Of a DNA stretch of 64,000 nt, positions 1 through 64,000 are shown piece by piece. A program made the translations under genes and the position numbers. Where the stretch lies: contig CALUXR010000002.1 of the NCBI GenBank assembly GCA_944324795.1, positions 1 through 64,000 on the forward strand. The letters run 5' to 3'. Each line of letters begins with the position of its first letter. Position 1 is the first letter of the stretch. The notes under the pieces were generated by a model that was not told where the DNA came from, searched no databases, and worked only from the letters and a program-made list of their open reading frames with translations. Source of the DNA: an uncultured Acholeplasmatales bacterium (lineage in GTDB: Bacteria; Bacillota_I; Bacilli_A; Acholeplasmatales; Anaeroplasmataceae).

Positions 1-4
1 TACA

Positions 5-49
5 ATAAAAAATCAAGAAAAACAAGCAAATTGCTTACTTTTCTTGATT
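5..49 (-). terminator. Rho-independent terminator
   Basis: A perfect 11-bp stem (11-21 with 39-49) with further pairing inside is followed on the minus strand by a T-rich tract. It would end minus-strand transcripts coming through the transposase remnant just upstream. Confidence 0.6.
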
Positions 50-63
50 TTAGTTAGATTTTT

Positions 64-141
64 TTACAAAGATATCGGTGCAAGGCCCTTTTTGTGTTGT
101 CTAAAATTATTGAAATCAACGTTTTTTAAAAATTGTAACTT
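64..141 (-). pseudogene. Remnant of a transposase C-terminus
   Basis: A short open stretch on the minus strand, bounded upstream by an in-frame TAA (142-144), encodes about 25 residues ending in FNNFRQHKKGLAPISL and a stop. This resembles the tail of DDE transposases of the IS3 type, where a YNN-R-H pattern is followed by G-L-T/A-P. No start codon, catalytic domain or second end is visible, so it reads as a decayed insertion-sequence fragment. The match is from pattern memory on a very short peptide, so confidence is low. Confidence 0.3.
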
Positions 142-204
142 TTAACTTGATTTAATTATAGTTGACTCCTTTACTTTAATTTAACGCGCCTAGCGTGTTT
201 TTTC

Positions 205-238
205 TACATAAAAAATCTCAAGTTTATTTACTTGAGAT
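205..238 (-). terminator. Terminator of the AlbA_2 gene
   Basis: A 9-bp stem (215-223 with 230-238) contains the stop codon of the upstream gene in its loop and is followed by a T-run on the minus strand. Confidence 0.7.
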
Positions 239-883
239 CGTTTCTGTTTTAGTTACATATTTTTGATTAGAAGCTCTTGGATTTGGATTTGTAGATATTA
301 ATAATCCTTTTTCTATTAAAGGTATTAATATATTTTGTCTAAAATATGGACGTGATGAAATCCCAATATGTTCTTGAATTTCTTTTCTTTTTCTAGGTTC
401 TTTACAAAATTCTAAAATTTCTTGTTCATATTTAATTGGTTTATTTATATTTATTTTTTCTTCTTGTTTAAATAATTGTTTAAATCCTTCATAATCTAAA
501 GGAATTGTTTTATTATTTTTTCTAATATAACAAGTTAATGATTTATCTTTCTTTTGTAAAAATGTAGGTTCATCACTTTTATTTATATCTAGGCATAAAT
601 ACATTTTATTTAAAATGTTATTTTTATAAATAACATAATCAGGAGTAGGAATAATATTATTTTTTAATATTTCTTCTAAATATTTAGCATCTTTTTCTAT
701 TTTATCTAAACCAACAATATCTCCATTTTTTAAAATACCAAAATAAACACTTCCACCTTCACTATTAGCTAAACTAACGATAATTTTAGCCCATTTTTTA
801 TAATTATTACGATTTAATTTCTTTTTAAAAATAACATTTTCATCATCTAAAATATCATTAATTTCATCTTTAATATTTTTCAT
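224..883 (-). CDS. AlbA_2-domain (Schlafen AlbA_2) protein with C-terminal winged helix
   Basis: A 219-residue protein. Residues about 10-130 look like the AlbA_2 (AAA_4) domain found in putative DNA-binding or ATP-binding regulators, with the typical ANSEGGSVYFGI stretch. Residues about 150-205 look like a winged-helix segment. There is no signal peptide, so it should be cytoplasmic. The start is supported by a GGAAGGAA site upstream, and it overlaps the preceding YcxB-like gene by 14 bp, implying one transcript. The role is unknown; transcriptional regulation is the usual guess for this family. It is shorter than many family members. Confidence 0.65.
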   Translation of the reverse strand: MKNIKDEINDILDDENVIFKKKLNRNNYKKWAKIIVSLANSEGGSVYFGILKNGDIVGLDKIEKDAKYLEEILKNNIIPTPDYVIYKNNILNKMYLCLDINKSDEPTFLQKKDKSLTCYIRKNNKTIPLDYEGFKQLFKQEEKININKPIKYEQEILEFCKEPRKRKEIQEHIGISSRPYFRQNILIPLIEKGLLISTNPNPRASNQKYVTKTETISSK

Positions 884-1379
884 GTTTTTTCATTCCTTCC
901 TTTATTATTTTTAATGCTAAATCATAATTGTTTTCTAAACTCTTTTTATAAAATATAGTTTTTAAATTATTAGTTTTAATAATAAAACAATTCTTTTTTT
1001 CTATAATTTTTAAAATATCTTGATATTTAAAATCAATTTTAACTTGTCCTATACTATATCTATAAATACCTAAATATCTATCATTATAAAAATACATATC
1101 ATATCGACATTTTTCTTTAATGCTGTTATTTATTTTCTTTTTTGCTCTAAATATTACATATATTATATAAACAATACTTAATAAAGATATTAAATAAAAT
1201 ATTAATGAATAAATTATATTAAATTTTAAAATAGTAAAGATTATAGCTATTATTAAAACAACTATAGCTTCTATAATATATATTACAAATGTCTTAGTTT
1301 GTTCATGTAAAAAATTTTTAAATAATTCATCTTTAGTATACAACTTCTTACTTTCTAAAAGAAGATTATTATTATCCAT
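870..1379 (-). CDS. YcxB-like two-helix membrane protein
   Basis: 169 residues. Two adjacent hydrophobic segments (about 30-52 and 56-77) are followed by a soluble domain whose pattern (YNDRYLGIYR, then DILKIIEKKNCFIIKT) resembles the YcxB-like C-terminal domain of small Firmicute membrane proteins. The N-terminus is charged and cytoplasmic. The family's function is unknown. It is the first gene of a two-gene unit with the AlbA_2 protein, so the two may be functionally linked, but nothing in the sequence proves it. Confidence 0.55.
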   Translation of the reverse strand: MDNNNLLLESKKLYTKDELFKNFLHEQTKTFVIYIIEAIVVLIIAIIFTILKFNIIYSLIFYLISLLSIVYIIYVIFRAKKKINNSIKEKCRYDMYFYNDRYLGIYRYSIGQVKIDFKYQDILKIIEKKNCFIIKTNNLKTIFYKKSLENNYDLALKIIKEGMKKHEKY

Positions 1380-1417
1380 ATATCCACCTACTTGTTCACT
1401 ACATATTATAAATATAT

Positions 1418-2188
1418 TTATTTATAAAAACTAGTGGGAATATCTTCTTTTTCAACTAAAATTTGTAATTCATGAATAAAAATTTTTTCTAATAATTTAT
1501 AAATATCTCTCGCTTTAATAGTTGTCATTATCGCATTATTAAATTTTGTTTTCTTTTCAAGTCCTAATTCTAAAAATATTGGGTCTAATTTTTGATAACA
1601 TTCTGAAACATGCGGATGAAGTGTACAATAATGTTTATGCATTTTAATAGGAAAAATATTATTGTCATAATCTATTATTTTAAAATTAGTGATGTTTTCT
1701 GCTATTCTGTTTTTAACATCAAAACTTTCTTCTACACTATGGATATAGGTATTTTTGACGTGATTTACCCCAATTAATAATATTTTAGCATCTATATCAA
1801 AAAGCCTTCCATATACTCCTTTAGGACTACAGGGAGTGTCTATGTTTTCTTCACCTTTTAAATATTCTTTAGCTAAATTACCAATTCCTGCCATACTATG
1901 AGTTGGATGAAGAGAGCGAATAACACCTTCTCTTTTTAAAAATAAGGTTGGCAATATTCCGACATTTGGTATACTGTTTTTAACATCAAAAACATCCCCA
2001 TCATTTTTTATATATCCCCATGTATGTGTAGGGAATAATAATAGACCATCTTTAAAATAATAGATTAAGGTGTCTAAAATATCAACTGCATCTAAACCAA
2101 TACTTTTACATGATGAATGAATTAAAACTTTATCTGTCCTTTTTATATTACTATTTTCTAAATCTTTTATTAAACTATCTATTATCAT
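1418..2188 (-). CDS. Aminoglycoside N(3)-acetyltransferase family protein
   Basis: 256 residues, the normal length for the Antibiotic_NAT family, which moves acetyl from acetyl-CoA to an amine. Family hallmarks are visible: VLIHSSCKSIG near the N-terminus, LLFPTHTWGY, the RSLHPTHSMAGIG block containing the conserved histidine, and the DTPCSPKGVYGRL block. It overlaps the upstream DUF6054-like gene by 4 bp. Many chromosomal members do not act on aminoglycosides, so drug resistance should not be assumed. Base composition matches its neighbours and gives no sign of recent transfer. Confidence 0.8.
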   Translation of the reverse strand: MIIDSLIKDLENSNIKRTDKVLIHSSCKSIGLDAVDILDTLIYYFKDGLLLFPTHTWGYIKNDGDVFDVKNSIPNVGILPTLFLKREGVIRSLHPTHSMAGIGNLAKEYLKGEENIDTPCSPKGVYGRLFDIDAKILLIGVNHVKNTYIHSVEESFDVKNRIAENITNFKIIDYDNNIFPIKMHKHYCTLHPHVSECYQKLDPIFLELGLEKKTKFNNAIMTTIKARDIYKLLEKIFIHELQILVEKEDIPTSFYK

Positions 2189-2517
2189 AATTTGTTCTCC
2201 AATATATTTTTAGCTTTTTCTAAAAAAGAATTTTCACCAATTTTATTTATTTTAAAAAACATTGCTTGACTTCCACCACTTGAAACCATACTAATTGCTG
2301 TTTTATCATTTTCACTAACTACTAAAATTGTCAAAGTTACTCTATTTTTACCAAAAAAACTATAACGTTCAAAAACAAACAATTTAATTTTAGTATTTAT
2401 TGTACTCATATCTATTTCACTTTCTAAATTAGTAGATAATGATAAATTTGTAATTTCATTTTTAATAATATTACAAGCATCATAAAAATTACGATTAAAA
2501 GTTTTTTTATATTCCAT
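2185..2517 (-). CDS. Small cytoplasmic protein, DUF6054-like
   Basis: 110 residues with no membrane segment. The region MVSSGGSQAMFFKINKIGE resembles the DUF6054 family of small Firmicute proteins of unknown function; this is recalled and not searched. A GGAGT ribosome site sits directly before the ATG, embedded in the T-run of the terminator that follows the upstream DUF523 gene. It is coupled by a 4-bp overlap to the acetyltransferase gene. Confidence 0.4.
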   Translation of the reverse strand: MEYKKTFNRNFYDACNIIKNEITNLSLSTNLESEIDMSTINTKIKLFVFERYSFFGKNRVTLTILVVSENDKTAISMVSSGGSQAMFFKINKIGENSFLEKAKNILENKL

Positions 2518-2524
2518 ATTACTC

Positions 2525-2555
2525 CTAAAAAAAGAGAAGCTATTTAAGCTCCTCT
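2525..2555 (-). terminator. Terminator after the DUF523 gene
   Basis: A 9-bp stem with one G-T pair (2533-2541 with 2547-2555) is followed by seven T on the minus strand. The DUF523 stop codon lies inside it. It separates the purA operon from the two genes downstream. Confidence 0.7.
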
Positions 2556-2980
2556 AATAATTTATCTATTTCTAATTCATTAAAACATTTAATGCCATGT
2601 TTTTTTAATAATCTTGTTGTTATACCAGAATCATTTAACATATTCCCAGTAAAACTACCATCGTAGATTAAATTAACTCCACATGAGGGACTTTTTTCTT
2701 TTAAGATAGCATATTTTATATTGTTTTCTTTAGCTATTTCTAAAGCCTTGTAGGCCCCTTTTTGAAATTCTAAAGTAACATCAATATCTGAAGCATTAAT
2801 CACTTTATCTTCACATATTTCACTTGGTAAACGAGGAATAGAAAGCCCACCAAACACTTCTGGGCATATAGGAATAAGTTCAAACTTATCTGCTAATCTA
2901 ACAACTCCCTCATTTAAATTATTTTTACCATTATATTTATAATTTTCACCAATTAAACAAGCACTAACTAATATTTTCAT
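2540..2980 (-). CDS. DUF523 (YbbK-like) protein
   Basis: 146 residues. It starts with MKILVSACLIGENYKYNG, and carries CPEVFGGLSIPR and LKEKSPSCG, the hallmark blocks of DUF523, with conserved cysteines that suggest a metal or thiol site. Function is unknown. Its start overlaps the end of purA by 4 bp, so it is translationally coupled to that gene, and a terminator hairpin begins at its stop codon. Confidence 0.8.
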   Translation of the reverse strand: MKILVSACLIGENYKYNGKNNLNEGVVRLADKFELIPICPEVFGGLSIPRLPSEICEDKVINASDIDVTLEFQKGAYKALEIAKENNIKYAILKEKSPSCGVNLIYDGSFTGNMLNDSGITTRLLKKHGIKCFNELEIDKLLEELK

Positions 2981-4260
2981 TTTTTAAATATATCTCTTCT
3001 TATTATAGTTTCATTTCTTTCAGGCCCAACAGATATTATATCTACTTTAATATTAGTATATTTTTCAATTGTTTCAATATATGTTTTAGCCTCTTGTGGT
3101 AGATCATCATAATTTCTAATATTATTTATATTTTCTTTCCATGGTTTTAACTCAATATAAATAGGTTTGCATAAAGCATATTCTTTTAAAGTTGCAGGAA
3201 TAGTATTAATTTCTTTACCATTTAATTTATAGCCAATACATATTTTTAATTCATCAATTCCTGTTAAAACATCAAATAACATTAAAGCTAATGAATCGAT
3301 ACCAGATATTCTTTTAGCATAATTAACAACGACTAAATCAAGATAGCCTACTCTTCTTGGTCTTTTAGTAACTGTACCATATTCATGTCCTTTTTCTCTA
3401 ATTAAATCACCAAGTTTATTTTGTAATTCTGTAGGGAATGGGCCTTCACCAACTCTTGTTGTATAAGCTTTACAAATCCCAACACAATGATCAATATATT
3501 TTGGCGCTATACCAGCATTTACCGGTACTGAAGCCGCTGTTGGACTAGATGATGTAACATAAGGATAGCTACCATGTTCTAAACATAACATTGAACCTTG
3601 AGCTCCTTCAAATAAAATATTAGAATCTTTCTCTATTTCTTCATTTAATAATAATGATGTATCACAAACGTATTTTTTTAATTTTTTACCATATTCTACA
3701 TATTCATTATAAACATCTAGAAAGCTTAATTCTTCAAGTCCTAACATTTTAAGTTCTTTATTTTTAATTATTAAAGTTTCACTTAAAACTTCTTTAAAAC
3801 TTTCTTCATCAACTAAATCACCAATTCTAATCCCTATTCTATTTACTTTATCAGCATAACAAGGTCCTATTCCTTTTTTAGTAGTACCTATTTTATGATT
3901 TCCTTTTAATTCTTCATAAGCACCATCAAGCATAATATGATAAGGCATTATAACATGAGCTCTATTAGATATAAATAATTGATAATCTTTTATTCCTCTA
4001 GCTTCTAAATTAGCTAATTCTTTTAAAGTTTCTTTAGGGTTTATAACCATTCCATTAGCTAATACATTTTTAATATGTGGATTGAAGATTCCAGATGGTA
4101 TTGTTTGTAAGGCAAATTTTTCATTTTCAATCATGATTGTATGCCCAGCATTATTGCCACCTTGGCTGCGAACTACGACATCAGCTCTTTGACCTAAAAA
4201 GTCAGTTACTTTTCCTTTACCTTCATCGCCCCATTGACTACCTACAACAACAAGTCTCAT
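2977..4260 (-). CDS. purA: Adenylosuccinate synthetase
   Basis: 427 residues, standard length. PurA joins IMP and aspartate with GTP to make adenylosuccinate, the first step from IMP to AMP in the cytoplasm. The N-terminal GSQWGDEGKGK loop with the catalytic Asp, GGNNAGHTI with the catalytic His, TTKKGIGPCYADK and the TKRPRRVGYLDLV block are all present. It follows the FAD dehydrogenase gene by one base and overlaps DUF523 downstream, so the three form an operon. Confidence 0.97.
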   Translation of the reverse strand: MRLVVVGSQWGDEGKGKVTDFLGQRADVVVRSQGGNNAGHTIMIENEKFALQTIPSGIFNPHIKNVLANGMVINPKETLKELANLEARGIKDYQLFISNRAHVIMPYHIMLDGAYEELKGNHKIGTTKKGIGPCYADKVNRIGIRIGDLVDEESFKEVLSETLIIKNKELKMLGLEELSFLDVYNEYVEYGKKLKKYVCDTSLLLNEEIEKDSNILFEGAQGSMLCLEHGSYPYVTSSSPTAASVPVNAGIAPKYIDHCVGICKAYTTRVGEGPFPTELQNKLGDLIREKGHEYGTVTKRPRRVGYLDLVVVNYAKRISGIDSLALMLFDVLTGIDELKICIGYKLNGKEINTIPATLKEYALCKPIYIELKPWKENINNIRNYDDLPQEAKTYIETIEKYTNIKVDIISVGPERNETIIRRDIFKK

Positions 4261-4261
4261 T

Positions 4262-5674
4262 CTATTTATCTCCTAAACGTTTAATAATATCTCTTGCAAC
4301 CCAAACGCCATTCGCACCGGCTTGAGCAAGACCGCGAGTTAAACCAGCTCCGTCCCCACCAACATAAAAGCCACTTATTTTTGTTTCAAAATTAGAATTT
4401 ACAACCGGTCTAGCAGAATAAAACTTAGCTTCAACGCCATAAAATAAAGTGTGTTCATTAGCGATACCTGGTGTTACATAATCTAATGCTTCAATCATTT
4501 CAATTATTGATTTCATCGTATTATATGGTAAAACTAAACCTAAGTCACCAGGAACAGCTTCTTTTAATGTTGGAGTTACAAATCCTTCTTGTAATCTCTT
4601 TTCAGTAGTTCTTCTACCTTTTTTAATATCACCATAGCGTTGAACAATTACTGAACCACATGATAGTTGATTTGCAAGACGTGAAACTTCATGAGCATAT
4701 TCATTTGGTTTGTTGAAAGGTTCTGAAAACTTATGTGATACAAGTAAGGCAAAATTAGTATTACTAGAGCCAAGTTTAGGATCTCTATAGGCATGTCCAT
4801 TTGCAAGTATTGTTCCACTATGATTTTCTACAACAACATAACCGCTTGGGTTTGAACAAAATGTTCTAACTTCTGTTCCTACAGAAGTTCTATATACAAA
4901 TTTACCTTCATATAAATTTTGATTTATTTCTTCCATTATAACATCGTTAGTTTCTACTCTAACCCCAATATCAACTTGATTATGAGTAAGTTTAATGTCA
5001 TGTTCTTCACAAATATTTTGTAACCAAGTAGAACCATCTCTACCAACCGCAATAAATACATATTTTGCAGGTATTTTTTCCTCACCAATTACAATACCTT
5101 TTATTTTATTATCTTCTATAATAACATCAGTAACTTCAGTTTTGAAACGCATTTCAATCTTATCTTTAAGATAATCATAAATAGCTTTCATTATTTGTAA
5201 ATTCATTTCTGTCCCTAGATGTCTAACTTCAGCTCTTAATAATTTTAAGCCAACTGCATAGCCTCTTTTTTCGATTTCCCGCACTTTATCAGTAGTCGGA
5301 TTAGTAATAGATTCTGTTGCCCCATATTTTAAATTGATACTATCAACATATCTAATTAATTCTAAAACTTTATCAGCTGGTAAATAATCAGTCATCCAAC
5401 CACCAAATTCACTAGTAATATTAAATTTTCCATCACTATAGGCTCCTGCTCCTCCAAAACCATTGGTTATTGAACAAGCTGGGTAGCATCCTGAAACTCC
5501 ATTTTTATTAATTGGACATTTATCAATTTTATGTTCTAAAACCGGACAATGTCTATGATAAATATCTAATCCTTTATCAACTAATAATATTTTTAAATCT
5601 GGTCTTTTCGTAATTAATTCATATGAACTATAAATACCGGCAGGTCCAGCGCCAACAATAATAACGTCATACAT
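4262..5674 (-). CDS. FAD-dependent dehydrogenase (COG2509 type)
   Basis: 470 residues. The N-terminal dinucleotide-binding motif VGAGPAGIYSSYEL, the CPVLEHKIDKCP cysteine-rich segment, NGFGGAGAYSDGK, and the C-terminal GGDGAGLTRGLAQAGANG block mark the uncharacterised FAD dehydrogenase family COG2509 often seen in Firmicutes. The substrate is unknown. No membrane segment is visible. It is the first gene of the purA operon, with a GGTGAT ribosome site. Confidence 0.85.
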   Translation of the reverse strand: MYDVIIVGAGPAGIYSSYELITKRPDLKILLVDKGLDIYHRHCPVLEHKIDKCPINKNGVSGCYPACSITNGFGGAGAYSDGKFNITSEFGGWMTDYLPADKVLELIRYVDSINLKYGATESITNPTTDKVREIEKRGYAVGLKLLRAEVRHLGTEMNLQIMKAIYDYLKDKIEMRFKTEVTDVIIEDNKIKGIVIGEEKIPAKYVFIAVGRDGSTWLQNICEEHDIKLTHNQVDIGVRVETNDVIMEEINQNLYEGKFVYRTSVGTEVRTFCSNPSGYVVVENHSGTILANGHAYRDPKLGSSNTNFALLVSHKFSEPFNKPNEYAHEVSRLANQLSCGSVIVQRYGDIKKGRRTTEKRLQEGFVTPTLKEAVPGDLGLVLPYNTMKSIIEMIEALDYVTPGIANEHTLFYGVEAKFYSARPVVNSNFETKISGFYVGGDGAGLTRGLAQAGANGVWVARDIIKRLGDK

Positions 5675-5708
5675 ATCTTTATCACCATTTATAATTATAC
5701 TTTATCTA

Positions 5709-8700
5709 TTATTTATTTTCTATATTATTTTTTACATCTAAAAGATAATTTATAATATCTTCCATCGCTTTTAATATACTTTCTTCTTTTCTTGTTTCTA
5801 AAATAATATTTGGATGAATATATCTAACAATAATATTTTGATGTTTCTTTAATAAATTAAACCATAAAACACCATTAATATTTTTACTATTATCTTCTGC
5901 CATTTTTAAAGAAATTATATTATTATCTTTAATTTCAATATCTCTAAATTTAAATTCTCTAGCAATATTTTTAAATAACTTTTCATACATATAATGATAG
6001 GTATCATCATCAATATATCCAAAACGATCTGTCAATTCTTCTTTTATTTTCTTAAAATCTTCAATATTTTTAATAGATTCAATCTTTTTATGAACTTCAA
6101 TTCTAATATCTTCATTAGAAATATAATTTTCACTAACTGTTAAAGAAAGAATTGGTTTCTTTGTAAGTGGATTATTTTCTATTTTTTCAGGTGTTATATG
6201 TTTTACTTCTTCATTTAATATCTTCATATACATCTCAATACCAACCGATTCAACAAACCCTGATTGTTCAGCTCCTAATAAATCACCAGAACCTCTTATT
6301 GATAAATCGCGCATCGCAATTTTAAATCCACTTCCAAGTTCATTAAATTCTTTTATTGTCTCTAATCTTTTTTCAGCTTCTTTTGTTAATATTTTATGAG
6401 GTTCATACATCAAATATGCATATGCTATTTTACTAGATCTACCAACTCTACCTCTTATTTGATAAAGTTGTGATAAACCAAGTCTATCAGCATCATTAAT
6501 AATTAATGTATTTGTTTCTGGAATATCAATACCTGTTTCTATAATAGTTGTACATACTAAAACATCATATTCTTTATTAATAAATGCATAGATTCTATCT
6601 TCAAGTTCACTACTCTTTAACCTACCATGAGCAAATATAATTCGTGCATTTGGACATAATTTTTTGATTTCAATTGCTTTTTCTTCAATTCTATCAACAC
6701 TGTTATATAAATAAAAAACCTGACCATGGCGCGCTATTTCTCTTTCTATAGCATCACGAATTATTGCATCATTTTGTTCGATAACATATGTTTGAATTGG
6801 GTATCTATTTTTAGGTGGGGTTTCAATCATCGATAAATCTTTTATTCCAAGCATTGACATTTGTAAGGTTCTTGGAATAGGGGTTGCTGATAATGTAATA
6901 CAATCTACATTTACTTTCATTTCTTTAATGCGTTCTTTATGAACAACTCCAAAACGTTGTTCCTCATCAACAATTAATAAACCTAAATCTTTAAATTTAA
7001 TGTTTTTATTTAATAATTTATGAGTACCTATTACAACATCAATTTTTCCATTTTCTAAATCAGCAAAAATCTCATTTTGTTTTTTTGTTGAAATAAATCT
7101 ATTTAATATTTCAACTCTTAAACCATATTTATTCATTCTATCATAAAAAGTATGATAATGTTGATCAGATAGAATAGTTGTCGGACATAATAATGCTACT
7201 TGTTTTCCTGCATAAGCCGCCTTAAAAGCCGCCCTTAAAGCAACTTCAGTCTTACCATAACCAACATCACCACAAACAAGTCGGTCCATCGGAAAACTTT
7301 TTTCCATATCTCTTTTAATCGCTTCTACAGCTTGTTGTTGATCTTTTGTTAATTCATAAGGAAAATCAGCTTCAAATTCTAATTGCATTTCATCATCTTT
7401 AGGGAAAGCATAACCTTTACTTTTCTCTCTTTTAGCATATAAACTTATTAAACGTTCGCTTATATCTCTAACTTTCTTTCTAACCTTTTCTTTAGTTCTT
7501 GCCCAAAGTGTACCACCTATTTCATGCATTAAAATACCAGGTGTATCCCCACTAGCATATTTCATAATACTTTTAATATTTTCAATTGGTACATAAAGAC
7601 TTGAATTATTAGCATATTCACAAAAAATATAATCTCTTTTTACACCATCATTAACAAGTGTCTTAATTCCTAAATATTTACCAACACCATAATCATAATG
7701 AACGATATAATCACCTATTTTCAATTCATCATAACGATTAATTTTTTGCGAATTTTTATAAATTGATTTATATCGTGGCGTCTTTTTATTAATTTTTTCA
7801 TCTTTCATTAAAGTATCTTCATTAAAGATATTTACTAAATTATTCTTTAAACTAACAGATGGTAAATTAATATCAGCAAAAAAGATTGTACTTTTATCTT
7901 TAGGCTCATATATTTTTCCTTCATTATAATAGATTTGATGATTAAAAAAACTGTTCTTTAATTTTTCTTTTATATTTTGATTGCTTATAGCAAGTAAAAC
8001 ATTGCTAATTAAATTATATTTACTAATATCTTTATTAATTGCTTCTTCATTACCTTTATAATTTTTAATTTCATTATAATTAAAACTATAATCAATACTA
8101 CCTATACTTTTAAGACCTTCAATATAAACATCTGCTTGGTATTTAGAAATATTAATATATGGATGTAATTTAGATATCAAATTACCTCCAAGTCTTCCTT
8201 CATATTCAATTAAATCAAGAATCATATTGTTATAACAATCTTCTATTTTACCAGCATCAATAAAATATAATTTTTTATTATCACAATAATTAAAAATACT
8301 TACCTCTTCATCATAAAAAAAGTCTACATAACGCATTAATTTAACTGTATTTTCTCTTAAATTTAAATCATTAACATCTTTATTAATTATATCTAATTCT
8401 ATTTTTGATAATTCATTATTTTCTTTAAATAAACTAATTTCTTTTAATGCTTTTTCAAGTTCAATATCAGTATATAACATCTCAATAACAGGTTTAATTT
8501 CAATACTATCTATTTCTTTAAAGGAACGTTGATTATCAGGATTAAAATATTTAATAGAGTCTATTTCATCATCAAAAAAATCAATTCTAATAGGATTATC
8601 TTCACCAAATAAATAAATATCAACAATTGAACCACGTTTAGAAAATTCACCTGTTTTATAAGTTGTATAATTATGTTTATAACCAGAAATCAACAATTTA

Positions 8701-9146
8701 TTTATTAAATCTTCTCTTTTAATTATATCGCCTTTAGAAATATTAAAAATATATTTTTTAAAATTTTCTTTAGGCATTTCTTTTTTAATAATTCCATTAG
8801 TATTAGTTATAATAATATATTTACCACCTTTTACAAGCGAATACATAGTAACTAATCTTTCATATAAAAAATCACCACTACTAGATAACATTTCTGCAGT
8901 AATAAGTTCATCAGAAGGAAAGAATAAAACTTGATTAAAAGGTAAATATTTAATTAAATCATCATAATATGTTTGTGCCTCTGATAAAGTAGGTAAAACT
9001 ACAAATATACTATTGTCATGACACATAAAATCTAAAATTAAAAGTAATTCATTAATTTCATTAGTACTTTTAGCTACTTTAATTCCTCGTTTATTAATTA
9101 TACTTTTAAAAGGTTCTATATTAGCATAATATAAATATTCATTCAT
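5709..9146 (-). CDS. mfd: Transcription-repair coupling factor Mfd
   Basis: 1145 residues, close to the roughly 1150-1180 expected. Mfd pushes stalled RNA polymerase off damaged DNA and recruits UvrA. The order is an N-terminal UvrB-like region, a CarD-like polymerase-binding domain around residues 475-560 (GDYIVHYDYGVGKYLG), a RecG-like translocase with Walker A CGDVGYGKTEVA and DEEQRFG, then a C-terminal TRCF domain. The TAGGAG ribosome site is well placed. It lies in the conserved prs-pth-mfd order known near Bacilli origins. Confidence 0.97.
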   Translation of the reverse strand: MNEYLYYANIEPFKSIINKRGIKVAKSTNEINELLLILDFMCHDNSIFVVLPTLSEAQTYYDDLIKYLPFNQVLFFPSDELITAEMLSSSGDFLYERLVTMYSLVKGGKYIIITNTNGIIKKEMPKENFKKYIFNISKGDIIKREDLINKLLISGYKHNYTTYKTGEFSKRGSIVDIYLFGEDNPIRIDFFDDEIDSIKYFNPDNQRSFKEIDSIEIKPVIEMLYTDIELEKALKEISLFKENNELSKIELDIINKDVNDLNLRENTVKLMRYVDFFYDEEVSIFNYCDNKKLYFIDAGKIEDCYNNMILDLIEYEGRLGGNLISKLHPYINISKYQADVYIEGLKSIGSIDYSFNYNEIKNYKGNEEAINKDISKYNLISNVLLAISNQNIKEKLKNSFFNHQIYYNEGKIYEPKDKSTIFFADINLPSVSLKNNLVNIFNEDTLMKDEKINKKTPRYKSIYKNSQKINRYDELKIGDYIVHYDYGVGKYLGIKTLVNDGVKRDYIFCEYANNSSLYVPIENIKSIMKYASGDTPGILMHEIGGTLWARTKEKVRKKVRDISERLISLYAKREKSKGYAFPKDDEMQLEFEADFPYELTKDQQQAVEAIKRDMEKSFPMDRLVCGDVGYGKTEVALRAAFKAAYAGKQVALLCPTTILSDQHYHTFYDRMNKYGLRVEILNRFISTKKQNEIFADLENGKIDVVIGTHKLLNKNIKFKDLGLLIVDEEQRFGVVHKERIKEMKVNVDCITLSATPIPRTLQMSMLGIKDLSMIETPPKNRYPIQTYVIEQNDAIIRDAIEREIARHGQVFYLYNSVDRIEEKAIEIKKLCPNARIIFAHGRLKSSELEDRIYAFINKEYDVLVCTTIIETGIDIPETNTLIINDADRLGLSQLYQIRGRVGRSSKIAYAYLMYEPHKILTKEAEKRLETIKEFNELGSGFKIAMRDLSIRGSGDLLGAEQSGFVESVGIEMYMKILNEEVKHITPEKIENNPLTKKPILSLTVSENYISNEDIRIEVHKKIESIKNIEDFKKIKEELTDRFGYIDDDTYHYMYEKLFKNIAREFKFRDIEIKDNNIISLKMAEDNSKNINGVLWFNLLKKHQNIIVRYIHPNIILETRKEESILKAMEDIINYLLDVKNNIENK

Positions 9147-9169
9147 ATTTAATCTCCTAACGCATTAAA

Positions 9170-9189
9170 AAGTGAGTAAGAACTCACTT
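9170..9189 (-). terminator. Weak hairpin between pth and mfd
   Basis: An 8-bp stem (9170-9177 with 9182-9189) starts at the pth stop codon. The following T-run is only three bases, so it may pause transcription or protect RNA more than stop transcription. Confidence 0.45.
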
Positions 9190-9751
9190 ATTTACTATAT
9201 TTTGAAGCTATTTTATTAAAAGGAACATCTAAAATAAACTCTTCAACAGCCATTTCAACTTCCTTTATTGCTTCATTTATTAAATTTTTTTCTTCATCTT
9301 TAAAATGTGATAAAACATAACTTGCTACATCAATTAATTTGTCGCGACCAATACCAATTTTTATTCTTTTAAAATCAGCAGTTCCTAAATGCAAAATGAT
9401 ATTTTTTAAACCATTATGACCACCACTAGCCCCTTTATCACGTAATCTAACTCGACCAACAGGACTATCTAGGTCATCACAAATTACTAAAATATCAGAA
9501 ATATTTATTTTATAATAATTAACAACTAAACTGACAGCTTCTCCAGATAAATTCATATAAGTAGTCGGTTTAATCATAACTATTTTTTCACCATTTAAAT
9601 TAAAATTTATTAAAAAACATTTTAGTTTTTTTTCTTCTTTAAATGTTAAATTATGTTTATAAGCATAATAATCTAGGCAATTAAAACCTAGATTATGTCT
9701 TGTATTTTGATATTGTTCGCCTATATTACCTAAACCAACAATCAATTTCAT
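9188..9751 (-). CDS. pth: Peptidyl-tRNA hydrolase
   Basis: 187 residues, usual length. Pth frees tRNA from dropped-off peptidyl-tRNA. The N-terminal LIVGLGNIGEQY, NTRHNLGFNCLD with the catalytic His (about residue 19), TYMNLSGEAV and the GHNGLKNI block are intact. Its ATG overlaps the prs stop by one base (TAATG), and no strong ribosome site is seen, so it is probably translated by coupling to prs. Confidence 0.97.
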   Translation of the reverse strand: MKLIVGLGNIGEQYQNTRHNLGFNCLDYYAYKHNLTFKEEKKLKCFLINFNLNGEKIVMIKPTTYMNLSGEAVSLVVNYYKINISDILVICDDLDSPVGRVRLRDKGASGGHNGLKNIILHLGTADFKRIKIGIGRDKLIDVASYVLSHFKDEEKNLINEAIKEVEMAVEEFILDVPFNKIASKYSK

Positions 9752-10740
9752 TATAATAATTCTCTTTTTGATTTGTCGTATGAATAAATAAATAGACCAG
9801 ATAATGGTTCATCAGATAAAATACGAAGAATACCATGACCAAGTAAAGAACCAACAGATACAACTTTAATTTTAGGTATTTGTTTATCTTTTGGTAATTC
9901 AATCGTATTAGTTATTATCAATTCTTTTAAAGATGAATTTTGAATTCTTTCAACAGCAGGATTAGATAAAACTCCATGTGTACAAGCTGCATAAACTTCT
10001 TTTGCCCCAGCTTTCATTAAAGCATCAGCACCAGCAGTTAATGTACCAGCAGTATCGACCATATCATCAACTAAAATGCAAGTTTTACCTGCAATATCAC
10101 CAAGTATATTCATAACCTCTGCCTTATTAGGTTCAGGTCTTCTTTTATCAATTATCGCAATAGGGCATTCTAAAACTTTAGCAAATTCGCGCGCTCTTGT
10201 AACTCCACCATGATCAGGAGATACAACAATCACATCTTTAGAATTTAATTTTTTATCTAAAAAATAATTTACTAAAATTGGTAAACCTAAGAAATTATCA
10301 ATTGGAATATTAAAGAAACCTTGAATTTGAGCTGCATGTAAATCCATCGCAATAACTCTATTAGCACCAGCAGTTTGAATTAAATCGGCAACTAATTTAG
10401 CACTTATAGGTTGACGTGATTTAGCTTTACGATCTTGACGAGAATAGCCATAATAAGGAATTACTAAATTGATTGTTTTAGCAGATGCTCTCTTTAAAGC
10501 ATCACACATTATTAATAATTCCATTAAATGTTCATTAACCGGTGAACTAGTTGGTTGAATTACAAATACATGATGACCTCTTACTGTTTCATTTATATTT
10601 ACATTTATTTCACCATCAGCAAAATGTAAAACATCACAACTTGATAAATCAATACCAATTGATTTAGCAATTTCTTCTGCAAGAGAGCGATTAGCAGATA
10701 AACTAAACAATTTAACTTTTTTACCTAATAAAGTAGACAT
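9751..10740 (-). CDS. prs: Ribose-phosphate pyrophosphokinase
   Basis: About 329 residues from the chosen start. Prs makes PRPP from ribose 5-phosphate and ATP, feeding purine, pyrimidine, NAD, His and Trp synthesis. The [23 protein letters not shown] and PRPP-binding [11 protein letters not shown] motifs are present. An ATG eight codons further upstream exists, but an AGGAGGT site lies just before the ATG ending at 10740, so that is the likely start. The product then begins [12 protein letters not shown], as in homologues. Confidence 0.96.
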
Positions 10741-10766
10741 TTCATTACCTCCTAAAACATACATTA

Positions 10767-10772
10767 ATTATA
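10767..10772 (-). promoter_or_regulatory. Extended -10 promoter element of prs
   Basis: A TATAAT preceded by TGT lies on the minus strand about 27-32 bases before the prs start. No good -35 box is visible at the usual distance. Confidence 0.5.
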
Positions 10773-10850
10773 ACAAAATTTTACATTTATTGTATATATT
10801 TAACATTCTAGAAAACGTTTTATAATTTTTTTATATTAATAAATGATTCA

Positions 10851-12461
10851 TTATCTCCCATTTATTATTTTTGTTTTTATGACTAAATAATTTGTTTCTT
10901 TTTTTAATATATCATAACTATTTAAATTAAAACTAAATCTTGTTGGGCCACTACCACTTTGATAACTTTTAATATTTAAATCATTTAATTTATCTTTAAA
11001 TATTTTATATTTTTCATCTAATAAAGATGCTGATTCTAAATCATTAAATAAATAATTTTCTAAATTAGAAATATCACCATTTATTAAACATTCACTAGCT
11101 TTATTTGTGGTATCTAGATGTTCTATATATTGATAATTATCATATATTTCTTTTGTAGAAAGACCAAAATTTGGCTTTATTAAGATTAATTCTACTTCTT
11201 TAATATTAGGAATGAATTTTAATATTTCTCCTCTATTACTAGCAATTGCCGCTTTATTATATAAAGTAAAATTGTTATCAGAACCAATCATTTTAGCTAG
11301 ACTTTCAAGTTCTTCTTTTGTTTTATTTAAATTAAATAATCTATTTAAACCTCTTAAAGTAGCACTAGAATCACTACTTCCTCCAGCTAAACCAGCTGAT
11401 AGCGGTATTTCTTTTTTTAAATAGATATGAACACCACTATTAACATTGTATTTTTCTTTAAATAATTTAATTGTTTTTAAAATTACATTATTTTCTATTT
11501 CTATATTACTAATAACTTTATCATCATCACTTTTAACAAAAATTAAAGTGTCATGTAAATCTATTGGTACCATCAATGAATTTAGGGGATGATAATCATT
11601 TTTATTTTTAAATACCCTTAATGTTAAATTAATTTTAGCATATGCATATTCAAAAATATTATTTATAATAAATAAATTATCACTTAAATTAATTATATCT
11701 TTAATACTTAATTCTTCAGCTCTAATATTTTCTTTAAAATTTAATTTATTAAATACTTCTTTTAATATATTTAAATTAAATTTATCTTTTAAATTATTAA
11801 TTAAAGTCTTTCTTTTTTGCCTAAAAATTAATTTATTTATTTCATAAAAATAATCTTCATTTATAACATTTTCTTTTTCTTTATCTTCTAAACTAATTAT
11901 AGCACTCTGAACTTTAGGAATAGGATCAAAACTAGTATTTTTAACAACAAAACATTTTTTAGTTTTAAATAAATAATTAAGATAAACAGTTAAAGCATTA
12001 TATTCTTTATTATTTTCTAAATAACAATATCTATTAGCTACTTCTTCTTGAACCATAAATAAATATTTATTAACTTTTAATTTATCTTCTATTAATTTTA
12101 ATATAATTGGAGTAGTAATATAATATGGTAAATTACCTATAATATAGATATTTTGTATATCATTATAAGCTAAAATATCTTCTTTTATATTAGCTTTTAA
12201 AATATCTTCATTAATAATCTTTAGATTTTTAGTTTTAATATTTAAATTAAGATAATTAATACACTCTTTATCTAATTCATAAGCTAAAACATATTTAGCT
12301 TTTTTAACTAATAACTTAGTTAAAGCTCCTTTACCAGGACCTATTTCTATAACTAATGAATCATCTAAAATATTTAATTCATCAACTATTTTATTTATTA
12401 TATTTTCATCAATTAAGAAATTTTGTCCTAAAGATTTCTTAGCTTTCACATCCATAATCAT
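10851..12461 (-). CDS. Fused 16S rRNA dimethyltransferase and CDP-ME kinase (RsmA-IspE)
   Basis: 536 residues in a single frame. Residues 4-263 are RsmA/KsgA, which dimethylates two adenines near the 3' end of 16S rRNA: KKSLGQNFL, SAM motif EIGPGKGAL (39-47) and NLPYY (110-114). Residues about 268-536 are IspE, the GHMP kinase of the MEP isoprenoid pathway: YAKINLTLRV with the catalytic Lys, PLSAGLAGGSSDSSA (353-367), IGSD and SGSGPTRF. The IspE part begins without a Met directly after the RsmA C-terminus. An AAGGAG site supports the first ATG. The gene overlaps rnmV by 23 bp. In Bacillus these genes lie close together but separate. Confidence 0.92.
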   Translation of the reverse strand: MIMDVKAKKSLGQNFLIDENIINKIVDELNILDDSLVIEIGPGKGALTKLLVKKAKYVLAYELDKECINYLNLNIKTKNLKIINEDILKANIKEDILAYNDIQNIYIIGNLPYYITTPIILKLIEDKLKVNKYLFMVQEEVANRYCYLENNKEYNALTVYLNYLFKTKKCFVVKNTSFDPIPKVQSAIISLEDKEKENVINEDYFYEINKLIFRQKRKTLINNLKDKFNLNILKEVFNKLNFKENIRAEELSIKDIINLSDNLFIINNIFEYAYAKINLTLRVFKNKNDYHPLNSLMVPIDLHDTLIFVKSDDDKVISNIEIENNVILKTIKLFKEKYNVNSGVHIYLKKEIPLSAGLAGGSSDSSATLRGLNRLFNLNKTKEELESLAKMIGSDNNFTLYNKAAIASNRGEILKFIPNIKEVELILIKPNFGLSTKEIYDNYQYIEHLDTTNKASECLINGDISNLENYLFNDLESASLLDEKYKIFKDKLNDLNIKSYQSGSGPTRFSFNLNSYDILKKETNYLVIKTKIINGR

Positions 12462-12978
12462 CTAAAATCTCCTTAACTTTATTTATATCTATATTAAAAC
12501 TATTTAATCTATTAATTAATGTTTTAACATTAGGTTTACCTATATTTAATTTATTAGCTAAATATTCTCTTTTTAATTTAGAATCATTATCTAAAGCTAA
12601 GCCTAAATTAATCAAAGTTTTTAAATCATACCTTTTATTAATATTTGTATTTTTTATATCACTTAAAGCCTCTAATATGTCCTTATCGCTAGCATGTTCT
12701 ACCCCTACTTTTTTCTTATTTTTACTAATACATTTATTTTTATTAATAAAAACTTCTTTAGCTTTTGGACAAATATTTTTGATTTTTTTCCTAATTCTTT
12801 CTCCTGGATAATCAGGATCTGTGAAAATAATAATTTCATTATTTTTAGCATATTCTTTAATTAAGTTTATTGTATTTTCACTTGTTTCACTACCATTTGT
12901 CGTAATTATTAATAAATTAGGAAATAATCTTTTTATTCTTTCATAATCATGTTTACCTTCAACAATTAAAATATCCAT
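12439..12978 (-). CDS. rnmV: Ribonuclease M5
   Basis: 179 residues. RNase M5 matures the 5S rRNA precursor in low-GC Firmicutes. The Toprim domain shows IVEGKHDYERI and the acidic FTDPDYPGERIR motif, and the conserved VGVEHAS block follows. It ends inside the start of the RsmA-IspE gene, the usual rnmV-ksgA pairing, and begins three bases after the HD gene stop codon, so these genes are co-transcribed. Confidence 0.95.
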   Translation of the reverse strand: MDILIVEGKHDYERIKRLFPNLLIITTNGSETSENTINLIKEYAKNNEIIIFTDPDYPGERIRKKIKNICPKAKEVFINKNKCISKNKKKVGVEHASDKDILEALSDIKNTNINKRYDLKTLINLGLALDNDSKLKREYLANKLNIGKPNVKTLINRLNSFNIDINKVKEILDDYGCES

Positions 12979-12981
12979 AAT

Positions 12982-14172
12982 CTAACCTTCAAAATAATAT
13001 ATTCTTTTAACTTCTTTATAAGATGAAACAGCTAAGGCATTAATAACACTTGAATATTCTTCAATTGGGATTATTTTTCCATTATCTAAATAAATATTTA
13101 TATTATCTTTACCTAAAGTTGTAAGATAAGCTACCGCACTAACACTAGATTCATAATAATAATATTTTTTATTTAAATAAGGTTTTATTAAATCTAAATT
13201 AATATCTTTATTTAATTCTATATATTTAAATAAATGTCTATTTTCAATAGCGTTTGCAAATTTATTTAGTATTTCATCTTCACTTTTAATTAATTGTTTA
13301 ATAAAACCAAAAACATAATTATCATCAATTTCAATATAACTTTTAATGTTGTTACTATCTTTTAAGATAGCTAAAAAATCCTCTAAATTAGCATTTATTT
13401 TAATATTATTAGCCACTAAATCTTTAATTCTATTATATATTGATTCAAGCAATAATTCATAAGCTCTAGCTACCGGATGATAATATACTTGGAAATACAT
13501 ATGATATCTAGCCATTAAATATGATTCAACTGAATGTAAGCCACTAGCTCTAACTAGCACTTTTTGGTCTTTAATTATTAAACTTCTAAGTAATCTTAAA
13601 CGATCAATATTGCCATATAAAGCACCTGTAAAATAAGCATCACGAGATAAATAATCTAGTCTATCAACATCTAATTGACTTGAAATTAATTGTTCTATAA
13701 GTCTATATTTTCCTTCTTTTCTTATGATTGAAGAAATATCAAAAGGATTAATTTTTTCTTCTACTAAAATTTTATAAATATCACTATCTTTATAAGTTAT
13801 AATACGTGCTGACATTTCTTCATGAGATACATCTAAAACATTTTCAAAAGCATGTGAATATGGTCCATGGCCAATATCATGAAGAAGAGAAGTACATAAA
13901 AATAAAACTTGTTCATATTCGTCTAAATTTTCTTTTATTCCTTCTACTTTTAATAAAACAAGTCTAGCCATTTGATAAGTTCCTAAAGCATGACAAAAAC
14001 GGGAATGTTCTGCCGTTTGAAAAACCATTCCAACACCACTAAGTTGTCTTATTCTTCTTAATCTTTGAACTTCTTTACTATCGATCAATTTACTTATTAA
14101 TTCTAAATCTACTTCAATATAACCATAAATAGGATCACGAAAAACTTTCGTTCTTTCTAACTTTTTAAACAA
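12982..14172 (-). CDS. HD-domain phosphohydrolase (YwfO/COG1078 type)
   Basis: 396 residues. The HD signature is clear: RIRQLSGVGMVF, EHSRFCHALGTYQMA and LLHDIGHGPYSHAFE supply the metal-binding His and Asp residues. The family resembles dGTPases and hydrolyses nucleoside triphosphates in some members; the substrate here is unknown. The start is TTG, encoding the peptide MFKKLERTKVFRDP, with a GGTG ribosome site upstream. It heads the HD-rnmV-rsmA/ispE operon. Confidence 0.9.
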   Translation of the reverse strand: MFKKLERTKVFRDPIYGYIEVDLELISKLIDSKEVQRLRRIRQLSGVGMVFQTAEHSRFCHALGTYQMARLVLLKVEGIKENLDEYEQVLFLCTSLLHDIGHGPYSHAFENVLDVSHEEMSARIITYKDSDIYKILVEEKINPFDISSIIRKEGKYRLIEQLISSQLDVDRLDYLSRDAYFTGALYGNIDRLRLLRSLIIKDQKVLVRASGLHSVESYLMARYHMYFQVYYHPVARAYELLLESIYNRIKDLVANNIKINANLEDFLAILKDSNNIKSYIEIDDNYVFGFIKQLIKSEDEILNKFANAIENRHLFKYIELNKDINLDLIKPYLNKKYYYYESSVSAVAYLTTLGKDNINIYLDNGKIIPIEEYSSVINALAVSSYKEVKRIYYFEG

Positions 14173-14194
14173 ATTATCACCACATTTCTAATTC

Positions 14195-14222
14195 ATTTTA
14201 TAATATTTATTTTTAAAAGCAA
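14195..14222 (-). promoter_or_regulatory. Promoter of the HD-rnmV-rsmA/ispE operon
   Basis: On the minus strand TTGCTT (14217-14222) and TAAAAT (14195-14200) are separated by 16 bp, just upstream of the TTG start. Confidence 0.6.
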
Positions 14223-14273
14223 GCTTTTTAACTTTTTGTTTTAAATTATTAGACTTTTAATATATAAAAGTGC

Positions 14274-14279
14274 TATAAT
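14274..14279 (+). promoter_or_regulatory. Extended -10 element of pduL
   Basis: TATAAT preceded by TGC lies 26 bases before the pduL ATG. A TTAGAC-like -35 is present at a longer than ideal spacing of about 19 bp. Confidence 0.6.
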
Positions 14280-14304
14280 TTAACTATAAGGAAGGAAAAA
14301 GAAA

Positions 14305-14877
14305 ATGAAACAAATTTTAATTGAAACAAGTGCTAGACACGTACATGTTACAGAAGAAACATTAAAAGTATTATTCGGACCAGAAGGTAAATTAGAAGTT
14401 AAAAAAATGTTATCTCAACCTGGTCAATTTGCATCTAATCAAAAGGTTAAAGTTGTAGGACCTAAAGGTGAATTAAATTGTTCAATTCTAGGACCTGAAA
14501 GAAATCATAATCAAGTTGAATTATCATTTACAGATTGCCGTACAATCGGTGTTACTGCCCCTGTTAGAGAATCTGGTGATATCAAAGGTAGTGGAGCTTG
14601 TAAATTAGTAGGTCCATGTGGTGAAGTTGAATTAACTGAAGGTGTTATTGTTGCTAAACGTCACGTTCATATGACTCCTGAAGATGCTAGTGAATTAGGT
14701 GTTAATAATGGTGATATCGTATCAGTTAAAGTTTTAAATGAAACAGGTCGTAAATTAATATTTGAAGATACAGTAGTAAGAGTATCTAAAAATTACAGCT
14801 TAGCTATGCATATTGATACAGATGAATCAAATGCTGGTTGCCTAGCTGGTGTAATTTATGGCGAACTAGTTAAATAA
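14305..14877 (+). CDS. pduL: Phosphate acyltransferase PduL
   Basis: 190 residues. PduL-type enzymes swap CoA and phosphate on acetyl or propionyl groups, replacing the unrelated Pta. Both metal-binding repeats are present, RHVHVT (His 12, 14) and KRHVHMTPEDA (His 120, 122), with GPERNHNQVE between them. No microcompartment shell genes or N-terminal targeting helix are seen, so a free cytosolic enzyme working with acetate kinase to make ATP is likely. It is the only plus-strand gene left of the origin and is monocistronic, with its own promoter and terminator. Confidence 0.93.
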   Translation: MKQILIETSARHVHVTEETLKVLFGPEGKLEVKKMLSQPGQFASNQKVKVVGPKGELNCSILGPERNHNQVELSFTDCRTIGVTAPVRESGDIKGSGACKLVGPCGEVELTEGVIVAKRHVHMTPEDASELGVNNGDIVSVKVLNETGRKLIFEDTVVRVSKNYSLAMHIDTDESNAGCLAGVIYGELVK

Positions 14878-14900
14878 TTATTTTATATCTTAAAAACAAT

Positions 14901-14927
14901 AAGGAGGAACAAATCCTCCTTATATTT
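14901..14927. terminator. Bidirectional terminator between pduL and the histidine kinase
   Basis: An 8-bp GC-containing stem (14901-14908 with 14914-14921) is followed by ATATTTTTT on the plus strand. It serves the convergent pduL and kinase genes. Confidence 0.8.
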
Positions 14928-14928
14928 T

Positions 14929-16260
14929 TTATTCCTTATATATAACAAAAGAAACTCCGCCTTGTTTTTCATTATAAACTTTCAATTTTAAATCAAAGAA
15001 ATTAACTGTTTTTTGAACAATTGACATCCCAAGACCAAATTCTCCTTTTGATCCTTTTTCATAAGGTTTAAAATTAGCTTTTAAAAATTTATCTTCAATT
15101 GCTTCTCCATCATTATAAATAGTTAATTTATTCTCTTTAGTTGTAATAATAATCTTACTTTTAGCATAACGAATAGCATTATCAACAATATTTTCAACAA
15201 TTGTTGTAAAATTTTCTCTATATCCTAAAAATATACAAGGTTCTAAATTTAAAATAAACTTAATTTTATTATCATTAACATTATGATTATTAACTACTTC
15301 TTTAATAACATCACAAATATCAACTTCACTAAATGGCTTATCTTTATTTAAATATTCTAATCTATTATATTGTAATAATTGATTAACTTTTGATTTTAAA
15401 ACATCAGCTTGCTTCACAATTATTTTAGCATCTTCTTTATCACAAACACCATCTAAAATAGCTTCACCATAATTTTTTATAACCGCAATTGGCGTCTTAA
15501 AATCATGACTAACATTTTGTAACATTTCTTGTTTAATATTTTCACTATTTTTAATTTCTATTCGCATTTGTTCAATACTATCAGATAATTCTCTTATTTC
15601 ATCATCGCCATCATCTATATATCCAACATTGTAATTATCTTTAGTCATATTAGAAATATGGCTTTGTAAAGCCTTTATTCTATTAATCATTTTATTTATA
15701 AAGAACCCTAAAATAAAAGCTAATAAGATTGTCGCTATTGTTATTACAATAATTATATTAAAAATAACATTACGAATAAATCCTTCGTTATAAGTGTCAT
15801 CAACTAGAAAAACAACAAAATTTTTTGTTTTTTCATCAACTCTAAAACAATAATAAATTGTACCGTTTTTAGCTTCATAAGAATTGTTACCAATTTCAAT
15901 TTTATTTAAAAATGTATCTAATTCACTATTTTCTAAAACATTAGTTTCTAAATAATAAGACATACAAATTGGTTTATCTTCTATTTTTCCTTGAATAACA
16001 GATAAACTGCTAGTAGTGCCCCAAATTTCTGGTCTATTAATACCTACATTATCGCCAATTATTGGTATTCCTTTTTGCCAATAATCGACTGTTAATCTAG
16101 TATAATTATCTAATCTATAATACGTCTCCTGTGTTGCTATCATATTTAAACTAAGAGCCAATATGATGATAATTGCACAAAAAATAATAATTAAACTAGA
16201 AAAGAAGATTAAAAAAATCTTAGCTGATAGACTTCTTTTTATAACTTTTTTTTCTACCAT
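14929..16260 (-). CDS. Membrane sensor histidine kinase
   Basis: 443 residues. Two membrane segments (about 13-40 and 163-188) flank an extracytoplasmic sensor domain of about 120 residues. Then come a HAMP-like linker (to about 240), a dimerisation/phosphoacceptor domain with NVSHDFKTP (His 252) and a C-terminal ATPase domain with NIVDNAIRYA and GLGMSIVQ. It overlaps its response regulator gene by 7 bp. The signal is unknown; the sensor domain is not one I recognise. Confidence 0.93.
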   Translation of the reverse strand: MVEKKVIKRSLSAKIFLIFFSSLIIIFCAIIIILALSLNMIATQETYYRLDNYTRLTVDYWQKGIPIIGDNVGINRPEIWGTTSSLSVIQGKIEDKPICMSYYLETNVLENSELDTFLNKIEIGNNSYEAKNGTIYYCFRVDEKTKNFVVFLVDDTYNEGFIRNVIFNIIIVITIATILLAFILGFFINKMINRIKALQSHISNMTKDNYNVGYIDDGDDEIRELSDSIEQMRIEIKNSENIKQEMLQNVSHDFKTPIAVIKNYGEAILDGVCDKEDAKIIVKQADVLKSKVNQLLQYNRLEYLNKDKPFSEVDICDVIKEVVNNHNVNDNKIKFILNLEPCIFLGYRENFTTIVENIVDNAIRYAKSKIIITTKENKLTIYNDGEAIEDKFLKANFKPYEKGSKGEFGLGMSIVQKTVNFFDLKLKVYNEKQGGVSFVIYKE

Positions 16261-16916
16261 AATAGACGATACCCATAACCATAAATAGTTTCAACATTTA
16301 TATTAGGCATTTTCGCTCTTAATCTTCTTAAAAGATCATCTACTACTCTATCACTTCCAAAATATTCATTTCCCCAAACTTGTTCTATTATTTGTTCTCT
16401 TGATAAAGCTTTATTTTTATTTTCTAATAAATAACATAATAAATCATATTCTTTTGATGTTAAAACAACTATTTCACCATTATAAAATACTCTTCTTTTA
16501 TCAAAATCAATTTCATAATCTAGATATTTAATTAAAGTTGTTTCTTCTTCTTTATAACATCTTTCTAATATTTTTTTAATTCTTAACATCAATTCTCTCA
16601 TATTATAAGGTTTAGCTAAATAATCATCAGAACCAAGCTCTAACCCCATAATTTTATCAATGTCTTGATCGCGTGCTGATGTAAATATTACAGGCATATT
16701 TGGTTTTTCTTCTTTAATTTTTTTAATTAAATCATATCCAGAAATTGTACCTGGCAACATTATATCTAATATCCATAGTTTATAATCTTCTTTTATTTCT
16801 TTACTTGCTTGTTCACCACTATTAAATATTTTATATTCATAGCCTTCATTATTTAAATATTTTCCTATTAAATTAGCTAAATTAATTTCATCTTCTACAA
16901 CTGCTATTTTATACAT
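16254..16916 (-). CDS. OmpR-family response regulator
   Basis: 220 residues. The receiver domain has the acidic pair in VVEDE, phospho-acceptor Asp 51 in LDIMLPG, and Lys 102 in LAKPYN. The C-terminal winged helix (about 125-220) ends with VVDDLLRRLRAKM and the YGYGYRL block. It is the first gene of the two-gene unit with the kinase, preceded by its own promoter and, further up, by the candidate small RNA. Confidence 0.95.
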   Translation of the reverse strand: MYKIAVVEDEINLANLIGKYLNNEGYEYKIFNSGEQASKEIKEDYKLWILDIMLPGTISGYDLIKKIKEEKPNMPVIFTSARDQDIDKIMGLELGSDDYLAKPYNMRELMLRIKKILERCYKEEETTLIKYLDYEIDFDKRRVFYNGEIVVLTSKEYDLLCYLLENKNKALSREQIIEQVWGNEYFGSDRVVDDLLRRLRAKMPNINVETIYGYGYRLLW

Positions 16917-16937
16917 TTTTCCACTTCCTTTTTTTAT

Positions 16938-16966
16938 ATTTTATAATATTTAATAAATAATTACAA
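16938..16966 (-). promoter_or_regulatory. Promoter of the two-component operon
   Basis: TTGTAA (16961-16966) and TAAAAT (16938-16943) on the minus strand with a 17-bp spacer, just downstream of the small-RNA terminator. Confidence 0.55.
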
Positions 16967-16972
16967 TTAATA

Positions 16973-17093
16973 AAAAAATGATAAAGGACAACACTAAGGT
17001 TGTCCTTTATCTGGGAGAGTTATAGTTTGCTTATGAAAAAGATATCTATCAATAACTTAAGGGAGAGTGATAGATAGTGTCCTTATTAGGACA
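16973..17093 (-). ncRNA. Candidate C-rich small RNA (about 120 nt)
   Basis: A transcript is predicted from a good promoter (17099-17127) to a perfect 12-bp terminator stem (16981-16992 with 16999-17010) followed by a T-run. It has a 5' hairpin (17079-17083 with 17088-17092) and a central hairpin (17044-17051 with 17068-17075) whose loop holds CUCUCCC. A second CUCUCCC lies single-stranded before the terminator. Such motifs can pair with GGAGAG-type ribosome sites, as in C-rich regulatory RNAs of Firmicutes. No ORF of useful size is seen. A leader attenuator for the response regulator gene downstream is the main alternative. Confidence 0.6.
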
Positions 17094-17098
17094 TATGT

Positions 17099-17127
17099 AT
17101 AATAACACACAACATAAATTAAATCAA
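17099..17127 (-). promoter_or_regulatory. Promoter of the candidate small RNA
   Basis: TTGATT (17122-17127), a 17-bp spacer and TATTAT (17099-17104) preceded by TGT give a near-consensus extended -10 promoter on the minus strand. Confidence 0.7.
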
Positions 17128-17170
17128 TATATTTTATTATATTGTTAGAAAAAAGCACCTTTTGTAAAAA

Positions 17171-17202
17171 AAATTAAAAAAAGAAGTGATTTTTTCACTT
17201 CT
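17171..17202 (-). terminator. Terminator of rpoE
   Basis: An 8-bp stem (17182-17189 with 17195-17202) at the rpoE stop codon, followed by a T-rich tract on the minus strand. Confidence 0.75.
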
Positions 17203-17716
17203 AATTATCATCATACATGTCTTCATAATCATCCATGTAATCATTATATTCATCTTCTGAGAATGAATCATCTTCATCATCTTCATGATAACGTTCTAAT
17301 AAATCACCATTTTCATCATGTTCATAATCGTCATCATCATCTTCTTCTTCATCTTGATCATATTCATCTTGGTCATATTCATCATCATTTTCATAATCAT
17401 TATCATCTAAGATGTCTTCATCATCTAATTCATCATCAACAATAGATTCACCTGTATTAAATTCAGATCCATCTTTATCATATATATCTAAAGATTGCCT
17501 TTCTTTTAAATCCCATTCTTCATCACCCATAAAAACAAATTTAGAACTTGTAGTAATATCTAAATATAATTGGGTTCTATGTTCATAATCGTCATCAGAT
17601 AAACCTTTTGCTTCTAATGTTTGTTTTAATAATTCATTTATATTCATTCTTTCTTGATGATTTGCTAGAATATCATAGGCTACATCAAGCATTGACATTT
17701 CTTGGTAATTTGGCAT
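17201..17716 (-). CDS. rpoE: RNA polymerase delta subunit
   Basis: 171 residues. Delta is a Firmicutes-specific polymerase subunit that speeds recycling and promoter selectivity. Residues 1-80 form the HARE-HTH domain (MSMLDVAYDILA, DEEWDLKERQ). Residues 90-171 are an almost pure Asp/Glu tail, as expected. A GGAGGGG ribosome site precedes the ATG. A consensus promoter lies in the end of the upstream DUF1934 gene. Confidence 0.95.
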   Translation of the reverse strand: MPNYQEMSMLDVAYDILANHQERMNINELLKQTLEAKGLSDDDYEHRTQLYLDITTSSKFVFMGDEEWDLKERQSLDIYDKDGSEFNTGESIVDDELDDEDILDDNDYENDDEYDQDEYDQDEEEDDDDDYEHDENGDLLERYHEDDEDDSFSEDEYNDYMDDYEDMYDDN

Positions 17717-17743
17717 TATACCCCTCCATTTTTTCGTTTACAT

Positions 17744-17772
17744 ATTTTAATCTATTTTTATATCTTTTGCAA
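17744..17772 (-). promoter_or_regulatory. Promoter of rpoE
   Basis: TTGCAA (17767-17772) and TAAAAT (17744-17749) on the minus strand with a 17-bp spacer, inside the 3' end of the DUF1934 gene. Confidence 0.65.
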
Positions 17773-18118
17773 GATATTTAATCCAAATTTTATGCTTACT
17801 AACAACATTATTATCTAATATTAAATCATATTTTAAATAATAACCGTTTTCACTTTTTTTTAATAAATGGGTATAGATAAATAAAGTTGTTTCTAAATCA
17901 TATTCTATTTTTAAATTCGTCCTAGTTATTTTTCCTGGTATAAATAATAATTCTTGTTTAATTTTACCTTCTCTTAAACAAATTAAGCCATCACTAGTAT
18001 CTTTAAATGTAGTTTTAATATTTTCATCATAAAAATAAATATTTCTACCTTCTATAAAATATTCTAATTCTTTATTTATAACTTCATTATCTACAATACT
18101 TCTAAAAAGTAATCTCAT
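17747..18118 (-). CDS. DUF1934 (YwiB-like) calycin-fold protein
   Basis: 123 residues. The pattern TTFKDTSDGLICLREGKIKQ, then a long beta-rich run ending LKYDLILDNNVVSKHKIWIKY, matches DUF1934/YwiB, a small beta-barrel family encoded beside rpoE in Bacilli. Function is unknown. The start overlaps the end of recR by 4 bp, so it belongs to the dnaX-ebfC-recR operon. Confidence 0.65.
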   Translation of the reverse strand: MRLLFRSIVDNEVINKELEYFIEGRNIYFYDENIKTTFKDTSDGLICLREGKIKQELLFIPGKITRTNLKIEYDLETTLFIYTHLLKKSENGYYLKYDLILDNNVVSKHKIWIKYLAKDIKID

Positions 18119-18720
18119 TTATATTCTCTTCTTCCTTCTAAAGCTTTAAGAAGAGTCATTTGATCTGCATAAACTAAATCTTGACCAACCGGAAGACCAT
18201 AAGCAATTCTAGATATTTTTATTTCATAATCATTTAATAATTCTTTTAGATAACGAGCTGTTGTTTCCCCTTCTAAAGTAGCATTAGTAGCTAATATAAT
18301 TTCTTTAATTTGGCCTTCTTTAACTCTATTTATTAAAGAATCAATATTTAAATCAGCTGCACTTATTCCTTTAGAAAAAGTAATTGCTCCTCCTAAAATA
18401 TGATAAACCCCTTTATATTCATCTAATTTTTCTAAACTTAAGACATCGCGTTCATTTTCAACAACCATAACTATACTATGATCTCTTTTAGAATCTTTAC
18501 AAATATCACAAATATCATCTTCTGAAAGATTACCACAAATTTTACAATGTTTAATGTTTTCTTTAACATTTTTTAAATTTGTTACAAATTCATCAATATC
18601 TTCAATATTTAAATTATTAAGAACATAAAAAGCATATCTTTCTGCTGTTTTATTTCCTACTCCCGGAAGGCTTGCAAAAGAATTAATTAAATTTAAAATA
18701 CTTTGCGGATATTTATACAT
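18115..18720 (-). CDS. recR: Recombination mediator RecR
   Basis: 201 residues, standard length. RecR works with RecO and RecF to load RecA on gapped DNA. The helix-hairpin-helix SLPGVGNKTAERYAFY, the four-Cys zinc finger (CKICGNLSEDDICDIC) and the Toprim region with VVENERDVLSLE are present. The ATG overlaps the ebfC stop by one base. Confidence 0.97.
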   Translation of the reverse strand: MYKYPQSILNLINSFASLPGVGNKTAERYAFYVLNNLNIEDIDEFVTNLKNVKENIKHCKICGNLSEDDICDICKDSKRDHSIVMVVENERDVLSLEKLDEYKGVYHILGGAITFSKGISAADLNIDSLINRVKEGQIKEIILATNATLEGETTARYLKELLNDYEIKISRIAYGLPVGQDLVYADQMTLLKALEGRREYK

Positions 18721-19022
18721 TAAAATGAAACACCACCAAGCATACTTGCATATGGTCCCATAATTTTTTCTGTTTCTGCATCTATTTGTTTAAAAGCATC
18801 ATTAATAGCTGATACTATAGCATCTTCAATAAGAGGAATATCTTCTTTAGATTCAAAAGCTTCAGGTAAAATATTAATTTTTAATACCTCTCTTGTACCT
18901 TTAACTTCTACTTCACAAACACCACCACTTTTACCAATAAAAGTAGAGTTTTGTAATTTTTCTTGGGCTTCTTGTAATTGTTTTTGCATTTTTCTTAATT
19001 TCATCATCATTGCTTGATTCAT
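18720..19022 (-). CDS. ebfC: YbaB/EbfC nucleoid-associated protein
   Basis: 100 residues. The N-terminal helix rich in Met, Lys and Gln (MMKLRKMQKQLQEAQEKLQ) and the central VEVKGTREVLKINI core define the family, which binds DNA as a dimer. It sits between dnaX and recR as in most bacteria, with a GGAG ribosome site. Confidence 0.95.
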   Translation of the reverse strand: MNQAMMMKLRKMQKQLQEAQEKLQNSTFIGKSGGVCEVEVKGTREVLKINILPEAFESKEDIPLIEDAIVSAINDAFKQIDAETEKIMGPYASMLGGVSF

Positions 19023-19028
19023 AATTTT

Positions 19029-20753
19029 TTACTCCTTTATTTCTAATTTATCGCCAAATAAATCTTTTAATTTATCGATTACTGGGTCTTTATCTTTAAT
19101 TTCTTCTTTTTTAATTGGTTTTTTAACCGGTATTATTATATTATCTAAAATAGGTTTTTCAATACCTTCTTGATATTTCTTTTTAAAATCAGCCGCTATT
19201 TTTAACCAAATATTTTTAGGAATAGTAATAATTTTCTCTATTGAAGGAATTTGTTTATTTATTATTTCATACATTTGAATATAATTTTCATATTTCATAA
19301 CCCTATTACAAAAACCTTCATCTTGTAAAACAAAGATAATAGATTTATCACTAACAGCAACTACTTTACCATATTTTAAAATAGAAACTGCTAAAATATC
19401 TTGATATTTAATTTGCATTAAAGGCCATTCTTTATTAAATTTTTCTCTTATTTCTTTATTAGCATTATTTAATATTTCATTTATTTCTTTAATATCAATA
19501 AATTCATCATCATTTTTACTTTCTTTTTTATCATTAATATTATTTAAATCACTAATATTAGTAGGTTTTATATTTATGATTTCACTATTTTTTTTATTAA
19601 CTGTTGCCTGTAAATTTAAAATAGTTGTTTCTAAATATTTAATTCTATCATTAATAGAACTTTCATATTTAGTTTTTTCATCACTCATTTTTAAAATACA
19701 TAAATCTAAATATGATCTTTTTTGATTTGAAAATTTCATTTGATTACTTGCTTCATTTAATAAATCAATCCAACTAAATATTAAAGACTTACCTATTTTA
19801 TCAATTAATTCAATAAACTCTTTTTCTTTAAATAAGGCTTTATTAAAAGAATTTATACCTGTTTTTAATAATAAAATGTCTCTTAAAAATAATATTAAAT
19901 CACTAGTTATCTTATCTATTTCTTTACCACTATCATATAATTTAGAAATATAATCAATTGCTTCTTCTGATTTAGAATTATAAATTAAATTTAATAAATT
20001 AAATAAATCAACACCTGCTACATTACCACTAACTTCAAAAACATCATTAACTTCAATTTCTTTGTTTGCTACATAAGATATTACTTGATCTAACAAACTT
20101 AAAGCATCACGCATACCACCTTCTGCTAAATTAGTGATTTCATTTATTGCTTCTTCAGTAATTTTAATGTTTTCTTTATCACAAATTTCTTTAATTCTTT
20201 CACTTATTCCACTTTGAGATATAGCTTTAAAATCAAATCTTTGACATCTTGATAAAATAGTTTCTGGTATTTTATAAGGTTCCGTTGTACATAAAATAAA
20301 AACAACATATTTAGGTGGTTCTTCTAAAGTTTTAAGTAAAGCATTAAAAGCAGCATTACTAAGCATATGAACTTCATCAATAATATAAACTTTATATCTT
20401 GACATACTTGGTAAAAATTTAACACTATCTCTTAAACTTCTAATATCATCAGCACCATTATTTGAAGCCGCATCTATTTCTATTACATCTGGGTTAGTAC
20501 CTTGTTTAATACTTCTACAAACTTCGCATTCTTCACAAGGAGTAATAGTTGGTCCGTTTTCACAATTTAAAGCTTTTGCAAATATTTTAGCTAATGTTGT
20601 TTTACCTGTGCCTCTAGGACCACAAAATAAATATGCATGTGCTACTTTATCATTTAATATAGCATTTTCTAAAGTTTTTACAATCGGTTTTTGATCGACA
20701 ACTTCACTAAAAAGTTGAGGACGATAAGCTCTGTAAAGTGCAACATATGCCAT
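19029..20753 (-). CDS. dnaX: DNA polymerase III subunit gamma/tau
   Basis: 574 residues. DnaX is the clamp-loader motor. The AAA+ part has Walker A GPRGTGKTTLAK, a four-Cys zinc site (CENGPTITPCEECEVC), Walker B IIDEVHML and the EEPPKYVVFILCTT sensor region. A linker from about residue 370 leads to a C-terminal domain expected to bind the polymerase. A strong AAGGAGGT site precedes the start. Confidence 0.96.
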   Translation of the reverse strand: MAYVALYRAYRPQLFSEVVDQKPIVKTLENAILNDKVAHAYLFCGPRGTGKTTLAKIFAKALNCENGPTITPCEECEVCRSIKQGTNPDVIEIDAASNNGADDIRSLRDSVKFLPSMSRYKVYIIDEVHMLSNAAFNALLKTLEEPPKYVVFILCTTEPYKIPETILSRCQRFDFKAISQSGISERIKEICDKENIKITEEAINEITNLAEGGMRDALSLLDQVISYVANKEIEVNDVFEVSGNVAGVDLFNLLNLIYNSKSEEAIDYISKLYDSGKEIDKITSDLILFLRDILLLKTGINSFNKALFKEKEFIELIDKIGKSLIFSWIDLLNEASNQMKFSNQKRSYLDLCILKMSDEKTKYESSINDRIKYLETTILNLQATVNKKNSEIINIKPTNISDLNNINDKKESKNDDEFIDIKEINEILNNANKEIREKFNKEWPLMQIKYQDILAVSILKYGKVVAVSDKSIIFVLQDEGFCNRVMKYENYIQMYEIINKQIPSIEKIITIPKNIWLKIAADFKKKYQEGIEKPILDNIIIPVKKPIKKEEIKDKDPVIDKLKDLFGDKLEIKE

Positions 20754-20767
20754 TTTTTTACCTCCTT

Positions 20768-21517
20768 TTAAACTAATTTATAAATATGTCTAGTACCATC
20801 TCTATCTAATTTAGAATAATAAGTTAAATATACATATGGACTACTCATTATATCTAGAATAGTTGGAGCTACACCATCACTATCTAAATCTATTCCTACT
20901 TCTTTATATGATCTAGATACTAAATCAGAACAGAATTTTTTACTATCTTTATTTATTATGAAAAAATAATTATATGATTGCCCATAATAACTCATAGCAT
21001 TTAAAAAAGCTTTAAATCTATTTTCTAAAGTAGTGTTAACTCTATAAACCATAAATTCTTTATAATGACCATTTAAGAAATCATAACTATTTTCAACTTT
21101 AGCCGTTATATTACTACCAAAACCAGTTATTTCAAAAGTATCTCCTAAATCAAAATTAATATCTTTAGATTCGTAAGGAAAACCACATAAAGCCGCATGA
21201 CCACCAACATAATAAGTTACTCCTTCATATAAAATAGGATAATTAATATCAGCTGTCTTAGCACAAATTATATCTCCCATATAACCAGGATATTCCCTAT
21301 TTCCAATAACTGTAGTAGTAGGTTCTTCTAATTCAAATTTAGATTTAACTTCATAATATTTAATTTTTTCAGTGCTTTTTTCTTCAATTAGAGTAGCGGA
21401 TTTTACAAATTTAGAAACTGTTAAATCAATTTTTAAATTTTCTACCCCTGAGCCAATTGTAGCCCATATAATAAAGCATAATAATCCTGTTAAAATTAAT
21501 CCTAAAACTCTTCTCAT
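20768..21517 (-). CDS. Membrane-anchored permuted papain-like (YiiX/NlpC-type) hydrolase
   Basis: 249 residues. One N-terminal membrane segment (about 4-22) is followed by an extracytoplasmic domain with MGDIICAK (79-87), GGHAALCG (His 107) and KKFCSDLVSRSYKEVG (Cys 196). The His-then-Cys order fits circularly permuted papain-fold enzymes such as YiiX/YycO, which may act on cell-wall or lipid amide bonds. It runs into dnaX 14 bp downstream. The start has no ribosome site, and the promoter -10 lies only 10 bp before the ATG, so the mRNA may be leaderless. Confidence 0.65.
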   Translation of the reverse strand: MRRVLGLILTGLLCFIIWATIGSGVENLKIDLTVSKFVKSATLIEEKSTEKIKYYEVKSKFELEEPTTTVIGNREYPGYMGDIICAKTADINYPILYEGVTYYVGGHAALCGFPYESKDINFDLGDTFEITGFGSNITAKVENSYDFLNGHYKEFMVYRVNTTLENRFKAFLNAMSYYGQSYNYFFIINKDSKKFCSDLVSRSYKEVGIDLDSDGVAPTILDIMSSPYVYLTYYSKLDRDGTRHIYKLV

Positions 21518-21526
21518 AATAATGTA

Positions 21527-21532
21527 ATTATA
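21527..21532 (-). promoter_or_regulatory. Extended -10 element placing the start of a leaderless mRNA
   Basis: TGT plus TATAAT on the minus strand, ending 9 bp before the ATG of the papain-like gene. Transcription would begin about 2-4 bases before the start codon. Confidence 0.5.
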
Positions 21533-21590
21533 ACAAAAAAAACAAATTGTTTGTAGTATTTTAAATAGAAAAATTATTTATTTTTCAACA

Positions 21591-21617
21591 ATTAAAAAAG
21601 CAGTCTATTAAACTGCT
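21591..21617 (-). terminator. Terminator of the rnpA-yidC-khpB operon
   Basis: A 6-bp stem (21599-21604 with 21612-21617) beginning just past the khpB stop, with six T following on the minus strand. Confidence 0.7.
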
Positions 21618-21618
21618 C

Positions 21619-22224
21619 TTAATTTAATTTAGGTTTAATAACAACCGCTCTATTTTCCCCTTCACCTTCAGATTCTGTATATACATCACGCCATGATGAT
21701 AATTTTTCATGAATTATATGTCTTTCATATGAATTCATAGGGTCAAGTTTAGCCGCAATTTTAGTTCTAGCTACTTCTTTAGCGGTTTTTGTGGCTAATA
21801 TTTCTAGTTTACGATCACGATTAGATTTATAAGAACCAATATCTAAAGTTAAAATCATTTTTTCTGAATTATAATTAGATATTAAATTTCTAAGTAGGGT
21901 TTGTAATGCTTCTAATGTACGTCCATCACGACCAATAAGTAATGAATTTTCTGAACTTTCAACAATATAATGGATTTCATTTTCACCACCAACTGTACGA
22001 GTTTCTATTTGATATTTGATATCCATTACTTTAAAGATATTTTCTAAATATCTTCTTCCTTCTAAAGCTAAATTAATATCTATTAATGCTTCACAGTTTA
22101 ATTCACCATTAATTTCACCTAATGTATTAATGAAAATTTTATTTGCTGGTACTCTTAAGATATCTTGGGCCTTTTGCATTACATCTACTTCATCTTTACC
22201 TACTACTTGAATCTTTCTTTTCAT
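21619..22224 (-). CDS. khpB: RNA-binding protein KhpB (Jag)
   Basis: About 201 residues from the ATG ending at 22224. An in-frame TTG eight codons earlier is less likely because it has no ribosome site. The N-terminal Jag domain is followed by a KH domain (LLIGRDGRTLEALQ) and an R3H domain (LDPMNSYERHIIHEKL). KhpB pairs with KhpA in cell-wall and division control. Its start lies inside the end of yidC, as in most Firmicutes. Confidence 0.93.
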   Translation of the reverse strand: MKRKIQVVGKDEVDVMQKAQDILRVPANKIFINTLGEINGELNCEALIDINLALEGRRYLENIFKVMDIKYQIETRTVGGENEIHYIVESSENSLLIGRDGRTLEALQTLLRNLISNYNSEKMILTLDIGSYKSNRDRKLEILATKTAKEVARTKIAAKLDPMNSYERHIIHEKLSSWRDVYTESEGEGENRAVVIKPKLN

Positions 22225-23275
22225 TTGACCCACTATCCTTTCCTTCAATTTCTAAAGCTTTAGCTTTATTTTTTTTAACATCATCATTTATGATTTTATA
22301 ATCACCATGAATTTCTTTTTCTTTCATTTTATAATATGTTCTTTCATTCATTTTTCTACCAACAAATGATTGGAATATTTGATAAATAGCACCAATAAGC
22401 CAATAAATACCTAAAGCTGTTGAACTTAATGCAATAAAGAAGAACATGACGATCATAACAATATTCATAATATTCATTTGTTTTTGTTGATCTGATGTTT
22501 TAGTATTATATGATGTTTTCTTCATATATGAAGGTTTTCTTTGAGCTAATTTTTGACTTAAGAAAGTAATACCTGCATAAAGAATAGCAATAACAACACA
22601 AAGAATTTTATCTTGTGTTGCTCCTACAGTCGCAGAAGTACCATTTAATTCAAAGAAACCAAATAATTTCGTATCAGCAAGAGCGAACTTACCATAACTT
22701 TCAATTAAAACACCATTACCAGCATCAACAACAGTTGTTAAGTTTATTCTTCTTACAACTTCATACATAGCTACGAAAATTGGGAATTGAATAAACATTG
22801 TAAAAATACAGCCTAAAGGATTAAACTTATATTTTTTATATATAAGCATCATTTCTTGTTTCATTCTTTGTTGACTTGCTTCATCTTTTCTAAAAGCATA
22901 TTTCTTTTGTAATCTATCTAATTCTGGTTGCATAAGTTGCATCTTAACAGATGTACCATTTTGTCTTGCATAAATAGGCCAAGCTACAGTTCTAATAATT
23001 AAAGTTGTAAAAATAATACCCCAAACATAAGAATTACCTAAACCTTTACCAATTGAACTACATAACCAAGCAAAAGGATATGATAAAATAGAAACAGGCC
23101 AACCCCAAAATCCATCCCAAAATGATTGGAAATGGAATTCATTACCCCAAGTTGTATAAACATTACTATACCAATAATCAGCTTGAGTTCTACAACTTGT
23201 TAAGCCTAACATTATGAAACAAACGATTAATACAGCTGCTATTTTTAACCAATTTTTGTATAAAAATAATTTCAC
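22196..23275 (-). CDS. yidC: Membrane protein insertase YidC
   Basis: 359 residues. A lipoprotein signal with lipobox LTSC (Cys 28) is typical of the Firmicute form. The YidC core follows, with TTLIIRTVAWPIYARQN, FPIFVAMYEVVRR and a late membrane hairpin around FFIALSSTALGIYWLIG, then a basic tail that can touch ribosomes. It overlaps rnpA by 4 bp. Confidence 0.96.
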   Translation of the reverse strand: MKLFLYKNWLKIAAVLIVCFIMLGLTSCRTQADYWYSNVYTTWGNEFHFQSFWDGFWGWPVSILSYPFAWLCSSIGKGLGNSYVWGIIFTTLIIRTVAWPIYARQNGTSVKMQLMQPELDRLQKKYAFRKDEASQQRMKQEMMLIYKKYKFNPLGCIFTMFIQFPIFVAMYEVVRRINLTTVVDAGNGVLIESYGKFALADTKLFGFFELNGTSATVGATQDKILCVVIAILYAGITFLSQKLAQRKPSYMKKTSYNTKTSDQQKQMNIMNIVMIVMFFFIALSSTALGIYWLIGAIYQIFQSFVGRKMNERTYYKMKEKEIHGDYKIINDDVKKNKAKALEIEGKDSGSNEKKDSSSR

Positions 23276-23616
23276 TGTTTTTCTCCTTGTTTTTGTAATT
23301 TTTTAATGGTTTTAATAAATAAATCTTCTAATTCATTATATTTTAAATCATTAATTTGGGCTTTAGCTATTAAAAAGAAATCATATTTATCTAAGATTTT
23401 ATTATTTTTTTGAAATAACATTCTTATTCTTCTTTTAACTTTATTTCTTATAACAGCATTACCTATTTTTTTTCCTACACTAATCGCATATCGAAAATGG
23501 CTGGTTTCAGGATTTTTATAAATACAAATTCTAAAATAATTATTACTTATACTTTTTTTATTATTTAAAACTTTTTCAATTTCTTTTGTTTTCTTTATGC
23601 GAAATTCTTTTTTCAT
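23272..23616 (-). CDS. rnpA: Ribonuclease P protein component
   Basis: 114 residues, standard length. RnpA helps the RNase P RNA cut tRNA 5' leaders. The signature AVIRNKVKRRIRMLF with its basic RNR-type motif is present, as is the SVGKKIGNA block. An AAGGAGT site precedes the ATG. It follows rpmH after a terminator-like hairpin. Confidence 0.96.
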   Translation of the reverse strand: MKKEFRIKKTKEIEKVLNNKKSISNNYFRICIYKNPETSHFRYAISVGKKIGNAVIRNKVKRRIRMLFQKNNKILDKYDFFLIAKAQINDLKYNELEDLFIKTIKKLQKQGEKQ

Positions 23617-23631
23617 TATAGACTCCTTATA

Positions 23632-23673
23632 AATAAAAAGGACAACTAAAAAAATTAAAATTCTAGTTGTCCT
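23632..23673 (-). terminator. Hairpin with T-run between rpmH and rnpA
   Basis: A 9-bp stem (23639-23647 with 23665-23673), a 17-base loop, and a T-rich tract on the minus strand. It probably lowers read-through from the abundant rpmH message into rnpA. Confidence 0.65.
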
Positions 23674-23692
23674 GGTATTTTTATTTATTAAG

Positions 23693-23827
23693 TTAAACAG
23701 TTAATCTTTTTCTACCTTTTTGACGTCTACGTGCTAATACTTTACGACCATTTTTACTAGCCATACGAACACGGAATCCATGAGTAACTTTTCTTTTACG
23801 TTTATTAGGTTGATATGTTCTTTTCAT
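23693..23827 (-). CDS. rpmH: Ribosomal protein L34
   Basis: A 44-residue protein beginning [18 protein letters not shown] and ending [12 protein letters not shown], the standard bL34. It was found by translating the gap between rnpA and the origin. A GAGAGGT ribosome site and a consensus promoter lie upstream. It is the gene next to oriC on the left. Confidence 0.98.
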
Positions 23828-23866
23828 TGATATAACCTCTCTTTCTTTTTGAAACCATGCTAAAGT

Positions 23867-23895
23867 ATTCTAGCAAATTAGCTTATTTATGTCAA
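23867..23895 (-). promoter_or_regulatory. Promoter of rpmH
   Basis: A perfect TTGACA (23890-23895), a 17-bp spacer and TAGAAT (23867-23872) on the minus strand. Confidence 0.85.
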
Positions 23896-23929
23896 GATAA
23901 TTTTAATTACGAAAGAGCAATTTTTATTA

Positions 23930-24209
23930 AAATATTCATTTTTTTAATGATAGATATTAATAAAATCTAAAAAAATAATAAAACTTATTAAATTATTAAA
24001 TAATTAATATTTTATCCACATTAATTATAAAAAAAAGTGGATTAATTTTTTCTAAAATGTGGATAAGTTATCCACTAAAAATAGATATGTGGATATGTGG
24101 ATAACTAGTGTTTTTTCTTATAAAATATAGGTTTTTTAGGATAGTTATCCACAATTTTGTCAATTTTTTGTAAAAAATAGATAAGTTATCCACAATTTTA
24201 TGTGGATAA
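23930..24209. other. oriC: Replication origin, upstream DnaA-box cluster
   Basis: The 440-bp gap between rpmH and dnaA holds an extremely AT-rich stretch (about 23935-24010) and then DnaA boxes of the TTATCCACA type. Perfect boxes lie at 24012-24020, 24058-24066 (minus), 24096-24104 (minus), 24145-24153, 24186-24194 and 24201-24209 (minus). One-mismatch copies lie at 24068-24076 and 24088-24096 (minus). The cluster reaches the dnaA promoter, so DnaA can repress its own gene. Confidence 0.93.
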
Positions 24210-24216
24210 CTTTTTG

Positions 24217-24244
24217 TTGATTTTAACATTTTTTGTGCTATTAT
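24217..24244 (+). promoter_or_regulatory. Promoter of dnaA
   Basis: TTGATT (24217-24222), a 16-bp spacer, and TATTAT (24239-24244) preceded by TGC. It directly follows a DnaA box, fitting autoregulation. Confidence 0.65.
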
Positions 24245-24267
24245 ATGTGCACTTAAGAGGTGATAAG

Positions 24268-25608
24268 ATGCAATCTTACTATCAGGAATTATGGAATAAA
24301 ACTAAAAAATATTTAGCTGATAAAGTATTAAGCGAAGGTACTTTTGATAATACTTTTTCTGAAGTTAATGATGTAGTTCAATTTAAAAATAATATTATAT
24401 ATGTCTTAGTACCAAGTGAATATATTCAAGCTAAAATAAATAGAATGCATATAGAAAAAATAAATGATATTTTAAAGAATTACACTGATGAAAAATTAAA
24501 ATTTAAATTTGTTTGTGAAGGTGATATTAAGAAAAATGAAACAACATTAAGCTCTAATAATAGATTATATTTGAATCATTTAAATGAAAATCATAGTTTT
24601 GAATCTTTTGTTGTTGGAGAATCTAATAATTTTGCTTATCGTATTTGCTTAAACGTTGCGGAACAACCTGGTTTTATTGCCAACCCACTTTATATTTTTG
24701 GGGGAGTTGGGCTTGGAAAAACCCATTTGATGCAGGCGATTGGTAATTATATTTTAGATAAAGATTTAAATAAAAAAGTTTTATATGTTCAAGCTAATGA
24801 TTTTATTGTTGATTATAGTAAATCTACTCAAACTGGCTCAATGGACGCTTTTGATGAAAAATATGGTGATTTAGATTGTTTGCTTGTTGATGATATTCAA
24901 ATGCTAGAAATTGGTAAAAAAAGTCAACAAGAATTCTTTAAACTATTTAATGATTTGTTCAATCGTAAAAAACAAATTGTTATCACTAGCGATTGTCCTG
25001 CTACTGAACTTAAAGGAATTATGGAACGTTTAACTAGTAGATTTGCTCAAGGTATGACTGTTGATATTAAACGTCCTGACTTAGAACAAAGAGTTAATAT
25101 TTTAAGAAGAAAAGCTATGGAACTTACTACTAAAGTTATTCCTGATGATGTTTTATATTTTATAGCTCAAAACTTCACAGATAATATAAGAGAACTTGAA
25201 GGTGCTTTAAATAGAGTCGTTGGCCATAGTGATGTTTGTAATTATAGTGATATTAATTTAGAAAAAGCTAAAGATGCTCTTGATTCTTTATTATTATATA
25301 AAAAGAATTCAGCTATAAAAATTGAAAATCATGATGCTCTATTAAGTATTATTGCTGATTTTTATAATATTTCTGTAGCTGATATTATTTCTAATAAAAG
25401 AAAACAAAATTTTGTTTTACCTAGACATATCGCTATGTATATTTTAAAACAATATTTTGATTATCCTTATACTAAAATAGGCGTTATATTAGGTAATAGA
25501 GACCATACAACAATTATGAATGGTTGTAGTAAAATTGAAAATGAAATAAATATAAACAAAGAATTGAAGATGGCTATTGATACAATTTTAAAAAAAGTGA
25601 ATAAGTGA
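24268..25608 (+). CDS. dnaA: Chromosomal replication initiator DnaA
   Basis: About 446 residues. The start at 24268 (MQSYYQELWNKTKKYL) is preferred because an AGAGGTGAT site lies before it, while the open frame further upstream runs through DnaA boxes. Domain I is N-terminal. The AAA+ domain has FGGVGLGKTHLMQA and LLVDDIQML, and the C-terminal DNA-binding domain ends in GNRDHTTIMNG. DnaA binds the boxes on both sides of its gene and opens the origin. Confidence 0.97.
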   Translation: MQSYYQELWNKTKKYLADKVLSEGTFDNTFSEVNDVVQFKNNIIYVLVPSEYIQAKINRMHIEKINDILKNYTDEKLKFKFVCEGDIKKNETTLSSNNRLYLNHLNENHSFESFVVGESNNFAYRICLNVAEQPGFIANPLYIFGGVGLGKTHLMQAIGNYILDKDLNKKVLYVQANDFIVDYSKSTQTGSMDAFDEKYGDLDCLLVDDIQMLEIGKKSQQEFFKLFNDLFNRKKQIVITSDCPATELKGIMERLTSRFAQGMTVDIKRPDLEQRVNILRRKAMELTTKVIPDDVLYFIAQNFTDNIRELEGALNRVVGHSDVCNYSDINLEKAKDALDSLLLYKKNSAIKIENHDALLSIIADFYNISVADIISNKRKQNFVLPRHIAMYILKQYFDYPYTKIGVILGNRDHTTIMNGCSKIENEININKELKMAIDTILKKVNK

Positions 25609-25754
25609 AGTTATCTACTTTTTTATCCACATTAAATATGATATAATTTTGGTTGTTATTAAGGGATAATTTAAAGTTATCCACATATTCACACTCATAA
25701 TAGTAATAATAATATAATAATTTAATAATTTAATAATATAAATGGAGGCTAATT
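25609..25754. other. oriC: Replication origin, dnaA-dnaN part with candidate DnaA-trio
   Basis: Two perfect DnaA boxes (25623-25631 and 25677-25685) lie between dnaA and dnaN. Twelve bases after the second box comes a run read as TAA-TAG-TAA-TAA-TAA (25698-25712), then AT-only sequence to about 25740. This is the layout of the basal unwinding system, in which DnaA loads from the box onto single-stranded trinucleotides. Confidence 0.75.
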
Positions 25755-26906
25755 ATGAATTTTACAATTGATAGGGAAGTTTTACTTGATAAATTAAATA
25801 TCATAAGTCATGGTTTACCAACTAAAACGCCAATGAAAGTTATTGAAGGTATTAAAATTGATGTTACAGATAATGATTTATTTTTAACAGCTAGCAATTC
25901 TGATATCGCTATTGAAATTTTAGTTAAAGATTCTTCTTTACTTATTCAAGAAAGTGGTAAAACTGTTGTACCAGGTAAAACATTTATAGATTTAATTAAA
26001 GCTTTTGATTCTAGAAAAATTACTTTCTTTTTAATTGAAGATAAAATGTTAATGATTAAAGCAGATCGTAAAGAATATAGAATTAATATAATGGATCCTA
26101 ATGATTACCCTAAACTTGATTTTGTTACTTTAGAAAATCCTTTTAAAATTAATTGTCTTGATTTAAAAAGGGCAATTGAAGAAACAGTATTTGCTTGTGC
26201 TAATAATAATAAAAATCCAATGTTACTTGGAGTTAATTTTAAAAATAATGCTAACAAATTAGTTTTAACAGCTACTAATAGTTATCGTTTAAGTTTAAAA
26301 ACTTTAGATGTTGAAACTTATGATCCTTTTGAGATAACAGTACCATCTAAATCTCTTGATGAATTAGAAAAAGTTTTAGAAGCTTATGAAGAAAATTTAC
26401 CTTTAGAATTATACATTTCTAAAAATAAATTACTAGTTAAATTTAATGATGTGTTATTTCAAACAAGATTATTAGATGGAAATTTCCCTGATACTTCTAA
26501 TGTTTGTCCTAAAGAAAAAGATATAAAAGTAAGTGTTAGATTTAATAAAGATGAATTACAAACAGCAGTTAATCGTATTTCTATATTATCACCTATTGAT
26601 AATGCTAAAGATAAAGAAATGACATTTAGTGCAGTTGTTTTAAAAATTGATCAAAATTATGAAGTTGAATTATCTAGTGCTAATATTCAAGGTGCTGGTA
26701 AAGAAATTATCTTACCTATCGATATTAAAGCTTATAATCCTTTAGTGATTGGTTTTAGTTCTAAATATTTATTAGAAGCTTTAAAAGTCTTGCCAGGTAA
26801 TGAAATTGAAATATCTTTTATTGATGGTGCTAAACAATTTGTTTTAAAATCTGTGACTGATTCAACACTACTTGAAATAATTTTACCATTTAGATTAGAT
26901 AATTAA
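25755..26906 (+). CDS. dnaN: DNA polymerase III sliding clamp
   Basis: 383 residues. DnaN forms the ring that holds polymerases on DNA. The three-fold repeated fold and the C-terminal EIILPFRL ending, akin to the usual YLVLPVRL-type tail, are visible. A TGGAGG site precedes the start. A terminator follows directly at the stop. Confidence 0.97.
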   Translation: MNFTIDREVLLDKLNIISHGLPTKTPMKVIEGIKIDVTDNDLFLTASNSDIAIEILVKDSSLLIQESGKTVVPGKTFIDLIKAFDSRKITFFLIEDKMLMIKADRKEYRINIMDPNDYPKLDFVTLENPFKINCLDLKRAIEETVFACANNNKNPMLLGVNFKNNANKLVLTATNSYRLSLKTLDVETYDPFEITVPSKSLDELEKVLEAYEENLPLELYISKNKLLVKFNDVLFQTRLLDGNFPDTSNVCPKEKDIKVSVRFNKDELQTAVNRISILSPIDNAKDKEMTFSAVVLKIDQNYEVELSSANIQGAGKEIILPIDIKAYNPLVIGFSSKYLLEALKVLPGNEIEISFIDGAKQFVLKSVTDSTLLEIILPFRLDN

Positions 26907-26928
26907 GAGGCTTAGGCCTCTTTTATTT
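26905..26928 (+). terminator. Terminator of dnaN
   Basis: A 7-bp stem (26905-26911 with 26916-26922) overlapping the dnaN stop codon, followed by a T-rich tract. Confidence 0.8.
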
Positions 26929-27078
26929 TGAAAAAAAAGAAATAAAAATATTATAAAAAATAACCTTTTTTAACAATTTTTTCTTATTGTAATATATTTT
27001 ATCATTTAACCTTATTTTTCTTAATATTTCTTTAAAAATAGTCTTAAATATGATATAATATGCTAGTGTGGTGAAAAA

Positions 27079-27281
27079 ATGAAAGAAATAAAATTAATTG
27101 GTGAATATATAACTTTAGGTCAACTTTTAAAACTAGAAAATTATGTTTTAACTGGTGGCGAAGCTAAGATTTTTTTAACAGATAATAAAATATATGTTAA
27201 TGATATTTTAGAAAATAGAAGAGGAAGAAAGTTATATATTAATGATGTAATTAAAATTAATAATAAATTATATAAAATAAT

Positions 27282-27285
<4 letters not shown>
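27079..27285 (+). CDS. yaaA: S4-domain RNA-binding protein YaaA
   Basis: 68 residues of S4-like RNA-binding fold, LGQLLKLENYVLTGGEAKIFL then NGRR-like ENRRGRKLY. Its usual place between dnaN and recF is kept. It ends in TGA overlapped by the recF ATG, evidence that TGA is a stop here. A TATAAT lies about 20 bases upstream (27054-27059). Confidence 0.93.
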
Positions 27286-30234
<2,949 letters not shown>

Positions 30235-30243
30235 AGGTGAATT

Positions 30244-32736
30244 ATGAATAATCATGACAATAAAGAATTTTTAGATGCGGAAAATAAAGAAATTGACCGT
30301 ATTGAAAAACTTAATATTAATGATAAATTACAAAAATCATTTTTATCATATGCAATGAGTGTTATCATCTCTAGAGCTTTACCAGATATTAGAGATGGTT
30401 TAAAACCTGTTCAAAGAAGAATCGTTTATGGTATGAATGAGATGGGTGTTTATGCGAATGTAGCTCATAAAAAATCTGCTCGTATTGTCGGTGATGTAAT
30501 GGGTAAATATCACCCTCATGGTGATTCTTCTATTTATGATGCAATGGTTAGAATGGCTCAACCATTTAGTTATCGTTATCCTCTAGTTGACGGTCATGGT
30601 AACTTTGGTAATATTGATGGTGATGGTGCTGCGGCAATGCGTTATACTGAAGCAAGAATGAGCAAAATTGCTTCAGAAATGGTTCGTGATATTGATAAAA
30701 ATACTGTAGATTTCATTGATAATTATGATGGAACTGAACAAGAACCTGTTGTTCTTCCATCACGCATCCCTAATCTTTTAGTAAATGGAACTACGGGTAT
30801 AGCAGTTGGTATGGCTACAAATATTCCACCTCATAACCTAGGTGAAGTAATCGATGGTATTGTAGCTTTAATTCATAATAAAGATATTACTATCGAAGAA
30901 TTGATGAATTATATAAAAGGGCCAGATTTCCCTACAGGAGGCCAAATTTTAGGTTTATCAGGTCTTTATAAAGCTTATACAACAGGTAATGGTACTATCG
31001 TAATAAGATCTAAGGCTGATATTGAAAATAATGCTAAAAATGGTAAGAATTCAATTATAATTACAGAAATACCATATATGGTAAATAAAACAAAATTAAT
31101 TGAAAGAATTGCTGAAATAGCTAAAAATAAAATAGTTGAAGGTATAACAGATATTAGAGATGAATCAAATCGTAAAGGTGTAAGAATTGTTATTGAACTT
31201 CGTAAAGATGTAAATCCAGAAGTTATGTTAAACAATTTATATAAATACACCCAACTTCAAACATCATATGGTATGAATATGATATGTTTAGTAAATAATT
31301 CTCCTAAAGCTGTTTCTTTAAAAGAAGCTTTAGAGGAATATTTAAAGTTCCAAATTGAAATTATTACTAGACGTACTCAATATGATTTAGATAAAGCTCT
31401 AGCAAGACTTCATATTTTAGAAGGATATATTATCGCCCAAGATAATATTGAAGAAATAATTAAAATCATTAGAGAAACTGATGATGGTACTGAAAAAGAA
31501 AAATTAATTGAAAGATTTAATTTAACAGATATTCAAGCTACTGCTATTTTAGATATGCAACTTAGAAGATTATCTGGTTTAAATAGAGAAAAAATATTAC
31601 AAGAACAAGCTGAATTACATATTCAAATTGATGAATTTAGACGCATTCTTGGAAGTGAAGATTTAAAATTAGAAACAATTGAAAAAGAATTGCTTGAAAT
31701 TAAAAATAAATATGCAGATGAAAGAAAATCTGAAATAAATCTACATAGTGATCTAAATATAGAAAATGAGGATTTAATACCTCGTGAAGATGTAATTATT
31801 ACTATTACTTCCTCTGGTTATGCAAAAAGAATGAAACAAGATGTTTATAAGGTTCAAAATAGAGGTGGTGTTGGTATTACAGGAATTAAGACTAAAGAAG
31901 ATGATGATGTATGGCAAATTATACCAACATCTACTCATGACTACTTATACTTCTTTACTAATTTAGGTAGAGTTTATGCTATAAAAGCATATCAAATTCC
32001 TGAATCATCAAGAACAGCTAAAGGTAGCCCTATAGTTAATTATATTACATTCAAAGATGGCGAAAAATTGGCTGCAGTAAGCCGTATTTCAACAACTTCA
32101 GACGAGGATAAATATTTATTCTTTGTTACTAAAGATGGCATTGTTAAACGTAGCAATTTAGAAGAATTTAAAAATATAAGAACTAATGGTAAATATGCAA
32201 TCACTTTAAAAGAAGGTGATGAATTATTTGGTGTAGCAACAACAGATGGCAATAAAGAAATAGTTTTAGGTGCTTCAAGTGGTAAATCTATTAGATTTAA
32301 TGAAAATGATATAAGAGTAATGGGACGTAGTGCTAGTGGTGTTACAGGTATGCGTTTTAAAGAAACTGAAGATTATATTGTTGGTATGGCAGTTATTGGT
32401 AGTGACAATCAAGAAATATTAGTTGTTACAGAAAAAGGTTATGGTAAACGTAGTGATGCTTCATTATATAGATTACAATCACGTGGAGGCACCGGAATTA
32501 AAGCCTTAAATGTAACTGAAAAAAATGGTAAACTTGTAACTTTAAAAGCTGTAAATGATAAAGAAGATTTAATAATAACGACAGATAAAGGAATTGTTAT
32601 TAGAATGCATATTAAAGATATTTCAGTAACAGGACGCGCTACTCAAGGTGTTAAATTAATTAAATTAAAAGATGATCAAGCAATTTCAACAATTGCGACT
32701 ATCCCATCTGATGAAAGTGAGGAAGAGGGTTGCTAG
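30244..32736 (+). CDS. gyrA: DNA gyrase subunit A
   Basis: 830 residues. GyrA cuts and rejoins DNA; the catalytic Tyr is 134 in [11 protein letters not shown]. The quinolone region reads [17 protein letters not shown], with Ser 95 and Asp 99 at the positions where resistance changes occur, so it looks wild type. The C-terminal beta-pinwheel repeats end in an acidic tail. A terminator hairpin overlaps the stop. Confidence 0.98.
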
Positions 32737-32752
32737 TCAACCTTCTTTTTTT
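32725..32752 (+). terminator. Terminator of gyrA
   Basis: An 8-bp stem with one G-T pair (32725-32732 with 32738-32745) containing the gyrA stop, then seven T. The next gene starts five bases after the tract. Confidence 0.7.
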
Positions 32753-32757
32753 CTAAA

Positions 32758-35073
32758 ATGGAAAAAATAGCAGTTAGAGAATTAGCATATTTTGTTTATC
32801 AAAGTGGTAATTTAACTTCTTCTACTTCTTTTAATCAAAAAGCTATTGATGGTAAATATTTACATCAAGTTAGACAAAGTGAATATGATAATGATAGTAT
32901 AAAAGAATATTATATAAGTAAAATAATTAAATATAATGAAAAAGAATATGAAATACATGGATATATTGATGGTGTTTTAGAAAACAGAAAAAAGATTAGT
33001 TTAGAAGAAATTAAAACGACAGATAATAATATATATGATCCTAATTTTATAGAAAAAAGTGAACATCTAGCCCAACTTAAAATATATGGATATTTAATGT
33101 TATTAGATGATAAATTTAAAAATATTGAATTAAATTTATTATATATTGAAAGAAAAACTTTAAAAAGACGAAATTTTAAATATCATTTTAATTTTGATGA
33201 ATTAGAAAACTTCTTCTTCGATTCATTAAAAGAATATTTAAGTTATTTAGAAATATTCAATAATATTGAAGAAGATAGAATAAAAACAAGTAAAAATATT
33301 AAATTTCCATTTAAAACTATTAGAACAGGTCAAGATGAAATGCTAAAATTTCTAGATGAAAATTTAATAAAATCTAAATTTAATTTTATATTAGCACCAA
33401 CAGGAATTGGTAAAACTATAGCAAGTTTATATAGTGCTATAAAAAAACAAACTGAATATAATGATAAAATATTTTACTTAACAGCTAAAACTAGTGGTAA
33501 AAATATAGCTATAAATAGTTTAAAATTATTAATTGATAATGGATTTAAAGCAAAAATAGTTACTATTAATGCTAAAAGAAAGATTTGTTTAAAAAATGCT
33601 GATAATTGTGATATGGATAATTGTCCTTTTGCTAAAGATTTTTTCAACAAATTAAAAATAGCTACAAAAGATATATTATCTCATGAAGATATTATTGATG
33701 ATATTAAAATACTTCAATATGCTAAAAAATATGAATTATGTTCTTTTGAATTTAATCTTCATTTATCAGAATATGCAGCAATCATTATTTGTGATTATAA
33801 TTATATATTTGATCCAAAAGTTAAATTGATTAGATTCTTTGAAGATAATAAATATCATAATTTAATATTATGTGATGAAGCTCATAATTTAGTTAGTCGT
33901 AGTCAAAATATGTATTCTATTTCATTATCTATTATTGATTTATTATTATTAAAAAAATTATTAAATAAAGAAGAAAATATTAGTAAAAAAATAAATAAAT
34001 TAATAAATTATATTCATAAAAATTATGACAATTTAATAAATAATGGTTATTTTTTAACAAAAGAAAATGATTTAGAAATTGAAAATAACTTATTTAATAT
34101 TTGTCAAGATATTGAAGAATTTTTAGAAAACGAACTTGAACTTTTAAATAAAGAACAAGTTATTGAAAAATACTTATTATTAAAAGATTATTTAAGAATA
34201 TCTAAATTATATGGTGATGCACATATCTTTTTAATTAAATTAACTGGTGATAATTTACAAATAAATTTAAATTGCTTGGACGCTTCAAGTTATTTAAAAG
34301 ATATAATTATAAAAAGTACAAAAGGAATAACATATTTTTCAGCCACATTATATCCTATTGAATATTATAAACAATTACTTTCTTCTGATGCTGAAATTAA
34401 ATATCTTTGTTTGAATTCTCCATTCCCTAAAGAAAACTTAGCTAAATTTATAGGAAAAATATCTACTAGATATAAAGATCGTAGATATACGATGCCTTAT
34501 TTAATAAATATAATTAAAAAAACAATTAATGCTAGACCCGGAAAATATATTGTATTTTTCCCATCTTATGAATATTTAAAATTATGTTTAGAATATTTAG
34601 ATGTTTCTAATTATGATTTAATTGTTCAAAAAGAAGGACTTAATGAAATTGAACAAAAAAATATTTTAGCTAAGTTTAATGAAGATAATAATGTTTTGGG
34701 CCTTTTTGTTTTAGGAGGAATATTTTCAGAAGGAATTGATTTTATTGGGGATAAATTACATGGTGTTATTGTTGTTGGGGTAGGATTTCCGCAAATAAAT
34801 TTAGAAAATGAAATATTAAGAAATTATTTTGATAATTTAGGCTTAAATGGTTTTGATTATGCTTATACTTATCCTGGCTTTAATAAAGTAATACAAGCTG
34901 TAGGTAGAGTTATAAGAACAGATAATGATAAAGGTATAATGGTTTTAATAGACGATAGATATTTAAGTTTTAAATATTTAAATATATTTCCTAAGCATTG
35001 GTCTAATTATTTAATAATAAAGAATGAAAGTGATTTAGAAGATAAATTGAATGACTTTTGGTTTAATAATTAA
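32758..35073 (+). CDS. DinG/Rad3-family iron-sulfur helicase with N-terminal Cas4-like nuclease domain
   Basis: 771 residues. Residues 1-165 look like a PD-(D/E)XK nuclease: His 36, Asp 71 in GYIDGV, Glu 84 and Lys 86 in EEIKTT, Gln 106. The XPD-type helicase follows: Walker A APTGIGKT (213-220), four Cys (277, 284, 289, 328) able to hold a 4Fe-4S cluster, DEAH 373-376 and a late GRVIRTDNDKG motif. It probably unwinds and trims damaged or stalled DNA. No ribosome site precedes the ATG, which lies at the end of the gyrA terminator, yet the N-terminal sequence MEKIAVRELAYFV fits the family start. Confidence 0.88.
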   Translation: MEKIAVRELAYFVYQSGNLTSSTSFNQKAIDGKYLHQVRQSEYDNDSIKEYYISKIIKYNEKEYEIHGYIDGVLENRKKISLEEIKTTDNNIYDPNFIEKSEHLAQLKIYGYLMLLDDKFKNIELNLLYIERKTLKRRNFKYHFNFDELENFFFDSLKEYLSYLEIFNNIEEDRIKTSKNIKFPFKTIRTGQDEMLKFLDENLIKSKFNFILAPTGIGKTIASLYSAIKKQTEYNDKIFYLTAKTSGKNIAINSLKLLIDNGFKAKIVTINAKRKICLKNADNCDMDNCPFAKDFFNKLKIATKDILSHEDIIDDIKILQYAKKYELCSFEFNLHLSEYAAIIICDYNYIFDPKVKLIRFFEDNKYHNLILCDEAHNLVSRSQNMYSISLSIIDLLLLKKLLNKEENISKKINKLINYIHKNYDNLINNGYFLTKENDLEIENNLFNICQDIEEFLENELELLNKEQVIEKYLLLKDYLRISKLYGDAHIFLIKLTGDNLQINLNCLDASSYLKDIIIKSTKGITYFSATLYPIEYYKQLLSSDAEIKYLCLNSPFPKENLAKFIGKISTRYKDRRYTMPYLINIIKKTINARPGKYIVFFPSYEYLKLCLEYLDVSNYDLIVQKEGLNEIEQKNILAKFNEDNNVLGLFVLGGIFSEGIDFIGDKLHGVIVVGVGFPQINLENEILRNYFDNLGLNGFDYAYTYPGFNKVIQAVGRVIRTDNDKGIMVLIDDRYLSFKYLNIFPKHWSNYLIIKNESDLEDKLNDFWFNN

Positions 35074-35074
35074 A

Positions 35075-35096
35075 AATGGTGTCTTTTGACACCATT
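35075..35096. terminator. Bidirectional terminator between helicase and HIT genes
   Basis: A 9-bp stem (35075-35083 with 35088-35096) with a four-T loop, flanked by A-rich and T-rich sequence, between convergent genes. Confidence 0.75.
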
Positions 35097-35493
35097 AATT
35101 ATTTATTTTATTTAAAACTTCATCTAAAGAAATATCTTTATTATGATCTATAAATTTAATTAATAAATCATCATTATCATATCTAGGAATTATATGAAAA
35201 TGTAGATGCATTACAGATTGACCTGCAGCAGTTTCATTATTATTTAAAATATTTATTCCGCTAGCATTTAATTTGTTTTTAATTTTAATAGCTAACATTT
35301 TAATAACATTAATTAAATGAGCTAATGTTTTGTCATCTATTTCATAAATATTTTCATAATGTTTTTTTGGCATGACTAATGTATGACCATATGTCGCTTG
35401 TGATAAATCTAAAATAGCTAAAACTAATTCATCTTCATATACAATTTTACTAGGGATTTCTTTATTTATTATTTTACAAAATATACAATTCAT
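35095..35493 (-). CDS. HIT-family nucleotide hydrolase or transferase
   Basis: 132 residues. The family start CIFCKIINKEIPSKIVYEDE and the histidine triad MHLHFHIIPRY are plain. Members cut AMP from adenylated compounds or lysine adducts. A GGAGGT site precedes the ATG. It is one of the few minus-strand genes on the right arm and stands alone. Confidence 0.95.
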   Translation of the reverse strand: MNCIFCKIINKEIPSKIVYEDELVLAILDLSQATYGHTLVMPKKHYENIYEIDDKTLAHLINVIKMLAIKIKNKLNASGINILNNNETAAGQSVMHLHFHIIPRYDNDDLLIKFIDHNKDISLDEVLNKINN

Positions 35494-35632
35494 TATTTTA
35501 CCTCCATAAATATTATAAACTATTTTATAAGCAAATTGATACTATTAATTAAAAAATATGATATAATGAGATTAGAAATTGATGTTTATATTAGCATCTT
35601 GAAACAAATAATATAAAAATAGTGAGGTTAAA

Positions 35633-35995
35633 ATGAAAATATATTTACATACTGAACAAAAAGCTATTTTAGATGATATTAATGAAATATCTCTAGATTG
35701 TAAATGCTTAAAAGAGTTAAAAGCAAATACTACAGATGGAGCTAAAGAAAAACATGTACCAGTGGTAGAAGTTAAAGATAACATTTGTAATGTTGTCGTA
35801 GGAAGTACGGTACATCCAATGACTAGTGAACATTTAATTGAATTTATAATTGTAGTTACAACAAATGGTGTATATCGTAAAAATTTAACTCCAAATGATG
35901 AACCAAAGGCTAGTTTTGCTTTATTACCTGGCGAAAGAGTTATTGAAGTTTATGAATATTGTAATCTTCATGGTCTTTGGAAAGTAGTATTATAG
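35633..35995 (+). CDS. Superoxide reductase (desulfoferrodoxin SORL domain)
   Basis: 120 residues. It reduces superoxide to peroxide without making oxygen, which points to an anaerobe. The catalytic iron ligands are recognisable: EKHVP (His 41), VHPM (His 61), EHLIEF (His 67) and YCNLHG (Cys 110, His 113). The N-terminal rubredoxin-like four-Cys centre of class I enzymes is missing; only Cys 23 and Cys 25 (DCKC) remain. A GAGGT ribosome site and a TATAAT about 60 bases upstream are present, so it is probably monocistronic. Confidence 0.9.
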   Translation: MKIYLHTEQKAILDDINEISLDCKCLKELKANTTDGAKEKHVPVVEVKDNICNVVVGSTVHPMTSEHLIEFIIVVTTNGVYRKNLTPNDEPKASFALLPGERVIEVYEYCNLHGLWKVVL

Positions 35996-36001
35996 TTAGA
36001 T

Positions 36002-36031
36002 AAAAGTGTCAAAAAAAGGCACTTTTTCATT
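36002..36031 (+). terminator. Terminator of the superoxide reductase gene
   Basis: A 9-bp stem with one G-T pair (36002-36010 with 36018-36026) and a T-rich tail, before pflA. Confidence 0.7.
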
Positions 36032-36048
36032 TTTAAAAGGAGTAAAAT

Positions 36049-36771
36049 ATGATTGGTAAAATTCATTCTTTAGAGAGTTTTGGGACTGTTGATGGTCCTG
36101 GTATTCGCTTTGTAATCTTTGTTAAAGGTTGTCCGATGCGTTGTCTATATTGTCATAATCCTGATACTTGGAATATGGATAATGCTATATTAATGAGTGA
36201 AGATGAAATAATAAAAGAAGCTCTGAAATATAGGGGATATTGGGGTGATAAAGGAGGAATAACGATTAGCGGTGGTGAACCTTTATTACAATTTGATTTT
36301 GTTTTATCTCTTTTAAAAAAGTTTAAAGAATTGAATGTTAATACTTGCGTAGATACATCTGGAATTACGTTTAATTTAGATGAAAAAGATAAATATTTAG
36401 AATTGATAAAATATGTTGATTTATTTTTATTAGACATTAAGCATATTGACAATGAAGAACACAAAAAGCTCACAACAAAGCCAAATATTAATGTTTTAGA
36501 ATTTGCAAAATTTTTAAATGAAAATAATAAAAATGTTTGGATTCGTCATGTTTTAGTACCAGGTATAACAACAAATGAATTATATTTAAAAGAATTAAAG
36601 AGATTTGTTGATACGTTAAATAATGTTTCTAAAATTGAAGTTTTACCATATCATACACTTGGTATACATAAATATGAAAATTTAGAAATTCCTTATAAAT
36701 TAAAAGGAATAAATCCACCTACAAAAAATGAAATTTTACTAGCAAAGGAAATATTAGGAATAACAAAATGA
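36049..36771 (+). CDS. pflA: Pyruvate formate-lyase activating enzyme
   Basis: 240 residues. This radical-SAM enzyme makes the glycyl radical on pyruvate formate-lyase. The N-terminus GTVDGPGIRFVIFVKGCP and the cluster motif Cys 28, Cys 32, Cys 35 (GCPMRCLYC) followed by HNPDTW are typical. The partner pflB is not in the window. It ends in TGA overlapped by the start of the thioredoxin-like gene. It implies fermentative, oxygen-sensitive metabolism. Confidence 0.95.
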   Translation: MIGKIHSLESFGTVDGPGIRFVIFVKGCPMRCLYCHNPDTWNMDNAILMSEDEIIKEALKYRGYWGDKGGITISGGEPLLQFDFVLSLLKKFKELNVNTCVDTSGITFNLDEKDKYLELIKYVDLFLLDIKHIDNEEHKKLTTKPNINVLEFAKFLNENNKNVWIRHVLVPGITTNELYLKELKRFVDTLNNVSKIEVLPYHTLGIHKYENLEIPYKLKGINPPTKNEILLAKEILGITK

Positions 36772-37154
36772 ATAAATTTGAAATAAATGATATTAATAAT
36801 TTAAAAGGAATAAATATTATCCTTATAACAGGAGAAGGTTGTGTTAGTTGTTTTTCAATGATTAATGTGATTAACAATATTAGTTCAAAATTTAAAAATG
36901 TTAATTTTTATAATTTAGAAGTTGAAGAAAAATATTTAGATTTTTTAAATAAATATAATGTTAGAACTATACCATCTTTATTAATAATAAAAGATAATGA
37001 ATTAATAAGTAGTTGTCATGGATATCAACCAGAAGAAATTTTAGAAATTTATTTAGAATCTAAAATTGAAGATATAGATAAAAAAAATAATTTTAAGATA
37101 AAAGAATTAATAGCGCTTTTATCTTTTTATTTTGTTTACAAGCGCTTACATTAA
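36768..37154 (+). CDS. Thioredoxin-fold protein
   Basis: 128 residues. The fold is suggested by GEGCVSC (Cys 25 and Cys 28, a CxxC site) and the cis-Pro region VRTIPSLLII. It has no signal peptide. It overlaps pflA by 4 bp, so it may protect or reduce the activating enzyme or its target, which is inference from context. The tail after residue 95 is not thioredoxin-like and ends in a short hydrophobic stretch. A promoter-operator for the pectin genes overlaps its last codons. Confidence 0.75.
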   Translation: MNKFEINDINNLKGINIILITGEGCVSCFSMINVINNISSKFKNVNFYNLEVEEKYLDFLNKYNVRTIPSLLIIKDNELISSCHGYQPEEILEIYLESKIEDIDKKNNFKIKELIALLSFYFVYKRLH

Positions 37155-37163
37155 TGGTAAAAT
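37133..37163 (+). promoter_or_regulatory. Promoter and LacI-type operator of the pectate lyase operon
   Basis: TTTACA (37135-37140), a 17-bp spacer and TAAAAT (37158-37163). The palindrome AAGCGCTT (37140-37147) overlaps the -35 and spacer. The 16 bases TTTACAAGCGCTTACA recur exactly at 42471-42486 before the transporter operon. A regulator of the LacI family, possibly CcpA-like, would block RNA polymerase here. Confidence 0.7.
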
Positions 37164-37195
37164 TAGTTAAATATTTGATGAAAGAAGGGAATATA

Positions 37196-38668
37196 ATGAA
37201 AAAGCTATTACTTGGAGTATTAAGTTTATTATTTATAATAAGTCTTAGTGCTTGTAAAAAGACTGAAAATAATGATGATACTAACGATGATAAGCAAGAG
37301 GAAAATAATAATGAAAATATTAATTATAATACACCTTCTATGGAAGAAGGTTCACAAGATTATATCGTTAGCATTTCTCTTAATTTAGATAATGCTAAAT
37401 TAGAATATTATTTAAGTGAACAAATCGATACAAGTGGTGTTAAAGTTATTGCTACATATAACAATAATGAAACTCCAGATTTAGCAGATTCTACTAAAGA
37501 TGTTACTAATTTAGTCAATTTTGATACAAGCGAATATAATCCAAATAAAGAAGGGACATATAATATAAATGTTTTATATGACGATCAAAAACAACAATTA
37601 TATGCATCTTATGAAGTTGTTGTTAATAATATGATAGATTATATAACTGATAGAAATTATGCGGTTGGATTAGAAGTTGATTTAAACAATGTTAAATTAG
37701 AATATAATTGGAATGAAGAAAAGCCAACATTCAATGATTTGAATTTAAAAGTTTATATGAAAGATACTACAAATTTAGATGCTGAACCAAAATATAAGTC
37801 AATAAAATCTAGTAGTAAGGAAGTAAATGTTGATACTTCAATGATTGATATGAATAGAGGTGGTTATTATTTTGTTATTGTAAGTTATACAGATGAATAT
37901 GAAACATCTTTAGGAATTAATCAAAAAATAACAGTATCTAATTCTTTTACAATTAAAATTAATAATCCATTAAAGAGTATTGAATTTTTAAGTGGAAATG
38001 CAACTGTTGATCAATACGCTAAATTAGATTATAGTGATTGGCAAGTTGAAGCTACATATGAAAGTGGTTTAAAAGAAGTTGTTGATTATAATTTATTAAA
38101 AATTGAATATGATATTAATACAGCAGGGGAACAAGATGCGGTAGTTTCATACGAAGAAAATAATATTGTTGTGACTACAAAAGTTAAAATAAATGTTAAA
38201 GAAGCTGAATTATCTTTTAATTCATTATTCTTCACAGCTGATAGTTTAGCATTAAGTGATAATATTACAGCTACTACACCTTGGTATGATGAAGATGGTT
38301 ATGCTCCTAATATGATTACATTTACATCAGGAGCTAAAGTCACATCAAATTCTAAGGAAGCTGATGGTTATTCATTTAAAAATAGATTACAATTACAAAA
38401 GAAGTCTAATATTATTTTAGATTTAGCTATGTTTAATGGTAAAAATATAACAATTAAATTATATGCAATGAGTGGTAATAGTAATGAAATAAGAAGTATT
38501 GAACTTTATAAAAGTGAAATTATTGAACAAACAGCTTTGACTTCTATGTCTTTTGATGGTAAGAATTTAACTTCTCAAGAATATACATTTAATTGTGATG
38601 GTAGCACATATCTAATTAAAGACGTTGATGGTGTTAATGTATATGGTATTCTTATTATAATTAATTAG
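37196..38668 (+). CDS. Secreted lipoprotein with bacterial Ig-like repeats
   Basis: About 490 residues from the ATG at 37196, which has an AGAAGG site; an upstream in-frame ATG lacks one and lies over the promoter. Lipobox LSAC (Cys 20) indicates a lipid-anchored surface protein. After an Asp/Asn/Glu-rich linker come two or three Ig-like modules, then a C-terminal region (about 345-490) that resembles beta-sandwich modules attached to pectate lyases and may bind polysaccharide. It is co-transcribed with the PL9 lyase gene, eight bases downstream. Confidence 0.7.
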   Translation: MKKLLLGVLSLLFIISLSACKKTENNDDTNDDKQEENNNENINYNTPSMEEGSQDYIVSISLNLDNAKLEYYLSEQIDTSGVKVIATYNNNETPDLADSTKDVTNLVNFDTSEYNPNKEGTYNINVLYDDQKQQLYASYEVVVNNMIDYITDRNYAVGLEVDLNNVKLEYNWNEEKPTFNDLNLKVYMKDTTNLDAEPKYKSIKSSSKEVNVDTSMIDMNRGGYYFVIVSYTDEYETSLGINQKITVSNSFTIKINNPLKSIEFLSGNATVDQYAKLDYSDWQVEATYESGLKEVVDYNLLKIEYDINTAGEQDAVVSYEENNIVVTTKVKINVKEAELSFNSLFFTADSLALSDNITATTPWYDEDGYAPNMITFTSGAKVTSNSKEADGYSFKNRLQLQKKSNIILDLAMFNGKNITIKLYAMSGNSNEIRSIELYKSEIIEQTALTSMSFDGKNLTSQEYTFNCDGSTYLIKDVDGVNVYGILIIIN

Positions 38669-38676
38669 GGGGTGGG

Positions 38677-41600
38677 ATGATGAAATATTTAAGTAAAATT
38701 TTAATTTCTTTATTAGCTATTGGTGGTATTTTAGCTATTAATGGTTGTAAGAAAGATGAACAACCTACAGAAACAAATGAAAATTATTTGTATGCATCAC
38801 CAAATGGTACGGAAAACGGAACAGGAACTAAAGATAACCCTTTAAATGGACGATTTGGTTTAAGTTCGGCAAACCCTGGTCAAACAGTAATTTTTGAAGA
38901 AGGTACATATAAAATAGATGTCCCTGTATTTTTAAGTAATATTGCAACGGCTAGTAATCCGATTACTATTAAAGCTGCTGAAGGAGCTAAAGTTGTAATA
39001 GATTTTAGTGGAATGGAATTTTTATCAACAAATAGAGGAATTACTGTTTCTGGTAATTATTACCATATTGAAGGTCTAGAGGTTGTTGGTGCTGGCGATA
39101 ATGGAATGTATATTTCTGGTAGTTATAATACGATTGAAAATTGTGTTTTCCACGATAATAGAGATACAGGTTTACAAATTGGTCGTGGTGGTTCATCAAT
39201 GGTAACAATGGATAAGTGGCCTGCTTATAACTTAATTAAAAATTGTACATCTTATAATAATTTTGATGATCAAACTGGTGGTGAAAATGCTGATGGTTTT
39301 GCGGCTAAATTAACTGTTGGTTATGGTAATGTGTTTGATAGTTGTATTGCTTATCGTAATTCTGATGATGGTTGGGATTTATTTGCTAAACAAGATTCAG
39401 GAAATATTGGTAGAGTAATATTATATAATTGTGTTTCATTTGAAAATGGTTATTTATATGAGAAAAAATCAGAAGTAGATATGAATAACAATCCTACAAC
39501 AGATCCTGCTTATAACACAACTCTAGGTGATGGTATAGGTTTTAAACTTGGTGGTTCTATTATGAAAGGTGATGTATTAATGTATAATTGTATTGCCTTT
39601 AATAATAAATTACATGGTGTGGGTGATAATTCTAATCCTGGTGTAATTAGTGTTTATAATACTACAACATATAATAACTGTGCCCAAATAAATGAAGAAA
39701 CCGGACAAATTGACCCAAATGCTAAATTAGAAGAAGGGGATACTGCTTCTGCAAACTTTAGTTTAGCAAGAACTGAAGATAGTTATAATACATATAGTGG
39801 ATTATTATCTTATGCTAATAATGCTAGTTTAGGTGTTGATGAATATAGAGGTGTTGTATATAATAGTTTATTTAATGATGGCGCTAATGGGTATCGTTTA
39901 TTTGAAGATTATACTGATGCTTCTAGTTATGTAGATAGTAAATCTGGTAATAAATATGAACAAGGATTAAATGATGAATCATTTAAATCAGTTAAAGCAC
40001 CTACAGGGTTAAATAATCCTAATATTCATAAAGAATTAAGAAATGAAGATGGCTCTATTAATTTAGGTGATTTCTTAGTTTTAAAAGATGAAACGTTAGC
40101 TAAATTAAATGATGGTAATCCGATTGGAGCTAGTTTAAATAAATCTAGTTGGGATGAATATGAACATTATAATAATTTAGGAATTGACCCTGAATTAAAT
40201 GAAAATGAAGCAGCTTTAATGGCTTCTTATTTAGCATTAGAATTAACATGTAATCCTAACGCTGTTATGCAAGACTTTAAATTGCCTACTAAATATAATG
40301 GTACAGAAGTTATTTGGTATTCATCTGATCCTTCAATTTTAGAAGTTGGTAGTGAAGAAATAACATCAAATTCTGGTTCAAAAGAAATTATAATTAAAGT
40401 TAACAGACCAGAAAATGATACAAAAGTAAAATTAACTGCTAAATTAATTTATAATGAATTATATGAAGACCCCGATACTTATGAAATAACAATTTTAGAT
40501 ACAGTATCTACAAATAAAGAATTTGAAGTTAATGTTAAAGCAGCAACACCTGAACTTGGGGAAGTAATAATAAATAGTGATGATAAAGTAATTTTAGATA
40601 AATATGATTATTATGTAGAACCTACAGTTGAGGTTTTAGATGCTTCAAATTATAGTGGTAAAAAATTAACAGAAGGTAAAGAATATACTTTAACTAAGAC
40701 GATTTCTTATCAAACAAATAAATTAGAAAATCCTACAAATATAGTAGGTGTCTATACTACAACCCCTGGTATTTATACTGTTACATATGAAGCAAAATCA
40801 ACATTAAATCCTAATGTTACATCATCAAACAGTTATAAGGTTTATGTTGTAGATCCTAATGAAAAGATTAGTGTTTTAACATCAAGTGTGTTTGTTAATA
40901 AAGATGGTTATAGAATAACTGGTGAATTAAGTAATGTTAAAGCTAATTTATATGTTTTAGCTAGTGATAATCCTAACGCTACAACAGAAGAAATAATGCA
41001 AAATGGTATTAAATATGAAATTACTGATGACATGATTGATGTTTTAGGTAATCATGATAATAGTAATGGATATTATATTAATATGGTTGTAGAAAATAGT
41101 GGACAATCAGAAACTTATAGAGTTAGTGCTAAAGAAGTTAAAATAATAAATATTTCAACAGAACAAGAATTCTATGATTTGATGAATGGTACAACTTCAA
41201 ATGATTCTTCAACTATTTATAGTTTAACTAAAGATTTAGATTATACTAATTTTACATGGAATCCAAATAGTAAAAATGTTGAATTTTCTGGTTTATTAAA
41301 TGGGAATGGACATACTATTAAAAATATATCTATTATAAGTGATAGTGATAAAGATCATATGAGTATAGTTAATAGATTAACTGGTGGTACTATTATGAAT
41401 CTTAATTTTGATAATATTAATATTGAAGGAAAATCAGAAACTAAAGATGTGGCCGAAAGAGTTGGTATTATAGGTAGAATGTATGGTGGTTATGTTCATA
41501 ATGTTGATGTTACAAATATTTCATTATATGGTTATAGAAGAATAGGTGCTATTGTTGGTCATGTATCTGATGGAGATAATTATTTTAGTGAAATAAGTAT

Positions 41601-42237
41601 AGTTAATGATAATAATCATATTATTACTGGTTCAAATTCTAAAGATGGACAAGATATTGGTGGTATTATTGGTCTTGTTCAAAATGATAGCAGTGTTAAA
41701 GAAATGAGTATCAATGTATCTGAATGTTATATTAGAACAGATCTTGGTTCTGGTAATAGTAGATATACTGGTGGTGTAATTGGTAGAGCTGATGATAGAA
41801 TTGAGGGAATGACTATTAATATTGAACATGTTATTTATGAAGGAACACACAAAGTAGATAATTATGCAGGTGGTATCATAAATTTCACAACAGGAATAAG
41901 CAAAATTAATATTACAGCTTGTGCAGCTAATATAACTACTTATAAATTAGGTAATAAATTAATAACTTGTGAAAAGAATAATAGTTCAATTACAGGTAGA
42001 TTCGCAATTAATTCAGGTAATGGATATACACTTGTTGAGGGTTGTGTAGGAACATATGGTGAATATAACGCAGATAGTTCTAATGATATATCATATGGTG
42101 TAATGAGATGTGACCCATATTTCTTTGGTCCAAATCAAAGTGATATGAAAAATATTGAACAAATTATTAGAATAGATATGGAAAATGTATGGACATATAT
42201 TTCTATTGATGGTGGATATAGATTTGGTTTAAAATAA
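38677..42237 (+). CDS. Surface pectate lyase, PL9-like, with Ig-like and beta-helical C-terminal regions
   Basis: 1186 residues. A lipoprotein signal (Cys 24) is followed by a right-handed beta-helix (about 35-440). It shows the PL9 pattern: YASPNGTENGTGTKDNPL, then GGENADGFAAKLTVGYGN and CIAYRNSDDGWDLF, carrying the calcium-binding Asp residues and likely catalytic Lys. Ig-like segments (about 500-830) and a GLUG-like repeat region (FSGLLNGNGHTIKNI, about 850-1180) follow. It should cut homogalacturonan outside the cell by beta-elimination. A GGGGGTGGG site lies at the start; the second ATG is also possible. Confidence 0.85.
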   Translation: MMKYLSKILISLLAIGGILAINGCKKDEQPTETNENYLYASPNGTENGTGTKDNPLNGRFGLSSANPGQTVIFEEGTYKIDVPVFLSNIATASNPITIKAAEGAKVVIDFSGMEFLSTNRGITVSGNYYHIEGLEVVGAGDNGMYISGSYNTIENCVFHDNRDTGLQIGRGGSSMVTMDKWPAYNLIKNCTSYNNFDDQTGGENADGFAAKLTVGYGNVFDSCIAYRNSDDGWDLFAKQDSGNIGRVILYNCVSFENGYLYEKKSEVDMNNNPTTDPAYNTTLGDGIGFKLGGSIMKGDVLMYNCIAFNNKLHGVGDNSNPGVISVYNTTTYNNCAQINEETGQIDPNAKLEEGDTASANFSLARTEDSYNTYSGLLSYANNASLGVDEYRGVVYNSLFNDGANGYRLFEDYTDASSYVDSKSGNKYEQGLNDESFKSVKAPTGLNNPNIHKELRNEDGSINLGDFLVLKDETLAKLNDGNPIGASLNKSSWDEYEHYNNLGIDPELNENEAALMASYLALELTCNPNAVMQDFKLPTKYNGTEVIWYSSDPSILEVGSEEITSNSGSKEIIIKVNRPENDTKVKLTAKLIYNELYEDPDTYEITILDTVSTNKEFEVNVKAATPELGEVIINSDDKVILDKYDYYVEPTVEVLDASNYSGKKLTEGKEYTLTKTISYQTNKLENPTNIVGVYTTTPGIYTVTYEAKSTLNPNVTSSNSYKVYVVDPNEKISVLTSSVFVNKDGYRITGELSNVKANLYVLASDNPNATTEEIMQNGIKYEITDDMIDVLGNHDNSNGYYINMVVENSGQSETYRVSAKEVKIINISTEQEFYDLMNGTTSNDSSTIYSLTKDLDYTNFTWNPNSKNVEFSGLLNGNGHTIKNISIISDSDKDHMSIVNRLTGGTIMNLNFDNINIEGKSETKDVAERVGIIGRMYGGYVHNVDVTNISLYGYRRIGAIVGHVSDGDNYFSEISIVNDNNHIITGSNSKDGQDIGGIIGLVQNDSSVKEMSINVSECYIRTDLGSGNSRYTGGVIGRADDRIEGMTINIEHVIYEGTHKVDNYAGGIINFTTGISKINITACAANITTYKLGNKLITCEKNNSSITGRFAINSGNGYTLVEGCVGTYGEYNADSSNDISYGVMRCDPYFFGPNQSDMKNIEQIIRIDMENVWTYISIDGGYRFGLK

Positions 42238-42239
42238 TT

Positions 42240-42278
42240 AAAGGTGTGTGTAATTTAAATTGCACACCCTTTCCTCAT
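42240..42278 (+). terminator. Terminator of the pectate lyase operon
   Basis: A stem of at least 6 bp (42243-42248 with 42263-42268) just past the stop codon, with a bulge and more A-T pairs below it, then a T-rich stretch. Confidence 0.6.
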
Positions 42279-42284
42279 TATTAT

Positions 42285-42298
42285 TGAAAACGATTTCA
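42285..42298 (+). promoter_or_regulatory. Perfect cre-type (CcpA) site
   Basis: TGAAAACGATTTCA matches the catabolite-responsive-element consensus TGWAANCGNTNWCA at every position. A TATAAT (42303-42308) follows 4 bp later. The 338-bp gap (42238-42575) also holds an imperfect 10-bp hairpin (42352-42361 with 42370-42379) and a cre-like TAAAAGCGATTTTA (42412-42425). I see no gene in it. Confidence 0.65.
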
Positions 42299-42470
42299 TT
42301 ATTATAATGAAATAACACTAACAAAGAAGCACTAAATAAAAAGATATAGCTAAACATTTTTACCGTTAAAAGGATGTTTATCTTTTAAAGATGCTAAAAA
42401 CTGTTTTTTAATAAAAGCGATTTTAAACTAAGAAAAAACTAAAAAAATAAGAAAGCGTTTAATTATTTAC

Positions 42471-42499
42471 TTTACAAGCGCTTACAAGCGTTGTATAAT
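42471..42499 (+). promoter_or_regulatory. Promoter and tandem LacI-type operators of the transport operon
   Basis: TTTACA (42471-42476), a 17-bp spacer and TATAAT (42494-42499). AAGCGCTT (42476-42483) and AAGCGTTG (42486-42493) sit 10 bp apart in the spacer. AAAGCGTTT (42452-42460) lies upstream. The arrangement copies that before the pectate lyase operon. Confidence 0.75.
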
Positions 42500-42509
42500 T
42501 ACTACGATA

Positions 42510-42548
42510 AAAGGAAAGAAACTATTTAGGGGTTTGTTTCTTTTCTTT
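42510..42548 (+). promoter_or_regulatory. 5'-end stem-loop in the transport operon leader
   Basis: A 13-bp stem with one G-T pair (42510-42522 with 42536-42548) and a 13-base loop. It begins only about 4 bases from the predicted transcript start, a position typical of mRNA-protecting 5' hairpins. Confidence 0.55.
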
Positions 42549-42575
42549 ATTAGAGCTATTGCCTAGGGGGTACTA

Positions 42576-43199
42576 ATGAGTCTAGCTAAATACAGGGTTT
42601 TTGATTTGTTTTTGATATCAATTGTAGGGATTGTATCAGAAATAGCGGGGTGTTATTTGATTAATTTCTTTGTGCCAGTAGTAATTCCTGTTTTTGTAGC
42701 TAGCTTTATTATTATTTACGTTGCAATAATGCGCTGGGGGATATGGGGATTACTTGAAATTCCTATAATGGCCTTATCTACTTACATAGCAATTACTTTT
42801 GTTATTCCAAACACAAAGGTTAGTGACGAGTATCAACAAATTAATCAACATTTTATTACAATATTGGGGTTTGATTTAGCTGGTGCTTTATGGATTATTC
42901 CTAAATGCTTAGAAATGAAAGGAAAGCATGTAGTAGACACGATTCCTAAAAGAATAGGTATAGAAATATTAATATATCTTATAGGTACCATTCTTTGTTC
43001 ATTCTTATTATTGATATATAAGCAAAATTTGTTTATATCTTTAACTTCATTATTAGGAGAACAATTAATGTCATTAGTCATAACGATTGTAGTAATTGAA
43101 ATAATGCATAGTTTTTCTGTTATATATGATGTTAAACAATCATTTATTGATAAGAAGAAGGAGTTGGAATATGAAAAAAAATATTATTTAAAAAAATAA
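42576..43199 (+). CDS. Multi-pass membrane protein of unknown function
   Basis: 207 residues with about six hydrophobic segments and a basic C-terminal tail (DKKKELEYEKKYYLKK) likely in the cytoplasm. I do not recognise the family. The general look, with several helices and a MRWGIWGLLEIP turn, recalls small transporter subunits such as ECF S components, but no motif settles this. It is the first gene of the transport operon, with a GGGGG ribosome site, ending 18 bp before the permease start. A role in oligogalacturonide uptake or its control is inference. Confidence 0.6.
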   Translation: MSLAKYRVFDLFLISIVGIVSEIAGCYLINFFVPVVIPVFVASFIIIYVAIMRWGIWGLLEIPIMALSTYIAITFVIPNTKVSDEYQQINQHFITILGFDLAGALWIIPKCLEMKGKHVVDTIPKRIGIEILIYLIGTILCSFLLLIYKQNLFISLTSLLGEQLMSLVITIVVIEIMHSFSVIYDVKQSFIDKKKELEYEKKYYLKK

Positions 43200-43217
43200 A
43201 GAGTAGGAGTGAAGAGT

Positions 43218-44270
43218 ATGCAAAACGTTCAAGTCGTTGATGAACAACAAAGACGTGAGGCGATTCTTGATCAAATGGAACGTACTAAGTGGAAACGTAT
43301 AGCCTACGAAGTGAAGAAAGACTGGAGACTATATTTACTTTTAGTTCCGCTACTTGTATTTATGCTTTTATTTAAGTACTTACCTATTTATGGTACATTA
43401 CAAGGATTTAAGTTTTATTCACCTGCTAATGGGGTTATGGATAACTATTGGACAGGTTTATATTACGTTAAAGAGCTATTTACAGGTCAAGGTGCTCAAG
43501 AATTCTGGCGTGCATTTAGAAACACTTTTGTAACTAGTATGTATGGCTTGGTTTTTGGTTTCCCTATTCCAATTATCTTAGCTTTATTATTTAGTGAAAT
43601 TAAAGTTAGTTGGGCAAGAAGTGTATTCCAAGTATGTACATATTTACCTAAATTCTTGTCTACAGTTGTTGTTACAACAATTGTTGCCTTATGGTGTTCT
43701 GCTGGTTCAGGCGATTTAACTCAACCTGGTATTTTAACTAAAATATTCTTACAATTTGGATGGATTGATTATATACCGGGAACAACAAATGCTAGTGGTG
43801 GTGTACTTCAATATGCAAAATTCTTTAGACCAATCTATCAAATTACCAATGTATGGCAAGATGCTGGTTATGGATCAATTGTTTATTTTGCTGCTATTAT
43901 GGCTATATCACCAACAAACTATGAAGCTGCAAAAATTGATGGTGCTTCTAAATTACAAGAAATAAGATATGTTACATTCCCTGGAATGGCTCCAACACTA
44001 TCAATTATGTTAATTATGCGTATCGGTCAAATTTTAAATATCGGTTATGAAAAAGTTATGCTTTTATATGATAGAACCGATGATACTTATATTGAAACAG
44101 CCGATGTTGTATCAACTTTGATATATAGATGGAAGAGTGATGCTACAGCAGGTCCGGCATTTACTTCAATGGGTGTCGTTGCCGATCTATTCAACTCATT
44201 AATTGCGATGGTTCTAGTATTAGGTTCTAATGCAATTAGTAGAAGAGTATCTGATACTGCATTGTTCTAG
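43218..44270 (+). CDS. Lpl-type carbohydrate ABC permease, LplB-like
   Basis: 350 residues from the ATG at 43218; a GTG three codons earlier overlaps the GGAG ribosome site and is unlikely. After a basic cytoplasmic N-terminus, LYLLLVPLLVFMLLFKYLPIYG opens the first helix as in LplB/YteP permeases. The ATPase-contact loop NYEAAKIDGASKLQEIRYVTFPGM is present. It pairs with the next gene to form the membrane channel. The family imports oligosaccharides such as rhamnogalacturonides and alginate or galacturonide fragments. Confidence 0.9.
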   Translation: MQNVQVVDEQQRREAILDQMERTKWKRIAYEVKKDWRLYLLLVPLLVFMLLFKYLPIYGTLQGFKFYSPANGVMDNYWTGLYYVKELFTGQGAQEFWRAFRNTFVTSMYGLVFGFPIPIILALLFSEIKVSWARSVFQVCTYLPKFLSTVVVTTIVALWCSAGSGDLTQPGILTKIFLQFGWIDYIPGTTNASGGVLQYAKFFRPIYQITNVWQDAGYGSIVYFAAIMAISPTNYEAAKIDGASKLQEIRYVTFPGMAPTLSIMLIMRIGQILNIGYEKVMLLYDRTDDTYIETADVVSTLIYRWKSDATAGPAFTSMGVVADLFNSLIAMVLVLGSNAISRRVSDTALF

Positions 44271-44279
44271 GGGGAAAAT

Positions 44280-45131
44280 ATGAAAAGACTTACAACATCT
44301 GAAAAAGTATTTAAAATATTAGCATACACAATATTATTAATATTTTCAATAGCTTGTATTTACCCACTATGGTTTACTTTAGTTAATGCTTTATCTGGCA
44401 AACAAGTAGTTGACAACAACGAAGTATTGTTATATCCAATAGGATTTAACTGGATGGCTTTTGAACAAGTTTACAATAATAAGGCTTATTGGTTAGCTTA
44501 TTCAAATACTATATTCTATACTATTTATGGTACAGCTGTTTCAATGTTTGTCGCTGTCACAGGTGCTTATGCATTATCTAAACCTAGATTAATTTGGGGA
44601 AGAGGATTTAACTTCTTACTAGTATTTACAATGTGGTTTACTGCTGGTATGATTCCAACATATCAAAACTTCTTAAACTTAGGAATTAATAACAGATTTG
44701 GTTTCATATTAGGTATGGGTTTCAATGCATTCAACATTGTATTACTTCGTAACTATTTCTCAGGTGTACCTCATGAAATAGAAGAAGCTGCTACAATAGA
44801 TGGAGCAAATGAATTCCAACTATTAACAAAAATATATTTACCAATGTCTAAAGCATCACTTGCTACTGTTACAATGTTCTATGCTTTAAACAGATGGAAT
44901 ACATATTTCTGGGCGATGTGGTTATTAGATCCTGCTGAACAACCATTACAAGTATTTATGAGACAATATTATGATAATATGATGGCAGAACAAACTAATA
45001 GACAACCATATTCATTACGTGCAGTTCAATATGCTATGATTATATGCTCAATTATCCCAATTTGTATCGTTTATCCACAATTACAAAAATACTTTGCTGC
45101 TGGTGTAAACGTTGGTGGGGTAAAAGAATAA
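44280..45131 (+). CDS. Lpl-type carbohydrate ABC permease, LplC/YtcP-like
   Basis: 283 residues. The N-terminal helix (ILAYTILLIFSIACIYPLWFTLVNALSG split across the bilayer) and the loop HEIEEAATIDGANEFQLLTKIYLPMSKA match YtcP-type permeases. It should pair with the LplB-like subunit. A GGGGG ribosome site overlaps the upstream stop region. Confidence 0.9.
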   Translation: MKRLTTSEKVFKILAYTILLIFSIACIYPLWFTLVNALSGKQVVDNNEVLLYPIGFNWMAFEQVYNNKAYWLAYSNTIFYTIYGTAVSMFVAVTGAYALSKPRLIWGRGFNFLLVFTMWFTAGMIPTYQNFLNLGINNRFGFILGMGFNAFNIVLLRNYFSGVPHEIEEAATIDGANEFQLLTKIYLPMSKASLATVTMFYALNRWNTYFWAMWLLDPAEQPLQVFMRQYYDNMMAEQTNRQPYSLRAVQYAMIICSIIPICIVYPQLQKYFAAGVNVGGVKE

Positions 45132-45160
45132 AAAAGAAAAAATAAAGGAAGGAAAAAATA

Positions 45161-47365
45161 ATGAAAAGAAAAATTTTTGGTGCTTTAGCACTAGCTGGTG
45201 TTGCAGCTTTAGGTTTAGTTGGCTGTAAAGATGATACTCCAGCAGAATTCAATCCTACAGGATCTACAGATTCACCTGATGGATATATTGATGCAATTAT
45301 TTTATACAAAAACAATAGTGGTATGACTTACCAACAAGATGCTGCTACTACATTAGTAGATGGAACTTCTGCATCTAAAGGTGATTTATTACCTATGTGG
45401 AAAGAATTAGAAAAAGAATTTGGTGTTAAATTTAGAGATGCTGGCGATTATGCGCAAAATTCTACAAAAGATTCAGTAAACAAATATAGAAATGATGGTT
45501 ATAAAGGTAAAGATGGTCAAAATATTGAATTAGTAATGTCAACTAATTCTTTAACTAAAGATATGGCAAATGAAAAGAAATTATACCCATTAAATAAACA
45601 TTTAGATAAAATGCCTCATTTCAAAGAATATTTAGAAGAAAATCCAGCCGTTGCAGCTCAATTATATCAAGCTGATGGTAATATTTATTCTACTCCATAT
45701 TTTGATGGTAAAGATTCAGTAGAAAAATATTTAATGTTAAATACAGATTATGTAAAGATGTTATTAGATGATGAATATGATGGTAAAATTGCTGCAAATT
45801 CAAAAGTAACATCATATGATACTGCAACATTTAATAATGGAAATGCTGTATATACTCCATTCTATACAGAAAGTTTAAAAGGTAAAACAGTTTCTGTTGT
45901 TGGTACTGATGGAAAATTATACAAATTATCAATTAATTCAGATAAGAATCCTATTAAAATGCAAAATGATTTAGCTAGCAAAACAGGTGCTACATTAGTT
46001 CAAGCATTAAAAGATTATATTGATGAAGCGTATCGTTATGATGATGCTACAAGAGCATTATATCCAAATCGTTCTGATGTATTTGTTTCTGCAAGCGCTT
46101 GTTATAATATGGATGATTTAGTAGCTTTATTCCGTTGTGTAAAAGCCAACCCTAAATATTTATTAGACGATCCTGAAGCTAAAAACATCGAAGTGTTCTT
46201 CCCACGTTCTGGTGAATCTAACCGTGAACGTCAAGTATTAGAATTAATTTCTATGTTTGGTGTAAGAGGTATTTCAGCTGAATCTGAAAAATTATATTTT
46301 GATAAAAATGGTGATTTACAAGATATGCGTGTTAATAAAGATGCATATGATGCAATTAGAAAATTAAATGAAATGTATCAAGAAGGTTTAATCGTTCAAA
46401 ATTATCAAAATGGTTATAATAACGTAGCTAAAAACGAATGGCGTTCTACATTATTAGCTGAAGGAACTGGTTTCTCTTCATATGATTATACTGGTACTAC
46501 TTCTCCTTATGTAAAAGAAAAATCAAGATCTGCAAGTTATACAGCTGTATTACCTGCAGCAGCTATGTGGGATGTTGAAAAAGGTCCTAATGGTGAAGAA
46601 TTATGTGATTTAATCCACTTTTCTGAAGATTCAAGAGCATTAAAAGATGGTGGTTGGGTAATTCCTGCTGATGCTGATGCTGATATGATTGATAAATGTT
46701 TAGAAATTATGGATTTCATGTTCACTGATGAAGGTGCTGATTTACAAGATTATGGTCCAAATAACACTTCATATCGCGCAAAAGTAATTGAATATAATGA
46801 TGATCATAGTCGTAAGACTACAGCTGCAAATGATCCTGATGCTATGATGCAAGTTAATGGAAAAGATTGTATAATTATCGCTGAAGGCATTTTCACAGAT
46901 ATGGAAGCAAGAGATAAGAACTGGAATGACTATTATAGACAATTCATTGGTTCAACTCATGGTATTGGTCATATTCGTTCTGACGGTTTAGATTTTGAAA
47001 CAACAGTTCAATCTCTACGTGATGGTATGTCAAATGTTTCAGCAGCTATCGCTTGTGGTGCAATGTATATTTGTACAACTGAAACAACTGGTACATTCTT
47101 CTCATGTGCACCATCTGCATATTCAATTAACCAAACTCAACAAGGTTTAATTGATACAAATTGTAAAACTTTAAGAGATGTATGGAATGAAGATTCTAGT
47201 TCACAATCTACTGGTTATACAAAATTTGTAATTACAAATACTGAAATTACAGAAGCAGCCATTAACCTATTATTATCTGAACAAGTAATAAAAAATAACA
47301 ATGATTATTATCTAAAATTCTATAGACAAGCATACGAAGACTCTTTACAATATATAGAAAAATAG
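45161..47365 (+). CDS. Extracellular solute-binding lipoprotein of the Lpl transporter
   Basis: 734 residues, longer than most binding proteins but in the range of the LplA/YtcQ group. Lipobox LVGC (Cys 22) anchors it. The mature part shows the two-lobed binding-protein pattern with GWVIPADADADMIDKCLEIMDFMFTDEGADLQDYG near residue 500-540. It would capture pectin oligomers for the two permeases upstream. A long hairpin follows the gene. Confidence 0.88.
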   Translation: MKRKIFGALALAGVAALGLVGCKDDTPAEFNPTGSTDSPDGYIDAIILYKNNSGMTYQQDAATTLVDGTSASKGDLLPMWKELEKEFGVKFRDAGDYAQNSTKDSVNKYRNDGYKGKDGQNIELVMSTNSLTKDMANEKKLYPLNKHLDKMPHFKEYLEENPAVAAQLYQADGNIYSTPYFDGKDSVEKYLMLNTDYVKMLLDDEYDGKIAANSKVTSYDTATFNNGNAVYTPFYTESLKGKTVSVVGTDGKLYKLSINSDKNPIKMQNDLASKTGATLVQALKDYIDEAYRYDDATRALYPNRSDVFVSASACYNMDDLVALFRCVKANPKYLLDDPEAKNIEVFFPRSGESNRERQVLELISMFGVRGISAESEKLYFDKNGDLQDMRVNKDAYDAIRKLNEMYQEGLIVQNYQNGYNNVAKNEWRSTLLAEGTGFSSYDYTGTTSPYVKEKSRSASYTAVLPAAAMWDVEKGPNGEELCDLIHFSEDSRALKDGGWVIPADADADMIDKCLEIMDFMFTDEGADLQDYGPNNTSYRAKVIEYNDDHSRKTTAANDPDAMMQVNGKDCIIIAEGIFTDMEARDKNWNDYYRQFIGSTHGIGHIRSDGLDFETTVQSLRDGMSNVSAAIACGAMYICTTETTGTFFSCAPSAYSINQTQQGLIDTNCKTLRDVWNEDSSSQSTGYTKFVITNTEITEAAINLLLSEQVIKNNNDYYLKFYRQAYEDSLQYIEK

Positions 47366-47387
47366 ATTAACAAAAGTAGCTTAAAAA

Positions 47388-47416
47388 GTGGAAGGGGATA
47401 AAAATCCCCTATCCAC
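47388..47416 (+). other. Intercistronic stem-loop after the binding-protein gene
   Basis: A long GC-containing stem with one bulge (47388-47399 with 47404-47416), a four-A loop and no T-run after it. It looks like an mRNA-stabilising hairpin rather than a terminator. Confidence 0.6.
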
Positions 47417-47435
47417 AATTATTTAGGAGGTTATT

Positions 47436-47999
47436 ATGTTACAAAAGTTAACTAAACCAATTAATTTAATATATTTATTAGCCACTGTTGTAATATTTAT
47501 TGTTTCATTAGTTTATGCTACAGATTGTCAATTTTTTATGAATCAAGATAGTACTGTACCTGATGTTATCTTAAGTATAAGATCTAAAGTACAAACATCT
47601 AATGATTTTATATTCTATTTATTTGTAGTAGGAATTGTTGGATATATTGTTATGTGCATATTTGGCAATAACTATAGAAAAAAATTATTTAAGTCAAATT
47701 TTATTGTTGGTATAGTTGCTCCAGCAATTACAATTATCTTTTCAGTTATTACATTAATATTAATAATGAACGCTGTTTCTTATTATGGTACTAATGCTCA
47801 AGAAATTGAAGATTTTTATATGCTATATAATACAAGTTTAGACGATTATAAAACTACAGGTTTATTAGTTCTAGCTGCTATTTTAGTTATTGTTTATATT
47901 GTTATTGTTGCTGGATATTTAGTTTATACAATATTAAAATATAAACAAACAAAAGATGTTAATAGTGGAAAGGTGGTAAGTGAAAATGCAAGTAAATAA
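47436..47999 (+). CDS. Four-helix membrane protein of unknown function
   Basis: 187 residues with hydrophobic segments near 12-30, 58-78, 90-115 and 142-167, and a short polar C-terminus. No family is recognised. The operon position between the binding protein and the ATPase, and the AGGAGGT site, show it is a real expressed gene. It overlaps the next gene by 14 bp. A link to the transporter is inferred from context only. Confidence 0.6.
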   Translation: MLQKLTKPINLIYLLATVVIFIVSLVYATDCQFFMNQDSTVPDVILSIRSKVQTSNDFIFYLFVVGIVGYIVMCIFGNNYRKKLFKSNFIVGIVAPAITIIFSVITLILIMNAVSYYGTNAQEIEDFYMLYNTSLDDYKTTGLLVLAAILVIVYIVIVAGYLVYTILKYKQTKDVNSGKVVSENASK

Positions 48000-48900
48000 T
48001 GAAGTTATCCAAAGCTTAGAAGCTTATGAACCTACTACCATTGCAGCCATATCAAACCAAGTTTTAAAAACTATATACACTAAGGATAGAACAAAAGTTA
48101 AGCTTAAAACTAATTTTTCAAATTATAAAGTGATTTATAAACTTAGTGGATTAAATGCCGATTCATATAATAGTGATGTATTCCAAATCGTTGATAATCA
48201 ATTAATAGTTAATAGAATAGCAAATGAAACGTTTGATGCTAAATTATCTGTATATTTAATAGATAATTCTAAAGAAGTTTATATTAATTCTTGGGAATTG
48301 CATTTATTAACAGCAGCTCAAGCTGAAACATATGTGTTACAAGAAATGCGTTATAATAATAATAAAATATCATATACATTAGGATTGCTTGGTATTTTAT
48401 TTGCTTTATTCGCAGCTATTGTTATTTTCAATTCTGTAAAGCCTTCATGGCAAACTTTAGTATTTATGTTAATAACAATTGCTATGATTTTAATTGGTTT
48501 CTTAGCAAGTGAAAAAGTAAAAACATATAAATTGTCTTATGTGTATGTTTTATTCGCATTGGGCGTGATTTGTGCTATTTTGATATTCTGGCTACCATTA
48601 AATCTAATGATTCAATATGGGATATATACTAATGCTTTAGATATGCAGGCAGCTGGAGACACTTCCCAAAATTGGCAACAAATAGCAAGCGATGCTTCTA
48701 ACTTTTTAGGTGCTCCTATTGCAGCTAACGACACTGTTAGACAAGCAATGTTACCTACTAGTGGATATGTTAGAGGAATTATCATAATTATCGGATTAGT
48801 ATTAGCTGCAATTTGTGATATTTTAGGTGCTATTATAGCATATTTCAAAACAACAAAATTAAATAAATATTTAGACAGCTTACAAGCTGAAAAGAAGTAG
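47986..48900 (+). CDS. Membrane protein with N-terminal soluble domain, unknown function
   Basis: 304 residues from the ATG at 47986; a GTG two codons earlier sits too close to the AGGTGG ribosome site. Residues 1-120 are a soluble, beta-rich domain without signal peptide (NFSNYKVIYKLSGLNADSY), presumably cytoplasmic. About five membrane segments follow from residue 130, with a 60-residue polar loop (about 210-270). I do not recognise it. It lies just before the ATPase gene. Confidence 0.6.
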   Translation: MQVNNEVIQSLEAYEPTTIAAISNQVLKTIYTKDRTKVKLKTNFSNYKVIYKLSGLNADSYNSDVFQIVDNQLIVNRIANETFDAKLSVYLIDNSKEVYINSWELHLLTAAQAETYVLQEMRYNNNKISYTLGLLGILFALFAAIVIFNSVKPSWQTLVFMLITIAMILIGFLASEKVKTYKLSYVYVLFALGVICAILIFWLPLNLMIQYGIYTNALDMQAAGDTSQNWQQIASDASNFLGAPIAANDTVRQAMLPTSGYVRGIIIIIGLVLAAICDILGAIIAYFKTTKLNKYLDSLQAEKK

Positions 48901-48918
48901 TTAGGAGAGTGAATTTAT

Positions 48919-50193
48919 ATGTCAGACGTTATATTAAGAAATGTAAATAAAATCTATCCTAATGGTGTTCAAGCTGTATTTGATTTCAATATTGAAATTG
49001 AACGTGGAGAATTTATTGTTTTAGCAGGTCCTTCTGGCTGTGGTAAATCTACAACACTTAGAATGATTGCTGGTCTTGAAGAAATTACATCTGGAGATTT
49101 AATTATTAATAATAAGAGAGTTAATGATGTTGCTCCTCGTGATCGTGATATAGCAATGGTTTTCCAAAACTATGCATTATATGCTCACATGACAGTTTAC
49201 AACAATCTAGCGTTCTCGTTATTAATTAGAAAAGTTGATGAAGATGAGATTCATCGTCGCGTTATGGCTGCAGCTGAAATTTTAGGCTTAGTTCCTTATT
49301 TAAATCGTAAGCCAAAACAATTATCTGGTGGTCAACGTCAAAGAGTTGCCGTTGGTCGTGCAATAGTTCGTAACCCAATTGTATTCTTATTAGATGAACC
49401 ATTATCAAATCTAGATGCTAAATTACGTGGTACAATGCGTAAAGAATTAATGTTACTTCATAATCGTTTAAATGCTACATTTGTTTATGTAACACACGAT
49501 CAAATTGAAGCTTTAACATTAGCGTCTCGTATTGTTGTTATGGCTGATGGTCGTGTACAACAAATTGCTACACCAAAAGAAATGTTTGATAATCCTGAAA
49601 ATTTATTCGTTGCAGGTTTTATTGGTACTCCACCTATGAATTTCTTCCATGGTGAAATTAGTGAAGATGGTTATTTCATTCAAAATTTACCTGATGAATA
49701 TAATCCAAAATTAGAAGAACTTGCTTCTTTAGAAGAAAATAAAGAAAATTTATCTAGTGATGAATTAGAAAAATATAATTCATTAAAGAAAGAAATTGAT
49801 GAGGCTTCACTTAAATGTAATAAAATTAAAATTGCAGATGATAAGTTTGCAGTTTTAAAAGAACAAGGTTATATTGGAAAACAAGTTGTAATGGCAAGTC
49901 GTCCTGAATATGTATATTTAGATGATGCTCATTTAGCTCAATTTAAAGATTGCGTTTTTGATTTAGATTCAGATCTAGATGAAATGCTTGGTGCATATTC
50001 TTTAGTATATGGTAAGTTTGGTCATGAAAATATCATTGCTAAAGTATCAGTTAGAGAAGTGGTTAAGAGTGGTGAAAAAATCAAAGCATGTTTTGACAAT
50101 AGCAAATTACATTTCTTTGATGTTGATACTACTCGTCGTATTAGAGCTGAAGAATATGTTGGTTTACCAAAAGAAGAGGGGGATGAAGAATAA
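48919..50193 (+). CDS. MsmK/UgpC-type sugar ABC ATPase with a coiled insertion
   Basis: 424 residues against about 370 usual. Walker A GPSGCGKST (38-46), signature LSGGQRQRVAVGRA (135-148), Walker B VFLLDEPLSNLD and the switch THDQ are intact. The C-terminal regulatory region carries an extra charged, coiled-coil-like stretch at about 258-303 (LEELASLEENKENLSSDELE). It should power the Lpl permeases. Finding the ATPase in the operon is notable because Lpl-type systems often borrow a shared MsmK. Confidence 0.9.
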   Translation: MSDVILRNVNKIYPNGVQAVFDFNIEIERGEFIVLAGPSGCGKSTTLRMIAGLEEITSGDLIINNKRVNDVAPRDRDIAMVFQNYALYAHMTVYNNLAFSLLIRKVDEDEIHRRVMAAAEILGLVPYLNRKPKQLSGGQRQRVAVGRAIVRNPIVFLLDEPLSNLDAKLRGTMRKELMLLHNRLNATFVYVTHDQIEALTLASRIVVMADGRVQQIATPKEMFDNPENLFVAGFIGTPPMNFFHGEISEDGYFIQNLPDEYNPKLEELASLEENKENLSSDELEKYNSLKKEIDEASLKCNKIKIADDKFAVLKEQGYIGKQVVMASRPEYVYLDDAHLAQFKDCVFDLDSDLDEMLGAYSLVYGKFGHENIIAKVSVREVVKSGEKIKACFDNSKLHFFDVDTTRRIRAEEYVGLPKEEGDEE

Positions 50194-50684
50194 TGTCAAA
50201 AGTACTTAAGGCAATTGGAAAATCAATCCACCAAATGTGTTTTGATTTTGTTGATTCTTTCAAAGTAAAACCTTGGAAGATTTGTACAATTTTATTCTTA
50301 GTTCCAGGTTTATTAATCGGTCTATTCTTAAATGTTCATGCTGTTGCATTGAATACAGTTTATGAAGAATATGGATATGTAGGATTTATATTGTTCGCAA
50401 CAATTTTACTTGGTTGTATTAATATATTTAATGCCTTCTCTTTCTCTTCAAAAAGATCATTATTCATGGCAATATTCTCAACAATAATAACAGTATTACT
50501 TGTTGCATGTGTTGCGTGGTATACAATGGCATTAGTTAAACATAGCCAAGATCCAGTAAGCACCTACAAATTTACAACAGATTCTTATATATCATTGGTT
50601 GTAGTTTGGATTTCAGCTGTTTGTGCTGTTATTGCTTCAGTTTTAACATATTTCTTTATTGATCATAACAGGGTAAAGGACTAG
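50193..50684 (+). CDS. Four-helix membrane protein of unknown function
   Basis: 163 residues with four hydrophobic segments (about 27-50, 58-80, 88-112, 132-155). No family recognised. The ATG overlaps the ATPase stop by one base (TAATG), so its synthesis is coupled to the ATPase. The N-terminal region is amphipathic and could lie at the membrane surface. Function unknown. Confidence 0.6.
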   Translation: MSKVLKAIGKSIHQMCFDFVDSFKVKPWKICTILFLVPGLLIGLFLNVHAVALNTVYEEYGYVGFILFATILLGCINIFNAFSFSSKRSLFMAIFSTIITVLLVACVAWYTMALVKHSQDPVSTYKFTTDSYISLVVVWISAVCAVIASVLTYFFIDHNRVKD

Positions 50685-50691
50685 AATTATA

Positions 50692-51264
50692 ATGGATAAA
50701 AAAGAAGTTTTTGATTCCAATGGTGAAGATTTCTCTAATGACAATAAAAAGAAAATTAAGTTCCCATCTTGGCTGAAAATTCTTCTATTGAAATATTGGA
50801 CAGCTGGGTCTGTCCTTTATTTTTTTGGATTTGGACTTGGTTTTCTTTGGGCATCAACAACAAATATAGAGAATCAAACAATATATTTAACACTTTTACT
50901 AATTTTAGGATATTGTTTAATGAATGAATACATAATTAAACCGATTGTTAGATTATTTAGGACTAGCAATGATAATACGTATTATTATAATATGATTAAT
51001 TTAAAAGGAACTAAATCATTCTTTTTAAATTTATTATATGCAATTATGGTTATTATTCCTGTAGTTTTAATAATGTCTCTTCTATCAGCTTATGGAATAA
51101 CATTGACTATAACATTTGAAGATGGTATAGATCCATTTAGTTTTGGTTTAGTTGTAGTTTTAGTTGATTTTATATATTTATTTATTAAAAATACAATTAT
51201 GAATGCTTATAAAAAACATAAATTTAAACAAAGTAATCAAGTTAATAAAGATGTAGAATTGTAG
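50692..51264 (+). CDS. Membrane protein of unknown function with charged termini
   Basis: 190 residues. A charged N-terminus (about 1-28, DSNGEDFSNDNKKKIKFPSW) precedes four membrane segments near 36-55, 62-80, 110-135 and 148-168, and a basic C-terminus. No family recognised. It starts seven bases after the previous gene and ends eight bases before the polygalacturonase gene, so it belongs to the same operon. Confidence 0.6.
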   Translation: MDKKEVFDSNGEDFSNDNKKKIKFPSWLKILLLKYWTAGSVLYFFGFGLGFLWASTTNIENQTIYLTLLLILGYCLMNEYIIKPIVRLFRTSNDNTYYYNMINLKGTKSFFLNLLYAIMVIIPVVLIMSLLSAYGITLTITFEDGIDPFSFGLVVVLVDFIYLFIKNTIMNAYKKHKFKQSNQVNKDVEL

Positions 51265-51272
51265 GTGAAAAT

Positions 51273-52829
51273 ATGGAATATGAAGTAATTTATTTAGGAA
51301 CAAGGTCATGTACGATAGAAATATGTAATCATGAACCTTATTTTAGTGAAAAACCTTATGATGTTTATGTAAATGATGAATTATATGCTAGTGATGTTAA
51401 AACTAATATATTTTCTATATATAATTTAATTCCAAATCATAAATATGAAATAACGGTTGATGATAAATCTATTAAGTATTTTCAGGAAATAAAGACAAAA
51501 GACGAGTATGTAACCATCAATGTTAAAGATATTGGGGCTAAGGGAGATGGAACTACTCTAGATACTAATTTCTTACAGGCAGCAATTGAAGTTTGTCCTA
51601 AAAATGGTAGAGTTTATATTCCTGAAGGAACTTATTTAACCGGACCATTATTTTTAAGAAGTGATATAACAATTGAGTTAGCACCTAAAGCTCATCTTTT
51701 AGGGGCAACAGACCGTAATTTATATCCAGTTTTACCAGGTATGACATATACAACTGATGAAAAAGGAGAATATAATTTAGGTTCATGGGAAGGTAATCCA
51801 ATTAGTTGTTTTGCAAGTATTATCACTGGTGTTAATGTTAAAAATGTTAATATTATCGGTACAGGTATAATTGATGGTAATGCTCATAATGCTGATTGGT
51901 GGATTAATATTAAAGAAAAGAGAATAGCCTGGCGTCCTAGAGGAGTATTTTTAAATCATTGTGAAAATATCTGCTTCCAAGGTGTTACTGTAACAAATAC
52001 TCCATCATGGAATTTACACCCATATTTTTCTAAAAATATTAGATTTATCGATATGAAATTGATAAGTCCTAAAGATAGTCCAAATACTGATGGTTGTGAT
52101 CCTGAGTCATGTAAAAATGTTGATATTATTGGCGTTCATTTTAGTGTTGGTGATGATTGTATCGCAATTAAAGCTGGTAAGATTTATATGGGAGCTAAAT
52201 ATAAAAAGCCATCTGAAAACTTTAATATTAGAAACTGTTCAATGAATTTTGGTCATGGCGCTGTTGTTCTTGGTAGTGAAATGGCTGGTGGAATTAAAAA
52301 TATTAAAGTTTCTAAATGTATATTCAATCAAACAGATCGTGGATTAAGAATTAAAACAAGAAGAGGTAGAGGTAAGGATGCTATTATAGATGACATCACT
52401 TTTGAAAACATTAAGATGTGTGATGTTTTAACACCACTTGTTATAAATATGTTCTATTTCTGTGATCCAGATGGTAAAACTGAATATGTTTGGTCGAAAG
52501 AAAAATTAAAAGTTGATGATAGAACACCATATCTAGGCAAGTTTACATTTAAACATATCACTTGTGATAATGTTAATTGTGCCGCAGGTGCTTTTTACGG
52601 ATTACCAGAACAACCTATTGGTGAAATTAATTTCAATGATGTTCATTTTAAATATGCAGAAAACCCTATTGCTGGTAAACCAGCTATGATGAGTTTTGCT
52701 GAAGATATTAAAGGTAAAGGTTTATTATTTAATTATGTTAAGAAAGTAAATATTAAAAATGTTACATTTACAGATTTAAAAGAAAAACCTTATGAATGTG
52801 TTGAAGTCGGAAGTTTAATTGAAGAATAA
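51273..52829 (+). CDS. Cytoplasmic GH28 polygalacturonase
   Basis: 518 residues without signal peptide. Residues 1-80 resemble a fibronectin-III-like module, then a beta-helix carries all GH28 motifs: NTDG (271-274), the Asp pair 294-295 in VGDDCIAIKAG, GHG (327-329) and RIK (359-361). It removes galacturonic acid from oligogalacturonides or related pectin pieces. With the surface lyase and the transporter it gives a full cut, import and digest route. It is the last gene of the operon. Confidence 0.95.
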   Translation: MEYEVIYLGTRSCTIEICNHEPYFSEKPYDVYVNDELYASDVKTNIFSIYNLIPNHKYEITVDDKSIKYFQEIKTKDEYVTINVKDIGAKGDGTTLDTNFLQAAIEVCPKNGRVYIPEGTYLTGPLFLRSDITIELAPKAHLLGATDRNLYPVLPGMTYTTDEKGEYNLGSWEGNPISCFASIITGVNVKNVNIIGTGIIDGNAHNADWWINIKEKRIAWRPRGVFLNHCENICFQGVTVTNTPSWNLHPYFSKNIRFIDMKLISPKDSPNTDGCDPESCKNVDIIGVHFSVGDDCIAIKAGKIYMGAKYKKPSENFNIRNCSMNFGHGAVVLGSEMAGGIKNIKVSKCIFNQTDRGLRIKTRRGRGKDAIIDDITFENIKMCDVLTPLVINMFYFCDPDGKTEYVWSKEKLKVDDRTPYLGKFTFKHITCDNVNCAAGAFYGLPEQPIGEINFNDVHFKYAENPIAGKPAMMSFAEDIKGKGLLFNYVKKVNIKNVTFTDLKEKPYECVEVGSLIEE

Positions 52830-52832
52830 AAA

Positions 52833-52869
52833 ATAAGGCATTGGAGTTTATCTAATGCCTTATCTTTTT
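52833..52869. terminator. Bidirectional terminator after the GH28 gene
   Basis: A perfect 10-bp stem (52833-52842 with 52854-52863) followed by a T-run on the plus strand and by a T-rich tract on the minus strand. Confidence 0.8.
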
Positions 52870-53603
52870 TCAATATAATTAATTAATTTAGGAATATTTT
52901 CTATTATTATAACAAATAATATAGCTAATATAGTCCAAGCAAAAACATTATCATATTCTAAATAATTAGCACTATTAACTAATGCTTTACCAATAGAATT
53001 ATTAGTGTTACAGATAAATTCAGCCATAATTAAAACTTTAATTCCAAGCCCAACACTTTGAATAAATGCTGTTGTGATAAATGGTTTAGCTAAAGGAAAA
53101 ATTATATTAATTAATACTTTTTCATTCATATTGCTTTCTAATTTCCAAACATCCATTAAATCTTTATCTAGATTTAAAATACCATTTAAAAAAGCTTCAT
53201 AAATAATAGGTATTAACATTATTAAAGTTATAACATAAGGTGATTTGTTAAAGTCTAAGATAACTATTATTATAACTATTATACTAGCTAAAGGAACACT
53301 TCTTAAAATAGTCATAAATGGTTTTATAAATACTCTAAATGAATTAAATTTACCAGCTAATATTCCTAATGTTCCACCTATTAAAAAACTTAATAATAAA
53401 GATATAATTAGTCTTAGAAAGGAATATCCTAAAATGATATAAGTTTTTTGTTCTTTTAATAAATTAATTAAAGCAATTAATATATTATAAGGGGAAGGGA
53501 ATATTATATCATTATCAATAATAAAAAATATTAAATATAAACCTAAAATTATACAAATTATAGATATTAAATAAATAATTATTTTTTTAGTAATACAATT
53601 CAC
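52860..53603 (-). CDS. ABC permease of the SsuC/TauC/ThiX type
   Basis: 247 residues with about six membrane segments. The cytoplasmic loop DVWKLESNMNEKVLINIIFPLAKP is the EAA-like contact site for an ATPase. The RSVPLASIIVII stretch is typical of the nitrate/sulfonate/taurine/thiamine-precursor permease group. It overlaps its binding-protein gene by 17 bp. No ATPase gene is in the window, so it needs one encoded elsewhere. The substrate is unknown. Confidence 0.85.
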   Translation of the reverse strand: MNCITKKIIIYLISIICIILGLYLIFFIIDNDIIFPSPYNILIALINLLKEQKTYIILGYSFLRLIISLLLSFLIGGTLGILAGKFNSFRVFIKPFMTILRSVPLASIIVIIIVILDFNKSPYVITLIMLIPIIYEAFLNGILNLDKDLMDVWKLESNMNEKVLINIIFPLAKPFITTAFIQSVGLGIKVLIMAEFICNTNNSIGKALVNSANYLEYDNVFAWTILAILFVIIIENIPKLINYIEKR

Positions 53604-54543
53604 TATTTATACTACCACCAAACAATTTAGGATTTAAATTAAATAAAGCCTCTAAACTATTTTTACAATCACTAGCTAATCTAAAATGTAGGTTACAACC
53701 AGGGATTGCTTTTTCTAATACTGCTTGAGCAGGTAAACCTAATTCTAATTCTGTAGCGTAATTACTAGCATCACTAGGATGTTCATTTACAAAATCTATA
53801 CTATCTTCTAAAGCTTGTAGATAAGCTTCAACAAAATCTTTATTTACTCCGTCTTTAACAAATACACCAGCTTGTAAGAAGTCCATGCCAGATGTAGCTA
53901 TTTTAAACTCATTTTGAACATCAATTGTATAAACAGTTTTATTTTGCTTAGCTAAAGCATTTTTAGCAGCTGTAAGAACTGGTTCAGCCACTAAAAAAAT
54001 TGTATTTGGATCTTTATCGGCAACTAACTGTGTTTGAGTATCTGAAGTGGCATTTAAATAAGTTATATCATCTCTTGTTATATTATTATATTCTAAAACT
54101 TTGTTTATAACAGCTTCGTTTATTGTGTTTTGTCCAAAGAAAACAAGGGGTCTTGTTTTTAAATCTTCTAAAGTAAAGTTTGTTGTAGAAGCTAGATAAA
54201 TATTACCATCTGTTATATTAGCAGCATATTTATATGTTTTATTTGAATTATATAAATTAACACCTAGATTAATTGGAGCTATTATAATATCGCTAGATTT
54301 ATTTGTGATTTCAGCTTTAATTCCTTCTGCCCCATTTACAGTTCTAAAATTAATTTTATAACCAGCAATATTAAAATCTTCATTTAAGGCATCATGAGCT
54401 ATTTTAACTTGACTTAAGGCTGGGGCACCACTAGGAGCTACTATTTTAATTTCTTTAATTTCAGTTTCTTTTTTCTCTTTTTTACAACTTGTTAAAGTTA
54501 ATATTAAGATTAAAGTTGTAAATAAATATATTATTTTTTTCAT
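53587..54543 (-). CDS. Substrate-binding lipoprotein (NMT1/SsuA-like)
   Basis: 318 residues from the ATG ending at 54543, which has a GGAGG site five bases away; an ATG four codons earlier overlaps that site. Lipobox LTSC (Cys 20). The mature part starts IKIVAPSGAPALSQVK and contains GAEGIKAEITNKSSDIIIAPINLG, like NMT1-type binding proteins for aromatic or sulfonate-like ligands or thiamine precursors. It works with the permease downstream. The promoter at 54572-54600 serves this pair. Confidence 0.82.
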   Translation of the reverse strand: MKKIIYLFTTLILILTLTSCKKEKKETEIKEIKIVAPSGAPALSQVKIAHDALNEDFNIAGYKINFRTVNGAEGIKAEITNKSSDIIIAPINLGVNLYNSNKTYKYAANITDGNIYLASTTNFTLEDLKTRPLVFFGQNTINEAVINKVLEYNNITRDDITYLNATSDTQTQLVADKDPNTIFLVAEPVLTAAKNALAKQNKTVYTIDVQNEFKIATSGMDFLQAGVFVKDGVNKDFVEAYLQALEDSIDFVNEHPSDASNYATELELGLPAQAVLEKAIPGCNLHFRLASDCKNSLEALFNLNPKLFGGSINSELYY

Positions 54544-54571
54544 AAAATCCTCCATATTTATAACTATTTAA

Positions 54572-54600
54572 ATTATATTCTTTTTTTACTTTTAATACAA
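54572..54600 (-). promoter_or_regulatory. Promoter of the ABC binding-protein/permease pair
   Basis: TTGTAT (54595-54600), a 17-bp spacer and TATAAT (54572-54577) on the minus strand. Confidence 0.65.
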
Positions 54601-54664
54601 ATAATTTAATTTTCTTTAAAAAATTTTTTTCTTTTTGTCTATATATTATATGAGGTGGAAAGAA

Positions 54665-55993
54665 ATGATTAAAAAAATAAGTATTATTATATTTTTATTA
54701 ACTAGCAGTTTAATATTAGGGATAGGATTAAAAGCTAAAGCCGTAACAGGGAATTTAATTACAAGTTATAAACAAATTGCTGAACCTTTTACTACCCTTA
54801 GTCAAGGTTATTACGCAATTGAAGTTGCGATGCGTGATGATTATTTTGGTGATTATGAAGATGTTGTTAGGCATATGGATTATGTTGTTGATGTTAATAT
54901 GGAACCATTTAAACCATCAACAGTTCATGATGTTTTAATAGATGCATTTGGAATTGATACAATAAATCAGGATATTATTGATTTTTTAACAACAAATGTA
55001 CAAGTTGAAGGAAACCCTATTCAAAGATATAAAGTAGTTGTTGTTTTTTATGTTGAAGATGAATTAAGTTATCAATCATATAATTCTGATTTTCCTAGTG
55101 AAAGATATAATTTATATGAACTTAAATTTAATGAATTACCAGAAATAGATCCATCTGTTAAAACTCATATTTTAAATTATGATGAACATTTTACCTTAGA
55201 TGATATAAAAGCAAGATATCATGCTTATGATAATTATGATAATGATATAACAGAAGATATTGTATTTGCTTCTAATTTTCCAACTACGGAAGAAGAATAT
55301 AAAATAGGTAAATATTATATTACAGCTACTGTTTGTGATAGCAGTGGTAATAGAGCTACAATTTCTAATGAAATTTATATTGTTGATATAACTAAACCTA
55401 AATTTAGTGTTGAAAATATCTCTAAAGAGATAGATTATGATTCAGTTGTTAATTTAGAAGAGATATTTAAAGATATTAGTTGTGTTGATAATTATGAAGG
55501 AAAAATACCTTATACGGCATGGTCTTTAAATAAAGATATAGATACATCGATTTTAGGAAAACAAGAAATAATTGTCAGTTATACAGATGGTAGTGATAAT
55601 AGTAGTAGTTTTAGTTTAATTATTAATGTTGTTGATAAAGAAGCTCCGGTTATAAGTGTTGAACCGATTGAAATTAGTACAACTAATCCATTAACTGAAG
55701 ATGAAATAGTATCTTTGTTAGTAGCAAGCTCAAAAATTGATGGAAATTATATATCTTATAAACTTACAACAGAATATTTTAATCATCAAAATGAAGTAGG
55801 AATTCATGATGCTACTATAAGTTTAAAATATAGTGATGATGTAGTTAAAAATTATCGTTTTAAGATTAATGTGATTAATAAAGAAGAAATTGAAGAAACA
55901 TTTAATTATGCTCCATATATTACAGCAGGGGTGGTTGTATTTGTATTAATCACTGCGACTATAATAATTGTAATATATCGAAGAAAACTATAG
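54665..55993 (+). CDS. Surface protein with Ig-like domains and C-terminal membrane anchor
   Basis: About 442 residues from the ATG at 54665, which follows an AGGTGG site. A signal peptide (about 1-25, ending near KAKAV) and a C-terminal membrane helix followed by RRKL put the chain outside the cell, anchored at its C-terminus; no LPXTG sorting motif is seen. The middle (about 165-400) holds repeated units of the type VVDKEAPVIS and VDITKPKFS, like DUF5011/HYR immunoglobulin-like repeats. Adhesion or sugar binding is possible but unproven. Confidence 0.7.
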   Translation: MIKKISIIIFLLTSSLILGIGLKAKAVTGNLITSYKQIAEPFTTLSQGYYAIEVAMRDDYFGDYEDVVRHMDYVVDVNMEPFKPSTVHDVLIDAFGIDTINQDIIDFLTTNVQVEGNPIQRYKVVVVFYVEDELSYQSYNSDFPSERYNLYELKFNELPEIDPSVKTHILNYDEHFTLDDIKARYHAYDNYDNDITEDIVFASNFPTTEEEYKIGKYYITATVCDSSGNRATISNEIYIVDITKPKFSVENISKEIDYDSVVNLEEIFKDISCVDNYEGKIPYTAWSLNKDIDTSILGKQEIIVSYTDGSDNSSSFSLIINVVDKEAPVISVEPIEISTTNPLTEDEIVSLLVASSKIDGNYISYKLTTEYFNHQNEVGIHDATISLKYSDDVVKNYRFKINVINKEEIEETFNYAPYITAGVVVFVLITATIIIVIYRRKL

Positions 55994-55999
55994 AATTTG

Positions 56000-56020
56000 C
56001 TCGCATTTTGCGAGTTTTTT
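56000..56020 (+). terminator. Terminator of the surface protein gene
   Basis: A 6-bp GC-rich stem (56000-56005 with 56009-56014) and six T, just after the stop codon. Confidence 0.75.
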
Positions 56021-56068
56021 CTTGCAATAAAAGAAACATTTAACTATAATTTTTTTGGAGTTGATATA

Positions 56069-57403
56069 ATGGAAAACATTTGTGCGATTGCGACCCCTTA
56101 TGGTAGAGGAGCTATATCAATTATTAGATGTAGTGGAGATATGGCAATAGAATTAGTTAATAAAGTTTTTAAAGGTAAAGATTTAACTAAAGTAAAAGGA
56201 AATAGAATAGTTTATGGCCATATTGTTTATAATAATGAAATTATAGATGAGGTTATGGTTTCAGTATTTAGAAGTCCTAAGTCCTATGATGGAGAAAATA
56301 TGTGTGAAATTAATTGCCATGGTGGAGTTTATGTTACAGAAGAAGTTTTAAAAGTAATGTTAAAAATAGGTTTTAGAATGGCTGAAGCTGGGGAATTTAC
56401 AAAGAGAGCTTTTTTAAATCATAAAATGGATTTAACTGCTTGTGAATCAGTTATGGATGTTGTTAATGCTGAATCTAAATTAGCTCTTCAAAGTTCATTG
56501 AATGCCTTAAATAGTAATTTAGCTAATTTAATTAGAAAATTAAGAGAAGAAATATTAGATTTATTAGCTAAAATTGAAGTTAATATTGATTATCCTGAAT
56601 ATGATGATGCAATTATAGTTACACATGATTATTTAATGCCACATTTAGAAGATTTAATTAATAAAATGACAAATATTTTAGCTAATTCAAAAATATCAAG
56701 AATTATTATAGGTGGTATAAAAACTGCAATTGTTGGTAAACCAAATGTAGGTAAAAGTACAATTTTAAATATGTTACTTGGTGAAAATAAAGCCATTGTT
56801 TCAGATATTGCTGGTACGACAAGGGATATAGTAGAAGGCCATATTAGACTTGGAGAAATTTCATTAAATTTACTTGATACTGCAGGTATTAGAGATAATA
56901 GTGATTATATCGAAAGTATTGGTATCAATAAATCTAAAGAAACAATAAAAGAAGCTGATTTGATTTTACTTGTTTTAGATTTATCAAGAGATTTAGAAAA
57001 TGATGATTTAAATTTAATTGAATTAGTTAAAGATAAACCGCATATTTTACTTGCTAATAAAAACGATTTAAAACCAAAATGGCAAAGAGATGATGTATTA
57101 ACTATTTCTGCTAAAAATAATATTGGTATTATTGAATTAAAAAATAAAATTTATGAAGTCTTAAAAATTAAAGATTTTAATGCTACTAATCCTAGTTTAA
57201 ATAATATTAGACAAAAGAAATTGATGGAAGATAGTTTAATAAGTTTAAAACAAGCTTTAAATAATTGTAAGGAATTAGTTGATATTTCTTTATTAGAAAT
57301 TGATATTAAAGAAGCTTTTGATAAACTTGGTGAAATAATAGGTGAATCTTACCCAGAAGAGCTTATCACGGCACTATTTACTAAGTTTTGTTTAGGTAAA
57401 TAA
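56069..57403 (+). CDS. mnmE: tRNA modification GTPase MnmE
   Basis: 444 residues from the ATG at 56069 (MENICAIATPYGRGAIS), chosen because GGAG lies before it; the longer upstream reading covers a terminator. MnmE with MnmG modifies the wobble U of several tRNAs. The N-terminal folate-binding domain, GTPase motifs GKPNVGKST, DIAGTTRD, DTAGIR and NKND, and the C-terminal FCLGK with its essential Cys are present. The partner mnmG is not in the window. Confidence 0.97.
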   Translation: MENICAIATPYGRGAISIIRCSGDMAIELVNKVFKGKDLTKVKGNRIVYGHIVYNNEIIDEVMVSVFRSPKSYDGENMCEINCHGGVYVTEEVLKVMLKIGFRMAEAGEFTKRAFLNHKMDLTACESVMDVVNAESKLALQSSLNALNSNLANLIRKLREEILDLLAKIEVNIDYPEYDDAIIVTHDYLMPHLEDLINKMTNILANSKISRIIIGGIKTAIVGKPNVGKSTILNMLLGENKAIVSDIAGTTRDIVEGHIRLGEISLNLLDTAGIRDNSDYIESIGINKSKETIKEADLILLVLDLSRDLENDDLNLIELVKDKPHILLANKNDLKPKWQRDDVLTISAKNNIGIIELKNKIYEVLKIKDFNATNPSLNNIRQKKLMEDSLISLKQALNNCKELVDISLLEIDIKEAFDKLGEIIGESYPEELITALFTKFCLGK

Positions 57404-57489
57404 AATTATAGCGCTTTTACGCCATTTTTTATCTTTTAATTATAAAAAAAGATGATATAATTAAGAAAAAAAGAAAAAGAGGTATAAAT

Positions 57490-58542
57490 ATGAATTGGAG
57501 TTTGATGGGAGAATCATTTGTTGTTGCGTGTAACGCGGTTTTACCAATTGTAGTTCTAGTTATTGTTGGTTATATTTTAAGAAGATTAAATATAATAAGT
57601 GAATCGTTTCAAAAACAAGGAAATAAATTTTGTTTTAAAATTATGATTTCAATATTATTATTTTGTAATATTTACGCAATTGAAGATATTACAAAAATTG
57701 GCGATTTTGGTATATTTATTTTAGAAGTTGCTATAGCTATTACAGTATTGTTTTTAATAGGTATTGTAGTAGTTAAACTTTGTATTAAAGATCCTAAACA
57801 ACAAGGAGTTGTACATCAATGTTTATTTAGATCAAATTATGCAATTATAGGAATTCCTCTTGCGACTTTTATTGCTACAAGTTTAGGGTATGCTGAAGAT
57901 TCTGATATTGTAGGTATTGCTAGTTTAGTTTCAGCAATTAGTATCCCACTGTTTAATGTATTTGCAGTTATATCTTTAAGTATGTATGATAAAGGAGAAA
58001 ATGGTCATATTGATATTAAGAAAATGCTAAAAGGAATCATTACAAACCCTTTAATAATTGGTGTTTTAACAGGTTTAGTTGCTTTAGCGATTAGACAAAT
58101 ACTTATTGTATGTAATGTTTCATGGCGTTTAAGCGATATAGTGTTCATTTATAAACCATTAACACAAATAGGTAATATGGCTACCCCATTCGCTTTATTA
58201 ATGCTCGGGGCAGGCTTTACCTTTAGTGCTGTTGCTAAATTAAAATATCAAATAATTTTAGGTACAGCAATTAGAATAGCTTTAGTTCCTGCAGTTTTCT
58301 TAATTTCTTTCTATTTTATTTTAGATGCTCAATTTGGTTCAGCAACAATCTATTTCCCAGCCTTAATCGCTTTATTTAGTACACCGGTTGCGGTATCGAG
58401 TGCCCCTATGGCGGTTGAAATGGGTCAAGATGGTGAATTAGCTGGTCAACTTGTTGTTTGGACATCATTATTTTCTATATTATCATTATTTATAATTATA
58501 ATGATATCTGTTAATACAGGTGTATTACCAATTCAAGGCTAG
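57490..58542 (+). CDS. AEC-family transporter
   Basis: 350 residues with about ten membrane segments. The start VACNAVLPIVVLVIVGYILRRLNII and the region LFRSNYAIIGIPLATFI are typical of the auxin efflux carrier family, whose bacterial members move malate, other acids or amino acids. The substrate cannot be named. It is monocistronic with a terminator at its end. Confidence 0.85.
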   Translation: MNWSLMGESFVVACNAVLPIVVLVIVGYILRRLNIISESFQKQGNKFCFKIMISILLFCNIYAIEDITKIGDFGIFILEVAIAITVLFLIGIVVVKLCIKDPKQQGVVHQCLFRSNYAIIGIPLATFIATSLGYAEDSDIVGIASLVSAISIPLFNVFAVISLSMYDKGENGHIDIKKMLKGIITNPLIIGVLTGLVALAIRQILIVCNVSWRLSDIVFIYKPLTQIGNMATPFALLMLGAGFTFSAVAKLKYQIILGTAIRIALVPAVFLISFYFILDAQFGSATIYFPALIALFSTPVAVSSAPMAVEMGQDGELAGQLVVWTSLFSILSLFIIIMISVNTGVLPIQG

Positions 58543-58560
58543 AATATTCTAGTCTTTTTT
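58537..58560 (+). terminator. Terminator of the AEC transporter gene
   Basis: A palindromic stem around CTAGAATATTCTAG overlapping the stop codon, then six T. Confidence 0.65.
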
Positions 58561-58593
58561 ATCTATTAAGGCTAAAAAAATAATTAAAAAGTA

Positions 58594-58622
58594 TTGAAAT
58601 TAAGCCTAAAAATATATATAAT
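58594..58622 (+). promoter_or_regulatory. Promoter of yebC
   Basis: TTGAAA (58594-58599), a 17-bp spacer and TATAAT (58617-58622). Confidence 0.8.
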
Positions 58623-58659
58623 AACTTGTCATTTTATTTAGGAAAGGAAGATAATATTT

Positions 58660-59385
58660 ATGGGAAGAGCACATGAAGTTAGAGCTGCATCTATGGCTAA
58701 AACAGCAGCAATGAAATCAGCTAAATATGCAAAATGGGGAAAAGAAATATTCCAAGCTGCAAAGGCTGGTGTGCCAGATCCAGATATGAACCAAGCTCTA
58801 AAAAGAGTAATTGAAAGAGCTAAAAAAGATCAATGTACAGCCGATGTTATAAAAAGAGCTATTGAAAAAGCTAAGGGTGCTATTAGTGGTGCTACAAAAG
58901 AAAAAACATATGAAGGTTATGGTAGTGGTAATGTTGCTGTTATTGTTGAATGCTTAACTGACAATGATAATAGAACATTTGCAGAAGTTAGAACTTGTTT
59001 TAATAAAACAGGCGGTCAAATTGGGACTTCAGTAGATTATTTATTTAATAGAAAAGCTTTATTTAAATTTGAAGGTTTAAGTGAAGATGAAGCTATGGAA
59101 GTATTAATGAACAATGATTGTGATTGTGAAGAAATTACAACTGAAGAAGGTTTAACAGTTATTACTGCTGACCCTAAAGAATATAATTCAATTAAAACAG
59201 CTTTAGAAAATTGTGGTAAGGAATTAGATTTTGATACTAATGAAATTGCTTTAATTCCAACAACTAAAGTTGATTTAGATGAAGAACATGAAGAAAAATT
59301 TAGAAGAATGTTAGATATGTTAAGAGAACTTGATGATGTTCAAGAAATCTATCATAATGCTAACATTGATGAGGAAGCCGAATAA
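58660..59385 (+). CDS. yebC: YebC/PmpR-family protein
   Basis: 241 residues. The start MGRAHEVRAASMAKTAAMKSAKYAKWGKEI and the NPRAF-like core identify the family, which includes DNA-binding regulators and a factor that eases ribosome stalling at proline runs. AKAGVPDPDMNQALKRVIERAK and YEGYGSGNVAVIVECLTDN are further family blocks. An AGGAAAGGA site and a consensus promoter precede it. Confidence 0.95.
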   Translation: MGRAHEVRAASMAKTAAMKSAKYAKWGKEIFQAAKAGVPDPDMNQALKRVIERAKKDQCTADVIKRAIEKAKGAISGATKEKTYEGYGSGNVAVIVECLTDNDNRTFAEVRTCFNKTGGQIGTSVDYLFNRKALFKFEGLSEDEAMEVLMNNDCDCEEITTEEGLTVITADPKEYNSIKTALENCGKELDFDTNEIALIPTTKVDLDEEHEEKFRRMLDMLRELDDVQEIYHNANIDEEAE

Positions 59386-59396
59386 GGCTTTTTTCT
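59375..59396 (+). terminator. Short terminator of yebC
   Basis: A 5-bp stem (59375-59379 with 59386-59390) over the yebC stop, then six T. The next ATG starts four bases later. Confidence 0.5.
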
Positions 59397-59399
59397 TTC

Positions 59400-59897
59400 A
59401 TGAAAAAGATATTAGACTATGAAATCTTTAACAGAATGTTAAAGAGAATAGCTCATGAAATTGTTGAAAATAATGAGCACTTAGAAGATGTAATATTAAT
59501 AGGCATTAAAAATAAAGGGTTACCGATAGCGGAAATTTTAGCTGATTTAATTTATAGTTTTGAACATATTAAATTAAAAGTTTTAGCAATCGATATAACT
59601 AAACATCGTGATGATATTAAAAAGAATTTAGAAGCTAAAATAGAATTTAATTATAATATTGATAGTAAAACAATTGTTTTAATAGATGATGTATTATTTA
59701 CAGGTCGCAGTGTTAGAGCAGCAATGGATGCGTTAATGGATTTTGGTAGGCCTCAAAAAATTCAATTAGCAGTTCTAATAGATAGAGGACATAGAGAATT
59801 GCCGATAAGAGCTGATTTTATTGGTAAAAATATACCTACTTCAAGATTAGAAACAATATTTTGTGATATTGAAAAAAGAGAAGTTTGGCTTAATTAA
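59400..59897 (+). CDS. pyrR: PyrR-family pyrimidine regulator/uracil phosphoribosyltransferase
   Basis: 165 residues. The PRPP-binding loop VLIDDVLFTGRSVRAAMDAL and the PyrR-specific LAVLIDRGHRELPIRADFIGKNIPTS are clear. PyrR binds pyr mRNA to cause attenuation and has weak uracil phosphoribosyltransferase activity. No pyr operon or attenuator lies next to it. The start has no ribosome site and sits directly after the yebC terminator. Confidence 0.93.
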   Translation: MKKILDYEIFNRMLKRIAHEIVENNEHLEDVILIGIKNKGLPIAEILADLIYSFEHIKLKVLAIDITKHRDDIKKNLEAKIEFNYNIDSKTIVLIDDVLFTGRSVRAAMDALMDFGRPQKIQLAVLIDRGHRELPIRADFIGKNIPTSRLETIFCDIEKREVWLN

Positions 59898-59906
59898 AAA
59901 ATAAAC

Positions 59907-59935
59907 TTGTATATTTAAATTCTTTGTGATAGAAT
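59907..59935 (+). promoter_or_regulatory. Promoter of rpmE
   Basis: TTGTAT (59907-59912), a 17-bp spacer and TAGAAT (59930-59935). The leader then forms a 6-bp hairpin (59945-59950 with 59955-59960) that could be a site for L31 self-control. Confidence 0.65.
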
Positions 59936-59987
59936 ATACAAGACTTACTATGGTTAGTAATCCATGGCGGAAGGAGTGAATTGTACA

Positions 59988-60197
59988 ATGAAAAAAGGAA
60001 TACATCCAAATTATAAGAAAGTTAAAGTTACTTGTACAACTTGCGGTAATGTTTTTGAAACTGGTTCAGTATTAGATGAAATTCGTGTTGATACTTGTTC
60101 AAATTGTCACCCATTCTATACTGGTAAACAAGCTTTTACTCAAGCAGATGGTAGAGTAGATCGTTTCAACAAACGTTACGGCTTAGATAAAAAGTAA
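59988..60197 (+). CDS. rpmE: Ribosomal protein L31, zinc-binding type
   Basis: 69 residues from the ATG at 59988 ([20 protein letters not shown]); GGAAGGAG lies upstream. The Cys pairs in [10 protein letters not shown] and [14 protein letters not shown] form the zinc site of the C-plus form of bL31. The longer frame from 59964 is less likely because it covers the ribosome site. Confidence 0.96.
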
Positions 60198-60209
60198 TTT
60201 AAGAAATAT

Positions 60210-60231
60210 AGGCTCAAATGAGCCTTTTTTC
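60210..60231 (+). terminator. Terminator of rpmE
   Basis: A 6-bp stem (60210-60215 with 60220-60225) and a run of T. Confidence 0.8.
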
Positions 60232-60250
60232 TTTAAAAATAGGAGGAAAA

Positions 60251-60634
60251 ATGAAAAAAATTACAATTGTATTAACTATGCTTATTCTAATCTTTTCATT
60301 GGGTGGTTGTAGTAAAAAAGACACTAAAACTTTAGCTTTAGAAGGTTGGGATAGTTACATTAATTATATGTCAGAAGAAAATGACATAGCCTATGAAAAA
60401 ATGAAAAATAAATTAGAAAAAGAAGATTCAGAAATAACATATATCGGTTTAGAAAGCAAAAATATAATAATTTATAAATGTTGTCCAAACATAGATGATC
60501 CATTTACAATTTATTATGCATTATATGATATTAAAAATGAGGATGCAAAAAATATAACAAATAAAGAATATCAAGATTATTATGCAGATATCTATAATGA
60601 TGATGAAATTTTCTCAGGAGAAATAGATAGGTAA
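60251..60634 (+). CDS. Small lipoprotein of unknown function
   Basis: 127 residues from the ATG at 60251, which has an AGGAGG site. A signal peptide with lipobox LGGC (Cys 20) makes it surface-anchored. The mature part is polar and acidic, with no family I recognise; YKCCPNIDDPF has two adjacent Cys. It follows the rpmE terminator and is closed by a strong terminator of its own. Confidence 0.7.
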   Translation: MKKITIVLTMLILIFSLGGCSKKDTKTLALEGWDSYINYMSEENDIAYEKMKNKLEKEDSEITYIGLESKNIIIYKCCPNIDDPFTIYYALYDIKNEDAKNITNKEYQDYYADIYNDDEIFSGEIDR

Positions 60635-60652
60635 AAAATTTATATATAAATA

Positions 60653-60692
60653 TTAAAAGAGATTGTGATATTTGCAATCTCTTTTAATTTAG
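60653..60692 (+). terminator. Terminator of the small lipoprotein gene
   Basis: A perfect 13-bp stem (60653-60665 with 60675-60687) followed by a T-containing tail. Confidence 0.8.
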
Positions 60693-60754
60693 TTGTCAAG
60701 CTTAACAAGTGTTATTAAAAATATCAAAATTATTTTACTAGAGGTGAAGATAAG

Positions 60755-61243
60755 ATGCTTGAACAAGAATTAATAAAATTGATTGAATTTATTCAAAAAA
60801 CTAAGACAGAAACTAACACGATTGAAGTTAAAACGGCTAAGTTTGGTGTGCCTACTAAATTATTTGATACATTATCTTCTTTTTCAAATCAAGATGATGG
60901 TGTGGTTATAATTTTTGGCTTAGATGAGCGACTAGGCCTTAAAGTTGTTGGTGTTTATGATACAATGGACTTACAAAAGAAAATTGTAGAACAATGTAAG
61001 CAAATGGAAGCAGTTGTTAGACCTCTATTCACAGTTTTACAAATAGATAATAAAACGATAGTTTCTGCTGAGATTCCTAGTGTTGATTATAGTCAAAGAC
61101 TTGTTTTTTATAAGGGTTCAGGAAGAATAAAAGGTTCCTTTGTTAGAGGTGGCGAGTCTGACGAAGTTATGAGCGAATATGAAATATATAGTTATGAAGC
61201 TTATAGAAAAAAATTAGAACCTGAAACAAAAATATGTTGTTAA
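60755..61243 (+). CDS. Short AlbA_2-domain protein
   Basis: 162 residues covering little more than the AlbA_2 domain: IEVKTAKFGVPTKLFDTLSSFSNQDDGVVIIFG, then the SFVRGGESDEVMSEYEI block that normally leads into a longer C-terminal half. Full-length relatives are often two or three times as long, so this may be a C-terminally shortened gene. A GAGGTG site precedes it and a terminator follows, so it is probably still expressed. It is the second AlbA_2 protein in the window. Confidence 0.7.
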   Translation: MLEQELIKLIEFIQKTKTETNTIEVKTAKFGVPTKLFDTLSSFSNQDDGVVIIFGLDERLGLKVVGVYDTMDLQKKIVEQCKQMEAVVRPLFTVLQIDNKTIVSAEIPSVDYSQRLVFYKGSGRIKGSFVRGGESDEVMSEYEIYSYEAYRKKLEPETKICC

Positions 61244-61256
61244 TGATTAGTTATGT

Positions 61257-61298
61257 GATGTGTTTAAGTTAAACTTTTACACATCTTTTATTTTATTG
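61257..61298 (+). terminator. Terminator of the short AlbA_2 gene
   Basis: A 7-bp stem (61257-61263 with 61279-61285) with inner pairing, then a T-rich tail. Confidence 0.7.
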
Positions 61299-61327
61299 TT
61301 GCAAATGTTTTTTCTTTGGTTTATTAT
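61299..61327 (+). promoter_or_regulatory. Promoter of tdk
   Basis: TTGCAA (61299-61304), a 17-bp spacer and TATTAT (61322-61327). Confidence 0.75.
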
Positions 61328-61353
61328 ACTAAAGTGTTATGGAGGTGCTAAAT

Positions 61354-61944
61354 ATGTATTATAGTGAAAATAAAATTGGTCATATTGAAGTTATATGTGG
61401 GCCGATGTTTGCTGGAAAAACAGAAGAATTAATTAGAAGAGTTAAAAGAATGGAATATGCGAAAAAGAAATTTTTAGTTTTTAAACCTAATATTGATAAT
61501 AGATATAGCTCGGATATGGTTGTTTCTCATAATAAAAAAAGTACAAACGCTATTAATATTAATGTAGCTCATCCAGAAGAAATTAAAAATTATGTGACTG
61601 AAGAAATTAGTGCTTTAGTTTTTGATGAAGTTCAATTTTTTGACGATAAATTGATTGATATTATTAACTATTATGCTAATTGTGGTTTACGTATCATTTG
61701 TGCTGGCCTTGATAAAGATTTTACAGGTAAACCTTTTGGTTTAATTCCTAATTTGTTAGCTATAGCTGATGAAGTTACAAAATTAACAGCCATTTGTATG
61801 GTTTGTGGTGAGGACGCTACAGAAACACAGCGTATTATTAATGGAAAACCAGCTTATGATAATGATCCAACTGTTCTAATTGGAGCTAGTGAATCTTATG
61901 AAGCAAGATGTAGGAAGTGCCATGAAGTTAGACATCATAAATAA
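61354..61944 (+). CDS. tdk: Thymidine kinase
   Basis: 196 residues from the ATG at 61354; the ATG at 61339 overlaps the GGAGGTG ribosome site. It phosphorylates thymidine in the salvage route. Walker A VICGPMFAGKTEELIRR, FDEVQFFDD, the lasso-type region and zinc Cys residues (CMVCGEDA, CRKCHEV) are intact. It overlaps the tadA fusion gene by 23 bp. Confidence 0.96.
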   Translation: MYYSENKIGHIEVICGPMFAGKTEELIRRVKRMEYAKKKFLVFKPNIDNRYSSDMVVSHNKKSTNAININVAHPEEIKNYVTEEISALVFDEVQFFDDKLIDIINYYANCGLRIICAGLDKDFTGKPFGLIPNLLAIADEVTKLTAICMVCGEDATETQRIINGKPAYDNDPTVLIGASESYEARCRKCHEVRHHK

Positions 61945-62896
61945 ATATTTAAAAGAAGCTTTAAAAGAAGCATATAAAGCTTATGATTTAGCTGAATGTC
62001 CGATAGGGGCTATAATTGTTAAAGATAATAAAATAATCGCTAGAGGTTATAATAAAAGAGAATTAGCTGAAGATCCTTTAGGGCATGCAGAAATTATAGC
62101 TATAAAAAAGGCAAGTAAAAAATTAAATACTTGGCGACTTGATGATTGTATAATGTTTGTAACGTTAGAACCTTGTATAATGTGCGCAGGTGCTATTATT
62201 AATAGTAGAATTAAAGAAGTTTATTTTGGGGCTCTTGATAAAAGAAATGGGGCTGTTTGCAGTAATCTTGATTCTTTTAATAAATTTACTCATAAACCAA
62301 TATATCATTATTTAGAGAATGAAGATTGCAGCAAAATTTTAACTAACTTTTTTACTGATTTAAGATATAATATTGACATTACAAAAATTAAAATAGAAAC
62401 AAAAAGACTTATATTACGCCCTTTTTCAATATTAGATTTAGATGATTTTTATGAATATGCTAAAGTAGATGGCGTAGGAGAAATGGCTGGTTGGCAACAT
62501 CATAAAAATATTGATGAAAGTAGAATTATTTTAAATGATTTGATTTCTTCAGGTGAAATATTAGCAATTTATCATAAAGAAGATAAAAAAGTTATTGGAA
62601 GTATTGGTATTCATAAAAGATTTCATCATGAATTTAAAGGTTTAAAATATAGGGAAATTGGTTATGTTTTAAGTAAAGATTATTGGCATAATGGTTATAT
62701 GAAAGAAGCTTTAAACAGTTTAATTTCTTATCTATTTAATGAAACTAATTTAGATGTCTTAGTTGCTTGTCATTTTAATTTTAATGAAGCAAGTAAAAAA
62801 GTTATTTTAAGTCAAAAATTTAAATATTTTAAAAGTTCTATTATTAAAGGCAATAAATCAAGTTATTATTATTTAATGAAGGAGGATTTAAAATGA
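61922..62896 (+). CDS. tadA: tRNA adenosine deaminase TadA fused to a GNAT acetyltransferase
   Basis: 324 residues from the ATG at 61922 (MKLDIINKYLKEAL); an earlier in-frame start lies deep in tdk. Residues 1-152 are TadA, which makes inosine at tRNA position 34: zinc ligand His 55 and catalytic Glu 57 (LGHAEIIAI), Cys 85 and Cys 88 (PCIMC). Residues about 156-324 are a RimJ/RimL-type acetyltransferase (ETKRLILRPF, REIGYVLSKDYWHNGYMKEAL with the acetyl-CoA loop). Both halves look intact. TadA is normally about 150-160 residues and free-standing. Confidence 0.92.
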   Translation: MKLDIINKYLKEALKEAYKAYDLAECPIGAIIVKDNKIIARGYNKRELAEDPLGHAEIIAIKKASKKLNTWRLDDCIMFVTLEPCIMCAGAIINSRIKEVYFGALDKRNGAVCSNLDSFNKFTHKPIYHYLENEDCSKILTNFFTDLRYNIDITKIKIETKRLILRPFSILDLDDFYEYAKVDGVGEMAGWQHHKNIDESRIILNDLISSGEILAIYHKEDKKVIGSIGIHKRFHHEFKGLKYREIGYVLSKDYWHNGYMKEALNSLISYLFNETNLDVLVACHFNFNEASKKVILSQKFKYFKSSIIKGNKSSYYYLMKEDLK

Positions 62897-63840
62897 TTGA
62901 AATCTATAAAACTTTTCAAGGAGAATTAAAAAAAATAGATAAGCCTGAAGAAGGCTGTTGGATTAATGTTTGTTCACCTACTGAAGAAGAAAAGAAGTAT
63001 TTAACAGATGAAATAAAAATAATTTCTGAATTCTTAAAACAAGCATTAGATGAAGAAGAAAGTCCCCATATTGATTATGATGATGACTTTGACCAAAGGC
63101 TAATTATGATTGACTATCCATTATTTCAAAAAGATATTTCAAATGATGTTACAGCCTTACAATATTTAACTGCTCCACTTGGTTTTATATCATATAATAA
63201 TTATGTTATAACGATCTCTTTACATGAATGTTTAGAATTAAATGATTTTAAAAATGGTTTAGTTAAAGGTTTTAATACATCTTTAAAAACGAGATTCTTT
63301 TTAACTTTAATGTTAAGAGTATCACAGCGCTTCTTAACATATTTAAGGCAAATTGATAAATTATCTAGCTTAACAGAAACTAAGCTACATAAATCAATGG
63401 AAAATCAAGAATTAATTCAAATGTTAGGATTAGAAAAATCATTAGTTTATTTTTCTACTAGCTTAAAAACAGATGAAATTATTGTTAATAAAATATTAAG
63501 AGGAAAAATAATTAAATTATATGAAGAAGACCAGGATTTAATAGATGATGTTTTAATAGAATTACACCAAGCTATTGAAATGTGTAATATTTATTCTAAT
63601 ATCTTAAGTGGCACAATGGATGCTTTTGCGAGTGTCATTTCTAACAATTTAAATATTGTAATGAAAATTTTAACAGTTATCACTATTGTAATGTCTATTC
63701 CTAATATGGTGTTTGGATTTTATGGGATGAATGTTGAAGGAAGCATTCCAGGGTCTTATTGGTGGATTCCTTTAATTATTTCTTTTATTATTTGTTTAAT
63801 TGTAATATTGATTTTCAAGAAAAAGAAAATGTTTAAATAA
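62893..63840 (+). CDS. corA: CorA-family magnesium transporter
   Basis: 315 residues. A large cytoplasmic N-terminal domain is followed by two membrane helices near the C-terminus, with the signature YGMN (FGFYGMNVEGSIPG) between them and a basic KKKKMFK tail. It should admit Mg2+ or a related ion as a pentamer. It overlaps the tadA fusion gene by 4 bp and has a GGAGG site. Confidence 0.94.
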   Translation: MIEIYKTFQGELKKIDKPEEGCWINVCSPTEEEKKYLTDEIKIISEFLKQALDEEESPHIDYDDDFDQRLIMIDYPLFQKDISNDVTALQYLTAPLGFISYNNYVITISLHECLELNDFKNGLVKGFNTSLKTRFFLTLMLRVSQRFLTYLRQIDKLSSLTETKLHKSMENQELIQMLGLEKSLVYFSTSLKTDEIIVNKILRGKIIKLYEEDQDLIDDVLIELHQAIEMCNIYSNILSGTMDAFASVISNNLNIVMKILTVITIVMSIPNMVFGFYGMNVEGSIPGSYWWIPLIISFIICLIVILIFKKKKMFK

Positions 63841-63842
63841 TA

Positions 63843-63871
63843 TTGCAAAAAATTTGTAATTATGCTAAAAT
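63843..63871 (+). promoter_or_regulatory. Promoter of the SRP RNA gene
   Basis: TTGCAA (63843-63848), a 17-bp spacer and TAAAAT (63866-63871) preceded by TGC. Confidence 0.75.
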
Positions 63872-63877
63872 TTTTTC

Positions 63878-63962
63878 ACCCTAATCAAGTATTTGTTAGT
63901 GAACCTGGTCAGGACCGAGAGGTAGCAGCCATAAGCTAAGAGATATTGTGATTAGGTTTTTT
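63878..63962 (+). ncRNA. ffs: Signal recognition particle RNA, small bacterial (4.5S) type
   Basis: The conserved domain IV core is present: GGTCAGGACC, a GAGA tetraloop, then GGTAGCAGCC (about 63907-63930). The two ends pair (63880-63887 with 63949-63956), and a T-run ends the gene. It binds Ffh and targets membrane proteins. At about 85 nt it is the short form without an Alu domain. The last 40 bases of the window then show a TATAAT (63980-63985) and GAGGTG before a gene outside the window. Confidence 0.93.
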
Positions 63963-64000
63963 TATTTATTAAAATGAGATATAATTATACTTGAGGTGAA

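Follow-up and report, generated by a model that had tools for sequence, protein, structure and literature searches.

The closest functional counterparts of the RNA discussed here are the streptococcal csRNAs, which occur in several copies per genome and belong to the regulon of a two-component system of the OmpR family (PMC3091779, PMC8186281). A second counterpart is the LhrC1-5 group of Listeria, also multicopy and dependent on the LisRK two-component system, with a responsive element around -53 to -75 and a target, lapB, that encodes a cell-wall-associated protein (PMC4132741). RsaE, FsrA and RNAIII of Firmicutes are different RNAs that share a UCCC motif, and binding of such a C-rich unpaired motif to Shine-Dalgarno (SD) regions has been proposed or shown for them (PMC4132741).

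Here we analyse a locus of this general kind in an uncultured bacterium of the Anaeroplasmataceae, on a stretch of 64,000 nucleotides that we call the window. Judging from the sequence and its relatives, we think that the RNA encoded there is probably a trans-acting antisense small RNA (sRNA), a member of a multicopy family in the regulon of the adjacent OmpR/PhoB-type two-component system, with a predicted role in masking the start sites of target messages.

The window copy

The element is confirmed as a copy of a new family of RNAs of about 120 nt, and it forms a complete transcription unit on the minus strand (16973..17092). It is the first of three copies that blastn finds in its own genome, and the R2 covariance model recovers it at 109.4 bits (E 1.9e-19), a score to which the window copy contributes as a member of the model. 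Everything that the initial annotation had read at this position is present, namely an extended -10, three hairpins, a strong terminator, a length of about 120 nt and a place between rpoE and a response regulator gene, and folding confirms that CUCUCCC occurs twice, in a 16-nt loop and again in unpaired sequence. Reading along the minus strand, a -35-like TTGATT (17122..17127) is separated by 17 bp from the extended -10 TGtTATTAT (17099..17107), and the predicted transcript start is G17092, where the fold places 5' hairpin 1 (GUCCUAAUAAGGAC, 17079..17092), beginning 6 nt past the end of the extended -10. Hairpin 2 (17043..17076) holds the first CUCUCCC (17067-17061) in its loop. The unpaired core CUUUUUCAUAAGCAAACUAUAACUCUCCCA (17012..17041), supported by alignment and motif counts, carries an anti-AUG CAU and an anti-SD CUCUCCC (17019-17013), and the unpaired stretch of the window copy includes CUUUUUCAU and this second CUCUCCC. 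The unit is closed by an intrinsic terminator of a 13-bp stem and a U tract (16972..17011), the stem running from 17011 to 16980 and being followed by ATTTTTTTA, with the U tract finishing at about 16973.

The folding energy is -33.5 kcal/mol against -14.8 +/- 3.0 for dinucleotide shuffles (z -6.2, 0/200), much of this stability coming from the terminator, and terminator-like sites exceed expectation in the region. Promoter hexamers by themselves are not in excess (24 found against 22.8 expected), and the promoter of the window copy is credible because it is conserved at a fixed distance in relatives; indeed, the -10 stands at an equal distance in most copies.

All of the immediate neighbours are also on the minus strand. 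Upstream lies rpoE (17201..17716), encoding the RNA polymerase delta subunit and matching TIGR04567 above its cut-off, and downstream is the gene of an OmpR/PhoB-type response regulator (16254..16916; receiver PF00072 and winged helix PF00486), overlapped by that of a sensor histidine kinase (14929..16260; HisKA, HATPase_c). Elsewhere in the window there are a gene for a YiiX/C92-type permuted papain-like enzyme (20768-21517), near dnaX-like, ybaB-like and recR genes, and, on the plus strand, a bacterial small SRP RNA (63877-63962; RF00169, 53.3 bits).

Distribution and copy number

Relatives of the window sRNA were found by blastn in 40 of 100 related genomes. The initial annotation had proposed a covariance search in related genomes, and a model built from 54 copies detects the family in 47 of the 55 Anaeroplasmataceae genomes searched, whereas the 105 other genomes of the order gave no match. 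A further search of 395 genomes of the class gave chance-level matches only outside the family; three weak ones in other families (E 0.002-0.007) were taken as chance. The sRNA thus appears to be confined to the Anaeroplasmataceae (the Anaeroplasma group), which are gut bacteria, with no convincing match elsewhere. Consistent with this, a degenerate core pattern matched 52 stretches of the named GTDB collection, whose titles read Anaeroplasma, Anaeroplasmataceae or Acholeplasmatales, or belong to vaguer bins (Mollicutes, Erysipelotrichaceae, Bacillales, uncultured bacterium). The cultured Anaeroplasma bactoclasticum ATCC 27112 (locus L089) is among these and has two copies. An Rfam search of the window and 18 relative loci returned no family above its cut-off at the position of the sRNA, and spread of the sRNA by viruses was considered and set aside, the viral contigs being devoid of matches.

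Copy number varies: 22 of the sRNA-bearing genomes have one copy, 20 have two, four have three and a single genome has six, so that 25 of 47 have two or more, several of them in tandem. Most of these genomes are metagenome bins and the copies are related, and the counts throughout this report are not counts of independent events.

The second copy of the window's own genome, on contig C1, lies between rplS and an ABC transporter gene. The third (contig C1:53922-54034; L135:13922-14034) is beside an ABC transporter with an FtsX-type permease and has on its other side an operon of a sigma-70-like (ECF-type) factor, a membrane protein of no assigned function and a lipoprotein, surroundings which suggest envelope stress. 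Genome G001 (contig C6) has four short copies (L280:1501-1780, L281:1322-1601, L279 and L282) that are devoid of hairpin 2 and of CAU and keep AAACUAUAACUC (UCCC). Two of these stand in tandem, 180 bp apart, evidence of a recent duplication and of a reduction of the RNA.

Sequence and structure of the family

The initial annotation had staked its reading on conservation of the loop motifs, and the CU-rich motifs do turn out to be the most conserved parts of the RNA. The core CUUUUUCAUAAGCAAACUAUAACUCUCCCA leads here, being almost invariant in 54 copies with about 20 invariant columns, and its complement reads as a start region, GGGAGAG...AUGAAAAAG; the U run before CAU would match AUGAAAAA. 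Within the core, UUUUUCAU is found in 54 of 54 copies, a figure that is inflated because the copies were collected by similarity to the core, and CUCUCC in 53 of 54. Of the 54 copies, 50 have a UCCC 5' of the core, with few exceptions in the loop of hairpin 2, and individual folding likewise shows CCC/CUC in that loop in 50 of 54. More divergent members, found by the model, have spacer indels and are sometimes devoid of CAU, and they keep AAACUAUAACUC or AACUCUCCC; the C-rich element is therefore the firmest part.

As for structure, a GUCUU-type 5' hairpin is seen in nearly all copies, and relatives carry compensatory changes at every one of the 12 modelled terminator pairs. Hairpin 2 is conserved mostly in sequence: 87.9% of its helix cells pair, one pair has changes on both sides, and some copies use entirely different stems. 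Taken together, the structure scores above both shuffles and slid controls, with the qualification that RNAalifold by itself gave only the terminator and that hairpin 2 was supplied by hand from single-sequence folds.

Many copies of related genera (L015, L024, L027, L029 and others) can form an alternative fold in which GUCUUAU of hairpin 1 pairs with AUAAG(C) of the core and covers the anti-AUG. This is the minimum-energy fold in a large share of the 54-copy alignment A2, is absent from the window copy, and might possibly act as an on/off switch.

Predicted action and targets

In the mechanism that we favour, the CU-rich motifs would pair with the SD regions of target mRNAs and the UUUUUCAU segment with their start codons, blocking ribosome entry. 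That many messages would be masked in this way, as the initial annotation proposed, is plausible. The premise of the initial annotation that GGAGG-like ribosome sites are common holds (AGGAG at 443 and GGAGG at 343 of 1509 predicted starts), GGAG-type SDs are common too, and genes here begin more often with AUGAAAAAA than with any other nonamer. Among the 55 genes that combine AUGAAAAA with GGAG, 65% have an N-terminal hydrophobic segment, as against 22% overall, and many are lipoproteins by their cysteine-bearing signal. For this reason a masker with the core sequence would hit mainly exported proteins, and lipoproteins and other exported proteins are the likeliest targets, even though the enrichment is partly explained by the fact that signal peptides start with MKK.

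The pairing prediction itself has been less rewarding. The genome-wide prediction of pairing with start regions, again an idea of the initial annotation, gave no signal: duplexes were not above those of shuffled cores or shuffled spacers. Nor was conservation of pairing above controls among 473 start-consistent orthologue pairs from two species of the genus, a comparison that covered about 0.79 Mb of one relative with gene calls by a simple script. A cis-antisense target was also sought and rejected, there being no near-perfect core complement outside the sRNAs in the own genome and ten relatives, as is expected of a trans-acting RNA that pairs imperfectly.

These results bear on a second way of looking at the core, in which it is a site for an RNA-binding protein or a sponge for another RNA, and its complementarity to SDs is incidental. 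The failure of target pairing to rise above shuffled cores fits this, as does the conservation of the whole 30-nt core, which is more than pairing with an SD and an AUG needs. Start-site masking also has against it that the 13-nt spacer between CAU and CUCUCCC exceeds normal SD-AUG spacing unless it is bulged, and that anti-SD pairing does not explain why it is conserved. For a protein-binding core there is a precedent, since the csRNAs have a conserved nonamer of unassigned role for which a protein site has been proposed (PMC3091779). Against this, two exposed C-rich motifs, with anti-AUG and anti-SD in the right order, are what a start-site masker should look like, and among the most divergent copies it is the spacer that varies or CAU that is missing, with AACUCUCCC/AACUCC retained. 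On balance we consider a protein-binding or titrating core unlikely, and we continue to prefer start-site masking.

Common ancestry with the csRNAs?

It is natural to ask whether the sRNA is a true member of the csRNA family, by ancestry or by transfer, which would be compatible with start-site masking. The csRNA model of Rfam does match the window sRNA over its full length and on the same strand, at 20.7 bits, and one member of the present family has a 16-nt string, UAAACUUUUUUCAUAA, that is identical in the csRNA consensus (0/300 dinucleotide shuffles). In both families, moreover, CUCC(C)UAA is in a hairpin loop and the RNAs are multicopy and linked to a two-component system. However, 20.7 bits is far under the gathering threshold of 57 bits and even under a chance csRNA match in the same genome (23.5 bits), and among the relatives the csRNA model gave background-level matches only and none above the cut-off. 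The regulator box also differs from that of the csRNAs, and the 395 class genomes yielded nothing convincing between the two groups, in what was a weak search, the csRNA model being silent even in controls. The shared UUUUUUCAU fits homology and convergence alike, because selection for pairing with AUGAAAAAA would yield it independently. We hold membership of the csRNA family to be improbable, and treat the sRNAs as probable start-site maskers of their own family.

Promoters and control by the linked regulator

The OmpR/PhoB-type regulator is a single-copy orthologue, about 59-83% identical, in 51 of 55 genomes, six of which have the regulator and no detected sRNA. It matches no named NCBIfam equivalog; among relatives of solved structure, RegX3 and MtrA come closest. 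Of the 47 sRNA-bearing genomes, 36 have an sRNA copy immediately ahead of the regulator gene and on its strand, and this linkage persists where rpoE has been replaced as the upstream neighbour.

When the 110 bp that precede hairpin 1 were aligned for 55 copies, a direct-repeat box, CATAATTTCCCATAATT (CATAAT-N4-CATAAT), emerged in about 80% of them, mostly at exactly 57 bp before the transcript. The [C/G]ATAAT half-sites fall at -57, -47 and -36, the third being GATAAT, so that three direct repeats spaced by one helical turn reach the -35 position. In two copies the box has moved by exactly 20 bp, or two helical turns, to -77, and a perfect TTGACA is found at -35. Copies with a box match the -35 consensus at 2.2 of 6 positions and boxless copies at 3.3 of 6 (P 2e-4, for groups that are not phylogenetically independent), and of the 16 perfect boxes in 55 genomes, 15 are directly upstream of an sRNA. 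Direct repeats at a fixed distance near the -35 are the layout to be expected for activation by a regulator of the OmpR/PhoB type, and the CiaR promoters have a comparable arrangement (PMC3091779). From the linkage and the type of box, the linked two-component regulator is most probably the regulator of the sRNA family; once phosphorylated, it would bind the box and switch on the sRNAs.

The suggestion of the initial annotation that the neighbouring regulator controls the RNA is thus supported at sequence level for the family, with a box at most copies, and not for the window copy, which has a better -35 and is devoid of the box at -57, its upstream region scoring like random sequence. Control of the window copy by its neighbour therefore finds no support in the sequence, and expression of this copy is probably constitutive or under some other control. 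About ten other copies are likewise boxless. A boxless paralogue clade (L042, L045, L073, L074, L076, L084, L088) with a distinct hairpin 2 (CUAUCUUUCCCUAUUAAGAUAG) and a shared coding-like stretch upstream is present in several Anaeroplasmataceae bins. In the own genome the second copy has a strong box and the third a half box, and it is these copies that would respond to the signal. A search of the same genome for the 17-bp box with up to 3 mismatches gave 42 matches against 48 in the control, arguing against a broad regulon, and when the box must be correctly placed relative to a -10 the second sRNA copy alone stands out.

Close linkage raises a further possibility, that the RNA serves the regulator gene as a 5' leader or attenuator, with a terminator that is read through under some condition. 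In 35 of the 36 linked genomes the regulator start codon is only 29-104 nt past the terminator, and U tracts show a tendency to be weaker in linked copies (4.4 U in 9 positions, as against 5.2; P 0.07). Yet the many unlinked copies share the same core, box and terminator, conservation centres on the CU-rich core and not on the junction to the gene, and there is no sign of an anti-terminator that could replace the terminator stem. Most linked loci also have a separate TATAAT directly after the terminator, and in the window a candidate promoter for the regulator gene (TTGTAA-17-TAAAAT, 16938..16966, minus strand) is in a like place. Because the sRNA starts and ends at signals of its own, and the regulator gene in most linked loci has a TATAAT apart from these, the RNA is not merely a leader, and the refuting condition that the initial annotation had named on this point came out in favour of an sRNA; we rate a leader function as quite improbable. 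Still less credible, and almost certainly wrong, is the idea that the conserved entity is a gene for a short peptide, read from the other strand (GGGAGAG...ATGAAAAAG), since, although the core complement resembles a ribosome site and ATG, any RNA antisense to start sites would show such a complement, the opposite-strand frame differs in length across the 54 copies (3 to 35 codons) and ends in no shared C-terminus, and box, -10 and terminator are all on the strand of the RNA.

Returning to the sRNA as a masker under two-component control, a TTG-type -35 stands 17-18 bp before the TATAAT of the regulator gene in 12 of 27 linked loci, usually falling in the 3' arm of the sRNA terminator. In six loci (L005, L007, L008, L015, L022, L030) it reads TTGTCC/TTGTTC and is apparently inside that arm. 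Such a placement may explain why the stem of linked copies keeps GGNCAACC/GGTTGNCC.

A bolder proposal, tentative and in our own estimate rather doubtful, is that the sRNAs are the main output of the two-component system, with the regulator driving almost nothing else. They would then lower the synthesis of lipoproteins and secreted proteins in a lineage related to the Mollicutes, and the -35 of the regulator gene inside the adjacent sRNA terminator would couple the two.

Significance

Our limited literature search found no paper or Rfam entry on regulatory RNAs in the Anaeroplasma group, and the sRNA family is previously undescribed; the functional kind is already known from csRNA and LhrC. 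If our reading is right, this would be a third, apparently independent, two-component system that multiplies its output through near-identical C-rich RNAs, which would suggest that such an arrangement evolves repeatedly in low-GC bacteria. The regulator box, the covariance model, a cultured species and a predicted class of targets are together a resource for testing, and the strict conservation of the core provides a handle on why RNAs of this sort conserve more than an anti-SD element.

Comparison with known systems

How, then, do these sRNAs stand beside those already described? The likeness to streptococcal C-rich RNAs drawn by the initial annotation is apt in architecture. As in the csRNAs (RF02379), the sRNA family has a hairpin, an unpaired anti-SD/anti-AUG stretch and a terminator, it is multicopy and linked to a two-component system, most of its promoters have a direct-repeat box, and it bears a C-rich UCC(C)UAA motif, with CUCC(C)UAA displayed in a hairpin loop in both families. 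The differences are equally clear, however: the Anaeroplasmataceae sRNA has an extra 5' hairpin and a much more strongly conserved core, and its host is of a different bacterial order. The csRNA box is TTTAAG-N5-TTTAAG, 10 bp upstream of the -10, whereas that of the present family is CATAAT-N4-CATAAT and the window copy has neither; in addition, one sRNA copy abuts the gene of a regulator that is without a named equivalog.

With LhrC the sRNAs share multiple copies and a link to a two-component system, whereas UCCC is the sole shared core that we recognise, and the two are set apart by their descriptions and by the Rfam model of LhrC (RF00616), which had no match at any threshold used; RsaE, FsrA and RNAIII likewise had no Rfam match at the sRNA. 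As regards the functional kind, that of multicopy anti-SD sRNAs under two-component control, the family has both several loci per genome and, at most copies, a promoter box at a fixed place. On present evidence, these sRNAs would work like csRNA and LhrC but form a separate family.
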